DNA from: SAR202 cluster bacterium Io17-Chloro-G4
GTDB taxonomy: Bacteria > Chloroflexota > Dehalococcoidia > Lucifugimonadales > UBA3495
Reading direction: 5' to 3'
Assembly: GCA_002816455.1 (NCBI GenBank)
Contig: MUCR01000043.1
Coordinates: 1 to 53,665 of the forward strand
Length of the DNA: 53,665 nt
Shown in pieces: positions 1-53,665 of this stretch; the first letter of the stretch is position 1, and the number at the start of each line of letters is the position of its first letter. The notes beneath the pieces were generated by a model. That model saw only the letters and a list, made by a program, of their open reading frames with translations. It was not told the origin of the DNA and ran no database searches. A program made the position numbers and the translations under genes.

Positions 1-21
1 GTCCCTCTATCTCCACCAAAT

Positions 22-97
22 GCCCCTGTAGCTCAGAGGATAGAGCGGCGGCGTCCTAAGTCGCGCGTCGGGGGTTCGAGTCCCTCCAGGGGTACCA
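22..97 (+). tRNA. tRNA-Arg (anticodon CCU), CCA encoded
   Basis: A complete cloverleaf can be folded by hand. The acceptor stem pairs 22-28 with 87-93 and closes with a G-U pair. The D stem pairs 31-34 with 43-46. The anticodon stem is 48-52/60-64 with loop GTCCTAA, which puts CCT at 55-57. The T stem is 70-74/82-86 around TTCGAGT. Discriminator A94 is followed by an encoded CCA at 95-97. The CCU anticodon reads AGG (Arg). Position 32 is a G, which is less common than a pyrimidine. It lies 20 bases before a tRNA-Trp and probably shares its transcript. Confidence 0.95.
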
Positions 98-117
98 AAA
101 ATATCTAAGGCAGGCAT

Positions 118-195
118 AGGAGCGTAGCTCAGTCTGGCCAGAGCGCTGGTCTCCAAAACCAGTGGTCGGGGGTTCGAATCCTCCCGCTCCTGCCA
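118..195 (+). tRNA. tRNA-Trp (anticodon CCA), CCA encoded
   Basis: The acceptor stem AGGAGCG (118-124) pairs perfectly with CGCTCCT (185-191). The anticodon stem is CTGGT/ACCAG (147-151/159-163) around loop CTCCAAA, giving anticodon CCA at 154-156. The T loop TTCGAAT is canonical. G192 is the discriminator and CCA is encoded at 193-195. It follows tRNA-Arg and precedes a strong hairpin, so the two look like one small tRNA transcription unit. Confidence 0.96.
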
Positions 196-210
196 AAAAT
201 AGCCACGGAA

Positions 211-241
211 AAGGCCCTCGGCGCAAGCCGAGGGCCCTTTG
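211..241 (+). terminator. Rho-independent terminator of the tRNA pair
   Basis: A 10-bp perfect GC-rich stem (213-222 with 227-236, GGCCCTCGGC and its complement) closes on a GCAA tetraloop. It is preceded by AAA and followed by CTTTGTT. It begins 16 bases after the CCA of tRNA-Trp. Confidence 0.8.
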
Positions 242-645
242 TTATGTGGATTTGCCGACATTTTTTGACGACAACACTGCGATTCCTTGATTTGCTCGCG
301 GCCTGAGGGCCTTCGAGACTGCTACGCCAGGATTCACTATGGGGGCACCTCCCCATCTCCCAATTACTGAAGATCCCTCTCGATTCCTTCGGCGATCACT
401 CGTAGTAAGGTAATAGGTTGCCTCGTGTTAAGCCGGGAGTGGTCGTATCTATAATTCCTTAGTCGCGCTCTTACAGTTCAATTCCAGGCAGGAGCTATTA
501 ACTATAAACGTGGAAATCCTGAATAGGCGCAAACTGACTTGATCATCACACAGACACTATGCGCGACTAGTGGGCGCCGATGAGACGTGAAAGGGATGCG
601 GTCAGTAAATTTAACCGATTACTAGAGACAGCCAATCCCTTGACG
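242..645. other. Non-coding stretch after the tRNA genes
   Basis: No open frame with a plausible start, ribosome site or recognisable motif is seen on either strand, and base composition drops to a more AT-rich mix than the genes around it. A tRNA 3' end followed by non-coding DNA and, 2 kb on, an integrase stub is the layout expected near an old integration site. No copy of the tRNA 3' end was found further right. Confidence 0.5.
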
Positions 646-795
646 ACGAGCCCTGGTTTCAGCTTCTACAGTCACTGTCTGGGTGAAGTTCAGTCCATTG
701 CTTGCGGTGAGTTTTATAGTAAAGGTTCCGGATTCAGTAAAAGAGTGCGATGAAATCGTTTATATTTCTCGGCCATCCGTAAAGGTGATAATATC
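646..795 (-). pseudogene. Decayed PKD-like domain fragment
   Basis: On the minus strand one frame reads SGTFTIKLTASNGLNFTQTV and continues with a TVEAE-like end. This is the typical last three strands of a PKD/immunoglobulin-like extracellular domain (SHxFxxSGTFTIxLTxSNG...TVTV). Upstream in the same frame are ITFTDG and then a TAA stop, with no start codon or ribosome site, so the piece cannot be expressed as a normal protein. It is best read as the remnant of a secreted multi-domain protein gene. The 71-codon open frame on the plus strand here is its shadow. The similarity is recognised by eye only. Confidence 0.45.
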
Positions 796-901
796 TCCCC
801 ATACCGTCTGTAGCTCCGAAAAGGGCTGCCACCGATTCCCCCCACGATTAATGAGATTCCATCCTCTCGTGGACGGGAGCGCGGAACACCGAAGGTGAAA
901 C

Positions 902-1996
902 GTGTCGCGAATTCTGACCTGCACTTGGGCTTATAACTCCATGGGTCGTCCTCAATTAGTTAAAGGACAGGACGGCTCTGTGAACACCGATTACGTCGAC
1001 CGACACGGCAGGGAGCTGTACAAACCAATGCTAGCGCGGGTCCAAAGCGCCGAAGAGATGGGCATAGATTATATTCTGGTCGCACAGCGCTGGTGGGGCA
1101 CCGGGCAGGAAATGGAAGGCTCCTCCTACGATTGCCTGGCCATGACTGCGTTTTACGCTGCGCATTTCCATCGCATCAATTTCATAACCGCTATTCACCC
1201 AGGCTTCTTGTCACCGGCGCCCATAGCGAAGTGGGGCGCCACCATCGACCGCCTGACCGGCGGCCGCTGGAATCTCCATGTGACGTCGGGCTGGCACGAA
1301 GCTGAGTTCGGCATGTACGGTGCCGAGCTTTTGGAGCACGACGAGCGTTACGCTCGTTCCACCGAGTTCATCCAGGTTATGAGGGGTGCGTGGGAGCAGC
1401 CTCAGTTCAGTTTTGAGGGACGGTTCTATAATGTCGAGGGTCTACGACTGGAGCCCCGTCCAGTTCAACCCAGGCTGGAGGTGTTCCAAGGAGGCCAATC
1501 GCATGCAGCCATGGACATGGCGGCCCGCAACTCCGACTGGATGTTCCTGAATGGAGGAACTCCGAGCAAAATAAAGGAAATTATCGAATCGGTTCGCCAG
1601 CGCACGGCTGTGACAGGGCGAAGGGTCCGTTTCGTGATGAATGCCACCCCATTGTGCCGGTCCACCGACGAACAGGCCGAAGCGGAGCTGGCCTCGATGC
1701 TCGACTCCGTGGACCCGGGGTTGTTGGAACGCAGGAAACTCAAAGTGAGGGGAGCAGAGGGCATGTGGTCTTCACCCGAAGAGAAGATCACCATGTTGGA
1801 CACCAACGAGGGATACGCCAGCCGGCTAATTGGCAGTCCGGACACGATCCGAGAAAGAATGTTGGAGTTTCACCACATCGGCGTAGACTGCTTCCTTCTC
1901 AATCTTCAGGACGACCGCTTCAACCGTGAAGTGTTGCCGCCAATATCGTCCAACAGTCATCAACACGATGCCCATACATCTATCAGTTCAGCTTAA
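902..1996 (+). CDS. LLM-class flavin-dependent monooxygenase (SsuD/SfnG-like)
   Basis: A 364-residue bacterial-luciferase-like TIM barrel. Family signs: an N-terminal strand followed by a long AEEMGIDYILVAQRWW segment, the TAIHPGFLSPAPIAKWGATID run, TGGRWNLHVTSGW (the region around the flavin phosphate in SsuD and dimethylsulfone monooxygenases), and GGQSHAAMDMAARNSDWMF. Such enzymes use FMNH2 from a separate reductase and O2 to cleave C-S bonds or oxidise small organics in the cytoplasm. The closest recognisable relatives are alkanesulfonate and dimethylsulfone monooxygenases, but the substrate cannot be read from sequence. The start is GTG with GAAGGTG just upstream. No flavin reductase or sulfonate transporter is adjacent, so reduced flavin must come from elsewhere. 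Confidence 0.85.
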   Translation: MSRILTCTWAYNSMGRPQLVKGQDGSVNTDYVDRHGRELYKPMLARVQSAEEMGIDYILVAQRWWGTGQEMEGSSYDCLAMTAFYAAHFHRINFITAIHPGFLSPAPIAKWGATIDRLTGGRWNLHVTSGWHEAEFGMYGAELLEHDERYARSTEFIQVMRGAWEQPQFSFEGRFYNVEGLRLEPRPVQPRLEVFQGGQSHAAMDMAARNSDWMFLNGGTPSKIKEIIESVRQRTAVTGRRVRFVMNATPLCRSTDEQAEAELASMLDSVDPGLLERRKLKVRGAEGMWSSPEEKITMLDTNEGYASRLIGSPDTIRERMLEFHHIGVDCFLLNLQDDRFNREVLPPISSNSHQHDAHTSISSA

Positions 1997-2224
1997 GTCC
2001 GTTGAAGGCAATTCAGAGGCACCCGTACATGGTTTCAACTCAACATGTCCAGACTGAACCGGCATCAGCACAAGGCGAGCGATTTATAAGGGTCGCTGCA
2101 TGTATGGCGCTAAGGGCAGGTCCGAGGAAGGATCGACTAGATTGGCCGACTGACACTATTGTTTCATAATCTTCTGCAGATAGGCTGGCGGCTATTTCCT
2201 TTTCGTCTTGACTCTCGGGAGCGA

Positions 2225-2268
2225 ACTCTTCCTGGAGGTAGCTTCATATTTCTCCAGGAGCGAAGAGT
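2225..2268. repeat. Imperfect inverted repeat
   Basis: ACTCTT-CCTGGAG (2225-2237) pairs with CTCCAGG-agcg-AAGAGT (2252-2268), a 13-bp stem broken by a 4-base bulge. It has no T tract. The surrounding gap 1997-2375 shows no supported gene. Confidence 0.4.
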
Positions 2269-2375
2269 CAATGGACACTCTTCTACGCTGCGTTGGTTCT
2301 TAATCCACGTTCTCCTAGGAGCCATGGCACTCTCTCTGATCGTCGCTCATTGCATGGGTAATTGCCGACGACATT

Positions 2376-2672
2376 TTATTTGATAATCGATTCCACGGTC
2401 CGTGGTTTAACCCGCGGTCTTAGGACTTCCTCGAAGCGGATAGCGGCTTCTTCCTGGAGGCCTGGAAGAATGTGCGCATATATATCCATGGTTATTGCGA
2501 TAGAGGAATGTCCCAACCGTTCGCTGATGAGCTTCGGGTCGGCTCCAGTGAGGAGCATCAAGCTGGCGTGAGCGTGTCGAAGGTCGTGGAACCGAATATT
2601 GGAAAGCCCAGCAATGCGCGCGATTTTCCCGAATGTGTGGCTGACCGTACTTGCGCCATTCCATAACTCCAA
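2376..2672 (-). pseudogene. C-terminal stub of a tyrosine recombinase/integrase
   Basis: About 98 residues carry the end of a phage-integrase catalytic domain: RFHDLRHAHASL (the HxxR box), LGHSSIAITMDIYAHI (the His and the nucleophile Tyr) and a C-terminal helix. An intact integrase has about 350-400 residues with a SAM-like core-binding domain and the first catalytic Arg ahead of this point. Here the frame runs back only about 14 more codons to a TGA near 2711, so both are missing. The only start is TTG at 2672. A truncated, inactive remnant of a mobile element is the best reading. The tRNA genes at the left edge would be a natural target for such an integrase. Confidence 0.75.
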
Positions 2673-2680
2673 CCCTGCGA

Positions 2681-2686
2681 TATAAT
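2681..2686 (+). promoter_or_regulatory. -10 box for the SDR gene
   Basis: A perfect TATAAT lies 53 bases before the ATG at 2740. No good -35 hexamer is found 16-18 bases upstream. The box overlaps the broken start of the integrase stub on the other strand. Confidence 0.4.
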
Positions 2687-2739
2687 GGCCCCCTAGATAA
2701 CGAATCGCTCAAACCCAGCAAACTAAAGGAACGCAAACG

Positions 2740-3570
2740 ATGCAAGAACAACGCGGGAACAGGCTTGACGGCAAAGTTGCGATTGTCACCGGCGCGGGGG
2801 CTACCGGCAGCGGCGACTTTGTGGGGATTGGGCAGGCCACTTCTATACTGTTCGCCAGGCAAGGCGCCAAGGTCTTGTTGTCGGACCGGGACCAGCAGAA
2901 CGCTGAAATTACGCTGGCGACCATCAAGGAGGAAGGGGGCGAGGCGTCGGTGTTTGTCGGCGACGTTACCAGCAATGATGACTGCCAAGACATGGCCAAA
3001 GTTGCGGTGGAACGCTACGGCAGGCTGGACGTTTTGATTAACAATGTCGGCATCAGCGGCCCCGGGTCGGTGACCGACGTAGACGAGGATCTTTGGGACA
3101 CGGTTATCGACGTGAATTTGAAAAGTGTGATGCTCACTAGCAAACACGCCATCCCACTGATGATCGAGACCGGCGGTGGCTCCATCGTCAATCTTTCCTC
3201 CATCGTGGGACTGCGGGCAGGGAGCGGCAGACCTAGCCACCCGTATGCGGCGTCGAAAGGTGGCATCATTGGACTGAGCAACTCCATGGCGGTTCACTAC
3301 GGACGGGACAATGTACGGGTGAATTGCATAGCGCCCGGACATGTCCACAGCCCCATGGTGGCGCGGCATTCTTCCCAAGAGATGCTGGAGTTGCGGCGCA
3401 AAGCCGGTCCCTTGGGCATTGAAGGCACTCCCTGGGACGTGGCTTGGGCAGCGTTGTTTTTGGCTTCGGACGAGGCCCGCTGGATCAGCGGCGTGACCCT
3501 CCCGGTGGACGCGGGCCTGCTGGCTGCGACGCCACTGGCCATGTACCCCTACCTGCGTGAGCCGGAGTGA
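2740..3570 (+). CDS. Short-chain dehydrogenase/reductase
   Basis: A 276-residue classical SDR. The cofactor loop after beta-1 (TGAGATGSGDFVGIG, residues 17-31) is longer than the usual TGxxxGIG by several residues, a variation seen in some FabG-like clades. D75 (GDV), NNVG (101-104), the catalytic Ser (153/154), Tyr169 and Lys173 (YAASK) and the NCIAPGHVHSPM segment are all present, so the enzyme should be active on an alcohol/ketone with NAD(P). The substrate is unknown. AAGGA precedes the ATG by 10 bases. It is monocistronic, between the integrase stub and a propeller protein. Confidence 0.88.
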   Translation: MQEQRGNRLDGKVAIVTGAGATGSGDFVGIGQATSILFARQGAKVLLSDRDQQNAEITLATIKEEGGEASVFVGDVTSNDDCQDMAKVAVERYGRLDVLINNVGISGPGSVTDVDEDLWDTVIDVNLKSVMLTSKHAIPLMIETGGGSIVNLSSIVGLRAGSGRPSHPYAASKGGIIGLSNSMAVHYGRDNVRVNCIAPGHVHSPMVARHSSQEMLELRRKAGPLGIEGTPWDVAWAALFLASDEARWISGVTLPVDAGLLAATPLAMYPYLREPE

Positions 3571-3590
3571 CCCTCGGCTGGTCTAGACGC

Positions 3591-3631
3591 AACGGGTGTC
3601 TACGGGTAATCTAAGCTGCCGCACACCCGTT
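3591..3631. repeat. 9-bp inverted repeat downstream of the SDR gene
   Basis: AACGGGTGT (3591-3599) and ACACCCGTT (3623-3631) are perfect complements around a 23-base loop, 20 bases after the SDR stop. It lacks a T run, so it could be a weak terminator, an RNA end-protecting stem or an operator. Confidence 0.4.
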
Positions 3632-3709
3632 AGCTACTCATTACGCTGAAGTTTACGGACTATCTCTACCCAATTCGAGCAGGCGATGGTGTGCTGCTCG
3701 CTACGGGCT

Positions 3710-3715
3710 TATAAT
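3710..3715 (+). promoter_or_regulatory. -10 box for the propeller gene
   Basis: A perfect TATAAT lies 44 bases before the GTG start at 3759. No clear -35 partner is seen. GGAGGAG follows at 3736-3742. Confidence 0.35.
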
Positions 3716-3758
3716 CTGCGGGTATGGCCGAAGACGGAGGAGCATACCGGGACCTTCC

Positions 3759-5288
3759 GTGGCGGAGATCGTATTGTTGGTCGTCGCCATTGGCGGAATC
3801 GTTAGCGGCGCTTTGTTCGCAACCGGAATTTTGAACCCTGGTTCAAACTCCGATGACGCGGTTTTCCCAAGGGGGGAACAGCCGCAGGCTGCTGCGGCAA
3901 CGCCTCTACCCACTCAGAGCCCTGCGCCGACCGCCACGCCGGAGCCTGCACCATCGCCAACCAGCGCACCCACGCCGACGGTTAAGCCCCTTCCCACCGC
4001 CACTACAACCCCTCTGATTGAAGAGACGCCTGTCCCCACTTCTGTCCCTGCGCCATCGCCTACGCCCACCGTGGTTCCAACCGCACGGCCTGTTCCAACA
4101 CCTACGTCTACGTTAGCTCCAACGCCAACTTCTACTCCTGCTCCAGAGCCGACAGCCACGCTGCCACCTCCCACGGCGACGCTCCGGCCTGCCACCGCCA
4201 CACCGGTGCCGCCGCTAGCCTTGAAGGGTGTGTTCCGGGGCGACCTCGCTCGCTCCGGCGTGTACGAATCATCGGGGCTCCTGGAAACACCCGAGGCAAA
4301 ATGGACGTTCAAATCCCTGCACCGCATAGCTTCCTCGGCCGTGGTTGCGGACGGGAGGGTGCTTTTCGGTAGCCTAGACGGAAACTTATACGCCATAAAC
4401 GCAGCCACGGGTGAGGAACAGTGGAGGGTCCCGGTCCGCGGTGGCATGGTCTCGACTCCAGCCGCCGTCGACTCGACTGTCATCGGCGCTGGCGCCTTCG
4501 GCGACCTATTTGCGTTGAATGCGCAGACCGGAAAAGAATTGTGGATCGTTCAGACCGGCGGCCAGGTATATGCATCGCCCGCTATCTTCGACGGAAAAGT
4601 GTTCATCGGCACAGCCGGGTCTCAAATCTCCACCTACATGTTTGCCATCGATCTCCCTTCCGGAGAAACGGTCTGGCGCCACCCCACATTGGAAGTGGCG
4701 TCTTCGGCAGCGACAGATATAGACCAGCACCTGGTCTATTTTGGGAACTGGGCTGGCTCCCTTATTGCCCTTGACCAGAAGACCGGAAGTGTCGTATGGC
4801 AATTCGAATCCGGGTCCTCCATTCGATCGTCTCCAGCCATTAGCGAGGGCACAGTTTATTTCGGGACAATCATGGGAAGATTTTACGCTTTGAATGCCAG
4901 GACTGGGGAGGGAAAGTGGAGCTTCGGTGCTGGCGAATCTATCCGTTCTTCTGCGGCTGTCAACGGGGACACAGTGATTTTTGGAAGCGATAACGGGACC
5001 CTGTATGCGCTGGACAACCAGACTGGGGAGGAAAGGTGGGCTTTCAATACCTCGGCTGCTATTTGGTCTTCGCCGGCAATTTCCGGTGGATTGATCTATT
5101 TTGCGGAGAAAAGCGGCACATTGCACGCCGTTGCTCTTGAGACTGGGCAAGAGCAGTGGAGTTATGACACTTTCAGACCCCGAATTCTGGATCCTTCCGG
5201 TTTCTCGGCAATAATACCGTCGCCATCACTCTCGGAAGGAGTGCTGTATTTCGGTGGCGGGGACGGTCTTTTCTATGCTCTGGAGTGA
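3759..5288 (+). CDS. Membrane-anchored PQQ-type beta-propeller repeat protein
   Basis: Three parts are visible in 509 residues. Residues 1-25 are one hydrophobic segment (uncleaved signal anchor). Residues 45-150 are almost only Pro, Thr, Ala, Ser and Val, a disordered tether. From about 155 to the end there are eight or so repeats of the form SSxAVxxGxVxFGSxDGxLYALxxxTGxExW, the PQQ/BamB-type blade. Quinoprotein dehydrogenases have the same fold, but no catalytic Ca/PQQ ligands are recognisable, so a binding or scaffold role outside the membrane is more likely than alcohol oxidation. The GTG start is uncertain: the nearest Shine-Dalgarno (3736-3742) is 16 bases away. The repetitive Thr/Pro linker may be prone to slippage. 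It stands alone with its own -10 box. Confidence 0.8.
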   Translation: MAEIVLLVVAIGGIVSGALFATGILNPGSNSDDAVFPRGEQPQAAAATPLPTQSPAPTATPEPAPSPTSAPTPTVKPLPTATTTPLIEETPVPTSVPAPSPTPTVVPTARPVPTPTSTLAPTPTSTPAPEPTATLPPPTATLRPATATPVPPLALKGVFRGDLARSGVYESSGLLETPEAKWTFKSLHRIASSAVVADGRVLFGSLDGNLYAINAATGEEQWRVPVRGGMVSTPAAVDSTVIGAGAFGDLFALNAQTGKELWIVQTGGQVYASPAIFDGKVFIGTAGSQISTYMFAIDLPSGETVWRHPTLEVASSAATDIDQHLVYFGNWAGSLIALDQKTGSVVWQFESGSSIRSSPAISEGTVYFGTIMGRFYALNARTGEGKWSFGAGESIRSSAAVNGDTVIFGSDNGTLYALDNQTGEERWAFNTSAAIWSSPAISGGLIYFAEKSGTLHAVALETGQEQWSYDTFRPRILDPSGFSAIIPSPSLSEGVLYFGGGDGLFYALE

Positions 5289-5526
5289 CCTACGGCCGAA
5301 TTTTGATCCCAAAACCAGTGTGACATTAAGGGCTAGACGCCTGATTGGCCCGAGAAAATTAGAGCGCCGCCGTCCACCTGCGTGTACCTTTGCGCATAGA
5401 CTCCCTAAGTCACACATAAAATAAGCCAAATGCTCCTGGGAACATTATTATGATGTTGCGGCGTTTGTAGTATCATGAAACCATCTATTCGCTCTTTCAT
5501 TAGCGAGTACCAGGGAGGAACCCCCG

Positions 5527-6672
5527 ATGTCTATGGATTATGGCACAGAAGCGATCAAGCGCCACCGGGCCAGCCGGGGAAAGGTCAGCATCGCTTCCAA
5601 GATGGCAGTCGAAACCTTGGAAGACCTGTCTATCGCCTACACCCCGGGAGTAGCCTCAGTTTGCATGGCCATCGCCAGGGATAAGGACGAGTCCTTCCAC
5701 CTAACCAACAGGGCCAACACCGTAGCGGTGGTGACCGACGGTTCGGCCGTGTTGGGCTTGGGCAACATCGGGGCCGAAGCGGCGATGCCGGTGATGGAAG
5801 GCAAGGCCATCCTGTTCAAGAGCCTGGCCGACATCGATGCATACCCTATTTGCCTCGCTACCCAGGACAATGACGCAATCATCCAGACCGTGCGCTACCT
5901 GGCGCCCACATTCGGTGGCATCAATTTGGAAGACATCGCCGCGCCTCGTTGTTTCAACATTGAAGACGCCCTTCAAGACTTGGGAATCCCGGTGTTCCAC
6001 GACGACCAGCACGGAACGGCCATTGCGGTACTGGCGGGAGTGATTAACTCGCTGTTGGTCACTGGACGCAAGATAGAAGACACCAAATTCGTGTTCGCCG
6101 GCGCCGGCGCCGGGGGCATCAGCTCCACCAAGCTGCTGTTGGATCACGGCGCCACCAACGTTACTTTGGTGGACAGCACCGGCATCATCTCCAGTAACCG
6201 CTCCGATCTGACCCAGGTGAAATCAGCCATGCTGGAATCGACCAACCCGGATAACACCCACGGTGGCCTGGCCGATGCCATGCGCGGGGCTGACGTATTC
6301 ATCGGTCTATCCGTAGCCGACGCCGTCAGCCCGGAAATGGTCTCGTCCATGGCCAAGGACTCCATTGTATTCGCCATGGCCAACCCCATTCCGGAAATCT
6401 GGCCGGACGTTGCCCGCGCCGCCGGAGCCGCCATAGTTGGAACGGGTCGTAGCGACTTCCCCAACCAGATTAACAACAGCCTGGTTTTCCCCGGCGTTTT
6501 CCGGGGCGCTTTGGACAGCCACGCCACCAGAGTGACCACCCGCATGAAGCTGGCTGCCGCCAGCGCATTAGCCGGGTTGGTCCACGAGCCAACTCCGGAA
6601 AATGTCATCCCCTGGTCCCTGGACCGCCAGGTGGCTCGGACAGTTTCTCAAGCGGTGGCCGGGTCGGTTTAG
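5527..6672 (+). CDS. NAD(P)-dependent malic enzyme
   Basis: 381 residues, the size of the short bacterial malic enzymes. It has the catalytic Tyr38 (AYTPGVA), Lys93 (EGKAILFK), metal ligands Glu135/Asp136 (NLED) and Asp160 (FHDDQHGTA), and the nucleotide loop [22 protein letters not shown] and [12 protein letters not shown] close the active site. It decarboxylates malate to pyruvate and CO2 while making NAD(P)H, joining the TCA pool to pyruvate. There is no C-terminal phosphotransacetylase domain. GGAGG sits 8 bases before the ATG; a TATCAT at 5471 may be its -10 box. Confidence 0.93.
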
Positions 6673-6818
6673 CGCTGGTACCGCAAATTTTCCGGCACCA
6701 AAAAAACCCACGGTGAAAGGTGGCGGGAGGGTCCGGCTTGACTTCAGCGGAGCTCTTTATTCCCGTAGCTCCGTAGCGCAAAATCCGCTGGGCAAACACT
6801 CCTTGCCGTCCGTTAGGC

Positions 6819-6849
6819 TTGCCGGTACGTCCCTCAATCTGTGTATAAT
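6819..6849 (+). promoter_or_regulatory. Promoter for the amidohydrolase gene
   Basis: TTGCCG (6819-6824) and a perfect TATAAT (6844-6849) are 19 bases apart, 62 bases before the ATG at 6912. Confidence 0.4.
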
Positions 6850-6911
6850 CCATCCAATTTTTCGGCTCAATTCCTGGAGTTTTCCCAACCTAAGCCCAGT
6901 AGGAGAGCCCT

Positions 6912-7730
6912 ATGCTAATAGTCGACTCGCAAATCCACATTTGGGCCAATAACTTGCCCGCCAATCCTTCCCACCGCCAGGTGACCGGCTACTCGGCGGA
7001 GGAGGTGCTGAAGGACATGGACGAAGCGGGCGTCGACGCAGCCGTGATTCACCCGCCGGGCTGGGACCCCGGCGCTGACCAGTTGGCCCTGGATGCTGCT
7101 GAGCAGTACCCCAACCGGTTGGCGATTCTGGGGAAATTCCCCTTAGACCGGCCAGTGAGCCGATCGTTGCTCGACGGCTGGAAACAGCAGCCGGGGATGT
7201 TGGGCCTGAGGTTCACTTTTCTCCAGCCCCATCAAGCGACCTGGCCAACGGACGGGACCATTGACTGGTTGTGGCCGGCCGCGGAAAAGGCTGGTCTGCC
7301 GGTGGGATTAGCGGCAGGCAACTTTTTGCCGGCCCTCGGTCCGGTGGCGGAGAAGCACCCGCAACTGAAGCTGATAATCGACCATATGGGGCGGCCTCAA
7401 GCGAAAACCGACGCAGCCGCCTTCGAGACTCTGCCCGACCTGCTGGCCCTGGCTAAATACCCTAACGTGGCGGTGAAGGCTTCAGGCGCGCCCAGCTACT
7501 CCAGCGCCGCCTATCCCTATAAGAATATCCACGACTACATCCATCAGATCTACGACGCCTTCGGTCCGAATAGGATGTTTTGGGGCACCGACATCACGCG
7601 GATGCCCTGCTCGTGGAAGCAGTGCGTCACCATGTTCACCGAGGAGTTGCCCTGGCTGACCGGAAAGGACCTGGAACTGGTCATGGGCCGAGCGCTCTGC
7701 GATTGGATTGGCTGGGACCTGCCAGGGTAA
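6912..7730 (+). CDS. Amidohydrolase-2 family TIM-barrel hydrolase
   Basis: A 272-residue metal-dependent hydrolase of the amidohydrolase-2 type (relatives: 2-pyrone-4,6-dicarboxylate lactonase, L-fuconolactonase, decarboxylases). The N-terminal VDSQIHIW replaces the usual HxH with QxH. LIIDHMGRP gives the central His, and MFWGTDITRMP the last-strand Asp (GTD). Substrate unknown; cytoplasmic. AGGAG lies 7 bases before the ATG. A second, similar enzyme is at 44351 and also has QxH. The QxH change, plus relatives that work without a metal, suggests a lactonase rather than a binuclear-zinc enzyme. Confidence 0.83.
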   Translation: MLIVDSQIHIWANNLPANPSHRQVTGYSAEEVLKDMDEAGVDAAVIHPPGWDPGADQLALDAAEQYPNRLAILGKFPLDRPVSRSLLDGWKQQPGMLGLRFTFLQPHQATWPTDGTIDWLWPAAEKAGLPVGLAAGNFLPALGPVAEKHPQLKLIIDHMGRPQAKTDAAAFETLPDLLALAKYPNVAVKASGAPSYSSAAYPYKNIHDYIHQIYDAFGPNRMFWGTDITRMPCSWKQCVTMFTEELPWLTGKDLELVMGRALCDWIGWDLPG

Positions 7731-7779
7731 AGCTGCGGCGCTGGCGCTATAGCTGTGTCCCATAACAGTCTCAATTACC

Positions 7780-7816
7780 GTCATTCCGAGGAGCGCAGCG
7801 ATGAAGAATGACATAG
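7780..7816. repeat. Dispersed repeat, GTCATTCYGAGGGAGCGCAG type, copy 1
   Basis: The segment GTCATTCCGAGGAGCGCAG followed by a GAAGAATGACA end matches a second copy at 40811-40847. Similar short intergenic repeats ending in GAAGAATCT are widespread in Chloroflexota-like genomes. Confidence 0.6.
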
Positions 7817-7883
7817 GGCGAGCCTTTTTAGGAATGCCTAAGGTTTTGATTGTTGAAGCCAATCGCCAATCAAAAGTTACCTG

Positions 7884-9044
7884 CTATTCACTGAAGGCAA
7901 ACTTGGGGTCGGCGGCCCGGACCATCGCTTCGGGCAGACCAAGCTCTTTGCGGACAATATTCGTCCCTTGCACCAACGCAACGCATTTGTGAAAGGCGAT
8001 TCTGCGGGAAATGCCTTCCCTGCCGAAACCGCAGTCGCTGGAGATGATGAGCCGCTCCGGTGGCACATACTCCAAGGCGCTACGAATCAGGTTGGCAACA
8101 CTGTCCGGCGACTCCACCACGGTGTTGGTATGGTTAACCACACCGATAGCTACCTTTTTGGGGCTCTCGTGTTGGGCAAACAGCGGTAAATCTTTACCCA
8201 AAGTGCTGGCGCATTCGAAGGTCACAACATCGGCGTCCACCTCCAGCAGATGGGCGATAGACCGCTCGTAGGATGGATCCTCGACCAACCGCTGCTGCGC
8301 CGGGTTGCCCCAGCAGGTGTGAAGCCATATCTCGGCATCCACTCCTCGTACTTCCCGGTTAAAAGCCTCGGTGTAGAAGGCGTAATCCTCGTCGGTAGTA
8401 GCCGGGTTCAAGCCCATAAAGTGGTGCCTGGGTTCTTCAATTTGGATGAGCCCGCAGCCCGAGTCGGCCAGGTTTCGCAACTCCTGGTTCATGATGTCGC
8501 AAAGGTCCAAAATCAGTTCTTTTTCCGACGGGTAAAATTCGTTCCAGACCATACGGGTCACGGACTGGGAACTGATGGTCCCAAACTTCACGGGATTTGC
8601 GGTCATTTTTTGAGCCGATTTCCACAGTGGGGCGTACTCTAGGGGACCACCGGTCAACTTTTCCGAAACCACCGCCGGTTGGTAGGCCTCCTGGACTTCG
8701 TAGAGAATATGTCCGGGGCGGATGCTATAGTCTCCGGACCAACCCGGGGATTGATCGCGCCTGCCACTGATTCCTCCCAGCCGCTCCAATACGTAGAAAA
8801 ACCAAGACTTCCCACCTACTTCTAGGTCAAATCGGGAATCGCCGTCAGTCAGGATGTCCAGCCCCGCCATCTCTTGGTCGTTAATCGCCGCCGATACAGC
8901 ATCCAGGTACTGCTCGCGAAACAGGGTATTTCCCATGGCCGTCCTGAACGCTCGACCGTTAAGCCCTTGGGTATACCAGTTGGGCTTGGGGTAAGAGCCG
9001 GTCATCGTGGTGGGCAGAACCATGCCCTCGGTCACCTTAATCAT
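7884..9044 (-). CDS. MetE-like (cobalamin-independent methionine synthase superfamily) protein, copy A
   Basis: 386 residues, matching only the C-terminal catalytic barrel of MetE. The zinc/thiol-binding set is complete: His242-x-Cys244 in LHTCWGNP, Glu277 in TFEC, and Cys338 in SSDCGFGR. TGSYPKP at the N-terminus and GLIQIEEPR are also family features. Full MetE has an extra N-terminal barrel for folate, absent here, so this is more likely a methyltransferase with another methyl donor, or a C-S/C-P type lyase of the superfamily, than a classical methionine synthase. The minus-strand ATG has AGGTAGGAAG ahead of it, inside an 8-bp tandem repeat. It is divergent from a second family member 205 bases away, which argues for a shared role. 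Confidence 0.82.
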   Translation of the reverse strand: MIKVTEGMVLPTTMTGSYPKPNWYTQGLNGRAFRTAMGNTLFREQYLDAVSAAINDQEMAGLDILTDGDSRFDLEVGGKSWFFYVLERLGGISGRRDQSPGWSGDYSIRPGHILYEVQEAYQPAVVSEKLTGGPLEYAPLWKSAQKMTANPVKFGTISSQSVTRMVWNEFYPSEKELILDLCDIMNQELRNLADSGCGLIQIEEPRHHFMGLNPATTDEDYAFYTEAFNREVRGVDAEIWLHTCWGNPAQQRLVEDPSYERSIAHLLEVDADVVTFECASTLGKDLPLFAQHESPKKVAIGVVNHTNTVVESPDSVANLIRSALEYVPPERLIISSDCGFGREGISRRIAFHKCVALVQGTNIVRKELGLPEAMVRAADPKFAFSE

Positions 9045-9072
9045 CTTCCTACCTGCCTACCTGCCTACCTCT
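9045..9072. repeat. 8-bp tandem repeat over a ribosome binding site
   Basis: CTTCCTAC-CTGCCTAC-CTGCCTAC-CTCT on the plus strand. On the minus strand it is a run of AGGTAGGCAG units directly upstream of the ATG at 9044. The unit supplies the Shine-Dalgarno-like AGG, so copy number could alter translation of the MetE-like gene. Confidence 0.6.
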
Positions 9073-9248
9073 CTGGGAATCTGCCAGGAAAGTAACTTAT
9101 GACAGTTTTGCCGCAAGACCTCTTTCCGGAGTGAGTGGCGAACATTATAATCGTCCAGAGCTTGAAATTCACGCGAATGGAAGATTATATTGGGTCACCA
9201 AGAATCGGCCTAATATGGTTAAGAAACCAGTTCAAGCGGAGGCTTTGT

Positions 9249-10301
9249 ATGACGTCCCAGAAGCCCTTAGCCCATTTGGTCGGCAGCGTGCCTCTCTCAG
9301 ACACAGAGTCGGTGTTCCGGACAGTAGCGGGGCACCTGGGCAGCCACATGAAAAGGATTCCCGACGGAGAGACCGGAGACCGGTGGCGGTGGATATTCTG
9401 GCAAAGGGAGATGCTGGTCAATCATCCAGACATGGAGGAGGACCCGGACATCGAGACTTTTAAGGTGGTCCAATGGGATGGGCAGATCATCCGCGATTTG
9501 CCCTATATCCGGTTCAAGCCGGGCGTGGACCCTTCCGGAGTAAAGTTTGAGGCCGCATACGCCGGCCCGGCAATCGAGTCCTTCCAGACCTACCAACGTC
9601 TAAAGGAAGAAGGAGTAATTGGGCCGGATACCCTATTTCAGGTCTGCATACCCACACCCATGGCGACGACGTACATGTACATCAGCCCCAGCGCTCGGCA
9701 GGCTTACATTCCGGTGTACGAGAAAGCGCTGGAGGCGGCTTCGAAAGAAATCCTTGATGCTATTCCTCATGACCGGCTTTCGATCCAGTGGGACGTGTGC
9801 CAGGAGGTCTTGGTTTTTGAGGACTATTTCATAGAACGGCCTCAGGACTACAAACAGCAGATTTTTTCTGAATTGGTGCGGATAGGCCAACTCGTGCCCG
9901 AATCCGTGGACATGGGCTACCACCTGTGCTACGGCAGCCCCAGAGATGAGCACCTGGTCCAGCCCAAGGACATGGGCATCTTGGTCGAGATATCCAACGG
10001 TGTGATAGAGGGCTTGGGCAGGAGGTTGGACTTTCTGCATTTACCGGTGCCCAAGGACCGGACGGATGCTGGTTATTTCCAGCCGTTGCAGGAATTAAAG
10101 GCGGCGTCAGATACCGAGATATATCTAGGGCTGATCCATTTTGACGACCAGGCCGGGGATGCTCAACGTATGGCTACCGCCAAGCAGTTCATACCGTCCT
10201 TTGGAGTGGCCACGGAATGCGGCTGGGGGCGCACCGATCCCACCAGGGTTGAGAGTTTATTGCAGAGCCATGCGGTGGCAGTTCGGGTGATGGAAGGGTA
10301 G
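9249..10301 (+). CDS. MetE-like zinc-barrel protein, copy B
   Basis: 350 residues from the ATG at 9249, chosen because GGAGG (9238-9242) sits 6 bases before it. The frame is open back to 9135 but that stretch has no ribosome site and an unlikely composition. AHLVGSVPL resembles the MetE N-terminal strand. The zinc set is recognisable: His225-x-Cys227 (GYHLCYGSP), Glu247 (LVEIS) and Cys324 (TECGWGR). IPDGETGDR near residue 37 is typical of a MetE-like clade of unknown function. It is divergent from copy A and only distantly similar to it, so the two are not a recent duplication. It may act with copy A on the same one-carbon or thiol substrate. No partner corrinoid protein is nearby. Confidence 0.78.
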   Translation: MTSQKPLAHLVGSVPLSDTESVFRTVAGHLGSHMKRIPDGETGDRWRWIFWQREMLVNHPDMEEDPDIETFKVVQWDGQIIRDLPYIRFKPGVDPSGVKFEAAYAGPAIESFQTYQRLKEEGVIGPDTLFQVCIPTPMATTYMYISPSARQAYIPVYEKALEAASKEILDAIPHDRLSIQWDVCQEVLVFEDYFIERPQDYKQQIFSELVRIGQLVPESVDMGYHLCYGSPRDEHLVQPKDMGILVEISNGVIEGLGRRLDFLHLPVPKDRTDAGYFQPLQELKAASDTEIYLGLIHFDDQAGDAQRMATAKQFIPSFGVATECGWGRTDPTRVESLLQSHAVAVRVMEG

Positions 10302-10308
10302 CAAAGGT

Positions 10309-10333
10309 GGTTCGACAAGCTCACCACGAGCGG
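10309..10333. repeat. Dispersed TTCGACAAGCTCACCACGA repeat, copy 1
   Basis: GGTTCGACAAGCTCACCACG followed by AGCGG, eight bases after the stop of the MetE-like gene. Related copies lie at 10352, 10474 (inverted), 21833, 28297 (inverted), 28431, 35487-35577 and 35710. Confidence 0.75.
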
Positions 10334-10351
10334 AGATGAAGGGCCCGCCAC

Positions 10352-10380
10352 GATGGTTCGACAGGCTCACCATGAGCGGA
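10352..10380. repeat. Dispersed TTCGACARGCTCACCAYGA repeat, copy 2
   Basis: ATGGTTCGACAGGCTCACCA followed by TGAGCGGA. It is a direct repeat of the copy 43 bases to the left, with three base differences. Confidence 0.75.
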
Positions 10381-10473
10381 ACATGCCTGCTAGGAAATGA
10401 CTGGCAGATCACGGTCTGAAGAGGCTTACCGCTGGTTTACAGGCTTATCACGGAAAGACCAAAACATCCGTCC

Positions 10474-10500
10474 CCCGCTCATCCTGAGCTTGTCGATGGA
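10474..10500. repeat. Dispersed repeat, copy 3 (inverted form)
   Basis: CCCGCTCATCCTGAGCTTGT followed by CGATGGA, the reverse-complement form of the TTCGACAAGCTCA family. With copies 1 and 2 it could fold into a long RNA stem within the 10302-11000 gap. Confidence 0.65.
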
Positions 10501-10579
10501 CTTTACTAGGTGGGTAGGCGTTGAATTTGCAATCATCGCGGCATTGTAGGGATCAGTCGAATTCAAACCCCGGTCGAGC

Positions 10580-10744
10580 CTACTGTCGTTGTGCGCTTAC
10601 TTCCCTAGTTGCCTGAATAGTCTGGCGCAGCGGATACTGGATTGAGCGGTGGTTTTTAACAATCGGCGGCTTGTCTTTCCAGCCTAGAAGTTCCGAGAAT
10701 AGAGAGATTGTGTTGAGGCTGCTGCCTGCGTATTTGTCCTTCAT
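10580..10744 (-). other. Possible short gene or gene remnant, 54 codons
   Basis: An open minus-strand frame begins MKDKYAGSSLNTISLFSELL and ends QTIQATREVSAQRQ. The composition is protein-like (few repeats, mixed charge) and the frame continues 12 codons upstream of the ATG without a stop. No ribosome site or family is recognised. The gap 10302-11000 holds the three repeats above, this frame and the hydroxylase promoter; nothing else was seen. Confidence 0.25.
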
Positions 10745-10914
10745 CAAAACGCGTTTCCTTTGGTTGGATTCCCGTCCTCACTCTATCTAGGCTAATTTAT
10801 TCGGCGTTCCCCATCAATGGAGCTAAACCCTAAATTGGATTAGGATTTTCCCTCGTCAGGACAAGGGCATCTGGAGCTGTAACTGCATCGTTGGGAACCT
10901 TATTGGAGTCCTTG

Positions 10915-10943
10915 TTGGAGACTGACCGGCGCCGGGCTATAAT
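10915..10943 (+). promoter_or_regulatory. Promoter for the CoxL/Xdh-type gene
   Basis: TTGGAG (10915-10920) and a perfect TATAAT (10938-10943) are separated by exactly 17 bases, 58 bases before the start at 11001. Confidence 0.55.
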
Positions 10944-11000
10944 GGGCTGTCGCTTTCACTCACAAATCTTGATGGGCAAATCTAACAAATGGAGAGACCC

Positions 11001-13244
11001 ATGGTCGTTTCCCGGAACGTGGTGGGAAAATCAATCATCCGAGGGGAGGGGCCGGACAAGGTATCAGGCAAAGCGGTCTTTACTGCAGACGTGACTCTGC
11101 CGGGAACGATTTGGGGCAAAGTGTTGCGCAGTCCCTTTCCCAGCGCCAAAATCCTGAGCATCGACACCTCCCGGGCCGAGGCTGCGCCGGGGGTACATGC
11201 AGTGGTCACCGCTAAAGACCTGCCCGATAGCAGAGTGGGTCGCTTGCTCCGTGACATGCCCGTGCTGGCCAGGGACAGGGTCAGGTTCGTCGGCGAAAAG
11301 GTGGCCGCCGTGGCCGCCGAAACGCTGGAAGAGGCCGAAGAAGCCCTGCTGCTCATAGACGTGGAATACGAGGAAACGACCCCGGTTTTCGACCCCTTCG
11401 AGGCGATGGAAGCCTCCGCTCCTTCGCTCCACCCGGAAATGACCACCTATGAGGGCTTGCCCCAGCCACCCTCTGACGTCAACAACGTCTTGGCTCACAA
11501 CATCTGGGGCAAAGGGGACATAGAACAGGGCTTCTCCGAATCCGACCTGGTATTCGAGCACTCCTTTAACCTCCAGCTGGCCCATCAAGTCTACATTGAG
11601 CCTCATGCCTGTGTGGTGGAGATTGACGCCGATGACCGGATCCAAGTCTGGGTGAACAACAAGGACCCCTTCGTATTGCGGGGGCAACTCGCTGCTGTTT
11701 GGGGACTGCCCGAGTCCCGCATCAAGCTAAATACCATCAACATAGGCGGCGATTTCGGTGGCAAGGGTTCGTTCATGGACGCCCCGCTGTGCTACTACCT
11801 GGCCTTGAAGTCCGGACGCCCTGTAAAGATGGTCATGGACTACATCCAGGAGTTGATGGCTGGTAATCCCCGGCACCCAGCAACGATTACCATGAAATCC
11901 GGCGTTAAAAAAGACGGACGCTTGTGGGCTCGCCAAGCGACCATCGTGCTCAACAGCGGGGCCTACGGGGCATTTAAGCCCACCGTTTTCCTCAGGGGCG
12001 CCGATCACAGCGGTGGGGCCTACCGGATCGCCCACGTCAAGCTGGAAAGCTTCATGGTGTACACCAACAACGTTCCGGGCGGACACATGAGGGCCCCCGC
12101 CAAGCCCCAGGTCGTTTTCGCCGTGGAATCCCACATGGACATGATTGCCCGGCAGATGGGCCTGGACCCCTATCAGTTCCGGTTGATGAATACCCTCCAA
12201 GAAGGGGATGAGTCACCCACCGGCGGCGTCTGGCGAGAAATCCGGGCGGAGGAGACGTTGCGGCAGGCGGCGGATAAAGCGCGCTGGGGCCAACCCAAAT
12301 CCGCAACTAGCGTCGGGCTAGGCATGGCAATTACTGATATGGCTCCCGGCACCGGGAAGTCCACCGCCACCGTTGCTCTGGACGAAAATGGCAAAGCGTC
12401 CTTGTTGATTCCCCTTTGGGACACCGGCACCGGCGCTCACACTATGTTGCGGCAGATTGTGGCCGAGGAGCTGACCATTCCTGTGGAGGACGTGGACTTG
12501 GTGATTCAGGATACCGACGCAGTGCCATTTAGCTCCGGCTCCGGCGGAACCCGGGTTACCCACACCACAGGCAATGCCGTGCTGGGCGCCGTGCGGGAGT
12601 TGCGCGCCAAACTAACCGCCGTGGTGGCGGAGGGCCAGGACTGCCCCGAAGAACGCATACGCTTGGAAGGAGGCCGCTTTGTCCTCGATGGAAACCCCTC
12701 TCGTACCGTGCCGATACAAGAAGCGGCGGCACAAGCGGTCAGCAACACTCAAGCTCCGGTCACCGGGGACATGACATATACCTCCATGCCTTCCGAGCAC
12801 ACTTCATTTTGCGTTCAGGTCGCCGAGGTGGAAGTGGACACGGAAACCGGCCAAGTGACGGTGAAGCGGATAGTTACGGCCCACGATGTGGGAACGGTCA
12901 TAAATCCCATGCTCCACCAAGGGCAAATAGACGGCGGAATAGTCCAAGGGCTGGGTTACGCCTTGATGGAGGAAATGACGTCTGAGGATGGGCGAGTCTC
13001 GTCTCTCAGCCTGGGCGACTACAAAATACCCACCATAGCCGACATACCCAAGCTGGAAACGGTGCTACTGGAATCGCCCGCCGGCCCGTTGCCGTACCAA
13101 GGCAAAGGCATCGGAGAGATCAGCAACATCCCTATAGCGGCCGCCATCGCCAACGCCGTGGAAGACGCCGTAGGCGTCCGCATAACCGACCTGCCCATAA
13201 CGGCGGAGAAGGTTTTGGCGGAGTTGCGGGCGAAGGCGGAGTAG
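11001..13244 (+). CDS. Molybdopterin-binding large subunit of a xanthine dehydrogenase/CO dehydrogenase-type hydroxylase
   Basis: 747 residues covering both domains of the molybdopterin-cytosine-dinucleotide subunit. VGKSIIRGEGPDKVSGKAVF and the FVGEKVAAVAAE region form the first domain. GGDFGGKG, GAYGAF, the RAPAKPQ segment, GTGAHTMLRQ and SGSGGTRVTHTTGNAV are cofactor loops, and GKGIGE supplies the base Glu (about residue 706). The CoxL-specific AYxCSFR loop was not recognised, so a general aldehyde/xanthine/purine-type hydroxylase is more likely than CO dehydrogenase. Such enzymes need an FAD subunit and a [2Fe-2S] subunit; neither gene is adjacent. The start at 11001 has GGAGAG just upstream; an ATG at 10989 is possible. 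Part of its 3' end is duplicated after bioB. Confidence 0.88.
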   Translation: MVVSRNVVGKSIIRGEGPDKVSGKAVFTADVTLPGTIWGKVLRSPFPSAKILSIDTSRAEAAPGVHAVVTAKDLPDSRVGRLLRDMPVLARDRVRFVGEKVAAVAAETLEEAEEALLLIDVEYEETTPVFDPFEAMEASAPSLHPEMTTYEGLPQPPSDVNNVLAHNIWGKGDIEQGFSESDLVFEHSFNLQLAHQVYIEPHACVVEIDADDRIQVWVNNKDPFVLRGQLAAVWGLPESRIKLNTINIGGDFGGKGSFMDAPLCYYLALKSGRPVKMVMDYIQELMAGNPRHPATITMKSGVKKDGRLWARQATIVLNSGAYGAFKPTVFLRGADHSGGAYRIAHVKLESFMVYTNNVPGGHMRAPAKPQVVFAVESHMDMIARQMGLDPYQFRLMNTLQEGDESPTGGVWREIRAEETLRQAADKARWGQPKSATSVGLGMAITDMAPGTGKSTATVALDENGKASLLIPLWDTGTGAHTMLRQIVAEELTIPVEDVDLVIQDTDAVPFSSGSGGTRVTHTTGNAVLGAVRELRAKLTAVVAEGQDCPEERIRLEGGRFVLDGNPSRTVPIQEAAAQAVSNTQAPVTGDMTYTSMPSEHTSFCVQVAEVEVDTETGQVTVKRIVTAHDVGTVINPMLHQGQIDGGIVQGLGYALMEEMTSEDGRVSSLSLGDYKIPTIADIPKLETVLLESPAGPLPYQGKGIGEISNIPIAAAIANAVEDAVGVRITDLPITAEKVLAELRAKAE

Positions 13245-13347
13245 GGCGTATGTGTGCTTGGAGCGCGCTGGGGACTCAAACTCCTAGCTGCGGCTGACCT
13301 CGTTATCTGGGCCCATTACTGTCAACTAAATTTTGAGGAAATCTGTC

Positions 13348-14328
13348 ATGAATTTTGACACCCTAGCGGAGAAGTCCATCGCTGGGCTGGAGCTGGACCG
13401 CGTAGAGTGCCGGTCGGTATTGGAAAGCCGCGACGCAGAGCTGATGGATTTGTTGGCGGCCGCTTTCCGGGTGCGCCAACGTTTCTGCGGAATGAAGGTG
13501 CATATCCACGTGTTGAGCAATGCCCGAAGCGGTCTTTGTCCCGAAGACTGCAACTATTGTTCCCAGTCGGCCCTTTCCAACGCCGATTACGACAAGTACC
13601 CATTGATTAACCGGGAGGCGTTGATTGCGGAGGCCCAGAGCGCCAAAGAGGCCAAGGCCCGGCGGTTTTGCATCGTCACCAGCGGGCGTGGTCCCAGCGC
13701 CCGAGATCTCGATCATTTAACCGAAGCTATCCAGGCGATAAAAGAAACCGTTGATATCAGTATTTGCTGCTCTCTGGGTTTGCTGGACACCGCTCAAGCG
13801 CAACGGCTGAAGGAAGCGGGAGTGGAGCAGCTTAACCACAACCTCAATACCAGCGAGCGCTTCTATCCTGAGATATGCTCCACCCACACTTTTCAAGACA
13901 GGCTGGACACGTTGGAAGCGGCCCGGGGCGCTGGACTCAAACTCTGTACCGGGGCTATTTTCGGCCAAGGTGAGACGCACGATGACATTATCGACGTGTC
14001 TATAGCCCTCCGGCGGCTGGAACCCCAATCAGTCCCGGTGAACTTCCTTCATCCCATTCCGGGAACTCCCTTTGAGCAGATCAATTATCTTACGCCCGGC
14101 GACTGCCTAAGGAGCTTATGCCTGATGAGATTCCTTTGCCCGGCGCAAGAAATCAGGGTTGCTGGAGGCAGGGAGTTCCACCTGAGGCAGCTCCAACCTT
14201 TGGCTCTATATCCGGCCAACTCCATCTTCGTCTCCGGCTACTTAACTACGCCCGGCCAAGGCTATCGGGAGGCCTGGCAAATGATAGAAGACATGGGATT
14301 CGAGATAGAGGAGCATCACAATGGGTAG
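13348..14328 (+). CDS. bioB: Biotin synthase
   Basis: A 327-residue radical-SAM enzyme. Cys64-x3-Cys68-x2-Cys71 (GLCPEDCNYC) binds the SAM [4Fe-4S] cluster. The second-cluster ligands expected in BioB are visible as Cys in RRFCIVTSG, ISICCSLG and LKLCTGAIFG, with Arg in EIRVAGGRE. NHNLNTSERFYPEI and FLHPIPGTPFE are BioB signatures. It inserts sulfur into dethiobiotin. GAGGAA (13335-13340) is 7 bases before the ATG; an in-frame TTG at 13333 overlaps that site and is rejected. No other biotin genes are nearby. It sits between the hydroxylase gene and a second copy of that gene's end, so it may have been inserted there. Confidence 0.95.
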   Translation: MNFDTLAEKSIAGLELDRVECRSVLESRDAELMDLLAAAFRVRQRFCGMKVHIHVLSNARSGLCPEDCNYCSQSALSNADYDKYPLINREALIAEAQSAKEAKARRFCIVTSGRGPSARDLDHLTEAIQAIKETVDISICCSLGLLDTAQAQRLKEAGVEQLNHNLNTSERFYPEICSTHTFQDRLDTLEAARGAGLKLCTGAIFGQGETHDDIIDVSIALRRLEPQSVPVNFLHPIPGTPFEQINYLTPGDCLRSLCLMRFLCPAQEIRVAGGREFHLRQLQPLALYPANSIFVSGYLTTPGQGYREAWQMIEDMGFEIEEHHNG

Positions 14329-14338
14329 ATCGTGGTCC

Positions 14339-14433
14339 GTCAAAGCCGTGGCAGACGCCGTGGGCGTACGCATAACCGAACTGCCAATTACGGCGGAGAA
14401 GGTTTTGGCGAGGTTGAGGGGGAAGGTGGGCAG
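14339..14433 (+). pseudogene. Duplicated 3' end of the CoxL/Xdh-type gene
   Basis: Bases 14341-14430 align without gaps to 13151-13240 (the end of the hydroxylase gene) with 77 of 90 identical by hand count. The frame translates to VKAVADAVGVRITELPITAE and onward, against NAVEDAVGVRITDLPITAE in the intact gene. Nothing upstream of it is left, since it starts 10 bases after the bioB stop. It is either the tail of a lost paralogue or one border of a duplication that captured bioB. Confidence 0.85.
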
Positions 14434-14473
14434 GGGCTGGGCTAGCTTATTCGTCTTCCATTCCGCACATGGA

Positions 14474-14499
14474 TTGTGTGTGTAACTCGTGTGTATAAT
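14474..14499 (+). promoter_or_regulatory. Promoter/operator region of vapBC
   Basis: A perfect TATAAT (14494-14499) lies 32 bases before the antitoxin GTG. TTGTGT (14474-14479) is a possible -35, though only 14 bases away. GTGTGTAACTCGTGTGTATA contains a direct GTGTGTA repeat over the promoter, the kind of site ribbon-helix-helix antitoxins bind to repress themselves. Confidence 0.4.
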
Positions 14500-14531
14500 A
14501 GTTGTGACATAACCGAGGAGGTCTTGGTGAA

Positions 14532-14795
14532 GTGCGCATGCATGTTATTCTGCCTGAGGACCTGGTGAAGGCAGTTGATGACCTAGCTGGCAAGGGCAAA
14601 AGAAGCCGTTTTGTAGAGGAAGCGGTCCGGGAAAAGCTGAGAAAAGAGAACTTGCTTTCGGCCTTGGCGGAAACGGCGGGTTCCCTCTCAGCTGAGGACC
14701 ATCCGCATTGGAACACCAAAGAGGACGTGGCATCTTGGGTGAGGGAGTCCCGACGGCAGAGCGACGAGCGGCTAAATCGACTCCACCGTGGCTAA
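14532..14795 (+). CDS. vapB: Ribbon-helix-helix antitoxin of a VapBC pair
   Basis: 87 residues. RMHVILPEDLVKAVDDLA and the RSRFVEEAVREKLRKE helices form a CopG/MetJ-type ribbon-helix-helix DNA-binding domain. The charged C-terminal half (HWNTKEDVASWVRESRRQ) is the usual flexible toxin-binding arm. It should neutralise the PIN toxin encoded next and repress the shared promoter. The GTG start is 10 bases after GAGGAGG; ATG at 14538 is an alternative. Its last codons overlap the toxin start by 8 bases, so translation is probably coupled. Confidence 0.85.
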   Translation: MRMHVILPEDLVKAVDDLAGKGKRSRFVEEAVREKLRKENLLSALAETAGSLSAEDHPHWNTKEDVASWVRESRRQSDERLNRLHRG

Positions 14796-15174
14796 TTACC
14801 TGCTGGACACCACGGCACTAGTCGATTTCCTTCGGGGACGCCAGGGGATATTGGAGATGTTCAATGCCTTGTCCGTCCAGGGCAACCGCCTGGGAGCTTG
14901 CTGCGTCAGCATTGCTGAGCTTTATGCGGGGGTCAGTCAGGAAAGACGCACCGCCGCCGACCGCCTGACAGGAGTTCTGGACTATTACGACGTGTCACCG
15001 GAAGCAGCCAAAGAAGCGGGTCGGTACAGGTTCGAATTCGCTCGCCGGGGCATAGCCCTCTCCACGGCCGACACCCTGATTGCGGCGACCGCTATCGACC
15101 AAGGGGCAATTCTGGTGACCGGCAACACCAAAGACTTCCCAATGGAAGAAATTCAACTGTTGGAACACCCGTAG
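14788..15174 (+). CDS. vapC: PIN-domain ribonuclease toxin
   Basis: 128 residues, normal for VapC. The acidic metal-binding set is present: Asp7 (YLLDTTALVDFL), Glu44 (SIAELYAG), Asp95 (STADTLIAATA) and Asp116 (GNTKDF). It is a Mg-dependent endoribonuclease that acts on tRNA or rRNA when free of its antitoxin. The GTG start overlaps the antitoxin stop. Its 3' end lies directly against the broken end of an unrelated mazF remnant on the other strand. Confidence 0.88.
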   Translation: MANYLLDTTALVDFLRGRQGILEMFNALSVQGNRLGACCVSIAELYAGVSQERRTAADRLTGVLDYYDVSPEAAKEAGRYRFEFARRGIALSTADTLIAATAIDQGAILVTGNTKDFPMEEIQLLEHP

Positions 15175-15184
15175 GCGGGCTAAG

Positions 15185-15223
15185 CAGGGAAGCCCACCAT
15201 ATTTCCCCACGGAGCACTACCAT
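15185..15223 (-). pseudogene. N-terminal stub of a mazF-type toxin gene
   Basis: The minus strand reads MVVLRGEIWWASL, the classic first strand of MazF/PemK toxins (xxxRGEIWWxxL). The ATG overlaps the TAG stop of the mazE-like gene, the arrangement of an intact mazEF operon. After about 13 codons the match ends and the sequence runs into the last codons of vapC in opposite orientation. The toxin has therefore been deleted, leaving the antitoxin alone. Confidence 0.75.
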
Positions 15224-15468
15224 TCATCCTTGGAAAACGAAGTCTGGGCAAACGAAGCCCACTGCATTTGCGCCAGGCCTTGCTCCAGGTTCGAGGATTC
15301 CTCGTTGTAGACCGCGACGAGCGCTTCTCGTAGCCGGTCGTGTTTGTGAGCCTCAATGTAAGTTTCTACTGCCCGAGCGAATAACTCGCTCCTGGACATG
15401 CCAAGCTGTTTAGCCAAAGATTCGGCGGCACAAAAGATGGGGTCGGGAATAGAAACTGCTGTCTTCAT
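15217..15468 (-). CDS. Orphan MazE-type antitoxin
   Basis: 83 residues beginning MKTAVSIPDPIFCAAESLAK and continuing QLGMSRSELFARAVETYIE, a ribbon-helix-helix antitoxin of the kind paired with MazF. The acidic C-terminus ending KDEW is the toxin-wrapping arm. Its own toxin is reduced to a 13-codon stub, so it now has no cognate partner here. It could still counter another MazF or act on its own promoter. Confidence 0.8.
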   Translation of the reverse strand: MKTAVSIPDPIFCAAESLAKQLGMSRSELFARAVETYIEAHKHDRLREALVAVYNEESSNLEQGLAQMQWASFAQTSFSKDEW

Positions 15469-15678
15469 GCCTCAAATTATAACCAGGGTTATACCCTTGG
15501 GCAAGACTGCTACCCCGAAAATCTAAAGGAAATGGATAAAAGCGATTATCTTGTCTAGTGCTGCTGGGCATGGCTTCTCCAGCAGTGGTACTGCTACAGC
15601 AAAGACTAGCAGGGTAGACACGATAACTCCGCAGTGGCATATTGGTGGCTAAACTTATGCGGGTAAGGTTCTCAACCC

Positions 15679-17253
15679 ATGCTAAACCTCATCATCAAAA
15701 ACGGCCTGATCATCGACGGCACCGGCAGCCCCGGCTACTTCGGGACTGTGGTGGTGGAAAACGAGACGGTGTCCATCCACCGGGGCGACGCTTCCCAGTT
15801 GGAGGCGGAGCGGGTCATTGACGCCATCGGCCACGTGGTCTGCCCCGGCTTCGTTGACCTCCACTCCCACGCCGGGTTGACCATCTTGGGGGAGCCCCAC
15901 CACGACCCCAAAGTCCGCCAGGGAGTGACCACCGAGTTGGTGGGCATCGACGGCATATCTCACGCTCCGTTTAAGACTCAGGAGGAGTTGCACCGCTACA
16001 TCTGGCTGGACTCGGGGTTGAACTGGTACCCGCCCATGCCGGCCGACTGGCTCAGCGTGGCTGACATGTTGGGTAAGTACGACAACACCGTGGCCATCAA
16101 CATCGCCTACATCTTGGGCAACTCGCCAGTGCGCATCTGGAGCGTGGGCTGGAATGACCGTCCGGCTACTGGCGCTGAAATGGAGGACATGAAGTCCGTG
16201 GTGCGGGAGGCCATGGAGGAAGGGGCCTGGGGACTTTCCACCGGCTTGGACTATCCACCGGGGTCTTATGCCGACACAGCGGAACTTGCTGTTTTATCAG
16301 AAGTAGCAGCGTCTTTGGGCGGTTTTTACCACACCCACACCAGGGCCAGCCTTCGTGCCCAAGGGTTGTTGGCGCCCTGGGAGGAAGCCCTGGAAATCGG
16401 GCGGCGTAGCGGTTGTCCCATCCACTTGACCCATTATCGCCAAAGCGCCCAAGGCTCGGGCAGCCACTTGGACTACTTGGGCTTGGTGGAAAGAGGCCAA
16501 GCCGAGGGAATGGACGTTACTTTCGACTGCTACACCTATCCCTACTCCGGCACCACGGTGACCATCGGGCTGCCCCACTGGGCCAAGGATGGTGGGCCGG
16601 AACGTCTGATGGAGGCCCTCCAAGACTCGGATGACCGAGCGCGCATGAAGCGGGAGCTTTCCCGGGAGCGGTTGGAGAATAACTGGTTGACCAACTTCAC
16701 CCAGCCTCAGAACCAGCAGTACGATGGACGGCTGATTACCGACATCGCCGAGATGCGAAACCAAGACCCCGAGGACGCTTTATTTGACCTTTTGGTCGAG
16801 GAAAACTTGGGCATCTCAACAGTGGGCTTGGGCACCAATCCCCATACTCTGCACGCCTTCGTTTCCCACCCCAGCGGGATGATCGCCAGCGATGCTATCC
16901 TGTTCGGCGAGTACCCCAACCCCCGCACCTATGGTTGCTTCCCCATAGTCTTGGCCGAGTTTGTCCGCGCCGAGCAGCACCTTAAACTGCCCGAGGCCAT
17001 CAGAAAGATGACCTCTTTCCCGGCCCAGCGCCTCGGCTTGCCCGACCGGGGGGTGCTACGGGACGGCTTCAAAGCTGACATCGTGGTATTCAACCCGGAC
17101 ACCGTGAAGACCCATGCCACCAAGGAAGACCCGAAGCACTACCCAGTGGGCATTGACTACGTGATCGTCAACGGCCAAGTGGTGATTGACCAGGGAGAGA
17201 ACACCGGGGTTCTGCCGGGGCGGTCGTTGCGGCGGGGACGGGCGAGAACCTAG
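15679..17253 (+). CDS. N-acyl-D-amino-acid deacylase/dihydroorotase-like amidohydrolase
   Basis: 524 residues of the composite-domain amidohydrolase type. A beta-sandwich (LIIKNGLIIDGTGSPGYFGT) precedes the barrel. VDLHSHAG gives the first metal His pair. HTHTR and HLTHYR hold further His ligands, and MIASDAI the catalytic Asp. The C-terminus returns to the sandwich with GFKADIVVFNPDTV. These are marks of D-aminoacylases, which free D-amino acids from N-acyl forms, but related hydantoinase-like enzymes act on other ring or acyl amides. GGTAAGG precedes the ATG by 10 bases. It could feed on bacterial cell-wall or aged-protein debris. Confidence 0.85.
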   Translation: MLNLIIKNGLIIDGTGSPGYFGTVVVENETVSIHRGDASQLEAERVIDAIGHVVCPGFVDLHSHAGLTILGEPHHDPKVRQGVTTELVGIDGISHAPFKTQEELHRYIWLDSGLNWYPPMPADWLSVADMLGKYDNTVAINIAYILGNSPVRIWSVGWNDRPATGAEMEDMKSVVREAMEEGAWGLSTGLDYPPGSYADTAELAVLSEVAASLGGFYHTHTRASLRAQGLLAPWEEALEIGRRSGCPIHLTHYRQSAQGSGSHLDYLGLVERGQAEGMDVTFDCYTYPYSGTTVTIGLPHWAKDGGPERLMEALQDSDDRARMKRELSRERLENNWLTNFTQPQNQQYDGRLITDIAEMRNQDPEDALFDLLVEENLGISTVGLGTNPHTLHAFVSHPSGMIASDAILFGEYPNPRTYGCFPIVLAEFVRAEQHLKLPEAIRKMTSFPAQRLGLPDRGVLRDGFKADIVVFNPDTVKTHATKEDPKHYPVGIDYVIVNGQVVIDQGENTGVLPGRSLRRGRART

Positions 17254-17363
17254 GGCGCTTCCAGGAGCGGCAACAGGTCCTGCTCTAGGTCACTGCGTTT
17301 ACCAATGATTGTGCGTCTGGAGCTCAACAAAAGGGCCGGCACTGCGTCCCATTCCGCCGTGCG

Positions 17364-18089
17364 TTAGTGGGTACGGCTTAAAGTGTCGATTAACGAGGCC
17401 AATGCCTCGCAATCTTTGCAATCAGGCGTCCCCTCAGGCGGATTTTCTAACGCTGCCATTGCTTTGACCTTACGTAGCAATGGGGGAACCAGCTTTTCCG
17501 GCTTCAAGTCCACTTCCACGACTTTGGCAGCGAACCCCATGCTGAACCCCCGGTCATCGGTCAGGGCCGGGTCCTGCGCCTCTTCCTCTTCGGTCTGGGG
17601 CTCCATGTAGATCAGGGCCAACCGTGAGACCGGCAATAACTCCAGACCTTCGCCAAGCCGCTCTCCGATATAGGCATAGGCATTGAGTTGGGCTTCGTAT
17701 GATTTGTGCATGGCCCGCTGAGCGCCCGAATGCTTGGAGGTTTTGTAGTCGACGATGGTGTAGGAGCCGTCGCCCATCTGGAAAATTCCGTCGGCCTCGC
17801 CACGCAGAGTGACCCCAGACCTTTCATCCAGAATCTTGAATTTGGACCAATGAGGAGGGTCCACCCAACCTCGAACTTCCCCCAATTGTTCCAGCCAACT
17901 CGGTAGCGCATTTTCCCGCTGAAAGTAGTTTCGGACGATCAGCTTATTGTAACGGTCAATGGTGCTAAAGATGCCGGGAAAGCTTTGATAGGGCAGTCCC
18001 TTGATGTTAAGGCGCACCCAGGCGCAGTGGGGGCAGAAGCGGGAAGATGCGTAGTAGCCAAGCTCGGTTGCGGAAATGGTAATGGCCAT
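17364..18089 (-). CDS. PD-(D/E)XK nuclease with two Cys pairs (Cas4/RecB-like)
   Basis: 241 residues. The nuclease core shows Asp100 (GEADGIF), Asp114-x-Lys116 (IVDYKTSK) and Gln134 of the QLNAYAY motif, as in RecB, AddB and Cas4. Cys19-x2-Cys22 (FCPHC) at the N-terminus and Cys224-x2-Cys227 (CKDC) at the C-terminus could bind an iron-sulfur cluster that clamps the fold, as four cysteines do in Cas4 and AddB, though there the spacing is 1+3. No cas gene, CRISPR repeat or helicase is nearby, so it is a stand-alone DNA-processing nuclease of unknown role. Confidence 0.8.
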   Translation of the reverse strand: MAITISATELGYYASSRFCPHCAWVRLNIKGLPYQSFPGIFSTIDRYNKLIVRNYFQRENALPSWLEQLGEVRGWVDPPHWSKFKILDERSGVTLRGEADGIFQMGDGSYTIVDYKTSKHSGAQRAMHKSYEAQLNAYAYIGERLGEGLELLPVSRLALIYMEPQTEEEEAQDPALTDDRGFSMGFAAKVVEVDLKPEKLVPPLLRKVKAMAALENPPEGTPDCKDCEALASLIDTLSRTH

Positions 18090-18131
18090 TTAATCCTCGT
18101 GGCTGGTTTGGGTCTGGCTGACAACGATAAG

Positions 18132-18245
18132 TCCCTTCCCCCATTTCGGGGGAAGGCTAGGATGGGGGCGACTCGCTCGACATCGAAATCGGTGGTCGTA
18201 AACCGCTCCCTCGCCTCAATCCTCCCGCGCAAGGCGGGAGGAAGT
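18132..18245. repeat. Intergenic repeat with two hairpins
   Basis: The left part holds CCTTCCCCCATTTCGGGGGA followed by AGGCTAGGATGGGGG. The right part holds CCTCCCGC-gcaag-GCGGGAGG (18221-18241), a perfect 8-bp stem. The left unit is the same type as the repeat at 33397-33435. Both are REP-like elements in the gap between two minus-strand genes. Confidence 0.6.
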
Positions 18246-18310
18246 CTGGCAGCGATTTCGCTTGCCACATGGGGAGGAGTCTAATTCCCTCGCTTAGGGC
18301 GGAAGCATCC

Positions 18311-19783
18311 CTAATCCGAGCCCGCTGTTTCTGCGCCCAGCGTCCCGGTGACCGTGCCAGGCACCTGGGGAGCCTCATCTATAGCCGCTCCGGAGCGAGC
18401 CTCCGCTGGCAGCATTTCCTCCCAGTCGGGGAGAACATGCTGGTGGGTGCCCGGCAGCTTGACAATGGATACCACCCCAATCAAGCTGAGCGCGAAGGAC
18501 AGAATTATCATGGGCCAAATTACGCCGGTAACGTCCCAGAGGAAACCGGCGGCCAAGGGCCCTACGGCCATTCCGATGCCCGCCCCCATCATCTGGTAGC
18601 CATAGGTGGTGCCCGTGGGAGCGTTTCCGTAGTACTGGCGGTTAATGATGGGGAAGGCTGACATTTCTCCGCCCATACCGATTCCGAACAAGATGGCGAA
18701 AAGGAAGAACAAAGGCAATGAACCGGTAGCTACCGCCAGTAACAAAAGCAGCAACGGGAAGGTTTGCATAGCGAAGGAAACGCCCATGACGCCCTTGCTG
18801 CCCGCGCGGTCGGCGGCTATGGGCACGCCGAACCGGGTAAGAGTACTCACTATCGTCAAGATAATGTAAATAGCGACGGCCATTCCCCGCGATAGCCCGA
18901 CGCTTTCATCCTCGGTTATAGCAACCAAGAAAACCAGGATGATGTTGTGCCCGGCACATCCCCAGAAGTGGATGCCGATTAAATTCCAGAAAGAGGTCGT
19001 TCTTTGGGCCTGCTTCAAGAAGACGCTGGACCGGACCCTGGCGGACTCATTGCCTTGGAGAAATTGTATAGGCTCATCTTTGGGCGCGCCGTAGGGCCTG
19101 GCCCCCATTTGCGCCGGCTCGTCGAGGAAGAACTTTACGCCCATCAACAAGACCAATCCGCCAACTAAGCCCGGGCCCCAGAAAGTCCACTTCAAGCCAA
19201 ATTGGCTAAAAAGGACGGCGACGATAGCTATCATGATTGCGGTGCCGATGCCCTGTACGCCCTGAAGTGTGCCCATGGCGACACCCAGGTTGGTCCTAAA
19301 CCAGACGGTGACGCCGGAAATTAGGGTTATTTGGAAGATCGCCATGGCAGCGGCCAGTATGACGCCAAAGTAAAGCCAGAACTGCCACAGGGTATTTACC
19401 GTCCCCACGAGCAACATGCCCACGATGAACAGAATTGCCCCGACGAACATCACCTTCCGGACCCCGTGACGGTCACCGAACCAACCGATCAATGGGCCCA
19501 GCGAGCCGGAGAGAACCCACTGGAATGTGAAAGCCAGGGCGATTAAACCGTAGTCCCAGCCAAAATCGTTCTCAAAGTCCGACACCAATAGGCTGGTAGC
19601 GAAGCGAATGGCGGAACTCATGGTCCACATGACCGACGCCACCGCTACGATCACCCAAGCATAATGGATATCTTTGGAACCGACCGTGATCCCCGTCGGG
19701 CTTTTACCTACGCCTACGCCCCTGATGCCTGCAGCCACAAACACCAGCAGACCGACGGCGACCAAAACTAACGGAAGACTCAT
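18311..19783 (-). CDS. Major facilitator superfamily transporter
   Basis: 490 residues with about 12 membrane helices. After a first hydrophobic segment (SLPLVLVAVGLLVFVAAGI) comes a soluble stretch and then the MFS core. GDRHGVRKVM is the loop 2-3 signature, and ADRAGSKGV its counterpart in the second half. The oxalate/formate (OFA)-like group has this layout. The substrate is not evident; a carboxylate would suit the neighbours. The C-terminus is about 50 soluble residues. ATG at 19783 follows GGGAGGGAT; a GTG 30 bases earlier has no ribosome site. Confidence 0.83.
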   Translation of the reverse strand: MSLPLVLVAVGLLVFVAAGIRGVGVGKSPTGITVGSKDIHYAWVIVAVASVMWTMSSAIRFATSLLVSDFENDFGWDYGLIALAFTFQWVLSGSLGPLIGWFGDRHGVRKVMFVGAILFIVGMLLVGTVNTLWQFWLYFGVILAAAMAIFQITLISGVTVWFRTNLGVAMGTLQGVQGIGTAIMIAIVAVLFSQFGLKWTFWGPGLVGGLVLLMGVKFFLDEPAQMGARPYGAPKDEPIQFLQGNESARVRSSVFLKQAQRTTSFWNLIGIHFWGCAGHNIILVFLVAITEDESVGLSRGMAVAIYIILTIVSTLTRFGVPIAADRAGSKGVMGVSFAMQTFPLLLLLLAVATGSLPLFFLFAILFGIGMGGEMSAFPIINRQYYGNAPTGTTYGYQMMGAGIGMAVGPLAAGFLWDVTGVIWPMIILSFALSLIGVVSIVKLPGTHQHVLPDWEEMLPAEARSGAAIDEAPQVPGTVTGTLGAETAGSD

Positions 19784-20089
19784 ATCCCTCCCAAGCTGTC
19801 GCCAATTGTACACGGGGAGGTGTAGTCAAGCAATGACGCCTCATCACGGGTGGTATGCCTATAACCAGGCCGTCATTGTGCCCGCAAAACGTCACCGACG
19901 TTCCCTGGTTCGGCGGTTGCGGCAATCTCAGTTCGGGCCTATTTAGCAGATGCGGGTCTATGCCTACCGGACGATCACGACGCAACCCAAATCGGGGTCA
20001 ATTCTGTTATCAGTGGCCAGCCGCTCGATGCTGGCGCAGAAGAATCTGGCCCTGTCGTTCAATCTGCCGGCGTTTGTGCGCCGACCGGG
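19784..20089. other. Gap between the FAD oxidase and MFS genes
   Basis: No gene is supported. The minus-strand frame of the oxidase stays open for 41 codons beyond its TAG stop, ending IDPDLGCVVIVR at 19964; this is more likely chance or a lost C-terminal piece of another gene than readthrough. Confidence 0.4.
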
Positions 20090-21694
20090 CTATGGGTCGA
20101 TGAGCACGCCCGGATTCAACACGCCGTTGGGGTCCACCGCCGCTTTGGCCGCCTTGAGGGCAGCGGCGAAGGCATCGGGGCGTTGCTGGTCGTACCAGGG
20201 GCGATGAAGTTTACCCACGGCGTGGTGGTGGGTTATGGTCCCGCCAGCGGCTATTATGGCGTCGGAAGCGGCCGCTTTAAGCTCGTCACAGGTCTCGATC
20301 TCGCCGCCCGGCTTGCTCAGCCCCTCGAAGGTGTAGTAGGGAGCGGGGCCGTCGGGATAAACGTGGGTGAAGCGGCAAGTGACCGTCCCCCCGCCGCAAG
20401 TTCGGCGTAGCGCCCCGTTTAAAGCGTCACGCACGGCGGCATCCAGTTGGGGCCAGCGGTCCCAGGTTATGGCCGTCTCCAAGGTGTCCCCGACCAGCCC
20501 CAATCCAGCGGTCATGTTCCGGATGTATGGGGCGCGGATGAACGAGTCCCTCCAGTTGCCCACCGCGCCCTGTCTTCCCGCATCGGCGGCCTGGGACTTG
20601 GTGTCCACGATTTTTATGGCGTCTTCGTCCACCAAGCCTCCGGCGTCTCTGGCGATGGCCACCGCTTCCCGCATGAAATCCCCTTGGGGCACGTCCGCCG
20701 ACTCGAACCCCAAAACCAGCAAAGCTTGGCTGCCGTCCAGTCCGGCGGCATTGGCGGCTTCCCCCGGGCCCAGAACCCGGCAGTTAGCTGGCCACAGTTT
20801 TGACTGGGTGATCAAGCGCGCGGCATCGGCGCTGGCCTGCAGCGTGGGAAAGGTCACCCCGGCCGAAGCACGGAACCGGGGCCGGCCCTGCACCCGCATC
20901 CAAGCCTCGGTGATGACGCCCAAGATGCCTTCGCTGCCGATGATCATACGGTCCGGGCTGGGGCCAGCGCCGCTGCCGGGCAGCCGCCTGGACTCCCAGA
21001 TGCCGGTGGGGGTGACCATTCGCACCGACTCCACAAAATCGTCGATGTGGGTGTGGTTGGTGGCGTAGTGGCCGCCGGAACGAGTGGCAATCCAACCGCC
21101 CAGAGTTGAATGCTCAAAACTCTGAGGGAAATGCCGCAGCGTGAATCCGTGGGGCCTGAGTTGGTCTTCCAATGCCGGGCCGTAGACCCCCGCCTGAATG
21201 CGAGCAGCCCGGGAGAGATGGTCGATTTCCAGAACTTTGTCCAAGGCTGAGAGGTCGATAGACACGATACCGTCGGCATCCTCAGGGGGCTCCACTCCGC
21301 CCACAACGGAGCTGCCAGCACCGTAGGGAATTGCGATGTGGCCCGCCTCCGAGCACCAGCCTAACACCGCTTCCACTTCTTGCTCGTTGCGAGGGTTAGC
21401 CACCACGTCGGGAGGATTTGGAAACTGGCGATTAAAGGCCCGGATGCGATCGCGAAAGCCCCTGCCATAGCTGCGCACAGCCCGGTCGTGGGTCTCTGTG
21501 GAGCAAAATTGAGCGATGGACGCCGGCGGGGAAATCCGCGGCTGGCGCAGGGTTAGCTCGGACAGCTTTGGCGGGGCGACGGCTTCCAGGTTCACACCGT
21601 ATTGTTGGGAGACTTTGGCGGCCATCTCCCGCATCTGCTCCATTGTCGGCTCCTCCGACTCCAATCCCCAGGCCCAGAAGCTCTTTATTGCCAT
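20090..21694 (-). CDS. FAD-binding oxidase, alkyl-DHAP synthase-like
   Basis: 534 residues of the vanillyl-alcohol oxidase/FAD_binding_4 type. The PP-loop YGAGSSVVGG binds the FAD pyrophosphate. FEHSTLGGWIATRSGGHYAT and GSEGILGVITEAWMRV complete the FAD domain. The cap domain ends in THHHAVGKLHRPW, the HHH-x-VGK motif of alkyldihydroxyacetonephosphate synthase (AGPS), and NPGVL closes the fold. AGPS swaps an acyl for an alkyl chain in ether-lipid synthesis, but many bacterial homologues are D-lactate/glycolate-type dehydrogenases, so the reaction is open. A minus-strand extended -10 box lies 36 bases ahead. It is divergent from hpaB. Confidence 0.82.
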   Translation of the reverse strand: MAIKSFWAWGLESEEPTMEQMREMAAKVSQQYGVNLEAVAPPKLSELTLRQPRISPPASIAQFCSTETHDRAVRSYGRGFRDRIRAFNRQFPNPPDVVANPRNEQEVEAVLGWCSEAGHIAIPYGAGSSVVGGVEPPEDADGIVSIDLSALDKVLEIDHLSRAARIQAGVYGPALEDQLRPHGFTLRHFPQSFEHSTLGGWIATRSGGHYATNHTHIDDFVESVRMVTPTGIWESRRLPGSGAGPSPDRMIIGSEGILGVITEAWMRVQGRPRFRASAGVTFPTLQASADAARLITQSKLWPANCRVLGPGEAANAAGLDGSQALLVLGFESADVPQGDFMREAVAIARDAGGLVDEDAIKIVDTKSQAADAGRQGAVGNWRDSFIRAPYIRNMTAGLGLVGDTLETAITWDRWPQLDAAVRDALNGALRRTCGGGTVTCRFTHVYPDGPAPYYTFEGLSKPGGEIETCDELKAAASDAIIAAGGTITHHHAVGKLHRPWYDQQRPDAFAAALKAAKAAVDPNGVLNPGVLIDP

Positions 21695-21729
21695 GCTTGC
21701 CTCGCGATTTCGGCTCTAGAATTGTGACG

Positions 21730-21738
21730 ATTATACCA
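21730..21738 (-). promoter_or_regulatory. Extended -10 promoter for the FAD oxidase
   Basis: On the minus strand TGGTATAAT, a TGn-extended perfect -10 box, ends 36 bases before the ATG at 21694. The -35 region is poor, as usual for extended -10 promoters. Confidence 0.5.
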
Positions 21739-21832
21739 AGTGCTTATTGATTCCCTCCGCTGAGACTCTCACATATTTTTGCGGAGCGACTCTTGATGAG
21801 CCAATTAAAGGGTGTTTGGCGCACCCACCAGG

Positions 21833-21892
21833 TGCTTCGACAAGCCTGTCCTGATCCTTTCGCGGAAGGACCGAGGGCTCACCACGAGCGGA
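21833..21892. repeat. Dispersed TTCGACAAGC repeat, copy 4
   Basis: TGCTTCGACAAGCCTGTCCT, then TTTCGCGGAAGG and GGGCTCACCACGAGCG. Two family units form an imperfect inverted pair in the 21739-22050 gap before hpaB. Nothing else is seen in that gap. Confidence 0.65.
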
Positions 21893-22050
21893 AGACGGAC
21901 GCACGAGCGATACTCAGAAATTGGGGTCGCGATGGTTTGACAGCCCAATTACTGCTCTCTACACTGCAAGAACTTTGGGCTGTCGCATTGATTTGGGGAT
22001 GAAATGGCTTCAATAGATACTCAGGTGATCCTTCTGTAAGGAGCAAACCC

Positions 22051-23541
22051 ATGGTGCTGGACGTTTCGACGGCCCAGGGCGCAATGACCGGGCAAAGGTA
22101 TATCGAGAGTCTGAAGGACGGTCGAGAGGTGTGGCTGGACGGCGAGAAGGTCACGGATGTGACCGTCCATCCCGCTTTTTCCGGCATGATCCACGAGTTA
22201 GCCCGCATCTATGATCTTCAACACAGCAAGAAGCACCGGGACGATATGACCTTTGTCTCACCCGAGACGGGCAACCGGTGCAGCCTGTCTTGGTTGCTGG
22301 CCAGGACCGAAGATGACCTAAAACGGAAGCGGCGGAACAGCGAGATTTGGACCGGGGAGAGTTGGGGGCAGCTTGGCCGAAGCCCAGACATATTGGCTCC
22401 ATTCATCACCGCCCTCTATAAAGCCAGAGAATCGTTAAGCGCCGTCAAACATCCCCACTGCGACTTTGGCGATAACGTAGTCAACTATCAACGTTACTGC
22501 GCCGAAAACGACCTTTTCTTGACCCACGCATTGGGCGACCCCCAAGTGGACCGAAGCCAGCAACCCCAAAACGAACAGCGGGCCGCTCTGGAAGAAGAAC
22601 TGGCTCTCCACGTAGTCGAGGAAACCAATGAAGGGGTCATCATCACGGGCGGCAAGCAGCTAGCCACGGCCGCCCCTATAAGCCACGAAACCTATGTTTC
22701 GTTGTCAGCCACCTTCGTGCAGCGTTCAGACCCCCGTTTTGTGTTGGCATTTGCTATCCCCACCAACAGCGCTGGCCTGAAAATGCTATGCCGGGAGCCT
22801 GTCTCCCAATGGAGCGGCAGCTATGGGCACCCGCTGGGAACCCTCTACGACGAGCAGGACTGCATGCTTTTCTTCGAGGAGGTGCTGGTGCCTTGGGACC
22901 GGCTGTTTATGCTCTATGACTTCGGCCCAATGGTGCAAAGTTTCTCCGGTGGCCTCAATTTCATGGAGTGGGCCAACCTCTGCCGGATTCATCAGCGGAT
23001 GCGCGTCATGACCGCCGTTGCCACAATGATTGCTGAAAGCATCGGCGTAATAGAGTACCGGGAGGTAGCAGCCAAGCTGGGTGAGATGATTACCTACACA
23101 GAGATGTGGGAGCATGCCATGGACGGCGTGGAGCACAAGACCTACATGGATGAAGGAGGCATCATGACCTTGGGTTCCATGTCGGGAATGAACATTTTCT
23201 TCGCCCAGACCTCGGCTAGAATGGTCCAGCTATTGAGAGAGATTGCTGGCTCGGGAATGATCATGCAGCCCAGCGAGAATGACCTGGCGAACCCTGAGAT
23301 AAGACCCTATTTGGAGCGCTACATGCGAGGCAAAGACGTGAGCGTGGAGCACAAGTCCCGGCTCTTCCGCATGGCCCACGATTTGGCTGTATCATCCTTT
23401 GGCATGCGCCAGGAAATTTACGAGTATTGGCACGGCGGCGACCCAAACCGCAACAGGATAAACTTGCTTCGGGGTTACGACCAGAGCGACACCGTTGCTC
23501 GGATAGAGGAGTTGATTTCTAAGCCTTTGCCTCATGGGTAA
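22051..23541 (+). CDS. HpaB-type flavin-dependent hydroxylase (4-hydroxyphenylacetate 3-monooxygenase family)
   Basis: 496 residues matching the large component of two-component aromatic hydroxylases. MTGQRYIESLKDGREVWLDG is the standard N-terminus. An acyl-CoA-dehydrogenase-like middle follows (GVIITGGKQLATAAPISHET), then LFFEEVLVPWDRLFMLYD, and the helical C-terminal bundle with LEIAGSG-like and GDPNRNR ends. It would hydroxylate a phenolic or related ring using FADH2 from an HpaC-type reductase, which is not in the window. AAGGAG is 7 bases before the ATG. The DUF1326 gene follows by 51 bases on the same strand and may be co-transcribed. Confidence 0.88.
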   Translation: MVLDVSTAQGAMTGQRYIESLKDGREVWLDGEKVTDVTVHPAFSGMIHELARIYDLQHSKKHRDDMTFVSPETGNRCSLSWLLARTEDDLKRKRRNSEIWTGESWGQLGRSPDILAPFITALYKARESLSAVKHPHCDFGDNVVNYQRYCAENDLFLTHALGDPQVDRSQQPQNEQRAALEEELALHVVEETNEGVIITGGKQLATAAPISHETYVSLSATFVQRSDPRFVLAFAIPTNSAGLKMLCREPVSQWSGSYGHPLGTLYDEQDCMLFFEEVLVPWDRLFMLYDFGPMVQSFSGGLNFMEWANLCRIHQRMRVMTAVATMIAESIGVIEYREVAAKLGEMITYTEMWEHAMDGVEHKTYMDEGGIMTLGSMSGMNIFFAQTSARMVQLLREIAGSGMIMQPSENDLANPEIRPYLERYMRGKDVSVEHKSRLFRMAHDLAVSSFGMRQEIYEYWHGGDPNRNRINLLRGYDQSDTVARIEELISKPLPHG

Positions 23542-23592
23542 CTTGTAGGCGCCCATTGGGTTCTAGGCAAACTTGACATAAGGGTGGATAAA

Positions 23593-24210
23593 ATGGGAAC
23601 TTCGGAGAAATGGCGCTTAAAAGGGCAATACTTCGAGAACTGCAACTGCGAAATTCTGTGCCCTTGCGTGTTGCCGGTGGCGCCCGGCGCTCCCACCGAA
23701 GGACACTGCGACGTGGGCTTGGCATTCCACATAGTGGAAGGAGAGTTTAACGACGTCTCTCTTGGAGGCCTAAACTTCGTAGTGGCAGCCTATACGCCAG
23801 AGAGTATGGGAGCGGGAAATTGGACCACCGCAATGTACGTTGACGAGCGAGGCTCCGAGGAGCAGCGGAATGCCTTAAGCCGGATTCTCTCCGGGGAAAT
23901 CGGAGGTCCCATGGCCAATTGGATGGCTTTGACCACCGACTTCAGGGGCACCAAGTATTGCGCCATCACTTTTGAGGCGGAAGGCGACTCCCGGCGCGTG
24001 ACTATACCCAACATAATTGACTTCAACGTTGAGGGGATCAGAGCGGGGCGCCGTAGGGAAGTTATGAGGCTGGAGAACGTGGGACATCCGGTAAGCTCTA
24101 CCCTGGCTTTGGCTCGAGGCACGGGCAGCACCTACACGGACCACGGCATGACCTGGGACAACACGGAAAAGAACGCCCATTTTGCGGATTTTGAGTGGAG
24201 TTGGCCATAG
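23593..24210 (+). CDS. DUF1326 family protein
   Basis: About 205 residues. The N-terminal YFENCNCEILCPC (Cys17, 19, 23, 25) is the hallmark of DUF1326, a family without a firm function; the cysteine cluster suggests metal binding. The conserved HCDVGLAFHI and the VWTDxx-like C-terminal end SAHFADFEW are also present. ATG at 23593 has GGGTGG just ahead; GTG at 23584 is an alternative. Its place after hpaB hints at a metal or redox support role for aromatic breakdown, but that is inference from position only. Confidence 0.75.
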   Translation: MGTSEKWRLKGQYFENCNCEILCPCVLPVAPGAPTEGHCDVGLAFHIVEGEFNDVSLGGLNFVVAAYTPESMGAGNWTTAMYVDERGSEEQRNALSRILSGEIGGPMANWMALTTDFRGTKYCAITFEAEGDSRRVTIPNIIDFNVEGIRAGRRREVMRLENVGHPVSSTLALARGTGSTYTDHGMTWDNTEKNAHFADFEWSWP

Positions 24211-24234
24211 GCTTAACTCTTTCTCTCTATTAAC

Positions 24235-24522
24235 CTACCCAGCCACCTCGAATCGCTCGGATTGGGCTGGCTGGCTCCACATTTCCTCGGCTCCGGCCAT
24301 GGCCTGGGCCCGTTCCGGGCTGGCCCGCCAAGCGTCGTAAATCTCGTTGCTGTCCCAGGTGACCAAGGTTGTTATCTTGGTAGGATCGGCCAGGGAATAT
24401 AGAGTGTGCCGGGCACCGAAACCAGTGGCTTTACTTTGGGCCAATCCGTTGCCGTCCAGCAGCGCTCGGGCTTTATCAAGTACCTCGGGCTTGGCCCAGT
24501 GGTGGGTTAGCACTCCGATCAT
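24235..24522 (-). CDS. Small dimeric alpha/beta-barrel (ABM-like) protein
   Basis: 95 residues with the pattern of the antibiotic-biosynthesis-monooxygenase fold: a first strand MIGVLTHHW, a helix VLDKARALLD, then TLYSLADP, the strand TTLVTWDS and helix YDAWRASPERAQAM. Such proteins form dimers that bind or oxidise small aromatics or haem; some are only stress proteins. GGAGGAATT precedes the ATG. It follows nhaA by 30 bases on the same strand and converges on the DUF1326 gene with a 24-base gap. Confidence 0.65.
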   Translation of the reverse strand: MIGVLTHHWAKPEVLDKARALLDGNGLAQSKATGFGARHTLYSLADPTKITTLVTWDSNEIYDAWRASPERAQAMAGAEEMWSQPAQSERFEVAG

Positions 24523-24552
24523 AATTCCTCCGTTTTAATCGCTCCCTCCGTC

Positions 24553-25857
24553 TTAATCGTCACCTGCCGGCTGTTCACCCAGCGCTTTACTGTCCTGCTC
24601 TTCCGTTTCGGAACCCGCGCCGTCTTTCACCTTTAAGATGTAGCCCAAGCCGAAGGCCAATACCGCAACGCTGGCGCTGAGGACGGCGCCCATCTTTGCC
24701 GGGTCTTGGAATGGCGGACCAGTGTAGGCTTTTCCGGCTACAAACAGAGCCACAGTTAAGCCCAATCCAGCTATTGCGGCTGCCACAACCAGATGCTTCA
24801 TTTTCATACCCGTGGGCAGTGGGAAGCCGAACAGCGAGGCCACCCACGAGAAGGCGGTTACACCGATAAGCTTGCCCGCAATCAGCGATATCAAGACGAT
24901 GGCGGTCACGGCGTTGATGCTGCCAAAGGCCACCCCAGCGTTGGCGAAGGCAAAGAAGAACAACCCCACGTCCACGAACAGCTTGAGTTGATGTTCGAAA
25001 TTGTCCAAGGGGCTGTGGTGGTGGTGCCATGGACTTGGGGGCATGGTATCGCGGTGCTGGGTAGGTTCGTGGTGCGCTTCTTCCTCAAAGAGGCCGTGAC
25101 CGGATTGGGGGCCTGGCAAGAAAGGAACGATCACCACTAATGCCAAGGCGGGTTCGATGGACGATTTAAATAGGCCCATCCAACTCATGCCCCCTGCGAT
25201 GAGGATGTAGGCTGGCCAGAACCTGAGGTTAGCCCGACGCATTCCGTAAGCCGCCACCATCCCACCAAATGTGAGCAGCAACCAGGCAGGCTGCACCGGA
25301 TGTTCCGGGTCTGGATAAAATACTGCGATAATTCCCAAGCCGATGGCATCGTCGGCCACTGCCAGCAGCAGCAGGAAGTTGACCGCCGGATGACCGTTGC
25401 CGAACACCATACGAGCTACCAACCAGGCTAGAGCAATGTCAGTGGCGGTGGGGATGCCCCAACCGTTGGCCACCTCGGAAAAATTATCTCCCCCTCCATA
25501 AAAAATATAGGTGAGAAGGAAAAACAAGCCAGCGGGCCCGAACACGCCGCCCAATGTGCCCATTAGTGGGTTGATCGCCTTGGGAATGGGATTGAGCGCC
25601 CCACCAGGCAGCACCGATTCCGTAATTTCTTTGGCGGCCACACCGAAGAAGAACACCATAAAAATTTCGTTTATTAAGAAGTGGGCAGTGACCGAACGGC
25701 CAAATATTTCCACGTCGTCGCCAAAAACGTGGGCGTCAACCAACTTTTCGTAAAAATGGTGGTCGATGTTGGCCACGGCCAAGCCAGCGACAACCCCTAC
25801 GATTAAGGGGATGGAGAACTCCTGAAGTATGTTGGTTAGACGTGTTGCGTGGTGCAA
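24553..25857 (-). CDS. nhaA: Na+/H+ antiporter NhaA
   Basis: 434 residues, longer than the 388 of E. coli NhaA, with about 12 membrane helices. IPTATDIALA gives Asp140 (E. coli Asp133) and LAVADDAIG gives Asp169-Asp170 (Asp163/164), the ion-binding pair; FANAGV is the conserved helix after the loop. The extra length is largely a hydrophilic loop at about 251-290 that is very His-rich (AHHEPTQH, WHHHHS) plus an acidic C-tail. It exchanges internal Na+ for protons, fitting a saline habitat. The start is TTG with GGAG 5 bases ahead. Confidence 0.92.
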   Translation of the reverse strand: MHHATRLTNILQEFSIPLIVGVVAGLAVANIDHHFYEKLVDAHVFGDDVEIFGRSVTAHFLINEIFMVFFFGVAAKEITESVLPGGALNPIPKAINPLMGTLGGVFGPAGLFFLLTYIFYGGGDNFSEVANGWGIPTATDIALAWLVARMVFGNGHPAVNFLLLLAVADDAIGLGIIAVFYPDPEHPVQPAWLLLTFGGMVAAYGMRRANLRFWPAYILIAGGMSWMGLFKSSIEPALALVVIVPFLPGPQSGHGLFEEEAHHEPTQHRDTMPPSPWHHHHSPLDNFEHQLKLFVDVGLFFFAFANAGVAFGSINAVTAIVLISLIAGKLIGVTAFSWVASLFGFPLPTGMKMKHLVVAAAIAGLGLTVALFVAGKAYTGPPFQDPAKMGAVLSASVAVLAFGLGYILKVKDGAGSETEEQDSKALGEQPAGDD

Positions 25858-25967
25858 TCTAACTCCGTGTAGTTCATTAGCGCTGAGACTAGTGTAACGA
25901 AGGAACTTTGCTCAGGCCGAATGCTAGCGCGAGGTTTAGCCTGCCTAGCCCGTGACGAATTCGTGGC

Positions 25968-25976
25968 ATTATACCA
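25968..25976 (-). promoter_or_regulatory. Extended -10 promoter for nhaA
   Basis: The minus strand has TGGTATAAT, a TGn-extended perfect -10, 111 bases before the nhaA start. The rest of the 25858-26228 gap holds only this and the thrC promoter. Confidence 0.45.
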
Positions 25977-26125
25977 CCCCCGAACAGGGTGGCCCAGATA
26001 GCTGAGGGAGCGAACAATACGCAGTCTTACAGAGCTCACTAAAACCTGGTATCGTTAAAGAACCAGCCTCAAGGTCGAGGTCCGAATTTCGAGACTGGCG
26101 GGGCTTCTCCCAGCTACGAATTAAT

Positions 26126-26154
26126 TTGACAAGGTATAGGCCCTTTGATACCAT
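26126..26154 (+). promoter_or_regulatory. Promoter for thrC
   Basis: A perfect TTGACA (26126-26131) and TACCAT (26149-26154, four of six matches) are exactly 17 bases apart, about 75 bases before the thrC start. Confidence 0.6.
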
Positions 26155-26228
26155 CACAGACGCTCGGACAGGCGTCTGGGCATTATGTTTTTTGAGCCCT
26201 CTTTGAACCAGTGGAGGCAACCGAACCA

Positions 26229-27509
26229 GTGGCTTTCGTCAACGGATTAAAGTGCCGTGAATGCGACCGAGAGTACTCTTCCGAAGCGCTAAACGTTTGT
26301 GACTTTTGCTTCGGCCCTTTGGAAGTGGTCTACGACTATGCGACCATATCCGAAGTGATCAGCCGGGATAGCATCGCCAGCGGCCCCCTGAGTATCTGGC
26401 GTTACCGGGACCTCCTTCCCGCCGACAGCGAGCATCCGGTCGACATAATGGCCGGATACACACCACTTTTGAAAGCCCATAACCTGGGCAAGAAGCTGGG
26501 ATTGAAGAACCTCTACATCAAGAACGACAGTGTTAATCCGTCGTTCTCTTTCAAAGACAGAGTGGTGTCGGTGGCCGCGACCAAAGCCGTGGAGTTCGGC
26601 TTCGACACTTTGGCTTGCGCTTCTACCGGCAATCTGGCCTGCAGCGTTGCTGCTCATGCCGCCCGCGCCGGAATTAAGGCCGTCGTGTTTATCCCTTCGG
26701 ACTTGGAGCGGGGCAAAATCATCGGCGCAGCGGTGTACGGCCCAACGATGATTTCAGTGGAAGGCAACTACGATGAGGTGAACCGCCTTTGTAGTGAGGT
26801 GGCCGACAACTATCCCTGGGCTTTCGTGAACATCAACATGAGGCCCTATTATGCCGAGGGTAGCAAGACCCTTGGCTACGAAGTTGCCGAGCAATTAGGC
26901 TGGCGCCTACCGGACCATGTCGTTGTTCCTACGGCGTCCGGGGCCATGTTCACCAAGATTTGGAAGGGCTTCAACGAGATGGCTTGCCTGGGCATGTTGG
27001 AAGGAGTGGATTCCTATTCATTCGGGCCGGACCAAAATACGGTGCACCATCCGGCGGTGACCACGAAAATGCACATGACCCAGGCGGCGGGTTGTTCACC
27101 GATAGTCACCGCCTGGGAAAACGGGAGCCCCCATGTGATGCCGGTAAGGCCCAACAGCATTGCCAAGTCCTTGGCCATCGGGAACCCGGCAGACGGGATC
27201 TACTCAATGAGGGTAATTAACAACTCGGCCGGCACCGCTTACGCTGTACCCGAAGACCAGGTTGTCCCCGGTATCAAGCTCTTGGCCGAAACCGAGGGCA
27301 TATTTACTGAGACGGCAGGTGGGGTGGCGATTTCCGGTCTGAAGCACGCAGTAGAAAGCGGGGCGATAAAGCCCGACGAGCTTACTGTGGTGTACATTAC
27401 GGGCAACGGCCTTAAAACCCAAGAGGCGGTGGAGTCGGTGGTCAACCCCTTAACTGTAAAGCCGTTCATGAGCTCTTTTGAGGAAGCGTTTAACCATAGG
27501 CCTGAGTAG
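26229..27509 (+). CDS. thrC: Threonine synthase with N-terminal zinc ribbon
   Basis: 426 residues, fold-type II PLP enzyme. Cys9-x2-Cys12 and Cys24-x2-Cys27 form a rubredoxin-like knuckle typical of the ThrC2/archaeal-type subgroup. Lys109 in NPSFSFKDR is the PLP lysine, STGNLA binds the phosphate of the substrate/cofactor, and ETAGGVAISG lies near the C-terminus. It turns O-phosphohomoserine into threonine. GTG at 26229 is preferred since GGAGG is 11 bases before it and relatives begin just ahead of the GLxCREC segment; GTG at 26211 has no ribosome site. The two genes after it belong to sulfur chemistry, so a beta/gamma-replacement side role with a protein thiocarboxylate is possible. Confidence 0.92.
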   Translation: MAFVNGLKCRECDREYSSEALNVCDFCFGPLEVVYDYATISEVISRDSIASGPLSIWRYRDLLPADSEHPVDIMAGYTPLLKAHNLGKKLGLKNLYIKNDSVNPSFSFKDRVVSVAATKAVEFGFDTLACASTGNLACSVAAHAARAGIKAVVFIPSDLERGKIIGAAVYGPTMISVEGNYDEVNRLCSEVADNYPWAFVNINMRPYYAEGSKTLGYEVAEQLGWRLPDHVVVPTASGAMFTKIWKGFNEMACLGMLEGVDSYSFGPDQNTVHHPAVTTKMHMTQAAGCSPIVTAWENGSPHVMPVRPNSIAKSLAIGNPADGIYSMRVINNSAGTAYAVPEDQVVPGIKLLAETEGIFTETAGGVAISGLKHAVESGAIKPDELTVVYITGNGLKTQEAVESVVNPLTVKPFMSSFEEAFNHRPE

Positions 27510-27617
27510 CGAAAGGTCACCAGCCAATAATTCTATCGGTAATATGGCTGGCTGACGAAGGGCAAATAGTTAAAGATCATTCATACAAGATCAATCAACG
27601 GAAAAGGGGGGCGGGCG

Positions 27618-27857
27618 ATGGGTAAGCGGGTTAAGTTTTCCTTCCCACCAGAGATGGTCAAAGAGCCAGTGATATATAAGCTGGGCCGTGACTTTGAAAT
27701 AGTCACCAACATCCGCCGGGCGGAGGTGCGGGAAGATGTAGGTTGGGTGGTCTTGGAACTGGATGGTGAGGACGCCGAAATTGAGCGAGGCTTGGCCTGG
27801 GTCGGCACAACCGGCGTGCGGGTAGACCCGGTGAGCGGAGACGTGATCGACGGTTAA
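27618..27857 (+). CDS. Stand-alone NIL-domain protein
   Basis: 79 residues: KFSFPPEMVKEPVIYKLGRD and FEIVTNIRRAEVREDVGWVV match the NIL domain, a ferredoxin-like fold found at the C-terminus of the MetN methionine importer and beside homocysteine-forming proteins in archaea. It probably binds a sulfur amino acid or a protein partner. The ATG follows GGGGGGCGGGC-type purine-rich sequence. It lies 108 bases after thrC and 91 before the carrier gene, on the same strand. Confidence 0.82.
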   Translation: MGKRVKFSFPPEMVKEPVIYKLGRDFEIVTNIRRAEVREDVGWVVLELDGEDAEIERGLAWVGTTGVRVDPVSGDVIDG

Positions 27858-27948
27858 GCCGGGTGGCCGAAAAATTGACCCAGCTTGACTAAAAGGAACC
27901 AATTATATCGGGTAGGCGGGTGCATTAAGTACTAGTAGGAGTCCCTTG

Positions 27949-28233
27949 ATGAGCGTAATGATTCGAATCCCCACGCCGCTGAGGCGCATGACCAACGGAG
28001 AGTCCAAGGTCGAAATCGATACCCAAAACGTGGGCGATATGGTGGAAAAGTTAGACTCGTCCTTTCCCGGTTTCAAAGCGAGGCTGGTTGATGAGAACGG
28101 GGATTTGCGTTATTTCGTCAACATCTACCTGAACGGCGAAGACGTCCGGTTCCTACAAGGACTTGATACAACCACCAAGTCCGGCGACGAAGTCAGCATA
28201 GTTCCGGCCGTGGCTGGCGGCGCGTGGATCTAG
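27949..28233 (+). CDS. CysO/MoaD/ThiS-like sulfur-carrier protein with a GG-AWI tail
   Basis: 94 residues of the beta-grasp fold. RIPTPLRRMT, RYFVNIYLNGEDVRF and GDEVSIVPAVAGG match the mycobacterial sulfur carrier CysO almost strand for strand. Carriers of this type are adenylated and thiocarboxylated on a terminal Gly-Gly. Here the Gly90-Gly91 pair is followed by Ala-Trp-Ile, so the carrier must be trimmed first, as known for QbsE (by QbsD) and HcyS (by HcyD), or cannot work. ATG at 27949 has AGGAG 7 bases ahead. With thrC and the NIL gene it suggests carrier-based cysteine or homocysteine synthesis. No JAMM protease or E1-like enzyme is in the window. Confidence 0.87.
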   Translation: MSVMIRIPTPLRRMTNGESKVEIDTQNVGDMVEKLDSSFPGFKARLVDENGDLRYFVNIYLNGEDVRFLQGLDTTTKSGDEVSIVPAVAGGAWI

Positions 28234-28296
28234 TTCCGACTGTCGGACTGCCGGCTTACCCTGGTAACCTTGCGCTGAGCCGTTTACCAACAATTC

Positions 28297-28323
28297 CGTT
28301 CGTCCTGAGCCAGTCGAAGGACC
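28297..28323. repeat. Dispersed repeat, copy 5 (inverted form)
   Basis: CGTTCGTCCTGAGCCAGTCG followed by AAGGACC, the inverted form of the TTCGACAAGCTCA family. With copy 6 it flanks the centre of the 28234-28537 gap, which has no gene. Confidence 0.65.
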
Positions 28324-28430
28324 TCCAACACGAAGGTCCCTTAGGCTGGGTAAGCCACTACCGTTCCCACGCCCCGACACGCCTTTCATCTGGACGTACG
28401 GGCCCAACCTAACTAGTGGCCAATTAGGAG

Positions 28431-28464
28431 ATGGTTCGACAAGCTCACCACGAACGTACTGAGG
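28431..28464. repeat. Dispersed repeat, copy 6
   Basis: ATGGTTCGACAAGCTCACCA followed by CGAACGTACTGAGG. Convergent end region between the carrier gene and tgt. Confidence 0.75.
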
Positions 28465-28537
28465 ATTAATACAAGCTCTGCTTTTCCTTGCCTGTTGAAG
28501 ACCCGCAATAACCACGCCTCGTATGACCGAAGGTCAC

Positions 28538-29725
28538 CTACCCACCTCTAGCCTTTAGCCACTTTTCTTTTTGTTCCTGCCTGGCCGCTTCGCTGGTGGG
28601 AACGTACTTATCGTGGAACTCCCGCCGGAATTCTCCAAACGTGCCTTCCAAGATGGCTTTCCGCATGCTCGCCGTCAATCGTAAAAGAAACCGCAAGTTA
28701 TGGATGCTGGCCAGCCTAGCCCCGAGGAGCTCCTTGGCCCGGAAAAGATGGCACACGTAGGCAGCGGAGTAATTCCGGCAGGTGTAGCAATCGCAGTCTT
28801 CTTCCACCGGCTCCCGCTGCTCCAAGTAACCGGCTTTAGTTATGTCCACCCTGCCTAATTTCGTGAACAGCGCCCCGTTGCGGCCAACCCGGGTAGGCAG
28901 CACGCAATCAAACATGTCCACGCCCCTGGCCGCGCATTCAACCAAGTCCTCAGGAGAACCGACGCCCATCAAGTAACGTGGCTTGTCCGTAGGCAATTGT
29001 GCGGCCACCTGGCCGGTTGTCTGGTACATCTGTTCCTTGGATTCTCCCACCGCCAAGCCGCCGATGGCGTAGCCCTGGAAGGGAATGTCAGAAATATATC
29101 GTGTGGAGGCGTCCCGCAGGTCGTCAAATGTGCCGCCCTGGATTATTCCAAACAGGGCTTGTCGCTTCTCCAACCCCGAACCGGCGTGGAATTGATGGCA
29201 CATCTCGGCCCAACGATGGGTGCGCTCCATGGCCACAACGACTTCATTACGATTCGCTCCAAAAGAAATGCACTGGTCCAAGCACATGATGATGTCCGCG
29301 CCTAACTCCAGTTGGTTCCTGGTGGCTAATTCGGGACTGAGAAAATGGGCGCTGCCGTCAAAGTGGGACCGAAAATTAATACCAGCGTCGTCTATTTTCC
29401 GCAATGCGCCCATGCTAAAGGCCTGAAATCCCCCGCTGTCGGTCAACACGGGTCCGTTCCAGGCCATAAACTCCTGGACGCCTCCCATTTTTTGCACCGT
29501 CTCCACGCCGGGACGCAAGAATAGGTGATAAGCGTTGTTCAGGACTATCTGGGCTCCAACCTCGCGGACTTCTTCGGGTGAGAGTCCCTTGACAGTGGCC
29601 TGGGTAGCCACCGGCATGAAGGCGGGAGTGAGCACCGAGCCGTGGGGTGTGTGAAACTGGCCAGCCCGAGGGCCGGCGGATTCGCCCTGGCGTAGTTGAA
29701 ATGAGAAATTTGATTCTGCCATCAT
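28538..29725 (-). CDS. tgt: tRNA-guanine transglycosylase
   Basis: 395 residues. Asp96 (LTDSGGFQ) and Asp273 (MFDCVLPTR) are the base and nucleophile. Cys311, Cys313, Cys316 and His342 form the zinc site with the same spacing as in E. coli Tgt. It swaps the wobble guanine of tRNA-Asp, -Asn, -His and -Tyr for preQ1 or queuine. The plain CVLPTRVGRNG segment fits the bacterial preQ1 enzyme. The start is one of two adjacent ATGs (29725 or 29722). queA is not adjacent. Confidence 0.95.
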   Translation of the reverse strand: MMAESNFSFQLRQGESAGPRAGQFHTPHGSVLTPAFMPVATQATVKGLSPEEVREVGAQIVLNNAYHLFLRPGVETVQKMGGVQEFMAWNGPVLTDSGGFQAFSMGALRKIDDAGINFRSHFDGSAHFLSPELATRNQLELGADIIMCLDQCISFGANRNEVVVAMERTHRWAEMCHQFHAGSGLEKRQALFGIIQGGTFDDLRDASTRYISDIPFQGYAIGGLAVGESKEQMYQTTGQVAAQLPTDKPRYLMGVGSPEDLVECAARGVDMFDCVLPTRVGRNGALFTKLGRVDITKAGYLEQREPVEEDCDCYTCRNYSAAYVCHLFRAKELLGARLASIHNLRFLLRLTASMRKAILEGTFGEFRREFHDKYVPTSEAARQEQKEKWLKARGG

Positions 29726-29963
29726 CTCTGCGCTGTCGATTATGTGTCCCGGTTTAGCCGTCCCGCTGAGGTTTATCCACGGAGGTCAAGCGGGCGTCGG
29801 GCGAGCGGTTGCATGTTATGATGATTTCCCTGCGACGTATATGGTACCATTCGCCGCCGAAACGCATGGCCAATGCAACCGTCGCTTCTCACTCTTCGGC
29901 AACGGCCAGACGGGGGAATGAGGTCATTCGGGTTCCCTTCAACGCCGCAAATGTGACCACCGT

Positions 29964-30149
29964 ATGTACGATTCATTGACTGAATTCATGAAGAGCCTCA
30001 GCGCCGATAACTCCGTATTGTGGGCATTGCTGGTTTTGGCCGTGGTTGCGCTCGTTGGATTGTTTCTATTCGCATTTTGGGAATTGGTTCTTCGTTGCCT
30101 TTTACGCAGCAAAATTCTCAGGAAGTTTAGCAGGCGGTCTACAGAATAA
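29964..30149 (+). CDS. Small single-span membrane protein upstream of the TauE-type permease
   Basis: 61 residues. Residues 18-45 (VLWALLVLAVVALVGLFLFA and onward) make one strong membrane helix, followed by a basic tail LLRSKILRKFSRRS, so the C-terminus should be cytoplasmic. The stop is two bases before the permease start, whose ribosome site lies within this gene's end, so the two are translationally coupled. It may be a small helper subunit. No family recognised and no good ribosome site of its own. Confidence 0.6.
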   Translation: MYDSLTEFMKSLSADNSVLWALLVLAVVALVGLFLFAFWELVLRCLLRSKILRKFSRRSTE

Positions 30150-30151
30150 GG

Positions 30152-31297
30152 ATGCTGTTCCCAATCGCCGACGTGGTCGTTAACCCGTTCCTGCTTCTGT
30201 TGCTGGGCTTGCTGGTAGGCACACTAGGCGGGTTTTTCGGAGTCGGCGGCGGATTCTTGGTGACCGGCGGTCTATTGGTCTTCGGTGTGCCAGCAACCTT
30301 CGCCGTCGGCACCGGCCTCACTTTGATTATGGGCTCATCCATAATCAACACGCTAAAACACCGGCGGCTGGGGAACGTGGATTTCAAGCTGGGTTTCCTG
30401 ATGGTGGTTGGGACGGTGCCGGCGGTTTTTGGGGCCGAGGAAGTTATCAAGCTAATGGAGTCCGCCGATATAACCGGCCCGGCTATCCGGTATATATACG
30501 TAGCCTTCCTAGCCGTATTAGGGTCGTTCCTAATCTATGACTACCGCCGATCCCATAGCCGGGAACAGTCTGCCTCTGGAGACGTATCAACCGTCAAGTT
30601 GGCCCACCGTGTACAGGCGATAAACATTGGACCCAGCCGGTTGTGGTTTCCGGGTTTAGGGTGGACGCCCACATACATTTCCTTGCCGGTATCTGGAATC
30701 GAGAGAATCTCGGTGTTCATTCCTATCTTCATTGGAGCAATCATCGGTTTCTTTGCTGGATTGCTGGGCGCTGGCGGTGGGTTCATCCTCATGCCGACCC
30801 TTGTATTCATTCTTGGCGTACCTACAATGGTGGCCATAGGCACAGATCTTTTCCAGATAATCATCACCGGTTCCGTGGGAACGTTCGTCAAGTCACTTTC
30901 CAATAGCGTCGACCCGGTTATGGTGGTGATAATGCTGGCATCGGCGTCGTTTGGCTCCCAAATCGGTGCTGCGGCTACAAAGGTGGTTGATCCCACCCGC
31001 ATCAGGGTTCTGTTTGGGGTCACAATCCTAAGTGGCAGCCTGGCAGTGGCGTTGAAGCAGGTATCGGAAAGCGTTTCGGGAACCGATTTTCTTTCCACGG
31101 TGGCCTCCGGAGTCCTGCTGGGAGTGGCCGGCGCGATTTGCTTATTAATAGCCGGTCTCCTTGTAAAGGCCACCTTACACCAGACGGATGCGGACTCCCC
31201 CGACGGACAGCAGAAAGACCACCAGTACGAAGAGGGCGCAGGGGCCAAGCGGGATGCCGCCGGTGGAGACATCGAAACTAGACGAGGAGACCTATAA
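30152..31297 (+). CDS. TauE/SafE (TSUP) family permease
   Basis: 381 residues with about 8-9 membrane helices in two halves. Each half begins with the TSUP signature: GGFFGVGGGFLVTGGLL near residue 25 and AGLLGAGGGFILMPTLVFIL near 205. These permeases export sulfite, sulfoacetate or other organosulfur anions by the proton gradient. About 35 hydrophilic residues end the protein. With the flavin monooxygenase at 902 it could belong to organosulfur use, but they are 28 kb apart. Confidence 0.88.
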   Translation: MLFPIADVVVNPFLLLLLGLLVGTLGGFFGVGGGFLVTGGLLVFGVPATFAVGTGLTLIMGSSIINTLKHRRLGNVDFKLGFLMVVGTVPAVFGAEEVIKLMESADITGPAIRYIYVAFLAVLGSFLIYDYRRSHSREQSASGDVSTVKLAHRVQAINIGPSRLWFPGLGWTPTYISLPVSGIERISVFIPIFIGAIIGFFAGLLGAGGGFILMPTLVFILGVPTMVAIGTDLFQIIITGSVGTFVKSLSNSVDPVMVVIMLASASFGSQIGAAATKVVDPTRIRVLFGVTILSGSLAVALKQVSESVSGTDFLSTVASGVLLGVAGAICLLIAGLLVKATLHQTDADSPDGQQKDHQYEEGAGAKRDAAGGDIETRRGDL

Positions 31298-31314
31298 ACC
31301 GTAGGACTGGGGCA

Positions 31315-31473
31315 TTAATCTTCCAGCCAGGCGAAAAACCCCAGGAATTCCTCGCTGCCGGTGACCTCGGTCAGGTGCCCCTTACTTGCTGTGCCCTCGA
31401 CCAAGATTGCGTCGCCGGGACCGAACTGGCGGGTTTCGCCTTGAGCGTCGGCGTAGATACGAAGGTAGTTCAC
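31315..31473 (-). pseudogene. Mini-cupin, apparently internally deleted
   Basis: About 52 residues from a GTG with GGAG ahead. NYLRIYADAQGE resembles the N-terminal strand of small cupins, and TRQFGPGDAILVEGTASKGH the second cupin motif (FGPGDxxLxEDTTGKGH). The middle strands with the first motif (two His and Glu) are missing, as if about 60 codons were deleted in frame. A longer reading from GTG at 31500 would start inside a repeat. It could still make a small protein but not a complete cupin barrel. Confidence 0.5.
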
Positions 31474-31494
31474 CCATGGACTCCGGCACGTAAT

Positions 31495-31570
31495 TTTCAC
31501 CGCAGAGAACGCAGAGACCGCAGAGTTTCAAATAATCTCGCACTAAAATTCTCTGCGGTGAGTTTCAAAT
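31495..31570. repeat. CGCAGAG-type inverted repeat element, copy A
   Basis: CACCGCAGAGAACGCAGAGA with CCGCAGAG on the left and TTCTCTGCGGTGAG on the right, able to fold into a stem with a ~25-base loop. It lies in the gap downstream of aroB. Confidence 0.8.
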
Positions 31571-31571
31571 C

Positions 31572-32672
31572 TCACTTAGTCAGGTCCCGGACGGTGGCCT
31601 CCACCAGGTCCCGGGGCACGTCGCTGCGCACCACCGCCTTCCCGGCCTCTTCCAGCAAGACGAATCGGTTGGTCCCGCCCACCGTTTTCTTATCCATGGC
31701 CATGGCATCTAGCACTCCTTCGGGCGAGACGCCGGTGGCGTGGATTGGCAGGTTAAACCGCTCTAGCAGGCTCCGCTGGCGGTCCACCAGGTCATCGGAG
31801 ATCATCCCCATCTCCCGGGCGATGTAGGCTGCGCCCATCATGCCCACGGAGACTCCCTCACCGTGGAGAAAGCGACCGTAGTCCGTAGAAGATTCCAACC
31901 CATGTCCAATAGTATGGCCGTAATTCAGGAGTATACGGATGCCCAATGTCTCTCGTTCGTCCTGGCTGACGACGTCGGCTTTTATGGCCATGCTGCGCCT
32001 AATCACTTCCGTAGAGATGTCCGGTTGCACTTCCATCAGAGCTTCGGCGTGCTCCTCAAAAACGTCCACCAAGTTGGCGTCCAGGATGAAGCCGTGCTTG
32101 ATGGCCTCGGCCCAGCCTTCGGCCAACTCCCGTTTGCGCAGGGTAGCCAGACTCTGCACATCGGCGAACACACCCAATGGTTGATAGAACGCCCCAACCA
32201 TGTTTTTAGCTTCGGGCAGGTTGACCGCCACCTTGCCGCCGATGGATGCGTCCACCATGGCGGCCATACTGGTGGGGACTTGGATAAAAGGCACTCCTCG
32301 CAGGAAGGTTGCGGCTACGAAGCCGGCAAGGTCGCCCACAACCCCACCGCCCACGGCGATAATCGCTTGGCTTCGTTCGGCCCGCCGCTCCACCAGCCAG
32401 TGGAATATGGCTTGCGCCAGCTCAAAACTCTTGCTGAACTCGCCGCTGGGAATTACGAAGCAGTGGGCGGCGATACCTTCTTTTTGCATGGCCCGTTGGA
32501 CGTTACGCCCGTAGGGGTTCATCACGTTTTCGTCGGTGATGATGTAGGCGGGGCCCTTGACGCCCAAGTCTGCCAGGCGTTGGCCTAGGCCATCGATGAT
32601 TCCCCAGCCAGCCACGACAGGGTAGCTGCCGCCCGAGTGGTGGACCTCCGCCGCCAGGTCTGGGTCGGCCAT
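31572..32672 (-). CDS. aroB: 3-dehydroquinate synthase
   Basis: 366 residues. GGGVVGDLAGFVAATFLRG binds NAD, VPTSMAAMVDASIGGKVAVN and EAIKHG hold the active-site Lys and the first zinc Glu, and NYGHTIGHGLE the zinc His. It closes DAHP to 3-dehydroquinate, the second shikimate step. It follows aroK by 30 bases on the same strand, so the pair is an operon with aroK first. Confidence 0.96.
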   Translation of the reverse strand: MADPDLAAEVHHSGGSYPVVAGWGIIDGLGQRLADLGVKGPAYIITDENVMNPYGRNVQRAMQKEGIAAHCFVIPSGEFSKSFELAQAIFHWLVERRAERSQAIIAVGGGVVGDLAGFVAATFLRGVPFIQVPTSMAAMVDASIGGKVAVNLPEAKNMVGAFYQPLGVFADVQSLATLRKRELAEGWAEAIKHGFILDANLVDVFEEHAEALMEVQPDISTEVIRRSMAIKADVVSQDERETLGIRILLNYGHTIGHGLESSTDYGRFLHGEGVSVGMMGAAYIAREMGMISDDLVDRQRSLLERFNLPIHATGVSPEGVLDAMAMDKKTVGGTNRFVLLEEAGKAVVRSDVPRDLVEATVRDLTK

Positions 32673-32702
32673 TAAGTCTTCTCCTTGGCTAATTCTCAGG
32701 GA

Positions 32703-33266
32703 TTAGATCTCCGGGACTTTCTCTGCGGCTCGGCAAAGTTCGAGGACCTTATCGGCCACTTGCTCCGGAGTTAATTCATCTGTCTCAACAGTATAGTCGG
32801 CCTGAGCGTAGGATTCGGCCCGCTGGGCCAACAGTTCTTTTATGCGCCTCAGAGGGTCATCCCCGGCCAATAAAGGTCTAACAGGGGCATTGCCTACTTG
32901 TTTTTCGTTGCCTTGGGACCGCGAAATCCGTTGCAAGATTGTCTCAGGCCGTGCGCTTAAGCACACCACCTGTCCATTGGCCAGCATAAGATTCCGGTTG
33001 TCCTGGTCCACGAAGGAGCCACCGCCAGCGGCGATAACCTTTCCAGACTGGGAGCAAAGGTCGCGAATCACCGACCGCTCCAACTCACGAAACGCTGGTT
33101 CTCCATCTTCCTGGAATATCTGGCTGATGGGCCGACCCGCCTTGCGCACCAACTCGGCGTCGGCGTCCACCATGGACGACCCCGTCAGCCGGGCCAAAAC
33201 CCGTCCAACAACGCTCTTCCCCGAGCCCATAAACCCCACCAAGATGATGTTTTTAGCTTCGCTCAT
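32703..33266 (-). CDS. aroK: Shikimate kinase
   Basis: 187 residues with the P-loop GFMGSGKS (11-18), DADAELVRKAG for shikimate binding, FRELERSVI, and AAGGGSF near residue 80 (the GGG loop that holds shikimate). RPLLAG is the LID arginine region. It phosphorylates shikimate with ATP. First gene of the aroK-aroB pair; a repeat lies upstream. Confidence 0.95.
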   Translation of the reverse strand: MSEAKNIILVGFMGSGKSVVGRVLARLTGSSMVDADAELVRKAGRPISQIFQEDGEPAFRELERSVIRDLCSQSGKVIAAGGGSFVDQDNRNLMLANGQVVCLSARPETILQRISRSQGNEKQVGNAPVRPLLAGDDPLRRIKELLAQRAESYAQADYTVETDELTPEQVADKVLELCRAAEKVPEI

Positions 33267-33396
33267 TTCTCATTAGCATGAGGGCTAGGTTTGACCTTTG
33301 GGTCAACGTACACCGGGGAGAGTTGGGTGTCAACGTGGGGGGCCACCCCCAGGCTCGCAGCCAAACGAGACGCTGATTAACCCGGCCAACGCAAGA

Positions 33397-33435
33397 GGAT
33401 CCCCCTTTTATAAAGGGGGACCTAGGGGGATTTTG
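33397..33435. repeat. REP-like GATCCCCCTTTTATAAAGGGGG element
   Basis: ATCCCCCTTTTATAAAGGGG followed by GACCTAGGGGGATTTT. The 9-bp arms are perfect and the whole has the layout of the left repeat at 18132. In the gap between aroK and the VOC gene. Confidence 0.65.
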
Positions 33436-33491
33436 GCGCCACCCAATTACCGACTTTGATACCAATGGATCCCGAGTCTTTCCCGCCCCCC

Positions 33492-34316
33492 TTAATCCGG
33501 CAGCTGCGTCAGGTGCATGCGGCTGCCCATACTGGTGGCGGTGTCGAAGTAGCCGACTTGCTGCTTGATGGAGTTGGTTAAGGGGGCTCCCTCTACAAAC
33601 TTGGAGCCGTTGTTATCCTGGCACTGGCCCATGCAGAGGTGGATGTCGCCTACGGCGTAGCCCACGTGGTCCATGGCGACACCGGCTTGGGGCAGGTTGC
33701 TGGTGTCGGGGGGTTGGATCAGCTCCACTTGGACTTGGTCGAAGTTGACGAAGGCGTTTTGGCCACCGGTGCGGGACGGCCCGCCACCGATGTGGGTGCC
33801 GCCGAAATTGTCCACGTACCAGGCGATACTGGACTCCAAGTCGCGCACTAAATACCCGGCATGGACTATCTTCTCCACCTGGGGCACTCCCGGCATGGTC
33901 CCGGGGCCTGCCGGGTCGGCGTACTGGGTCAAGTGAATCAGCATGCCGTTGGTTGACGCCGGGTTGAAGTAAGACACCTGGGAGCCCAAGGGATTGGTAA
34001 AGGGAGCGCCATCGGCGAATTTCAGTCCCTTGGCCGACAACTGGGCCATGGCCGCTTCCATGTCCGGCACCAAATAACCGACGTGATGCAGCGCCAACCC
34101 GCCTTGGGGAATGTCGCTCGTGTCCCCCGGCTGGATGAGTTCTACTTCACCGTCGCCGAACCGGACAAAGGCGCCCTTTCCACCGCTGGGCACGATAAAA
34201 CTCTTGGCGACATCGAACCTGCCAATAGTCTTTCCGGAGAAAGTCTTTTCGTGCCAGGCGACGGCGGTTTCCAGGTCCTGCACCAAATAGCCGATGTGCT
34301 GAATCTTGTCGATCAT
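33492..34316 (-). CDS. Two-domain VOC (glyoxalase/dioxygenase-fold) protein
   Basis: 274 residues made of two tandem VOC modules (about 1-130 and 145-274) that share KIxHxGYLVxDLExxxAW, ELIQPxDTSxxPQxG and HHVGYxVxDxxxxM. Each His of IQHIGYL/IVHAGYL and HHVGY/DHVGY is a likely metal ligand. The closeness of the halves shows an internal duplication. Substrate unknown; lactoylglutathione lyase, methylmalonyl-CoA epimerase and extradiol dioxygenases share the fold. AGGAG precedes the ATG. Confidence 0.82.
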   Translation of the reverse strand: MIDKIQHIGYLVQDLETAVAWHEKTFSGKTIGRFDVAKSFIVPSGGKGAFVRFGDGEVELIQPGDTSDIPQGGLALHHVGYLVPDMEAAMAQLSAKGLKFADGAPFTNPLGSQVSYFNPASTNGMLIHLTQYADPAGPGTMPGVPQVEKIVHAGYLVRDLESSIAWYVDNFGGTHIGGGPSRTGGQNAFVNFDQVQVELIQPPDTSNLPQAGVAMDHVGYAVGDIHLCMGQCQDNNGSKFVEGAPLTNSIKQQVGYFDTATSMGSRMHLTQLPD

Positions 34317-34345
34317 TTTTCTCTCCTAAAAATGGTGTTTGATTT

Positions 34346-34418
34346 AACCGCAGAGATCGCAGAGAATTTTTATCTATTCCCCTTTCCCTCTGCGTTCTCA
34401 GCGTGCTCTGCGGTGAAT
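34346..34418. repeat. CGCAGAG-type inverted repeat element, copy B
   Basis: AACCGCAGAGATCGCAGAGA on the left and CTCTGCGTTCTCAGCGTGCT then CTGCGGTGAA on the right, around an AT-rich loop. Between two minus-strand genes. Confidence 0.8.
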
Positions 34419-34422
34419 TATG

Positions 34423-35430
34423 CTAAGACAGCCTAACCCGCGAATGAGGCAACACCCGGGGGTTAACCAGGAACTCGGGCATCCGGCCTTGGAGGACATC
34501 CACCGTGGCTTTGGCCGTCCGCACCTCCAGTTCGTGGACCGACTGCTGGGAGAGAAACCCCACGTGGGGCGTAACCAGCAGATTATCCAGTTGGAACATG
34601 GGATGGTCGGCTGGCGGCGCAGCCTGCTCCATCACGTCCAAACCGGCACCACCAATCTGACCGTCACGCAGGGCGATGTACAGGGCTGGCTCGTTGATGA
34701 TGGGCCCGCGAGCGCAGTTTATCAGGAATGCCGACGGCTTCATCAAGGCCAGTTCGGGGGAGCCGATTAGTCCCCGGGTATCGTCGTTTAGAGGCGTGTG
34801 CAGGCTAACGTAGTCGGAACGTTCTAGCAGGTCCGGAAGATCAGCCAACTCCACGCCGGCAGGTCGGGGAGCGTCCGCAGGAAGGAAAGGGTCGTGAGCC
34901 AGAACTTCCATTCCAAATGCCTGCGCCTTGGATGCCACAGCCCGGCCGATGCGGCCCAGACCAACGATGCCCATGGTCAGGCCTCGGAGACGGGTTAGGG
35001 GCACTGGAGAGCGGGTCCCTTCCCAACGTCCCTCTTTGGCTACCTTGTCGTAGAAGCCGACTTGGCGGTTCCAAGTGAGGAGGAGGGCCATCACGTGGTC
35101 CGAGACCTCGTCGACGCAGTAATCGGGCACGTAGGTCACTGGGATGCCCAACTCGGTGGCGGTGGCGACGGCGATATTATCCACACCCACGCCGTAGCGG
35201 CTGATGCAAATACAATTTTTGGCGGAACGGACCACCTTCTCGGTGACCTGGGCAAAGCAGGTCATGATGGCGTCGCATTCCACCGCCAAGGACGCCAGCG
35301 TTTCCTCCGAACCGTCGGGCGCTTCAATAATTTCGGCACCGATCTGAGCCAAGACTTCCCGCTCCGGCGCAGTGGACGGCCAGACGAAGTCGGTGACCAA
35401 GACTTTGTATTTTGGGCCACTAGAGGCCAT
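34423..35430 (-). CDS. D-2-hydroxyacid dehydrogenase (phosphoglycerate dehydrogenase-like)
   Basis: 335 residues from the ATG at 35430, which has AAGGG 7 bases ahead (an ATG six bases earlier is too close to it). GLGRIGRAVASKA is the NAD loop. NCARGPIINEPAL gives the Arg, GLDVMEQ the Glu, and TPHVGFLS the catalytic His. No ACT domain, so a general 2-ketoacid reductase or a short SerA-like enzyme is likely; the substrate is open. Confidence 0.87.
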   Translation of the reverse strand: MASSGPKYKVLVTDFVWPSTAPEREVLAQIGAEIIEAPDGSEETLASLAVECDAIMTCFAQVTEKVVRSAKNCICISRYGVGVDNIAVATATELGIPVTYVPDYCVDEVSDHVMALLLTWNRQVGFYDKVAKEGRWEGTRSPVPLTRLRGLTMGIVGLGRIGRAVASKAQAFGMEVLAHDPFLPADAPRPAGVELADLPDLLERSDYVSLHTPLNDDTRGLIGSPELALMKPSAFLINCARGPIINEPALYIALRDGQIGGAGLDVMEQAAPPADHPMFQLDNLLVTPHVGFLSQQSVHELEVRTAKATVDVLQGRMPEFLVNPRVLPHSRVRLS

Positions 35431-35486
35431 TTTCATTCCCTTTTATGGTGACAATGATGCGGCTAGGGATCTGCTCACCGCTCTGT

Positions 35487-35577
35487 ATCCGTTTGTGGTG
35501 AGCCCTTCGGCTTAGCTCTGGACAGGTCCGACATTGTCGAGACTCTCGATGGAAGCGGAGCTTGTCGAACCATCACC
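35487..35577. repeat. Dispersed repeat, copy 7 (paired, degenerate)
   Basis: TTTGTGGTGAGCCCTTCGGC on the left and GAAGCGGAGCTTGTCGAACC on the right. Both are diverged units of the TTCGACAAGCTCACCACGA family in inverse orientation. The gap 35431-35792 has no supported gene. Confidence 0.6.
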
Positions 35578-35709
35578 ATCACGATATTTCAGTTTGGTCC
35601 TTGGGCAGGTCCGACTGTGGCGTGATTCTCGTTAATATCGGACCTTACGACGAACTGTATCTGGAACCCAACATGGTGGTGATATCCGCCTAAGCTCCCA
35701 CAGTGGTGG

Positions 35710-35741
35710 AGATCCTTCGACAAGCTCAGGACGAACGGAAC
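35710..35741. repeat. Dispersed repeat, copy 8
   Basis: AGATCCTTCGACAAGCTCAG followed by GACGAACGGAAC, about 50 bases past the methyltransferase stop. Confidence 0.75.
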
Positions 35742-35792
35742 CATCAAGTTAAATCCATCCTAAACTTGCTTCCCAAGATTGACAGGAAGCTA

Positions 35793-36296
35793 TTAGCGCC
35801 CGTACACCGCTACTTGCCAGATAGGGGTCTTGGAGTAGGACCGCCGGTGGAACCCGTTGCTCCGCAACAACCGGTCAATAGTGGCCGTAGGGTGTACGAA
35901 TATCCGAAACGGGTTTCGTCGTAGACGCATTAAGAAGTTGATGAAGCCAAAAGCGAATCGCACCAACGGGGTCTCCCGGGGGTACACAATGCCATAAAGT
36001 TCGGTAGCCCGCTGGGAAGATAGGTCCACCAGACTCTCCAGATCGTGATAGCAGCAAATGACCCGGTCCAGGGTGACGATGTTTGCTTCTTGGACATCCT
36101 CGACGATATCCACGAAGTTGCCGTGGCGGCTGCTGATGCGGTCCGAATGGCCTTGCCTTTGTGCTTCTTCTTCCACAACGTTTATATACGCTGTGGAAGC
36201 CTCCACGCCGACAGCGCTGGCAATCCCTGCCTTCAGCAACTCGTGTTGGACCGCCCCGACTCCACCGCCGATGTCCAGCAACGTCTTCTCTTGCAC
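35793..36296 (-). CDS. SAM-dependent methyltransferase, 5' end interrupted by a stop codon
   Basis: 167 residues are readable from a GTG. LLDIGGGVGAVQHELL is SAM motif I, AVGVEAS motif II, and TLDRVICCYHD motif IV; LYGIVYPRETPLVRF and RIFVHPTATIDRLLRSNGF close the fold. Relatives resemble a magnesium-protoporphyrin O-methyltransferase-like family with about 40 more N-terminal residues. That part is present in frame upstream (IEKFFDRREAQGKLKSYRKS and onward) but a TGA interrupts it at codon 3. From the internal GTG the protein lacks only an N-terminal helix pair and may be weakly active. Confidence 0.75.
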   Translation of the reverse strand: MQEKTLLDIGGGVGAVQHELLKAGIASAVGVEASTAYINVVEEEAQRQGHSDRISSRHGNFVDIVEDVQEANIVTLDRVICCYHDLESLVDLSSQRATELYGIVYPRETPLVRFAFGFINFLMRLRRNPFRIFVHPTATIDRLLRSNGFHRRSYSKTPIWQVAVYGR

Positions 36297-36444
36297 GCCC
36301 AGGGCTTCAATCGCCTCGATTAACGTCCTGGTCGTCTTTTTGGGGCCGCTCTTGCGGTAACTCTTGAGCTTCCCCTGCGCTTCCCGTCGATCGAAAAACT
36401 TTTCGATCCCGACCCACTGGTCTCAAAGCATTGTCGCGCCTCCT
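36297..36444 (-). other. In-frame 5' part of the methyltransferase with TGA at codon 3
   Basis: AGGAGG (36439-36444) sits 7 bases before an ATG at 36431-36429, followed by CTT and then TGA (36425-36423). After it the frame is open straight into the methyltransferase: DQWVGIEKFFDRREAQGKLK. Family members have Cys residues near this point, so TGA (and the TGG three codons on) may stand where TGC/TGT once stood. Fourteen bases after the TGA is the 20-base palindrome at 36389-36408, with 9-base arms. Confidence 0.6.
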
Positions 36445-36469
36445 GAGGGTCGTCTTCTTGGGCTGGTTC

Positions 36470-36503
36470 CCTCTCTGCGCTCTCCGCGTGCTCTGCGGTG
36501 AAA
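36470..36503. repeat. CGCAGAG-type repeat, half copy C
   Basis: CTCTCTGCGCTCTCCGCGTG followed by CTCTGCGGTGAAA; only the right arm of the element is left here. It directly follows the stop of the small VOC gene. Confidence 0.7.
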
Positions 36504-36506
36504 CCC

Positions 36507-36905
36507 TTAGGGACGGGGCGGCGCCGGGTATGCGCCGGAGCCGGTGCAGAACTCCACACGGTTGCCGTCGGGGTCTTGTGTGAACAGAAAGGCCTGACCG
36601 TCGTAGCGGATGCCTTCCCGCACAATCTCGTATCCGTTTTCTCGGAGGACGTGCTTCGTGCCCTCAAAGTCCTCTACCTCGAAAGCGTGGTGCATTCGCT
36701 CGGGCTTAATCGGGGCATCTGGGTCCTCAATCAAGTGAACCATGATACCGCTTTCCAGTTGGAGCCAGGTAATCTCCGGATTGTCCACTTGGCTTTGGAT
36801 TTGTTTGATGCCGATAAGGTCGTTGTAGAACTTCATGGCCCGCGCAGTGTCCTTGACCGCAGTTGTTACGTGGTTAATCTTGGTGGTGCGGATTTTACCG
36901 GCCAT
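36507..36905 (-). CDS. Single-domain VOC family protein
   Basis: 132 residues, one VOC module. His12 (KINHVTTAV), His in ERMHHAFEV and Glu in DGNRVEFCT fit the metal triad of glyoxalase/fosfomycin-resistance-like proteins. LFTQDPDGNRVEF is the typical last strand. Lactoylglutathione-lyase-like or extradiol-dioxygenase-like; substrate not predictable. GAGGAAA-type site before the ATG. The Pro-rich end APPRP is unstructured. Confidence 0.83.
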   Translation of the reverse strand: MAGKIRTTKINHVTTAVKDTARAMKFYNDLIGIKQIQSQVDNPEITWLQLESGIMVHLIEDPDAPIKPERMHHAFEVEDFEGTKHVLRENGYEIVREGIRYDGQAFLFTQDPDGNRVEFCTGSGAYPAPPRP

Positions 36906-37056
36906 TTTCCTCTCCTCTAATTAGTCAACCTGAAAGGTTGATCACAGTGGCGGCCGGTTGGTTTAAATCCCGGCCTTAATTCGGTGTCATTATGCCACAA
37001 TCGTGCGGCGTGCGCAGAAGACAAAGCCATAGACAGTGTTCTTGCGGACGCAGGCG

Positions 37057-37950
37057 TCAGAGGGTGCTGCCGATAATCACGACGATAATGCCAAATATGG
37101 TCAAGAACGAACCGGCGACGACCTGTTTGGTGATCCGCTCCAGTTGGGACATAAACATTCGCGCTATCAGTAACACCATGAGAGGGTAAGCTGCGGTGAT
37201 GGGTGAAACCACCACCACGTCTTCACGCTGGAGGGCATAGTAGAGGGCGATGACCGCTACTGCTGAGGAAAATCCTGAGAGGGCTGCGAAGGCCCAGGTG
37301 CCCCGCTCATTTCCCAGCCTCCGCAGACTGTCAACAGTGCTTCGTCCGGCGACCGGGGCCAGCAAGAAAACGCCAAAAAGCAAGCTAAAACCGGAAATCA
37401 TCAGTGGGGAGCCGTAATCTTCGGTCAACTCTTTGGCCAGAACGTTGGTGCCACCGTAGGAAGCGGCGGCGCCAAAAGCCAACACGTATCCTAACAAAGC
37501 CCGTCTGTCGGTGGCCCACCCCTGGCGTATCGAATCTCCTGTGCTGACGGCTAGACCAATGACCACCCCGACGGTGCCCAACGGGATCAGAAAATGAGGA
37601 CGTTCGCCAGCGATTCCCATTGCGAATATGGTTGCGAAAACTGCGGACGTGGCCAAGATGGTGCTGGCCTGGGACGCTCCAATTCTGTTGATGGCCTGAT
37701 AGTTTTGGGTGCGGCCGCCCAGAAAATTCACAGCTCCCAACACCACAAGCCACAGAAAAGCAGCGGCAGGGGCCGCTCGGATGTCGCCTCTCGCGAATAT
37801 AACGGCCAATAGCATGGCCGGAATGGCACTGACCACCACGGAAATTAGGATGGTGGGCATGGGCGACAGCTTCTGCATGCCGACCCGGGCGAAGATAGCG
37901 GAGCCGCCGAATCCAGCGCCAGCTAATAGAGCGAGGGAAATGGCTAGCAC
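37057..37950 (-). CDS. EamA/DMT-family membrane transporter
   Basis: 297 residues, ten hydrophobic helices in two EamA repeats (first about 1-137, second about 152-297, starting YVLAFGAAASYGGTNVLAKE). Family members export amino acids, nucleosides or metabolites. It begins 7 bases after the purQ stop, so it is probably co-transcribed with purQ, although no purine link is known from sequence. Confidence 0.85.
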   Translation of the reverse strand: MLAISLALLAGAGFGGSAIFARVGMQKLSPMPTILISVVVSAIPAMLLAVIFARGDIRAAPAAAFLWLVVLGAVNFLGGRTQNYQAINRIGASQASTILATSAVFATIFAMGIAGERPHFLIPLGTVGVVIGLAVSTGDSIRQGWATDRRALLGYVLAFGAAASYGGTNVLAKELTEDYGSPLMISGFSLLFGVFLLAPVAGRSTVDSLRRLGNERGTWAFAALSGFSSAVAVIALYYALQREDVVVVSPITAAYPLMVLLIARMFMSQLERITKQVVAGSFLTIFGIIVVIIGSTL

Positions 37951-37957
37951 TGGCTAA

Positions 37958-38653
37958 TTACCTGGCTCCACAGCTGTCGATAATCGACTGAAAAATCAAG
38001 TTGCCGTCGGTGCTGCCCAGAATGGCTTCGCAACTGCGCTCGGGATGGGGCATCATCCCCAGGACGTTGCCAGCTTGGTTGATTATCCCAGCTATATTGT
38101 GGGCTGCGCCGTTGGGGTTGGATTCTTCTGTTGCGTCACCGGCGTCGTCGCTGTAGCGGAACAACACTCCGCCTTCTTCTTCGAGCATCGCCAAGGTTGC
38201 CTCGTCTGCGAAGTAGTTGCCTTCGCCATGGGACACAGGCACACGCAACAGTTGGCCGGGTTGGCATCGCAGGCTAAATGGCGTATCGGTCCGCTCAGTG
38301 CGCAGGTTGGACCACTCGCACCGGTACTGCAGGTGTTGGTTTCGCAGCAATGCGCCGGGGAGCAGGCCGGCCTCGCACAGTATTTGGAAGCCGTTGCAGA
38401 TGCCGATGACCAAGCGGCCGGAGTCGGCGAACTTGTAGAGGGAGTCCATTACGGGAGAGAAGCGGGCCATGGCGCCGGGCCTGAGGTAATCACCGTAGGA
38501 AAACCCGCCGGGAACGATCACACAGTCATAGTTTTCCAGGTTGGTGTCTTGATGCCAGACGTACCCGGCTTCTTGGTTGAGCACGTCCTTGACTGCGTAG
38601 TAGCAGTCGGTGTCGCTCCAAGTGCCGGGGAAGACTAGTATTCCGAAGCGCAT
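37958..38653 (-). CDS. purQ: Phosphoribosylformylglycinamidine synthase, glutaminase subunit
   Basis: 231 residues of the class-I glutamine amidotransferase fold. Cys86 (VIGICNGFQ) is the nucleophile, with His203 and Glu205 (MPHPERS) the rest of the triad; PGGFSYGDYLRPGA and SHGEGNY are PurQ-specific. It supplies ammonia to PurL in purine synthesis. purS and purL are not next to it, though purA lies 0.8 kb beyond on the other strand. Confidence 0.95.
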   Translation of the reverse strand: MRFGILVFPGTWSDTDCYYAVKDVLNQEAGYVWHQDTNLENYDCVIVPGGFSYGDYLRPGAMARFSPVMDSLYKFADSGRLVIGICNGFQILCEAGLLPGALLRNQHLQYRCEWSNLRTERTDTPFSLRCQPGQLLRVPVSHGEGNYFADEATLAMLEEEGGVLFRYSDDAGDATEESNPNGAAHNIAGIINQAGNVLGMMPHPERSCEAILGSTDGNLIFQSIIDSCGAR

Positions 38654-38697
38654 GTGGGAGCTTTCTTCACTAATTTGGATCCTTGCCTATGACCAAT

Positions 38698-38770
38698 GTA
38701 CCGCAGAGAGCGCCGAGACCGCAGAGGCATACGGAATTTCTCTTTTTCTCTGCGAACTCTGCGGTTTTTA
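38698..38770. repeat. CGCAGAG-type inverted repeat element, copy D
   Basis: TACCGCAGAGAGCGCCGAGA with CCGCAGAG on the left and TTTTTCTCTGCGAACTCTGC then GGTTTTT on the right. The right side ends in a T run, so on the plus strand it could stop transcription. Between yqeY and purQ. Confidence 0.8.
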
Positions 38771-38804
38771 TAAAGCCCGCCGGGAATGATGATGTGTCGA
38801 AGGC

Positions 38805-39257
38805 TTATCCGGCCGACTCCAGCATCTGGACGACCAGGGCATTAACTTCGGCGCCGTCGGCCTTGCCCCGGACTTGGGGCATGAGCTTACCCATGACCTT
38901 GCCCTTGTCCTGCCCACTGGTGGCGCCCACCTCGCCGATAACCTGCTGAACTAACTCCACCAAATCGTCGTGGCTCATTTGAGGGGGCAGGTAGGCTTCC
39001 AGCACCTTCAGGTCGCCCGACTCTTTGGCCACCAGGTCGTCCCGGTTGCCTTCTTTGAACATCCGAATCGCCTCGCGCCGGTCATTGACCTGTTTCACCA
39101 CCACCTGGAGCACGGCGGCATCGTCCAGAGGCTTTTGTTGAGCCTTCTCTTCCAGTTGGATGGCGCTCTTCAAAAAGCGCAGGGCATTTAACCGGGCTTG
39201 GTCCCGGCCTCGCATAGCCGTAACGATGTCTTCTTCTAATGTTTCGCGCAAGGACAT
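38805..39257 (-). CDS. yqeY: GatB/YqeY-domain protein
   Basis: 150 residues: SLRETLEEDIVTAMRGRD, LNALRFLKSAIQ and the tail-domain part EAYLPPQMSHDDLVELV match YqeY, related to the C-terminal domain of the GatB amidotransferase that binds tRNA. Its role is not settled; it may act in tRNA-linked quality control. It is divergent from purA. Confidence 0.9.
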   Translation of the reverse strand: MSLRETLEEDIVTAMRGRDQARLNALRFLKSAIQLEEKAQQKPLDDAAVLQVVVKQVNDRREAIRMFKEGNRDDLVAKESGDLKVLEAYLPPQMSHDDLVELVQQVIGEVGATSGQDKGKVMGKLMPQVRGKADGAEVNALVVQMLESAG

Positions 39258-39404
39258 GGAAGTTTTGCTCTGCTTGAACGACTACTGGAGACGTGCCCGG
39301 ACGAGGGAGTTCGTACGGGGTAACTAACGCCGATTATAGGCGTGGGCAGGAAGGGGTGTCAATCAATTAGACACGCTTCCCTTTCCAATAATGGGGCTTT
39401 TTGG

Positions 39405-39410
39405 TATACT
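39405..39410 (+). promoter_or_regulatory. -10 box for purA
   Basis: TATACT (five of six) lies 80 bases before the purA ATG. The -35 region is weak. Confidence 0.35.
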
Positions 39411-39490
39411 CCGCCTTGGTTTTCACTCCCCGGTTCCGGCTGCCCGATTTGGCTGAACTGGGGTTGTTATTTGCAACAAAAGGTGCGCAG

Positions 39491-40777
39491 ATGCCGGCTT
39501 ATGGGGTTATCGGTGGCCAGTGGGGTGACGAAGGGAAAGGGAAGGTCATCGACTACCTGGCAGGCAAGGTTGACTGCGTGGTCCGCTTTGCTGGCGGCAA
39601 TAACGCCGGTCACACGGTGGTCAATGACCGTGGCACCTTCCAACTCCATTTGGTTCCCTCCGGCATCTGCTGGCCCCAAGTCTTCGGCATCATCGGCAAC
39701 GGCGTGGTTGTCGACCCAGACGTGCTCCTAGGCGAGCTGCGGCAGCTTTCTTCCCGAGGAATCGACACCAGCAAATTCTTGGTGAGCGAGCGGGCTCACG
39801 TGATAATGCCCTACCACGTACTTTTGGACAAACTGGAAGAGCAATCCCGTGGCGCGGAGGCTCTTGGCACAACCGGCCGGGGCGTTGGCCCGGCCTACGT
39901 GGACAAGACCGCCCGGTCGGGGATCCGAGTAGGCGACCTGATGGACTGGGACGCCCTAGTCCCCCGCTTAGAGCAGGTCTTGAAGGCTAAAAACGATTGG
40001 ATAACCAAATTATATGGCGGAGAAGCCCTCGTCTTAGACGATGTTTTAAGCCAGTGCCGTAGCTGGGCCGAAGATTTGCGCCCTTACACCTGCGCCACCG
40101 AGCAGATCGTTCAGGACCTTTTGGCCGACAACAAGCGAGTGCTTTTGGAGGGCGCCCAAGGTACGCTGCTGGACATCGACCACGGGTCTTACCCCTTCGT
40201 CACATCTTCTTCACCGTCTATCGGCGGCGCCTGCATCGGCCTGGGTCTTAGCCCCCAAGCCATCGCTGGAGTGATGGGCGTGTTCAAGGCTTACACTTCC
40301 AGGGTGGGCAGCGGCCCTATGCCATCGGAAATGGAAGGCGAGGCTGCCAACAACTTGCGGGAGAAAGCCCAAGAGTACGGCACAACCACCGGCCGCCCGC
40401 GACGGGTGGGCTGGTTCGATGCTGTAGCTGGCAAATATAGTTGCCTGGTTAATGGGTTCACCGGCAATGTGCTGACCCGTCTGGATATTCTGGACGGGTT
40501 CCCCAGCGTTAAGATTTGCGTCGGTTACCGTGTAGATGGAAAGGAGATAGACCGGTTCCCCGCCAATACCAATCTATTGGCCCGTTGCCGACCCATATAC
40601 GAGGAAATGCCGGGATGGGACCGGCCCACCGCCAGCGCCACCAGTTTGTCGCAATTAGCCGAAAACGCCATCGCATATATCAGGCGCCTGGAGGATTTAT
40701 TGGGCTGCCACTTCCAGGTCATCTCCACCGGCCCCAGCCGGGAGGAGACGATTGTGGTGGAAGAGGCGATAAAGTAG
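39491..40777 (+). CDS. purA: Adenylosuccinate synthetase
   Basis: 428 residues. GGQWGDEGKGK is the GTP-binding loop, with the catalytic Asp; NNAGHTVV holds the catalytic His; TTGRGVGPAYVDK, EGAQGTLLDIDHGSYPFVTS and TTTGRPRRVGWFD follow in family order. It makes adenylosuccinate from IMP, Asp and GTP. ATG at 39491 has AAGGTG 5 bases ahead; the frame is open 90 bases further but that part is not family sequence. A strong terminator follows. Confidence 0.97.
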   Translation: MPAYGVIGGQWGDEGKGKVIDYLAGKVDCVVRFAGGNNAGHTVVNDRGTFQLHLVPSGICWPQVFGIIGNGVVVDPDVLLGELRQLSSRGIDTSKFLVSERAHVIMPYHVLLDKLEEQSRGAEALGTTGRGVGPAYVDKTARSGIRVGDLMDWDALVPRLEQVLKAKNDWITKLYGGEALVLDDVLSQCRSWAEDLRPYTCATEQIVQDLLADNKRVLLEGAQGTLLDIDHGSYPFVTSSSPSIGGACIGLGLSPQAIAGVMGVFKAYTSRVGSGPMPSEMEGEAANNLREKAQEYGTTTGRPRRVGWFDAVAGKYSCLVNGFTGNVLTRLDILDGFPSVKICVGYRVDGKEIDRFPANTNLLARCRPIYEEMPGWDRPTASATSLSQLAENAIAYIRRLEDLLGCHFQVISTGPSREETIVVEEAIK

Positions 40778-40810
40778 GCCTTAACAAGGCTAGTAATCCG
40801 AGCCCCCTTA

Positions 40811-40847
40811 ATGTCATTCTGAGGGAGCGCAGCAACAGAAGAATCTC
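40811..40847. repeat. Dispersed repeat, GTCATTCTGAGGGAGCGCAG type, copy 2
   Basis: ATGTCATTCTGAGGGAGCGC followed by AGCAACAGAAGAATCT; partner of the copy at 7780-7816. Confidence 0.65.
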
Positions 40848-40930
40848 GTGGGCAAGGAGCAGAATCTTCGCCTTACCCACAATGGCAGAAACAGGCGCAT
40901 CTAGACGGTCCGAATTCCACCTGACACATA

Positions 40931-40985
40931 AAAACCCCGGCTTCGTTTGGGATTTGCTCCCAAATCAAGCCGGGGTTTATTTTTG
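40931..40985. terminator. Bidirectional terminator between purA and dapA
   Basis: AAAAACCCCGGCTT pairs with AAGCCGGGGTTTATTTTT, with an inner TTGGGA/TCCCAA stem. A-rich on the left and T-rich on the right, so it can end both convergent genes. Confidence 0.9.
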
Positions 40986-41016
40986 CTCGTGTCCGTCGCC
41001 CTAAAGGCGCAAGGTC

Positions 41017-41913
41017 TTACACAGGCACGGGCACGTCCATGGTGTACTTGCTTATCACCTTTTCAACTTTTTCAGCCGAGGCGGCGTCCAAGGGCACCAG
41101 AGGCAGTCTGGGGTTGCCCACATTGAACCCGATGTGGTTTAGAGCGTGCTTGAGCGGGATGGGGTTGGAGACTATAAACATCACTTTGAAAATAGGCAGC
41201 AACCTTCGGTGCTCCGCCGCCGCTTTCTCCACGTCCCCCTCCAGCAGGTAGCCCATCATCTGTTTAATCTGACTACCAACGATGTGGGATAGGACGCTGA
41301 CCACCCCGTAGCCGCCCGTGGCCATGATGGAAAAGGTCTCGTTGTCGTTACCGCTCCATACCTTGAAGCCCTCCGGGGCTCCCTCTATGATGCGGGAGAT
41401 CTGATCCAAGTCGCTGCCAGCTTCTTTAATGCCCACGATATTGTCCACGTCACTGAGGCGAAGGGTGGTCTCGTCGGTCATATTCAGGCTGGTCCGGCTG
41501 GTCACGTTGTAGAGAACGCAGGGTAGATTGGTGCTCTTCGCAATGGCCTTAAAGTGCTGGTAGAGGCCTTCCTGAGGGGGCTTGTTATAGGCAGGCACCG
41601 TCAACAGAAGGGCGTCAGCGCCGACCGACTCGGCCTCTAAGCTAAGTTCAATGCTGTTTGACGTATTGTTGTCAGTGGTTCCGGCTATAACCGCGCCCCG
41701 GTCACCGATGGCCTCTTTCACCTCGGCGTAGAGTCGAATTTTTTCCTCGGCGCTGAGGGTGGGGCCCTCTCCAGTGGTTCCGGTAATCACCAAGCCGTCG
41801 CTGCCCGAGTCGAGGAGAGCGTTGGCGAGACGCTTGGCCTGCTCGTAGTCCACACCGCCCTGCTCATCGAAAGGTGTCACCATTGCGGTTAGCAGCCTGC
41901 CTATCTCTGTCAT
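41017..41913 (-). CDS. dapA: 4-hydroxy-tetrahydrodipicolinate synthase
   Basis: 298 residues. Lys163 (VGIKEAG) forms the Schiff base with pyruvate; Thr46/Thr47 (TGTTGEGPTLS) and Tyr135 complete the proton relay. Arg140 in YNVTSRTSLNM binds the semialdehyde carboxylate; the usual YNVPxRT is YNVTSRT here, a small departure. It commits aspartate semialdehyde to lysine/diaminopimelate. It is last in the dapB-asd-dapA series, all minus strand. Confidence 0.95.
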   Translation of the reverse strand: MTEIGRLLTAMVTPFDEQGGVDYEQAKRLANALLDSGSDGLVITGTTGEGPTLSAEEKIRLYAEVKEAIGDRGAVIAGTTDNNTSNSIELSLEAESVGADALLLTVPAYNKPPQEGLYQHFKAIAKSTNLPCVLYNVTSRTSLNMTDETTLRLSDVDNIVGIKEAGSDLDQISRIIEGAPEGFKVWSGNDNETFSIMATGGYGVVSVLSHIVGSQIKQMMGYLLEGDVEKAAAEHRRLLPIFKVMFIVSNPIPLKHALNHIGFNVGNPRLPLVPLDAASAEKVEKVISKYTMDVPVPV

Positions 41914-42047
41914 ACCGGCCCTCCTTTTGGGCTTTCGTCAGCCTGAACTTAGCCTAAACCTAAGTTGAAACGCTTTTATACTTCGCCGGGGCGCTTTAGT
42001 CAAGGCACGAATTCGAATACCGGATCCGGTCAAGAATCAATTTTAGA

Positions 42048-43115
42048 TTAACCCCTCGCCACGCTTTTTACTTGTTGGGTTTGATTTGGCTTCAGGCAGT
42101 TGCGGGCTACCAGTTCCTCGGCTATCTGTAGGGAATTCAGGGCGGCGCCTTTTCGCAAGTTGTCCGCCGCTATCCACATGACCAGACCGTTGGGGTGGGA
42201 GGAGTCTTGGCGTATCCTTCCCACGAAAACGTCGTCCTTGCCGGTAACGTCCCAGGGCATGGGATAGGAGTCCTGGGACGGGTCGTCCATGACAGTGAGT
42301 CCGGGCAGATCGTTCATAAGCTGGCGCGCTTCATCGGTGGACATGGGACGCTCGAATTCTATATTCACCGCCGCACAGTGCGTAATGTAAACCGGGACCC
42401 GCACGCAGGTGGCGGAAAAACGGATCTGGGGTGCGTGCATGATTTTCTGCGTCTCTTGGCGCATCTTTTGCTCTTCAAAGGTATAACCGTCGTCTCCGAA
42501 ACGGTCGATGCGGGGAATTACGTTAAAGGCGAGTTGTTGGCCGATGGCTTCCGTTCTGGCCGGTTTTCCGTCCAAAACGTCTTGGGCCTGTTCGCGAAGT
42601 TCGACCATGGGCGCCCCGCCAGCCCCGGACGCCGATTGGTAGGTAGAAGCCATGATGCGGACGATGGGGTTCACTTGATGCAGAGGATGGGCTGCCATCA
42701 CCAGAGGCGTGGTGGAGCAATTGGGTATAGATAAAATGCCCGAGTGCCACTCTACGTCGGCCCCGTTGACTTCAGGCACAACCAAGGGCACGTCGTCCCG
42801 CATTCGGAATGCCGAGCCGTCATCAATGACCACCGCTCCCGCAGCCACGGCCGCCGGAGCCAAGCGACGGCTGACTTCGCTGGTGACGCCAATAAAGGCG
42901 ATGTCGACTCCGGCGAAGGAATCCTCTGTCGCTTCTTCTACGACCAATTCCTGGCTACCGACGGTCAACCGCTTGCCCACGGACCGGCTGGAGGCCAGCG
43001 CTTTTATCTTGGGCAACTGGGAATAGCGTTCTTCGGCGATGCGGAAGAATTCGGCGCCAACGGCCCCTGTGGCGCCCACCACTGCAATGCTCAGGTCTTT
43101 GAGACTAGTTGTCAT
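42048..43115 (-). CDS. asd: Aspartate-semialdehyde dehydrogenase
   Basis: 355 residues. VVGATGAVG (residues 12-20) binds NADP, Cys133 (IPNCSTTP) is the nucleophile, and QSASGAGGAPM and the RVPVYITHCAAVN segment (His) finish the active site. It makes aspartate semialdehyde for lysine, threonine and methionine. Lies between dapB and dapA, so all three steps toward dihydrodipicolinate reduction are grouped. Confidence 0.95.
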   Translation of the reverse strand: MTTSLKDLSIAVVGATGAVGAEFFRIAEERYSQLPKIKALASSRSVGKRLTVGSQELVVEEATEDSFAGVDIAFIGVTSEVSRRLAPAAVAAGAVVIDDGSAFRMRDDVPLVVPEVNGADVEWHSGILSIPNCSTTPLVMAAHPLHQVNPIVRIMASTYQSASGAGGAPMVELREQAQDVLDGKPARTEAIGQQLAFNVIPRIDRFGDDGYTFEEQKMRQETQKIMHAPQIRFSATCVRVPVYITHCAAVNIEFERPMSTDEARQLMNDLPGLTVMDDPSQDSYPMPWDVTGKDDVFVGRIRQDSSHPNGLVMWIAADNLRKGAALNSLQIAEELVARNCLKPNQTQQVKSVARG

Positions 43116-43130
43116 TTAGAACCTTTGACT

Positions 43131-43206
43131 TAACCGCAGAGATCGCAGAGGCCGCAGAGGAATCGATTCCAATTCGTTCTCAACTCTGCGATCTCTGCGG
43201 TGAAAC
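43131..43206. repeat. CGCAGAG-type inverted repeat element, copy E
   Basis: TTAACCGCAGAGATCGCAGA then GGCCGCAGAGG on the left; CTCAACTCTGCGATCTCTGC then GGTGAAA on the right. The arms pair over about 20 bases. It fills most of the gap between dapB and asd. Confidence 0.85.
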
Positions 43207-43231
43207 CCTTGTGGTGCTCTCCAGGATGGTT

Positions 43232-44020
43232 CTATAGTCCTAGGATGTTTTCCAAGCCTACCACAAGGCCCGGACGGGCAACAACTTCCTGGATGCAACG
43301 TATGACCCCGGGCATGTAGCAGTCCCTTCCCAAGGTGTCGTGGCGCAGCGTCACGGTCTGGCCGGCAGCGCCGAAGATTACCTCATGGTGGGCGCTGCGG
43401 CCGGGCATGCGGATGCTATGAATACTTACCCCGTTATGCTCCGCTCCCCTGGCGTTGGGAATGTGCTCTTTTTCCGGTTGGTTCCGGGAAAAGCTTTTGC
43501 TCTCACCCAAGCTCCGAGCCAAGGCCAGGGCAAACCCGGAGGGCGAGTCAATTTTGGCTTCGTGGTGGGCTTCCACGATGTCAACGTAGTCAAAGTAAGG
43601 CGCAGCTTGCTCCGCCAACCGTTTTAACACAACAGCGCCGAGAGCGAAGTTGGGGGCGACGATTATCCCGATGCTTTTGTCATGGGCCAAGGCGTCCAAC
43701 TGGGCCAGTTGTTCTTGGCTGTAACCGCTGGCGCCCAACACCAAATTTATGGACCGGGCTGCAGCGACGGTCGCAGCCTCCAAGGAAACGGCGGCGTTTG
43801 TAAAATCCACCATGACATCGGGCTTAACGCGCTGGAGCAGCTCGTCCAAATCGGTGGAAAGGGGCACTTGGTCTCCATTGGGCAGGTTCAGTGAAGGGCC
43901 GCGGTCCTGGAGACAAGTGGAGCCCACCAAAGCCAAGTCGTCTTGGCGGCTAACCGCTGCGACGGTTTCCGTACCCATTTTCCCAGTAGCGCCATTTACT
44001 ACGACCTTTATGGTTGCCAT
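43232..44020 (-). CDS. dapB: 4-hydroxy-tetrahydrodipicolinate reductase
   Basis: 262 residues. VVNGATGKMGTE binds the nucleotide; VDFTNAAV, APNFALGAVV and EAHHEAKIDSPSGFAL give the catalytic His-His and Lys. Relatives end as here with the FG-x-x-G strand and a final helix. ATG at 44020 is chosen, 5 bases after GGGAG; GTG at 44026 overlaps the ribosome site. First gene of the dapB-asd-dapA series. Confidence 0.95.
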   Translation of the reverse strand: MATIKVVVNGATGKMGTETVAAVSRQDDLALVGSTCLQDRGPSLNLPNGDQVPLSTDLDELLQRVKPDVMVDFTNAAVSLEAATVAAARSINLVLGASGYSQEQLAQLDALAHDKSIGIIVAPNFALGAVVLKRLAEQAAPYFDYVDIVEAHHEAKIDSPSGFALALARSLGESKSFSRNQPEKEHIPNARGAEHNGVSIHSIRMPGRSAHHEVIFGAAGQTVTLRHDTLGRDCYMPGVIRCIQEVVARPGLVVGLENILGL

Positions 44021-44350
44021 GACCACTCCCTAAGCGTCACCGGCGTGCGAGATTTTGCCCCCGAAATGTCGTTGATAGACTCCCAATTTTATCACGAATT
44101 GGTAGCTGAAATGATATGTCGAAGCTCTCAGAGTGCGGCGCCGTAATCCAGCCTAATGCATGAAAATTGTGCTGCAAAAATTACGCTCCACCGCCTGAAG
44201 AGGTGAAGGGTAGTTGACGGGGCCAAATGGCGCTTCTACACTGCTCGTAAGCAATCGCAGTGGCAGAACTTACAAAGAGTCCCGTTAAATGGGAAATTCT
44301 GGCAACGGGGTATTTTTGCACGGTATTTTTGCAAAAAAGGGGAAAGTACC
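44021..44350. other. Gap with a 12-bp direct repeat
   Basis: No gene seen. GGTATTTTTGCA occurs at 44309-44320 and again at 44322-44333, with one base between, directly before the ribosome site AAAAGGGGAAAG of the amidohydrolase. Possibly a regulator site or slippage duplication. Confidence 0.5.
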
Positions 44351-45205
44351 ATGGCAACTCAAACTAAGACAATCGACTCACAAGTACATGCTTATGCACG
44401 GAATACCCCAGAGCGTCCTTGGCACGGGATATTACAGGGGCCGGATGAGGTCACCGGAGACGATATGGTGGCGGCGATGGACGCCGTGGGCGTTGATGGA
44501 GCTTTGCTGATTTCACCGCATAGAATGTACCATTGGGATGCCAGCTATGCCCTGGGGGTGTACGCACAACATCCGAGCAAGTTCGGCGTAATCCGGCCGT
44601 TCGATCCCGAATCGGAAAGGGTGGCCGACGAATTCGCTGAGTGGGCAGCCACACCGGGCGTAGTTGGAGCTCGCATAATGCTCACAGCCGGGGAATTCCA
44701 AGGGGATCACCCGGGTCTCAATCAGATACTCGCTGCAGGCGCCAAAGCCGGTATTCCGGTGAACGTCATGGCTTCAGGCAAGCTGCCTCTATTAGGGGAA
44801 CTGGCCCGCCGCAATCCAGAGACTCAGATTGTGATCGACCATGTGGGTCTAGCCCAGCCATTCGAGCCGCCGGCGCCGCCTGAACCCTTTGCCGATTTGT
44901 CCAACGTGGTTTCTCTTGCTGCCTACGACAACGTGGCCATCAAGATTTCCGGAGCCTGTACGCTGGCCCATCAGCCATTCCCCTACCCGGACATCTGGGA
45001 GCCTCTGGGCAAGATATTCGACGCCTTTGGCTTCGACCGATGCTTGTGGGGCACCGACTGGACTCGCGCTGTGGAATTGTTGACCTACGAGCAGGGCGTT
45101 GAGGCGTTCCGGGTTACGGACCAGCTCTCGGATTCAGAGCGTTCCACGCTCATGGGCGGGTCCCTCGCGAAAATTTACAAGTGGTCGCCTGACATTGGTG
45201 TGTAA
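44351..45205 (+). CDS. Amidohydrolase-2 family hydrolase, second copy
   Basis: 284 residues, same family as the gene at 6912. IDSQVHAYA again has QxH in place of HxH, IVIDHVGLAQP gives the central His and LWGTDWTRAVE the Asp of the last strand. The two proteins share layout but differ widely, so they likely serve different substrates. It has a His residue in LISPHRMYHWD that could add a ligand. AAAAGGGG precedes the ATG. Followed closely by the kinase remnant with its own promoter. Confidence 0.83.
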   Translation: MATQTKTIDSQVHAYARNTPERPWHGILQGPDEVTGDDMVAAMDAVGVDGALLISPHRMYHWDASYALGVYAQHPSKFGVIRPFDPESERVADEFAEWAATPGVVGARIMLTAGEFQGDHPGLNQILAAGAKAGIPVNVMASGKLPLLGELARRNPETQIVIDHVGLAQPFEPPAPPEPFADLSNVVSLAAYDNVAIKISGACTLAHQPFPYPDIWEPLGKIFDAFGFDRCLWGTDWTRAVELLTYEQGVEAFRVTDQLSDSERSTLMGGSLAKIYKWSPDIGV

Positions 45206-45219
45206 AGACGGGTTATAAT
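45189..45219 (+). promoter_or_regulatory. Promoter ahead of the kinase remnant, leaderless type
   Basis: CTGACA (45189-45194) and a perfect TATAAT (45214-45219), 19 bases apart. The box ends only 6 bases before the ATG at 45226, so transcription would begin about at the start codon. Confidence 0.5.
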
Positions 45220-45225
45220 AACGGC

Positions 45226-45718
45226 ATGTACGGCCTGCCTCCCACCCGTCACAGAACGGTTTTGCTCTACTCCATGTTCTATCTTGCCTTGGCCGGCGTA
45301 GCTGCGCGAGGGCTGGATGTTTATTTTTCCAACGATTTGGAGTGGCGGTGGGTAGCGCTCCCTCTAATACTGAGTTTCGGGTTCTTGGCCTCCACATCTC
45401 ATTGGCCTATTGGGCGGCTATGGCGGTTTCCTCACTTTTATCTGGCTATCCAAACTGCGGTCGTTTAGCGCTGTCGCTGCTGCCTCCTCAAATAGGCGTT
45501 TGGCCCATCCTGTACTTTCTTTTAAGCGCTCAGGCAATGATCCTGTTCCCTCAACGGATAGGATTCTCGTGGATCACCATTTTCGCGGCGGCGGCACTGA
45601 GTTCAATAATCTACGACGAAGGTTGGCGGGAAGGCCTCCTAAGTGCTGCGGTATACGCCTCGGGGTATTATTTCTTCGGCGCCTTCGCAACGGCCACGGC
45701 TCAGGCCGAAGCGGCCCG
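45226..45718 (+). pseudogene. Membrane part of a NarL-type histidine kinase, frameshifted
   Basis: Translation starts at 45226 with MYGLPPTRHRTVLLYSMFYL and continues to YLAIQTAVV near 45464, where a TAG follows. The sequence goes on in another frame as LALSLLPPQIGVWPILYFLL to ATATAQAEAAR near 45716. Together these make five or six hydrophobic helices, a membrane sensor. A base has been lost at about 45464 and the frame changes again near 45718, so no full protein can be made unless the shifts are sequencing errors. Confidence 0.75.
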
Positions 45719-46330
45719 GCACAGGAGCTGCTTCAGGAGCTTGAATCAGCTAACCAACAACTCAGAGAGTACGCTGCCCAGGCTGAGGACCTGGCGGCAG
45801 CCCAGGAACGCAACCGTCTTGCCAGGGAGCTCCACGACTCGGCTACTCAGACCATTTTTAGCATGACCCTTACCGCCGAGTCCTCTCGAATCCTCTTGAA
45901 ACGGGACCCAAAACAGGTGGAACCCCAACTGGACCGGCTGAATGAGTTGGCTCAAGGAGCCCTCGAGGAGATGCGTACTCTAATCCATGAGCTCCGCCCC
46001 ACGGCCGTGGCCGAAGAAGGTCTGATTCCAGCCCTCCATCATCATGTGGACTCACTAGAGCAACGCGATGGATTGGTTGTTGAACTGAACATCCACGGCG
46101 ACTCCAGCATAGGCAGGGAACAAGAAGAGGGACTGTTCCGCATCGTTCAGGAAAGTTTGAACAACGTGTCTAAGCATGCCCGAGTCGACAAAGCCCAGAT
46201 TACTTTGCAGCAGACCAACGGACGCGTCGTGCTGGCAGTCGAAGACCAAGGCGTGGGTTTCGATGTCTCAACGGTCCCGCAGGGCGAAGAGCATATAGGA
46301 CTACGCCTGTCCGCAATCTACGGGCGCAGG
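45716..46330 (+). pseudogene. HisKA_3/HATPase core of the same kinase, 3' truncated
   Basis: In a third frame: AQELLQELESANQQLREYAA coiled coil, then ERNRLARELHDSATQTIFSM with the phospho-accepting His of the NarL/LiaS class, IVQESLNNVSKHA (N box) and VEDQGVGFDVS (G1 box). After EEHIGLR the family's RERA/GG segment is lost and the DNA runs into the 3' end of dppF on the other strand (the open frame formally continues to 46480). The response-regulator gene that normally follows is gone. A deletion joined this gene to the transporter locus. Confidence 0.8.
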
Positions 46331-46331
46331 C

Positions 46332-47303
46332 TCAGTAAAGGTGGCAGGTCACTTTGTGGTCGTTACCCATGTCTTTTTGGACTGGAACATCCACCGAGCA
46401 TTTGTCCATCGCAAAAGGACACCGTGGGTGGAACCTGCAGCCCACAGGTGGGTTTATTGGGGAAGGCACCTCTCCCGTGAGCACAATCTCCTCCCTCTGA
46501 ACATCGGGATGAGCGGGGAGGGCTGCCGAAAAGAGAGCCTTGGTGTAGGGGTGCAACGGATTCTCGTATAGTTCCTCTGTGGGGCTGTACTCTACTATTT
46601 CCCCCAGATACATTACCGCTGTCTGGTGGGCCATGTATCGCACGGTCGCCAGATTGTGGGCCACGAGCAAAAAGGCGACACCGGTTTCTTTTTGCAAATC
46701 CACCAGCAGGTTCATCACCTGGGCGCGGATTGACACGTCCAAGGCCGAAACCGGTTCATCTAGAATAATCAGCTTGGGGTACGAAGCCAAAGCACTGGCT
46801 ACCGCAACCCTTTGTCGCTGACCGCCACTAAATTCGTGAGGATATAGGTCTCCCTGGTACTGTTGGAGACCTACTTGGGAGAGCACTTCCGCCACTCGGT
46901 CGTCCTTCTCTTGCTTGGACACATTGCGATTTACTACCAATGCTTCGGATACGATGTCTCGAACCCGCATTCTGGGACTCAACGAAGACCAAGGGTCTTG
47001 GAATACTGCTTGCACCAAGGTTCGATATTCCTTTAGATCCTGGCCTCGGAAGGACTGGATGTCCCGGTTTTCTAAGAGAATCTTTCCGTCGGTGGGCGTC
47101 TCAAGCCTCAGAATCATTTTGGAAGTGGTGGTTTTTCCGCAGCCCGACTCACCTACCAGACCAAGAGTCTCGCCCTCATTGATGCTGAAATCAATGCCGT
47201 TGACCGCCTGTACCTGCCCCACGGTCTTCATCATGACCAGTCCCTTGGTCAAGGGGAAGTGCTTGGTAAGATTTTCTGCGCGGAGCAGTTCTTTTGCCGC
47301 CAC
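46332..47303 (-). CDS. dppF: Oligo/dipeptide ABC transporter ATPase
   Basis: 323 residues. Walker [11 protein letters not shown]-loop [12 protein letters not shown], signature FSGGQRQR, Walker [13 protein letters not shown] and the His of VAHNL are all intact. The C-terminal extension [14 protein letters not shown] is the Cys-rich oligo_HPY tail of Dpp/Opp ATPases that binds an iron-sulfur cluster or zinc. It starts two bases after the dppD stop. Its 3' end meets the truncated kinase. Confidence 0.93.
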
Positions 47304-47305
47304 GT

Positions 47306-48304
47306 TTACTCTACCGCCTGTTGTTGCGACGCAGATTCCTCCGGCTGGTTATCCCAATCCGGGGTGAGCATCCAACAGTGGGTTATATGGTCTTGGTCTA
47401 TTTCAATCCTAGGTGGGTATTCTCTTCGGCATATGTCTTTGGCGTGGGAGCACCGCTCTGCGAACCGGCAACCATTGGGGAGTGCGTACAATGCCGGCGG
47501 TTGCCCATCGATAGCAAATAGCCGGTCGGTCCGGTCCATCTGAGGTACCGAAGCCATCAGAGCCTGCGTATAGGGATGGGAAGGTTGGTTGAACAATTCC
47601 CTTACGTCAGCGTCTTCGACGATACGGCCAGCGTACATCACCGCTACCCGGTCACACATCCGGGCGACGATGCCAAAATCGTGGGTTATGAAAATAATCG
47701 CCAACCCCGTCTCTGCCTGGATGTCCTTCAGCAACTGTAAATATTGAAGCTGAATAGTCACGTCCAAGGCGGTGGTAGGCTCGTCGGCAATGATTACTTT
47801 GGGTGAAGAAGATATTGCGATGGCACCGAGGACACGCTGCTTCATGCCGCCGCTCATCTGGTGGGGGAAGTCGTCTAACCGGCTTTCCGGTGCGGCGACT
47901 CTGACATTCCTGAGGGCGTCAATCGTTCGGCTAACCATGTCTTTCCGGTCAGTGCGCTGGTGAGTAGCCAACGCCTCCTTTAACTGGTTGCCGATGGTAA
48001 ACACTGGGTTGAGAGAAGTTTGAGGATCCTGAAGAATCATGGAAATCTTGCGGCCCCGCATTTCCCGCATTTCATTGTCGGATTTGGGAACTATATCCTC
48101 TCCGTCCAGGATTATCTCTCCTGAAACGATGCGTGCTGCGGGCTTGGGAATCAGGCGTAACAGGGAGAGGGCGGTCATGGTTTTGCCGCAACCCGACTCC
48201 CCAACAATCCCCAGCGTTTCTCCCTCGCGCAACGAAAAACTTACTCCGTCCACCGCCTTGGTCACTCCCCAGCGATTGAAGAAGTAGGTATGAAGGTCGC
48301 GCAC
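47306..48304 (-). CDS. dppD: Oligo/dipeptide ABC transporter ATPase
   Basis: 332 residues. Walker [43 protein letters not shown] and ITHDFG are intact, with the [14 protein letters not shown] tail. It pairs with DppF as the two motor subunits. The GTG start gives a slightly short first strand; the frame is open some 12 codons upstream ([11 protein letters not shown]), with no standard start codon there, so the true N-terminus may be longer. 36 bases after dppC. Confidence 0.92.
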
Positions 48305-48340
48305 GTCCAGAACCGTTGCTCCAAATTTATTAGCGATTAA

Positions 48341-49420
48341 TCACACCTGCCTCTGTTTGGGGTCAAGTCGGTCCCGCAGCCAATCCCCCATTAGGTTCAT
48401 GGACATCACCACCAGCATGATGGCCACGCCGGGAAAGAGCGAAACCCACCAGTGGGTAATAATAAGCTCCCGGCCATCGGCGACCATCAACCCCCAGGCT
48501 GGCTGAGGTCTGGGTATGCCAGCCCCCAAGAAACTCAAGGTAGACTCCAAAATGATAACGAACCCCACTTGAAGGGTAGCCAGGACGACTATACTGTTAA
48601 ACACGTTGGGGAAAACGTGGCGGAGCATGATTCGGGCGTTGGATGCCCCCGACACTTTGGCTCTGGACACGTAGTCTTGCACGCGCACCGTCAGGGTCTC
48701 TCCCCGGGCCTGTCTGGCGTATTGGGCCCACAAGAAAATCACAAGTACTATTACGATTGTCTTGAAACTGGCCCCCAAGGCAGCCACTAGAACCAATGCC
48801 ATCAGAATGATGGGGATGGACAGAGAGATATCCACCAAGCGCATTATCAGTGCGTCTACCCATCCGCTGAAGTAGCCAGCCGTGATTCCTAAGGCTGTTC
48901 CGATGGTTCCGGCTATGACGATGGCAATGGCCGCTACTATGATGGATATTCTTGAGCCGTAGATAATCCGGCTAAGGATGTCCCTGCCAACCTTGTCCGT
49001 GCCCAGCAAGTAGGTTGTTTGGCCCCCGGCCTGGGTAACAATTTCTAACTGGTCGCCGACCACCACGGGCCGGTCAGCATTTTCCGAGCCGGATGTTATC
49101 AACCTTGCTTTGCCGATTTGAACTTGAGTCTGTGCTGCCTCAAGACGCAACTCGTTGTCCCTGTTACTGGCGGTGATTAGCTCTACTACTGTCTTTACTG
49201 CGGTTTTTTCTCCCACCCAAGCTGGGGGCAACAACCGCGCCTTCAAGTCGCCTTCCTTGGGCGGGTGCGGGGCAATCAGAGGGGCGAAGATGGCCGGCAC
49301 AACCATCACAATCAGCAATATCAGCATCGGCAGGATTGGGTACCTATTAGCTTCACCCAATCCACGGCGAATCCGTGGTGGAGAGTACCACGGTTTTTTA
49401 ACTACTATTTCTGAGGCCAT
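48341..49420 (-). CDS. dppC: Oligo/dipeptide ABC transporter permease with enlarged outer loop
   Basis: 359 residues with six membrane helices and the EAA loop (RVQDYVSRAKVSGASNARIM). YLLGTDKVGRDILSRIIYGS is the standard strand before the second helix. Typical DppC has about 290-300 residues. The extra ~65 residues (about 70-135: AVKTVVELITASNRDNELRL and onward) lie in the first outer loop, where most homologues have only a short HPLGTD turn, and may contact the binding protein. Confidence 0.9.
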   Translation of the reverse strand: MASEIVVKKPWYSPPRIRRGLGEANRYPILPMLILLIVMVVPAIFAPLIAPHPPKEGDLKARLLPPAWVGEKTAVKTVVELITASNRDNELRLEAAQTQVQIGKARLITSGSENADRPVVVGDQLEIVTQAGGQTTYLLGTDKVGRDILSRIIYGSRISIIVAAIAIVIAGTIGTALGITAGYFSGWVDALIMRLVDISLSIPIILMALVLVAALGASFKTIVIVLVIFLWAQYARQARGETLTVRVQDYVSRAKVSGASNARIMLRHVFPNVFNSIVVLATLQVGFVIILESTLSFLGAGIPRPQPAWGLMVADGRELIITHWWVSLFPGVAIMLVVMSMNLMGDWLRDRLDPKQRQV

Positions 49421-50178
49421 TGATGTACCTAAACCGGATTCGGATCCTGATTCAGATATAGAAATGATGGGGCCATCTTTGGAGAAGAGAGCTTTACAAT
49501 TACAGGGCTATACAACAGGGCTATGCAAAACAACGAAATTCCCAGCCCACCAAAGTCCTCCCTGGCATTACTCCAGCCCAAAGCGTCTGGCCATTAACCC
49601 TAAAACCTGCCCGACTGCTGACCCGGATGATGAATAGTATGCCGTTGATCGCTTCATAAGAGGGTGCTCAACATTTGGGGTTAACCATAGCTGAACAATC
49701 GGGATTCACTCTACAAATTTTGAGGTTGCCTGTCAAGAAGCTTCAACTTACAACCGGGCCTAAAATCATTGACTATTTGCGGGTTATTCGTTCAAAAAAA
49801 GCGCAACAGAAATTTGGAAAATCATGAAAGATTAAGTTTCCGGTCTTACAACTCTGGTAGGGAAAGGCGTAAAAGAAAGGCCTAAAACTTGAACAAAGGT
49901 CCAAGTCGGTATATTTGCAGTATTGACAGTTACTCTGTGGTTTTGCTAGATTGCTAAAGTCTGTCTACTAGCCTTGGGCTAATTCCGCTAAAAGAGCAAC
50001 AACGGGGCAGACGTGGACCATCGCTCGAGTTGAAACGGTTAGATGCGGATAGACCGTTGAAAATGCTAGTCCAGTGTGACTGGCTAATTTTGACGGCGAT
50101 TTACCTAAGATGGCCTAGACTGTTTCATAACCGGCTGTTGGAGCTATGGTCGCTAAATTAGTTGGAGGGCAAATCGGA
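49421..50178. other. Long divergent control region between dppC and dppA
   Basis: About 750 bases without a supported gene, more AT-rich than the rest. It has an ACAGGGCTAT direct repeat near 49500-49520 and the promoter noted below. Nothing else is seen on either strand. Confidence 0.5.
49923..49952 (+). promoter_or_regulatory. Candidate promoter toward dppA
   Basis: A perfect TTGACA (49923-49928) and TAGATT (49947-49952, four of six) with an 18-base spacer, 227 bases before the dppA start. Confidence 0.35.
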
Positions 50179-52023
50179 ATGTTTCAACGGTACTTGACAC
50201 TCAAATTCCTGATCCCGTCCATCGTTATGCTACTCGCAATAATTGCGGTGGCTTGCGGTAGCGATCCGACATCCACATCCGCTCCAGTGGCCACCCAAGC
50301 TCCAGCGCCAGAGGCCACAACGGCACCAGTGGCCACTACGGCTCCTGAGGCCACTACATCGGCGCCCGCTTTTAGGCCCACGGCCACCTCTGCTGCTTCG
50401 GCGCCTGTACCTACAGCCACGGTGGCGCCAGCGGCACCCAGAGGCCAGCCTAAGGTGGAAACATTGGTCATGGCGATGGATCCGGCGGCGGGAGAAACCA
50501 ACCTGTTCTGGAACGGGTCGGTGGACCACCACCAGCAGTTCGACCTGACCAACGAGGTTTTGGTCGACATTGATCCCAAAACCAATCTTTGGGTCCCAGA
50601 GTTGGCCAAAAGCTGGGATCTGAGCCCCGACGGCACCGAATGGACGTTCGTACTAGAGGAAGGCGTTCAGTGGCACGGCGGCTGGGGAGAGTTCACCTCT
50701 GCCGATGTGCTGCACAGCTGGACCATGAACGCCCGAGACGATTCTCTCCTGGGCTACGTTACCGACTGGAGAGAAATCGATTTAGAAAATTCTCAGATAG
50801 TAAGCGACTATGAGATAGTCCTGAAACTCAACAACCCCAACCCCGATTATCTCTTCTACATCGCACCCAGCGGCGCTGGCCTCATTATGAGCAAGGCCCA
50901 GTGGGACGACGGTGGAGACGCAGCTTACGAGGCCGACGTTATCGGCACCGGACCCTACCGCTACACTGGTAGAACTTTCGGCGTCAACGTGACCTACGAG
51001 CGGTTGGACGACCACTGGCGCCGGAACGACCCGGCACCGGATTTCGCCAAGGTAGATTTGCGGTGGATTAAAGAGCCAGCCACGCGGAACGCCGGGTTAC
51101 TGGCAGAAGAAATCCACATGACCGAACTAACACGGGATCTGTCCGATGCCGCAGTCGCTGACCACGGCATGAAGATAATCAAGAGCAACTTCCCGGGCAA
51201 CCAAGTAGCCGCATCATTCAATGGTCTGTGGCCGGGAGCCCCTGGCGATTTCACCATCCCATGGGCCTTCCCCGATTACCCATTGAACGACATCAAGGTG
51301 AGAGAAGCCGTCAACCGGGCAATCGACCGGCAAACGCTTATCGATACCCTTTACGCAGGCCGGGTAACCCTGAGTCCCCAGGTAGGCTTCTACGATAACC
51401 TGCCGGGATGGAACCCGGAATGGATGCAAAATTACGAGAGGGACTATGGCTTCGACCCGGATAAGGCCCGAACGCTTCTAGCCGAAGCGGGCTACGGTCC
51501 CGACAACCCGGTAGAAATCAAGGGTATCTTGATGAACATGTTCGGTTTCCCCGAATCTGTCGACACCATGCAAGCGGTGGAGGTCATGTTACGGGACGTG
51601 GGCATCGATATGACCTTGGAAGAGTGGGAATGGTCCAACTTCTTCGCAGCGTGGAGAGATCATGATCCCGAGTCGTTGGGTATGTGGTTGATTCCGCCTT
51701 CCTTCAAGACCGTGTTCGCTCAACTGAGCCTTTTCTATCGGTCCACCAATCCCCTGGCCATGTACAACGATGAGACGACCGATGAGATATTCTCCAGGTT
51801 GCAACAAGCGGTGGATCTGGATGAGCGTGATAGCATCCAGCGCGAGATGGGGGACTACCTGTACGCCCAGTACAGCCAAGCTCCTCTGGTCTACCTGTTC
51901 ATTGAGTGGACAGTTAACCCCAACATCATCGATCAATGGCCGTTCCCAGGCTCCGATGGGGCCAACTACGGTCACTTCGATTTGATTACGGCTTGCACGA
52001 CTCCGGACCCCTGCTTGAACTAG
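50179..52023 (+). CDS. dppA: Peptide/substrate-binding lipoprotein of the Dpp transporter
   Basis: 614 residues, SBP_bac_5 family. MFQRYLTLKFLIPSIVMLLA and a lipobox AVAC set Cys26 as the lipidated residue, showing an outer-surface lipoprotein. A Thr/Ala/Pro-rich linker (27-85) precedes the binding domain: LVDIDPKTNLWVPELAKSWD and GPYRYTGR. It delivers peptides or other small organics to DppBC. ATG at 50179 has GGAGGG 9 bases ahead; ATG at 50146 lacks a ribosome site. It is inverted relative to dppB and dppCDF. Confidence 0.92.
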   Translation: MFQRYLTLKFLIPSIVMLLAIIAVACGSDPTSTSAPVATQAPAPEATTAPVATTAPEATTSAPAFRPTATSAASAPVPTATVAPAAPRGQPKVETLVMAMDPAAGETNLFWNGSVDHHQQFDLTNEVLVDIDPKTNLWVPELAKSWDLSPDGTEWTFVLEEGVQWHGGWGEFTSADVLHSWTMNARDDSLLGYVTDWREIDLENSQIVSDYEIVLKLNNPNPDYLFYIAPSGAGLIMSKAQWDDGGDAAYEADVIGTGPYRYTGRTFGVNVTYERLDDHWRRNDPAPDFAKVDLRWIKEPATRNAGLLAEEIHMTELTRDLSDAAVADHGMKIIKSNFPGNQVAASFNGLWPGAPGDFTIPWAFPDYPLNDIKVREAVNRAIDRQTLIDTLYAGRVTLSPQVGFYDNLPGWNPEWMQNYERDYGFDPDKARTLLAEAGYGPDNPVEIKGILMNMFGFPESVDTMQAVEVMLRDVGIDMTLEEWEWSNFFAAWRDHDPESLGMWLIPPSFKTVFAQLSLFYRSTNPLAMYNDETTDEIFSRLQQAVDLDERDSIQREMGDYLYAQYSQAPLVYLFIEWTVNPNIIDQWPFPGSDGANYGHFDLITACTTPDPCLN

Positions 52024-52064
52024 CAACACCGGGCATCTGAGCCCTTGCTATAAGCAAACAAATT

Positions 52065-52098
52065 GAGGGTGGGCCCATGGGGTCCACCCTCTTTTTTT
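52065..52098 (+). terminator. Rho-independent terminator of dppA
   Basis: GAGGGTGG (52065-52072) and CCACCCTC (52084-52091) form a perfect 8-bp stem, followed by seven T. 42 bases after the stop codon. Confidence 0.93.
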
Positions 52099-52608
52099 GC
52101 TGTTGTGCCCACTTAGCCTCTATGCTCTGAGGATATCGGATGCCGGAATCATTGAAATGGTTTCGACATCTTCATCAAGTTCAGGCGGACCAAACACCAT
52201 GTCCGAATAAGAGGCTCATTCCCTATATGAAAAGTGCGCCCCCATCGAGTACCCCGACCTAGAATGCCCTGACCTATATTTGCCAATGCAACGTGGACGT
52301 AACGCAGACGGTTGGAGGGGCAAGTAATTTCCGGGCCCTGGAGGTTGAGGTTAGTGGTGACCGACTAAGGTGGATGCGAGGCGCTCAAGAAATTGAATAG
52401 TCTAAGGGTTCGGGCAATTCTTTAGAGAAGACCGCCACTACAGAAAGGTAGCAAACATAAACTGCAGCGACCAATCTTCCCCAAAACCCTGGTGGCTGAG
52501 GGCTTGGGCCTCCTAATCAGAACGTGTTGAAGAGTAAACCAATCGTCTACCGACTTGATTTGGGAAGGGCGGCTGGCCATGGGTTCTACAGTGGGTCTGC
52601 TGTGGGTT
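52099..52608. other. Gap between dppA and dppB
   Basis: About 510 bases with no supported gene on either strand and no clear repeat. Confidence 0.5.
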
Positions 52609-53532
52609 CTACTTATACCTGATGCGGGGATCCAGGTAGGCGTAGAGAATGTCTACAATCAAGTTAACTACGATGAATATGGCACTGAACACCAGCACTA
52701 TACCTTGCACCAAGGGAAAGTCCCTGGCGAAAACAGCTTCAAAGGCCAGAAACCCAAGTCCGGGCCACTGGAAAACCGTCTCAATGGACACAGAGCCCAG
52801 CAGCAAATTCCCAAGAATCAAGCCGAAAAACGTCAAGGGGGCAATTGCGGCGTTTCGAAACACGTGTTTCCAGATTACCTTCCACTCGCCCAATCCCTTG
52901 ATGCGGGCCAGCTTGACGTACTCACTGTCCAACACATCCAGCATGGCAGAGCGCACCAAGCGCATCAACGCGGCTACCCAGAACAATCCCAATGCGCCAG
53001 CTGGCAGAATAAATGACGTGAAACCGCCCCTACCCGACGTTTGAACCAGACCCAATTTTACTGCGAATATCCACATTAGCAGCAAGCCTAACCAAAAAGG
53101 CGGCGCAGACTGACCAATCAATGCCAGTATTTTCCCAAAGTAATCTAGTGGGGTGTCCTTTTTGACCGCCGACAGTACGCCGATGGGCAGAGCGATTAAC
53201 GTAGCTACTACGATGGCAAGCCCGGCCAGCAAAAAGGTGTTTGGAGCCCGGTCCTTGATTAGGTCAGCTGCCGCCAGCCGATACTTAAAGGAATCGCCAA
53301 AGTCCCCCTGCATGGCATTCCAAATGAATCTTCCATATTGCTCCGGCAGCGACTTGTCCAGCCCCCAGTATTCTTCAATCAATGCACGTTGCACCGGGTC
53401 AGATCCGGCTTCAAAGGATAACAGAGTGTCGAGAGGGTTGCCGGAAATCCGGGCCAAGCCAAACACAATTATGCTGACAGCAAAAAAGGCCAAAATTGCT
53501 TGACCGAATCGCAACATTATAAATCTTTGCAT
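52609..53532 (-). CDS. dppB: Oligo/dipeptide ABC transporter permease
   Basis: 307 residues with six membrane helices. MQRFIMLRFGQAILAFFAVS is the typical N-terminus, DFGDSFKYRLAA the outer loop, and EYVKLARIKGLGEWKVIWKH the EAA loop that docks on the ATPase. It pairs with DppC. AGGCGG is ahead of the ATG. On this strand dppC lies 3.2 kb downstream, with the inverted dppA and its terminator in between. Confidence 0.93.
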   Translation of the reverse strand: MQRFIMLRFGQAILAFFAVSIIVFGLARISGNPLDTLLSFEAGSDPVQRALIEEYWGLDKSLPEQYGRFIWNAMQGDFGDSFKYRLAAADLIKDRAPNTFLLAGLAIVVATLIALPIGVLSAVKKDTPLDYFGKILALIGQSAPPFWLGLLLMWIFAVKLGLVQTSGRGGFTSFILPAGALGLFWVAALMRLVRSAMLDVLDSEYVKLARIKGLGEWKVIWKHVFRNAAIAPLTFFGLILGNLLLGSVSIETVFQWPGLGFLAFEAVFARDFPLVQGIVLVFSAIFIVVNLIVDILYAYLDPRIRYK

Positions 53533-53665
53533 TTCCGCCTCAACAAGACTACGACAGCGGTCCAGAGACCAATATCCATAGCTTGGACAATAAGTCTTGG
53601 TGTGTTCAACACAACAGTGCGAGACTGAACTATGCCAGAGGGGTAATTAGCGGACCGCCCACAAC

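Follow-up and report, generated by a model that had tools for sequence, protein, structure and literature searches.

A threonine synthase paralogue clustered with a NIL-domain protein and a CysO-like sulfur carrier: a proposed protein-thiocarboxylate route to homocysteine

What does a threonine synthase-like enzyme do when its gene is accompanied by those of a stand-alone NIL-domain protein and a ubiquitin-fold sulfur carrier? This question is raised by a locus in the window, that is, the whole stretch of 53,665 nucleotides analysed here, which corresponds to contig C43 of a MAG (G000) of 1.92 Mb that is 71% complete and has Chloroflexota MAGs of the Dehalococcoidia/SAR202 kind as its closest relatives. 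The first gene of the locus, here called thrC2, runs on the forward strand from a GTG start codon at 26229, with GGAGG 10 nt upstream, to a stop at 27509. Its open reading frame, profile matches, alignment, model and tree indicate a fold-type-II PLP enzyme, ThrC2, which is discussed below as a proposed homocysteine synthase. Two further forward-strand genes, both opening with ATG, encode a NIL-domain protein of 79 aa (27618-27857; PF09383, 52.7 bits, and alignment) and a CysO-like carrier of 94 aa (27949-28233; open reading frame, profiles and PDB sequence search) that ends in AVAGG-AWI. The flanking genes, for NhaA and tgt, lie on the other strand. A preliminary description of this DNA had already listed the ThrC-like, NIL and carrier genes on one strand, and the open reading frames and Pfam/NCBIfam profiles bear out all of their coordinates.

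This arrangement is not a chance cluster. A single search of genome contigs, with the carrier sequence alone as query, yielded 80 carrier loci from several phyla, nearly all with a ThrC2 relative and most with an adjoining NIL gene; the comparison of neighbourhoods in related genomes that the preliminary description had suggested finds the cluster kept in nearly every case. In Chloroflexota the genes stand in the order thrC2-NIL-carrier; the last two are exchanged (thrC2-carrier-NIL) in Mariprofundus, Nitrospira, Omnitrophota, Verrucomicrobia, Abditibacterium and a deltaproteobacterial MAG. A second, independent sample, of 20 Dehalococcoidia, was drawn solely on the presence of ThrC2 and the lack of HcyBio and PF01053; in it, a carrier gene adjoins thrC2 in 17 genomes and a NIL gene in 18; the three genomes with no adjacent carrier count against the main reading given below.

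ThrC2 is clearly related to threonine synthase. It scores 228.7 bits with PALP and 267.7 bits with the thrC model TIGR00260, above its cut-off, while its 69 bits with the cysteate synthase model TIGR03844 fall far below. Its AlphaFold model (pLDDT 90) has threonine synthases as best PDB matches, with TM scores of 0.72-0.83 by query length, and the Schiff-base lysine, Lys109 in SFKDR, is invariant. ThrC2 is nevertheless distinct from the threonine synthase of the cell. By TIGR00260, 41 of the 44 cluster genomes encode a canonical ThrC in addition to ThrC2, including that of the window, where it lies on contig C60; the exceptions are three MAGs. Nearly all ThrC2 members carry an N-terminal Cys4 zinc-ribbon motif (C9, C12, C24 and C27) that is not seen in the canonical ThrC encoded by these genomes. 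In all 36 carrier-group ThrC2 proteins compared, L136, N203 and Y208 replace canonical T88, S155 and R160 (numbered from the alignment as in T. thermophilus), residues that presumably contact the substrate in the substrate/phosphate loop, and K243 stands where canonical ThrC has Ala or Ser. A tree of 62 proteins likewise separates a canonical ThrC group (99/96) from a ThrC2 group (100/99), with long branches between them. Since canonical ThrC uses O-phosphohomoserine, this metabolite should be available in these cells.

The ThrC2 group also holds an inner clade (100/100), found mainly in HcyBio-bearing genomes that lack the carrier, in which the gene has cysK and a cystathionine-lyase/synthase-type PF01053 enzyme as neighbours; this too counts against the main reading. 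As this clade is nested within the carrier-linked group, the carrier was probably lost. ThrC2 can thus work without a carrier or has another use there, where it may take cysteine as substrate or do some other job.

If ThrC2 does not make threonine, which pathway might it serve? The gene inventory of the 44 cluster genomes, most of which are MAGs, shows a gap at homocysteine. No member of PF01053, the family of MetB, MetC, MetY and MetZ, was found in 36 of them by a search that was positive in 13 of 14 controls; this set includes the window genome, two single-chromosome genomes and the isolate Mariprofundus erugo P3. The eight genomes that do have a PF01053 enzyme count against the main reading. 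PF01837 (DUF39/HcyBio) is absent from all 44, with positive controls. A confident MetX (TIGR01392) turned up in none of the 44, and the weak matches of 91-164 bits in 13 of them count against the main reading; the curated cut-off is one that even control genomes miss. By contrast, a MetH-type enzyme (PF02574) is present in 39, in the window genome as a 1177-aa ORF, and cysteine synthase is separately present in 42.

A complementary distribution is seen in a wider set of 158 Dehalococcoidia, made up of the window genome and members at least 85% complete, across which ThrC2 scores are bimodal. ThrC2 occurs without HcyBio and PF01053 in 77 of these genomes, four of them one-contig assemblies, whereas 26 have HcyBio only and five have none of the three. 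HcyBio is found in 16 of 114 genomes with ThrC2 and in 34 of 44 without it (Fisher p=7e-14, uncorrected for shared ancestry). ThrC2 and HcyBio thus largely exclude each other across Dehalococcoidia, and the linkage of ThrC2 to a carrier follows the absence of HcyBio.

Regulation in relatives points the same way. At 17 loci, a SAM-I riboswitch precedes the ThrC2 zinc-ribbon motif by 127-206 nt, in the same orientation, with Rfam scores of 57-82 bits against a gathering threshold of 44.4. Three of these loci belong to Mariprofundales and three to Verrucomicrobia; the others come from a deltaproteobacterial MAG, an unclassified bacterium and Chloroflexota. None of 16 canonical-thrC-type loci taken from such genomes has one. 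SAM riboswitches turn off methionine-related genes when SAM is abundant, so their presence before thrC2 in these relatives is strong evidence for a methionine-related pathway. No SAM riboswitch was detected in the window leader, even with lax Rfam thresholds, nor at 12 further SAR202-type loci, which counts against the main reading. The window leader has a promoter-like site, TTGACA-17-TACCAT (26126-26154, forward strand), by consensus match, and a similar TTGACA motif can be recognised by eye in the leaders of five other loci. It is followed on the same strand by a GC-rich hairpin and a T-rich run (26157-26181), a possible attenuator judged by its fold, which is no better than those of shuffled sequences and matches no Rfam family.

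With regard to the carrier, its likeness to CysO, claimed in the preliminary description, holds at the sequence level. It reaches 56.2 bits with ThiS and passes the cut-offs of the SAMP1 and moaD_arch models (Pfam/NCBIfam), and the top matches of a PDB sequence search are 4n6e, a ThiS/MoaD protein (2.2e-19), and 3dwg, M. tuberculosis CysO (E 2.9e-18). The last residue of either chain pairs, in the alignment, with the carrier's second Gly. The translated C-terminus of the window carrier is SIVPAVAGGAWI, and it is proposed that the AWI tail would need removal before thiocarboxylation. Although the Gly-Gly is conserved in the relatives read, the tail is not. Among 79 readable carriers, 51 extend past the Gly-Gly, by one residue in 41 and by two in seven, and 28 end with it; single-residue tails include A, C, R, F, G, S and others. 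AWI is peculiar to the window genome, and the nearest relative, 92% identical, has only A after the Gly-Gly. A special processing site at AWI can therefore be ruled out, as tails vary freely, are often absent and carry no conserved signal; the GG-AWI ending that had drawn attention is real, yet the tail itself is incidental.

The other enzymes that such a carrier would require are encoded elsewhere in the window genome. A JAMM protease, placed elsewhere by the preliminary description, lies on contig C11 (59.5 bits) with its metal motif, E..HSHP..S..D, intact. On contig C8, the genome search suggested there locates a MoeB-type E1 (PF00899; C8:8476-9177), devoid of a rhodanese domain, that adjoins CysM behind an Rrf2 regulator; the lack of that domain counts against the main reading. 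The same description held that a complete standard route in a genome without a JAMM protease would speak against its proposal; in this 71%-complete MAG no such route was found and the protease is present. Across the 44 cluster genomes, JAMM proteases were found in 40 and an E1 in 39. Nevertheless, the protease does not track tailed carriers. Strong JAMM matches are about as common with bare Gly-Gly (15 of 19 genomes) as with tails (21 of 24; 43 genomes in all), which argues that its conserved role is probably product release and not mainly tail trimming. The expected protease thus exists, while trimming is unlikely to be its main task. Release of this kind is the work of Mec+, which frees cysteine from CysO-cysteine in M. 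tuberculosis (PMC3227635).

In several lineages these partners are part of the cluster itself. For instance, in Mariprofundus it continues with cysK/M, MoeB and a sulfite reductase, the last recognised by eye; in Nitrospira its neighbours are cysK/M, two MoeB genes and JAMM, and in Omnitrophota JAMM and cysK/M. Several Chloroflexota also have cysK/M, MoeB and JAMM in the thrC2 cluster, and several combine thrC2-NIL-carrier 1 with a nearby CysM-carrier 2-MoeB-carrier 3-CysM set. In seven such loci, carrier 1 stays beside ThrC2 while CysM has carriers 2 and 3, and each PLP enzyme thus seems to own its carrier. In the window genome, a carrier between or near MoeB and CysM was expected and looked for on contig C8 but not found; the thrC2 carrier might therefore serve both PLP enzymes there.

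Judging from sequence and genomic context, the three genes probably encode the components specific to a protein-thiocarboxylate pathway for homocysteine, in which ThrC2 would use the carrier thiocarboxylate and O-phosphohomoserine. Five independent lines suggest this product: the second ThrC, the missing routes, the exclusion of HcyBio, the SAM riboswitches, and the association with CysM, MoeB and JAMM. In the course of events that we infer, any tail would be clipped, and a MoeB/ThiF-type E1 would then adenylate and thiocarboxylate the C-terminal Gly-Gly of the carrier. ThrC2 would eliminate phosphate from O-phosphohomoserine, as ThrC does, and the carrier thiocarboxylate would attack the bound vinylglycine-type intermediate at C-gamma, in place of the attack of water at C-beta in ThrC. 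The resulting carrier-homocysteine adduct would rearrange and be hydrolysed by the JAMM protease, and the homocysteine released would be methylated to methionine by the MetH-type enzyme. The NIL protein has no conserved Cys in an alignment of eight sequences and is thus unlikely to carry sulfur; a guess from its family is that it is probably a regulator (sensor) of the methionine/SAM pathway or a partner or accessory subunit of ThrC2. The idea that a ThrC-like enzyme may take sulfur from this carrier for a sulfur amino acid is supported, having withstood all checks made here. As for the product, initially given as homocysteine or cysteine, homocysteine is the more probable and the cysteine option recedes, because cysteine synthases are present in 42 of 44 genomes, the homocysteine route is missing and relatives have SAM riboswitches.

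Other readings have to be weighed against this one. ThrC2 might act in methionine synthesis with free cysteine or sulfide, for instance by joining O-phosphohomoserine and cysteine into cystathionine for another lyase, the carrier being a passenger that serves CysM only. The carrier-less subclade, beside its cystathionine-lyase/synthase-type PF01053 enzyme and cysK, fits such chemistry, and so does the MoeB-CysM pair of the window genome, whose missing carrier could be that of thrC2. Even so, we regard this reading as unlikely, given that a PF01053 enzyme that could split cystathionine is missing from 36 of 44 cluster genomes, that carrier 1 is kept at ThrC2 in the seven Chloroflexota loci where CysM has carriers of its own, and that carrier linkage goes with HcyBio absence. 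It is quite improbable that ThrC2 and the carrier make cysteine from O-phosphoserine as a ThrC-fold equivalent of CysM-CysO. A ThrC-like cysteate synthase does work on O-phosphoserine with a sulfur nucleophile (its model matches ThrC2 below cut-off), the carrier resembles CysO and some clusters include cysK/M; yet cysteine synthase is already there in 42 of 44 genomes, what they lack is a homocysteine route, and the operon is controlled in 17 relatives by SAM and not by cysteine.

The enzyme could also be a threonine synthase of the ordinary kind that adjoins a CysO homologue and a NIL regulator, the gene order being kept for unrelated reasons. The thrC equivalog score, the structural matches and the PF01053 enzymes of eight genomes would agree with this, but it is made highly improbable by the second, canonical ThrC of 41 of 44 genomes, by the separate long-branch clade with its consistent substrate-loop changes, and by riboswitches that would be senseless for threonine synthesis and are found at none of the 16 canonical thrC loci. 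Finally, the hosts might be methionine auxotrophs in which the cluster does something else, such as carrier-protein tagging: most are uncultured, the window genome is 71% complete and carriers of the SAMP1-matching family can be protein modifiers. We hold this to be the most improbable reading, since a MetH-type enzyme is kept in 39 of 44 genomes, SAM riboswitches mark the operon as methionine-related, and the cluster occurs in Mariprofundus, where no known homocysteine route is found. Mariprofundus is an iron-oxidising autotroph isolated in mineral medium.

If homocysteine is indeed the product, the chemistry of threonine synthase would have been turned to attack at C-gamma instead of C-beta, with a protein thiocarboxylate taking the place of water, and one gene now annotated "threonine synthase" would have to be renamed in many genomes. 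Many bacteria that seemingly lack every known homocysteine route have the same genes, and genome-based predictions limited to the standard routes would class them as methionine auxotrophs. On balance, although with less assurance than for the role of the three genes, we favour the view that gamma-replacement by a ThrC paralogue with a ubiquitin-like thiocarboxylate is a widespread homocysteine pathway and the main methionine route of Mariprofundus and of much of Dehalococcoidia, SAR202 included. Homocysteine synthesis in environmental bacteria is an acknowledged gap, and at least one more pathway is considered still to be found (Price et al. 2018; PMC5764234). The ThrC2 pathway is a candidate for Aquifex, Pyrolobus and Acidimicrobium, where an unknown homocysteine route has been noted, and the cluster puts forward a defined enzyme, sulfur donor, protease and regulator for expression and assay.

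How does this compare with known systems? In the open literature, we found no prior description of ThrC with a carrier and NIL or of bacterial O-phosphohomoserine sulfhydrylation; the cluster is real, conserved and apparently undescribed there, which does not of itself prove novelty. Judged by their defining enzymes, it is a member of neither the CysM, the MetY nor the HcyBio pathway. In the HcyS pathway of Wolinella, homocysteine is made from a carrier thiocarboxylate, the carrier being extended past its Gly-Gly and trimmed, and the JAMM-type protease being HcyD; its PLP enzyme, MetY, is of fold type I (PF01053) and uses O-acetylhomoserine. The cluster shares with it the predicted homocysteine from a carrier thiocarboxylate and a JAMM protease; carriers extended past Gly-Gly are seen in 51 of the 79 read here. 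Unlike HcyS-MetY, it has a ThrC-like enzyme of fold type II, probably acting on O-phosphohomoserine, and PF01053 is absent from 36 of 44 genomes. With canonical ThrC (1v7c, 6nmx, 2zsj and 2c2b), ThrC2 has in common the fold and the PLP lysine, but it forms a separate, coexisting clade with a zinc-ribbon motif and with L, N and Y at T88, S155 and R160.

Another homocysteine route, of DUF39/HcyBio (PF01837) and a NIL-ferredoxin protein, is known from methanogens, Desulfovibrio and Dehalococcoides (PMC5764234). Both involve a NIL domain in homocysteine formation, and they occur in the same class of organisms with complementary distribution; unlike that route, the cluster lacks DUF39 and a ferredoxin domain, would not draw directly on aspartate semialdehyde, and has a NIL that stands alone. 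Operons 4c-4e of Iyer, Burroughs and Aravind (2006), which join ThiS/MoaD, E1, JAB and cysteine synthase or sulfur genes (PMC1779556), resemble the carrier/E1/JAB/cysteine-synthase set of the Nitrospira, Mariprofundus and Omnitrophota clusters, although a search of that text finds neither threonine synthase nor NIL named. The CysO-CysM-MoeZ-Mec+ system of M. tuberculosis likewise has a CysO-family carrier with Gly-Gly, an E1, a fold-type-II PLP enzyme and a JAMM protease; there, CysM acts on an O-phospho amino acid and the protease frees the amino acid (PMC3227635). In contrast to CysO-CysM, the dedicated PLP enzyme is here a relative of ThrC with homocysteine as predicted product, and the cluster further has a NIL protein, a carrier C-terminal tail and, in relatives, a SAM riboswitch. 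The pathway would thus pair an acceptor reaction of the ThrC type with sulfur donation as in CysM-CysO, arriving by a different enzyme at the product of Wolinella HcyS.

ThrC2-NIL pairs are also found without the carrier gene. In one group of these, cysK and a relative of the cystathionine enzymes (PF01053) adjoin the pair (L103-L105, L107-L109, L158, L162, L166 and L167), and the hosts are mainly Dehalococcoidia that bear the HcyBio route to homocysteine. Those of the cysK/PF01053-linked ThrC2 proteins that were placed in the tree form a single clade, and in them the otherwise invariant K243 is replaced by Arg. In G058, G168 and G062, ThrC2-NIL is present (L133, L149 and L134, respectively) with no adjacent carrier, no HcyBio and no PF01053; here, either the carrier is encoded elsewhere or a different sulfur donor is in use.

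In several Dehalococcoidia, the surroundings of ThrC2 include a c-di-AMP riboswitch (L072 6368-6502, L074 7412-7546, L076 7546-7681 and L082 4902-5037), and a TPP riboswitch (L107 1412-1526, minus strand) lies close to a second cysK/MoeB/NIL stretch of G072.

In the Io17-Chloro-G4 genome itself, an Rrf2-family regulator, MoeB and CysM are encoded in a row on contig C8 (L121 3154-6065), with no carrier gene between them, and this MoeB lacks a rhodanese domain. The genome also encodes a third, distant ThrC-like protein (C9:18352-19512, L099; 391 aa, 163.7 bits) on a very long branch, and most SAR202-type genomes searched have a comparable third match. Finally, the window carries genes for an HpaB-type flavin-dependent hydroxylase (22051-23541) and, following it, a DUF1326 protein (23584-24210), a pair that is also conserved side by side in the nearest relative (L023).
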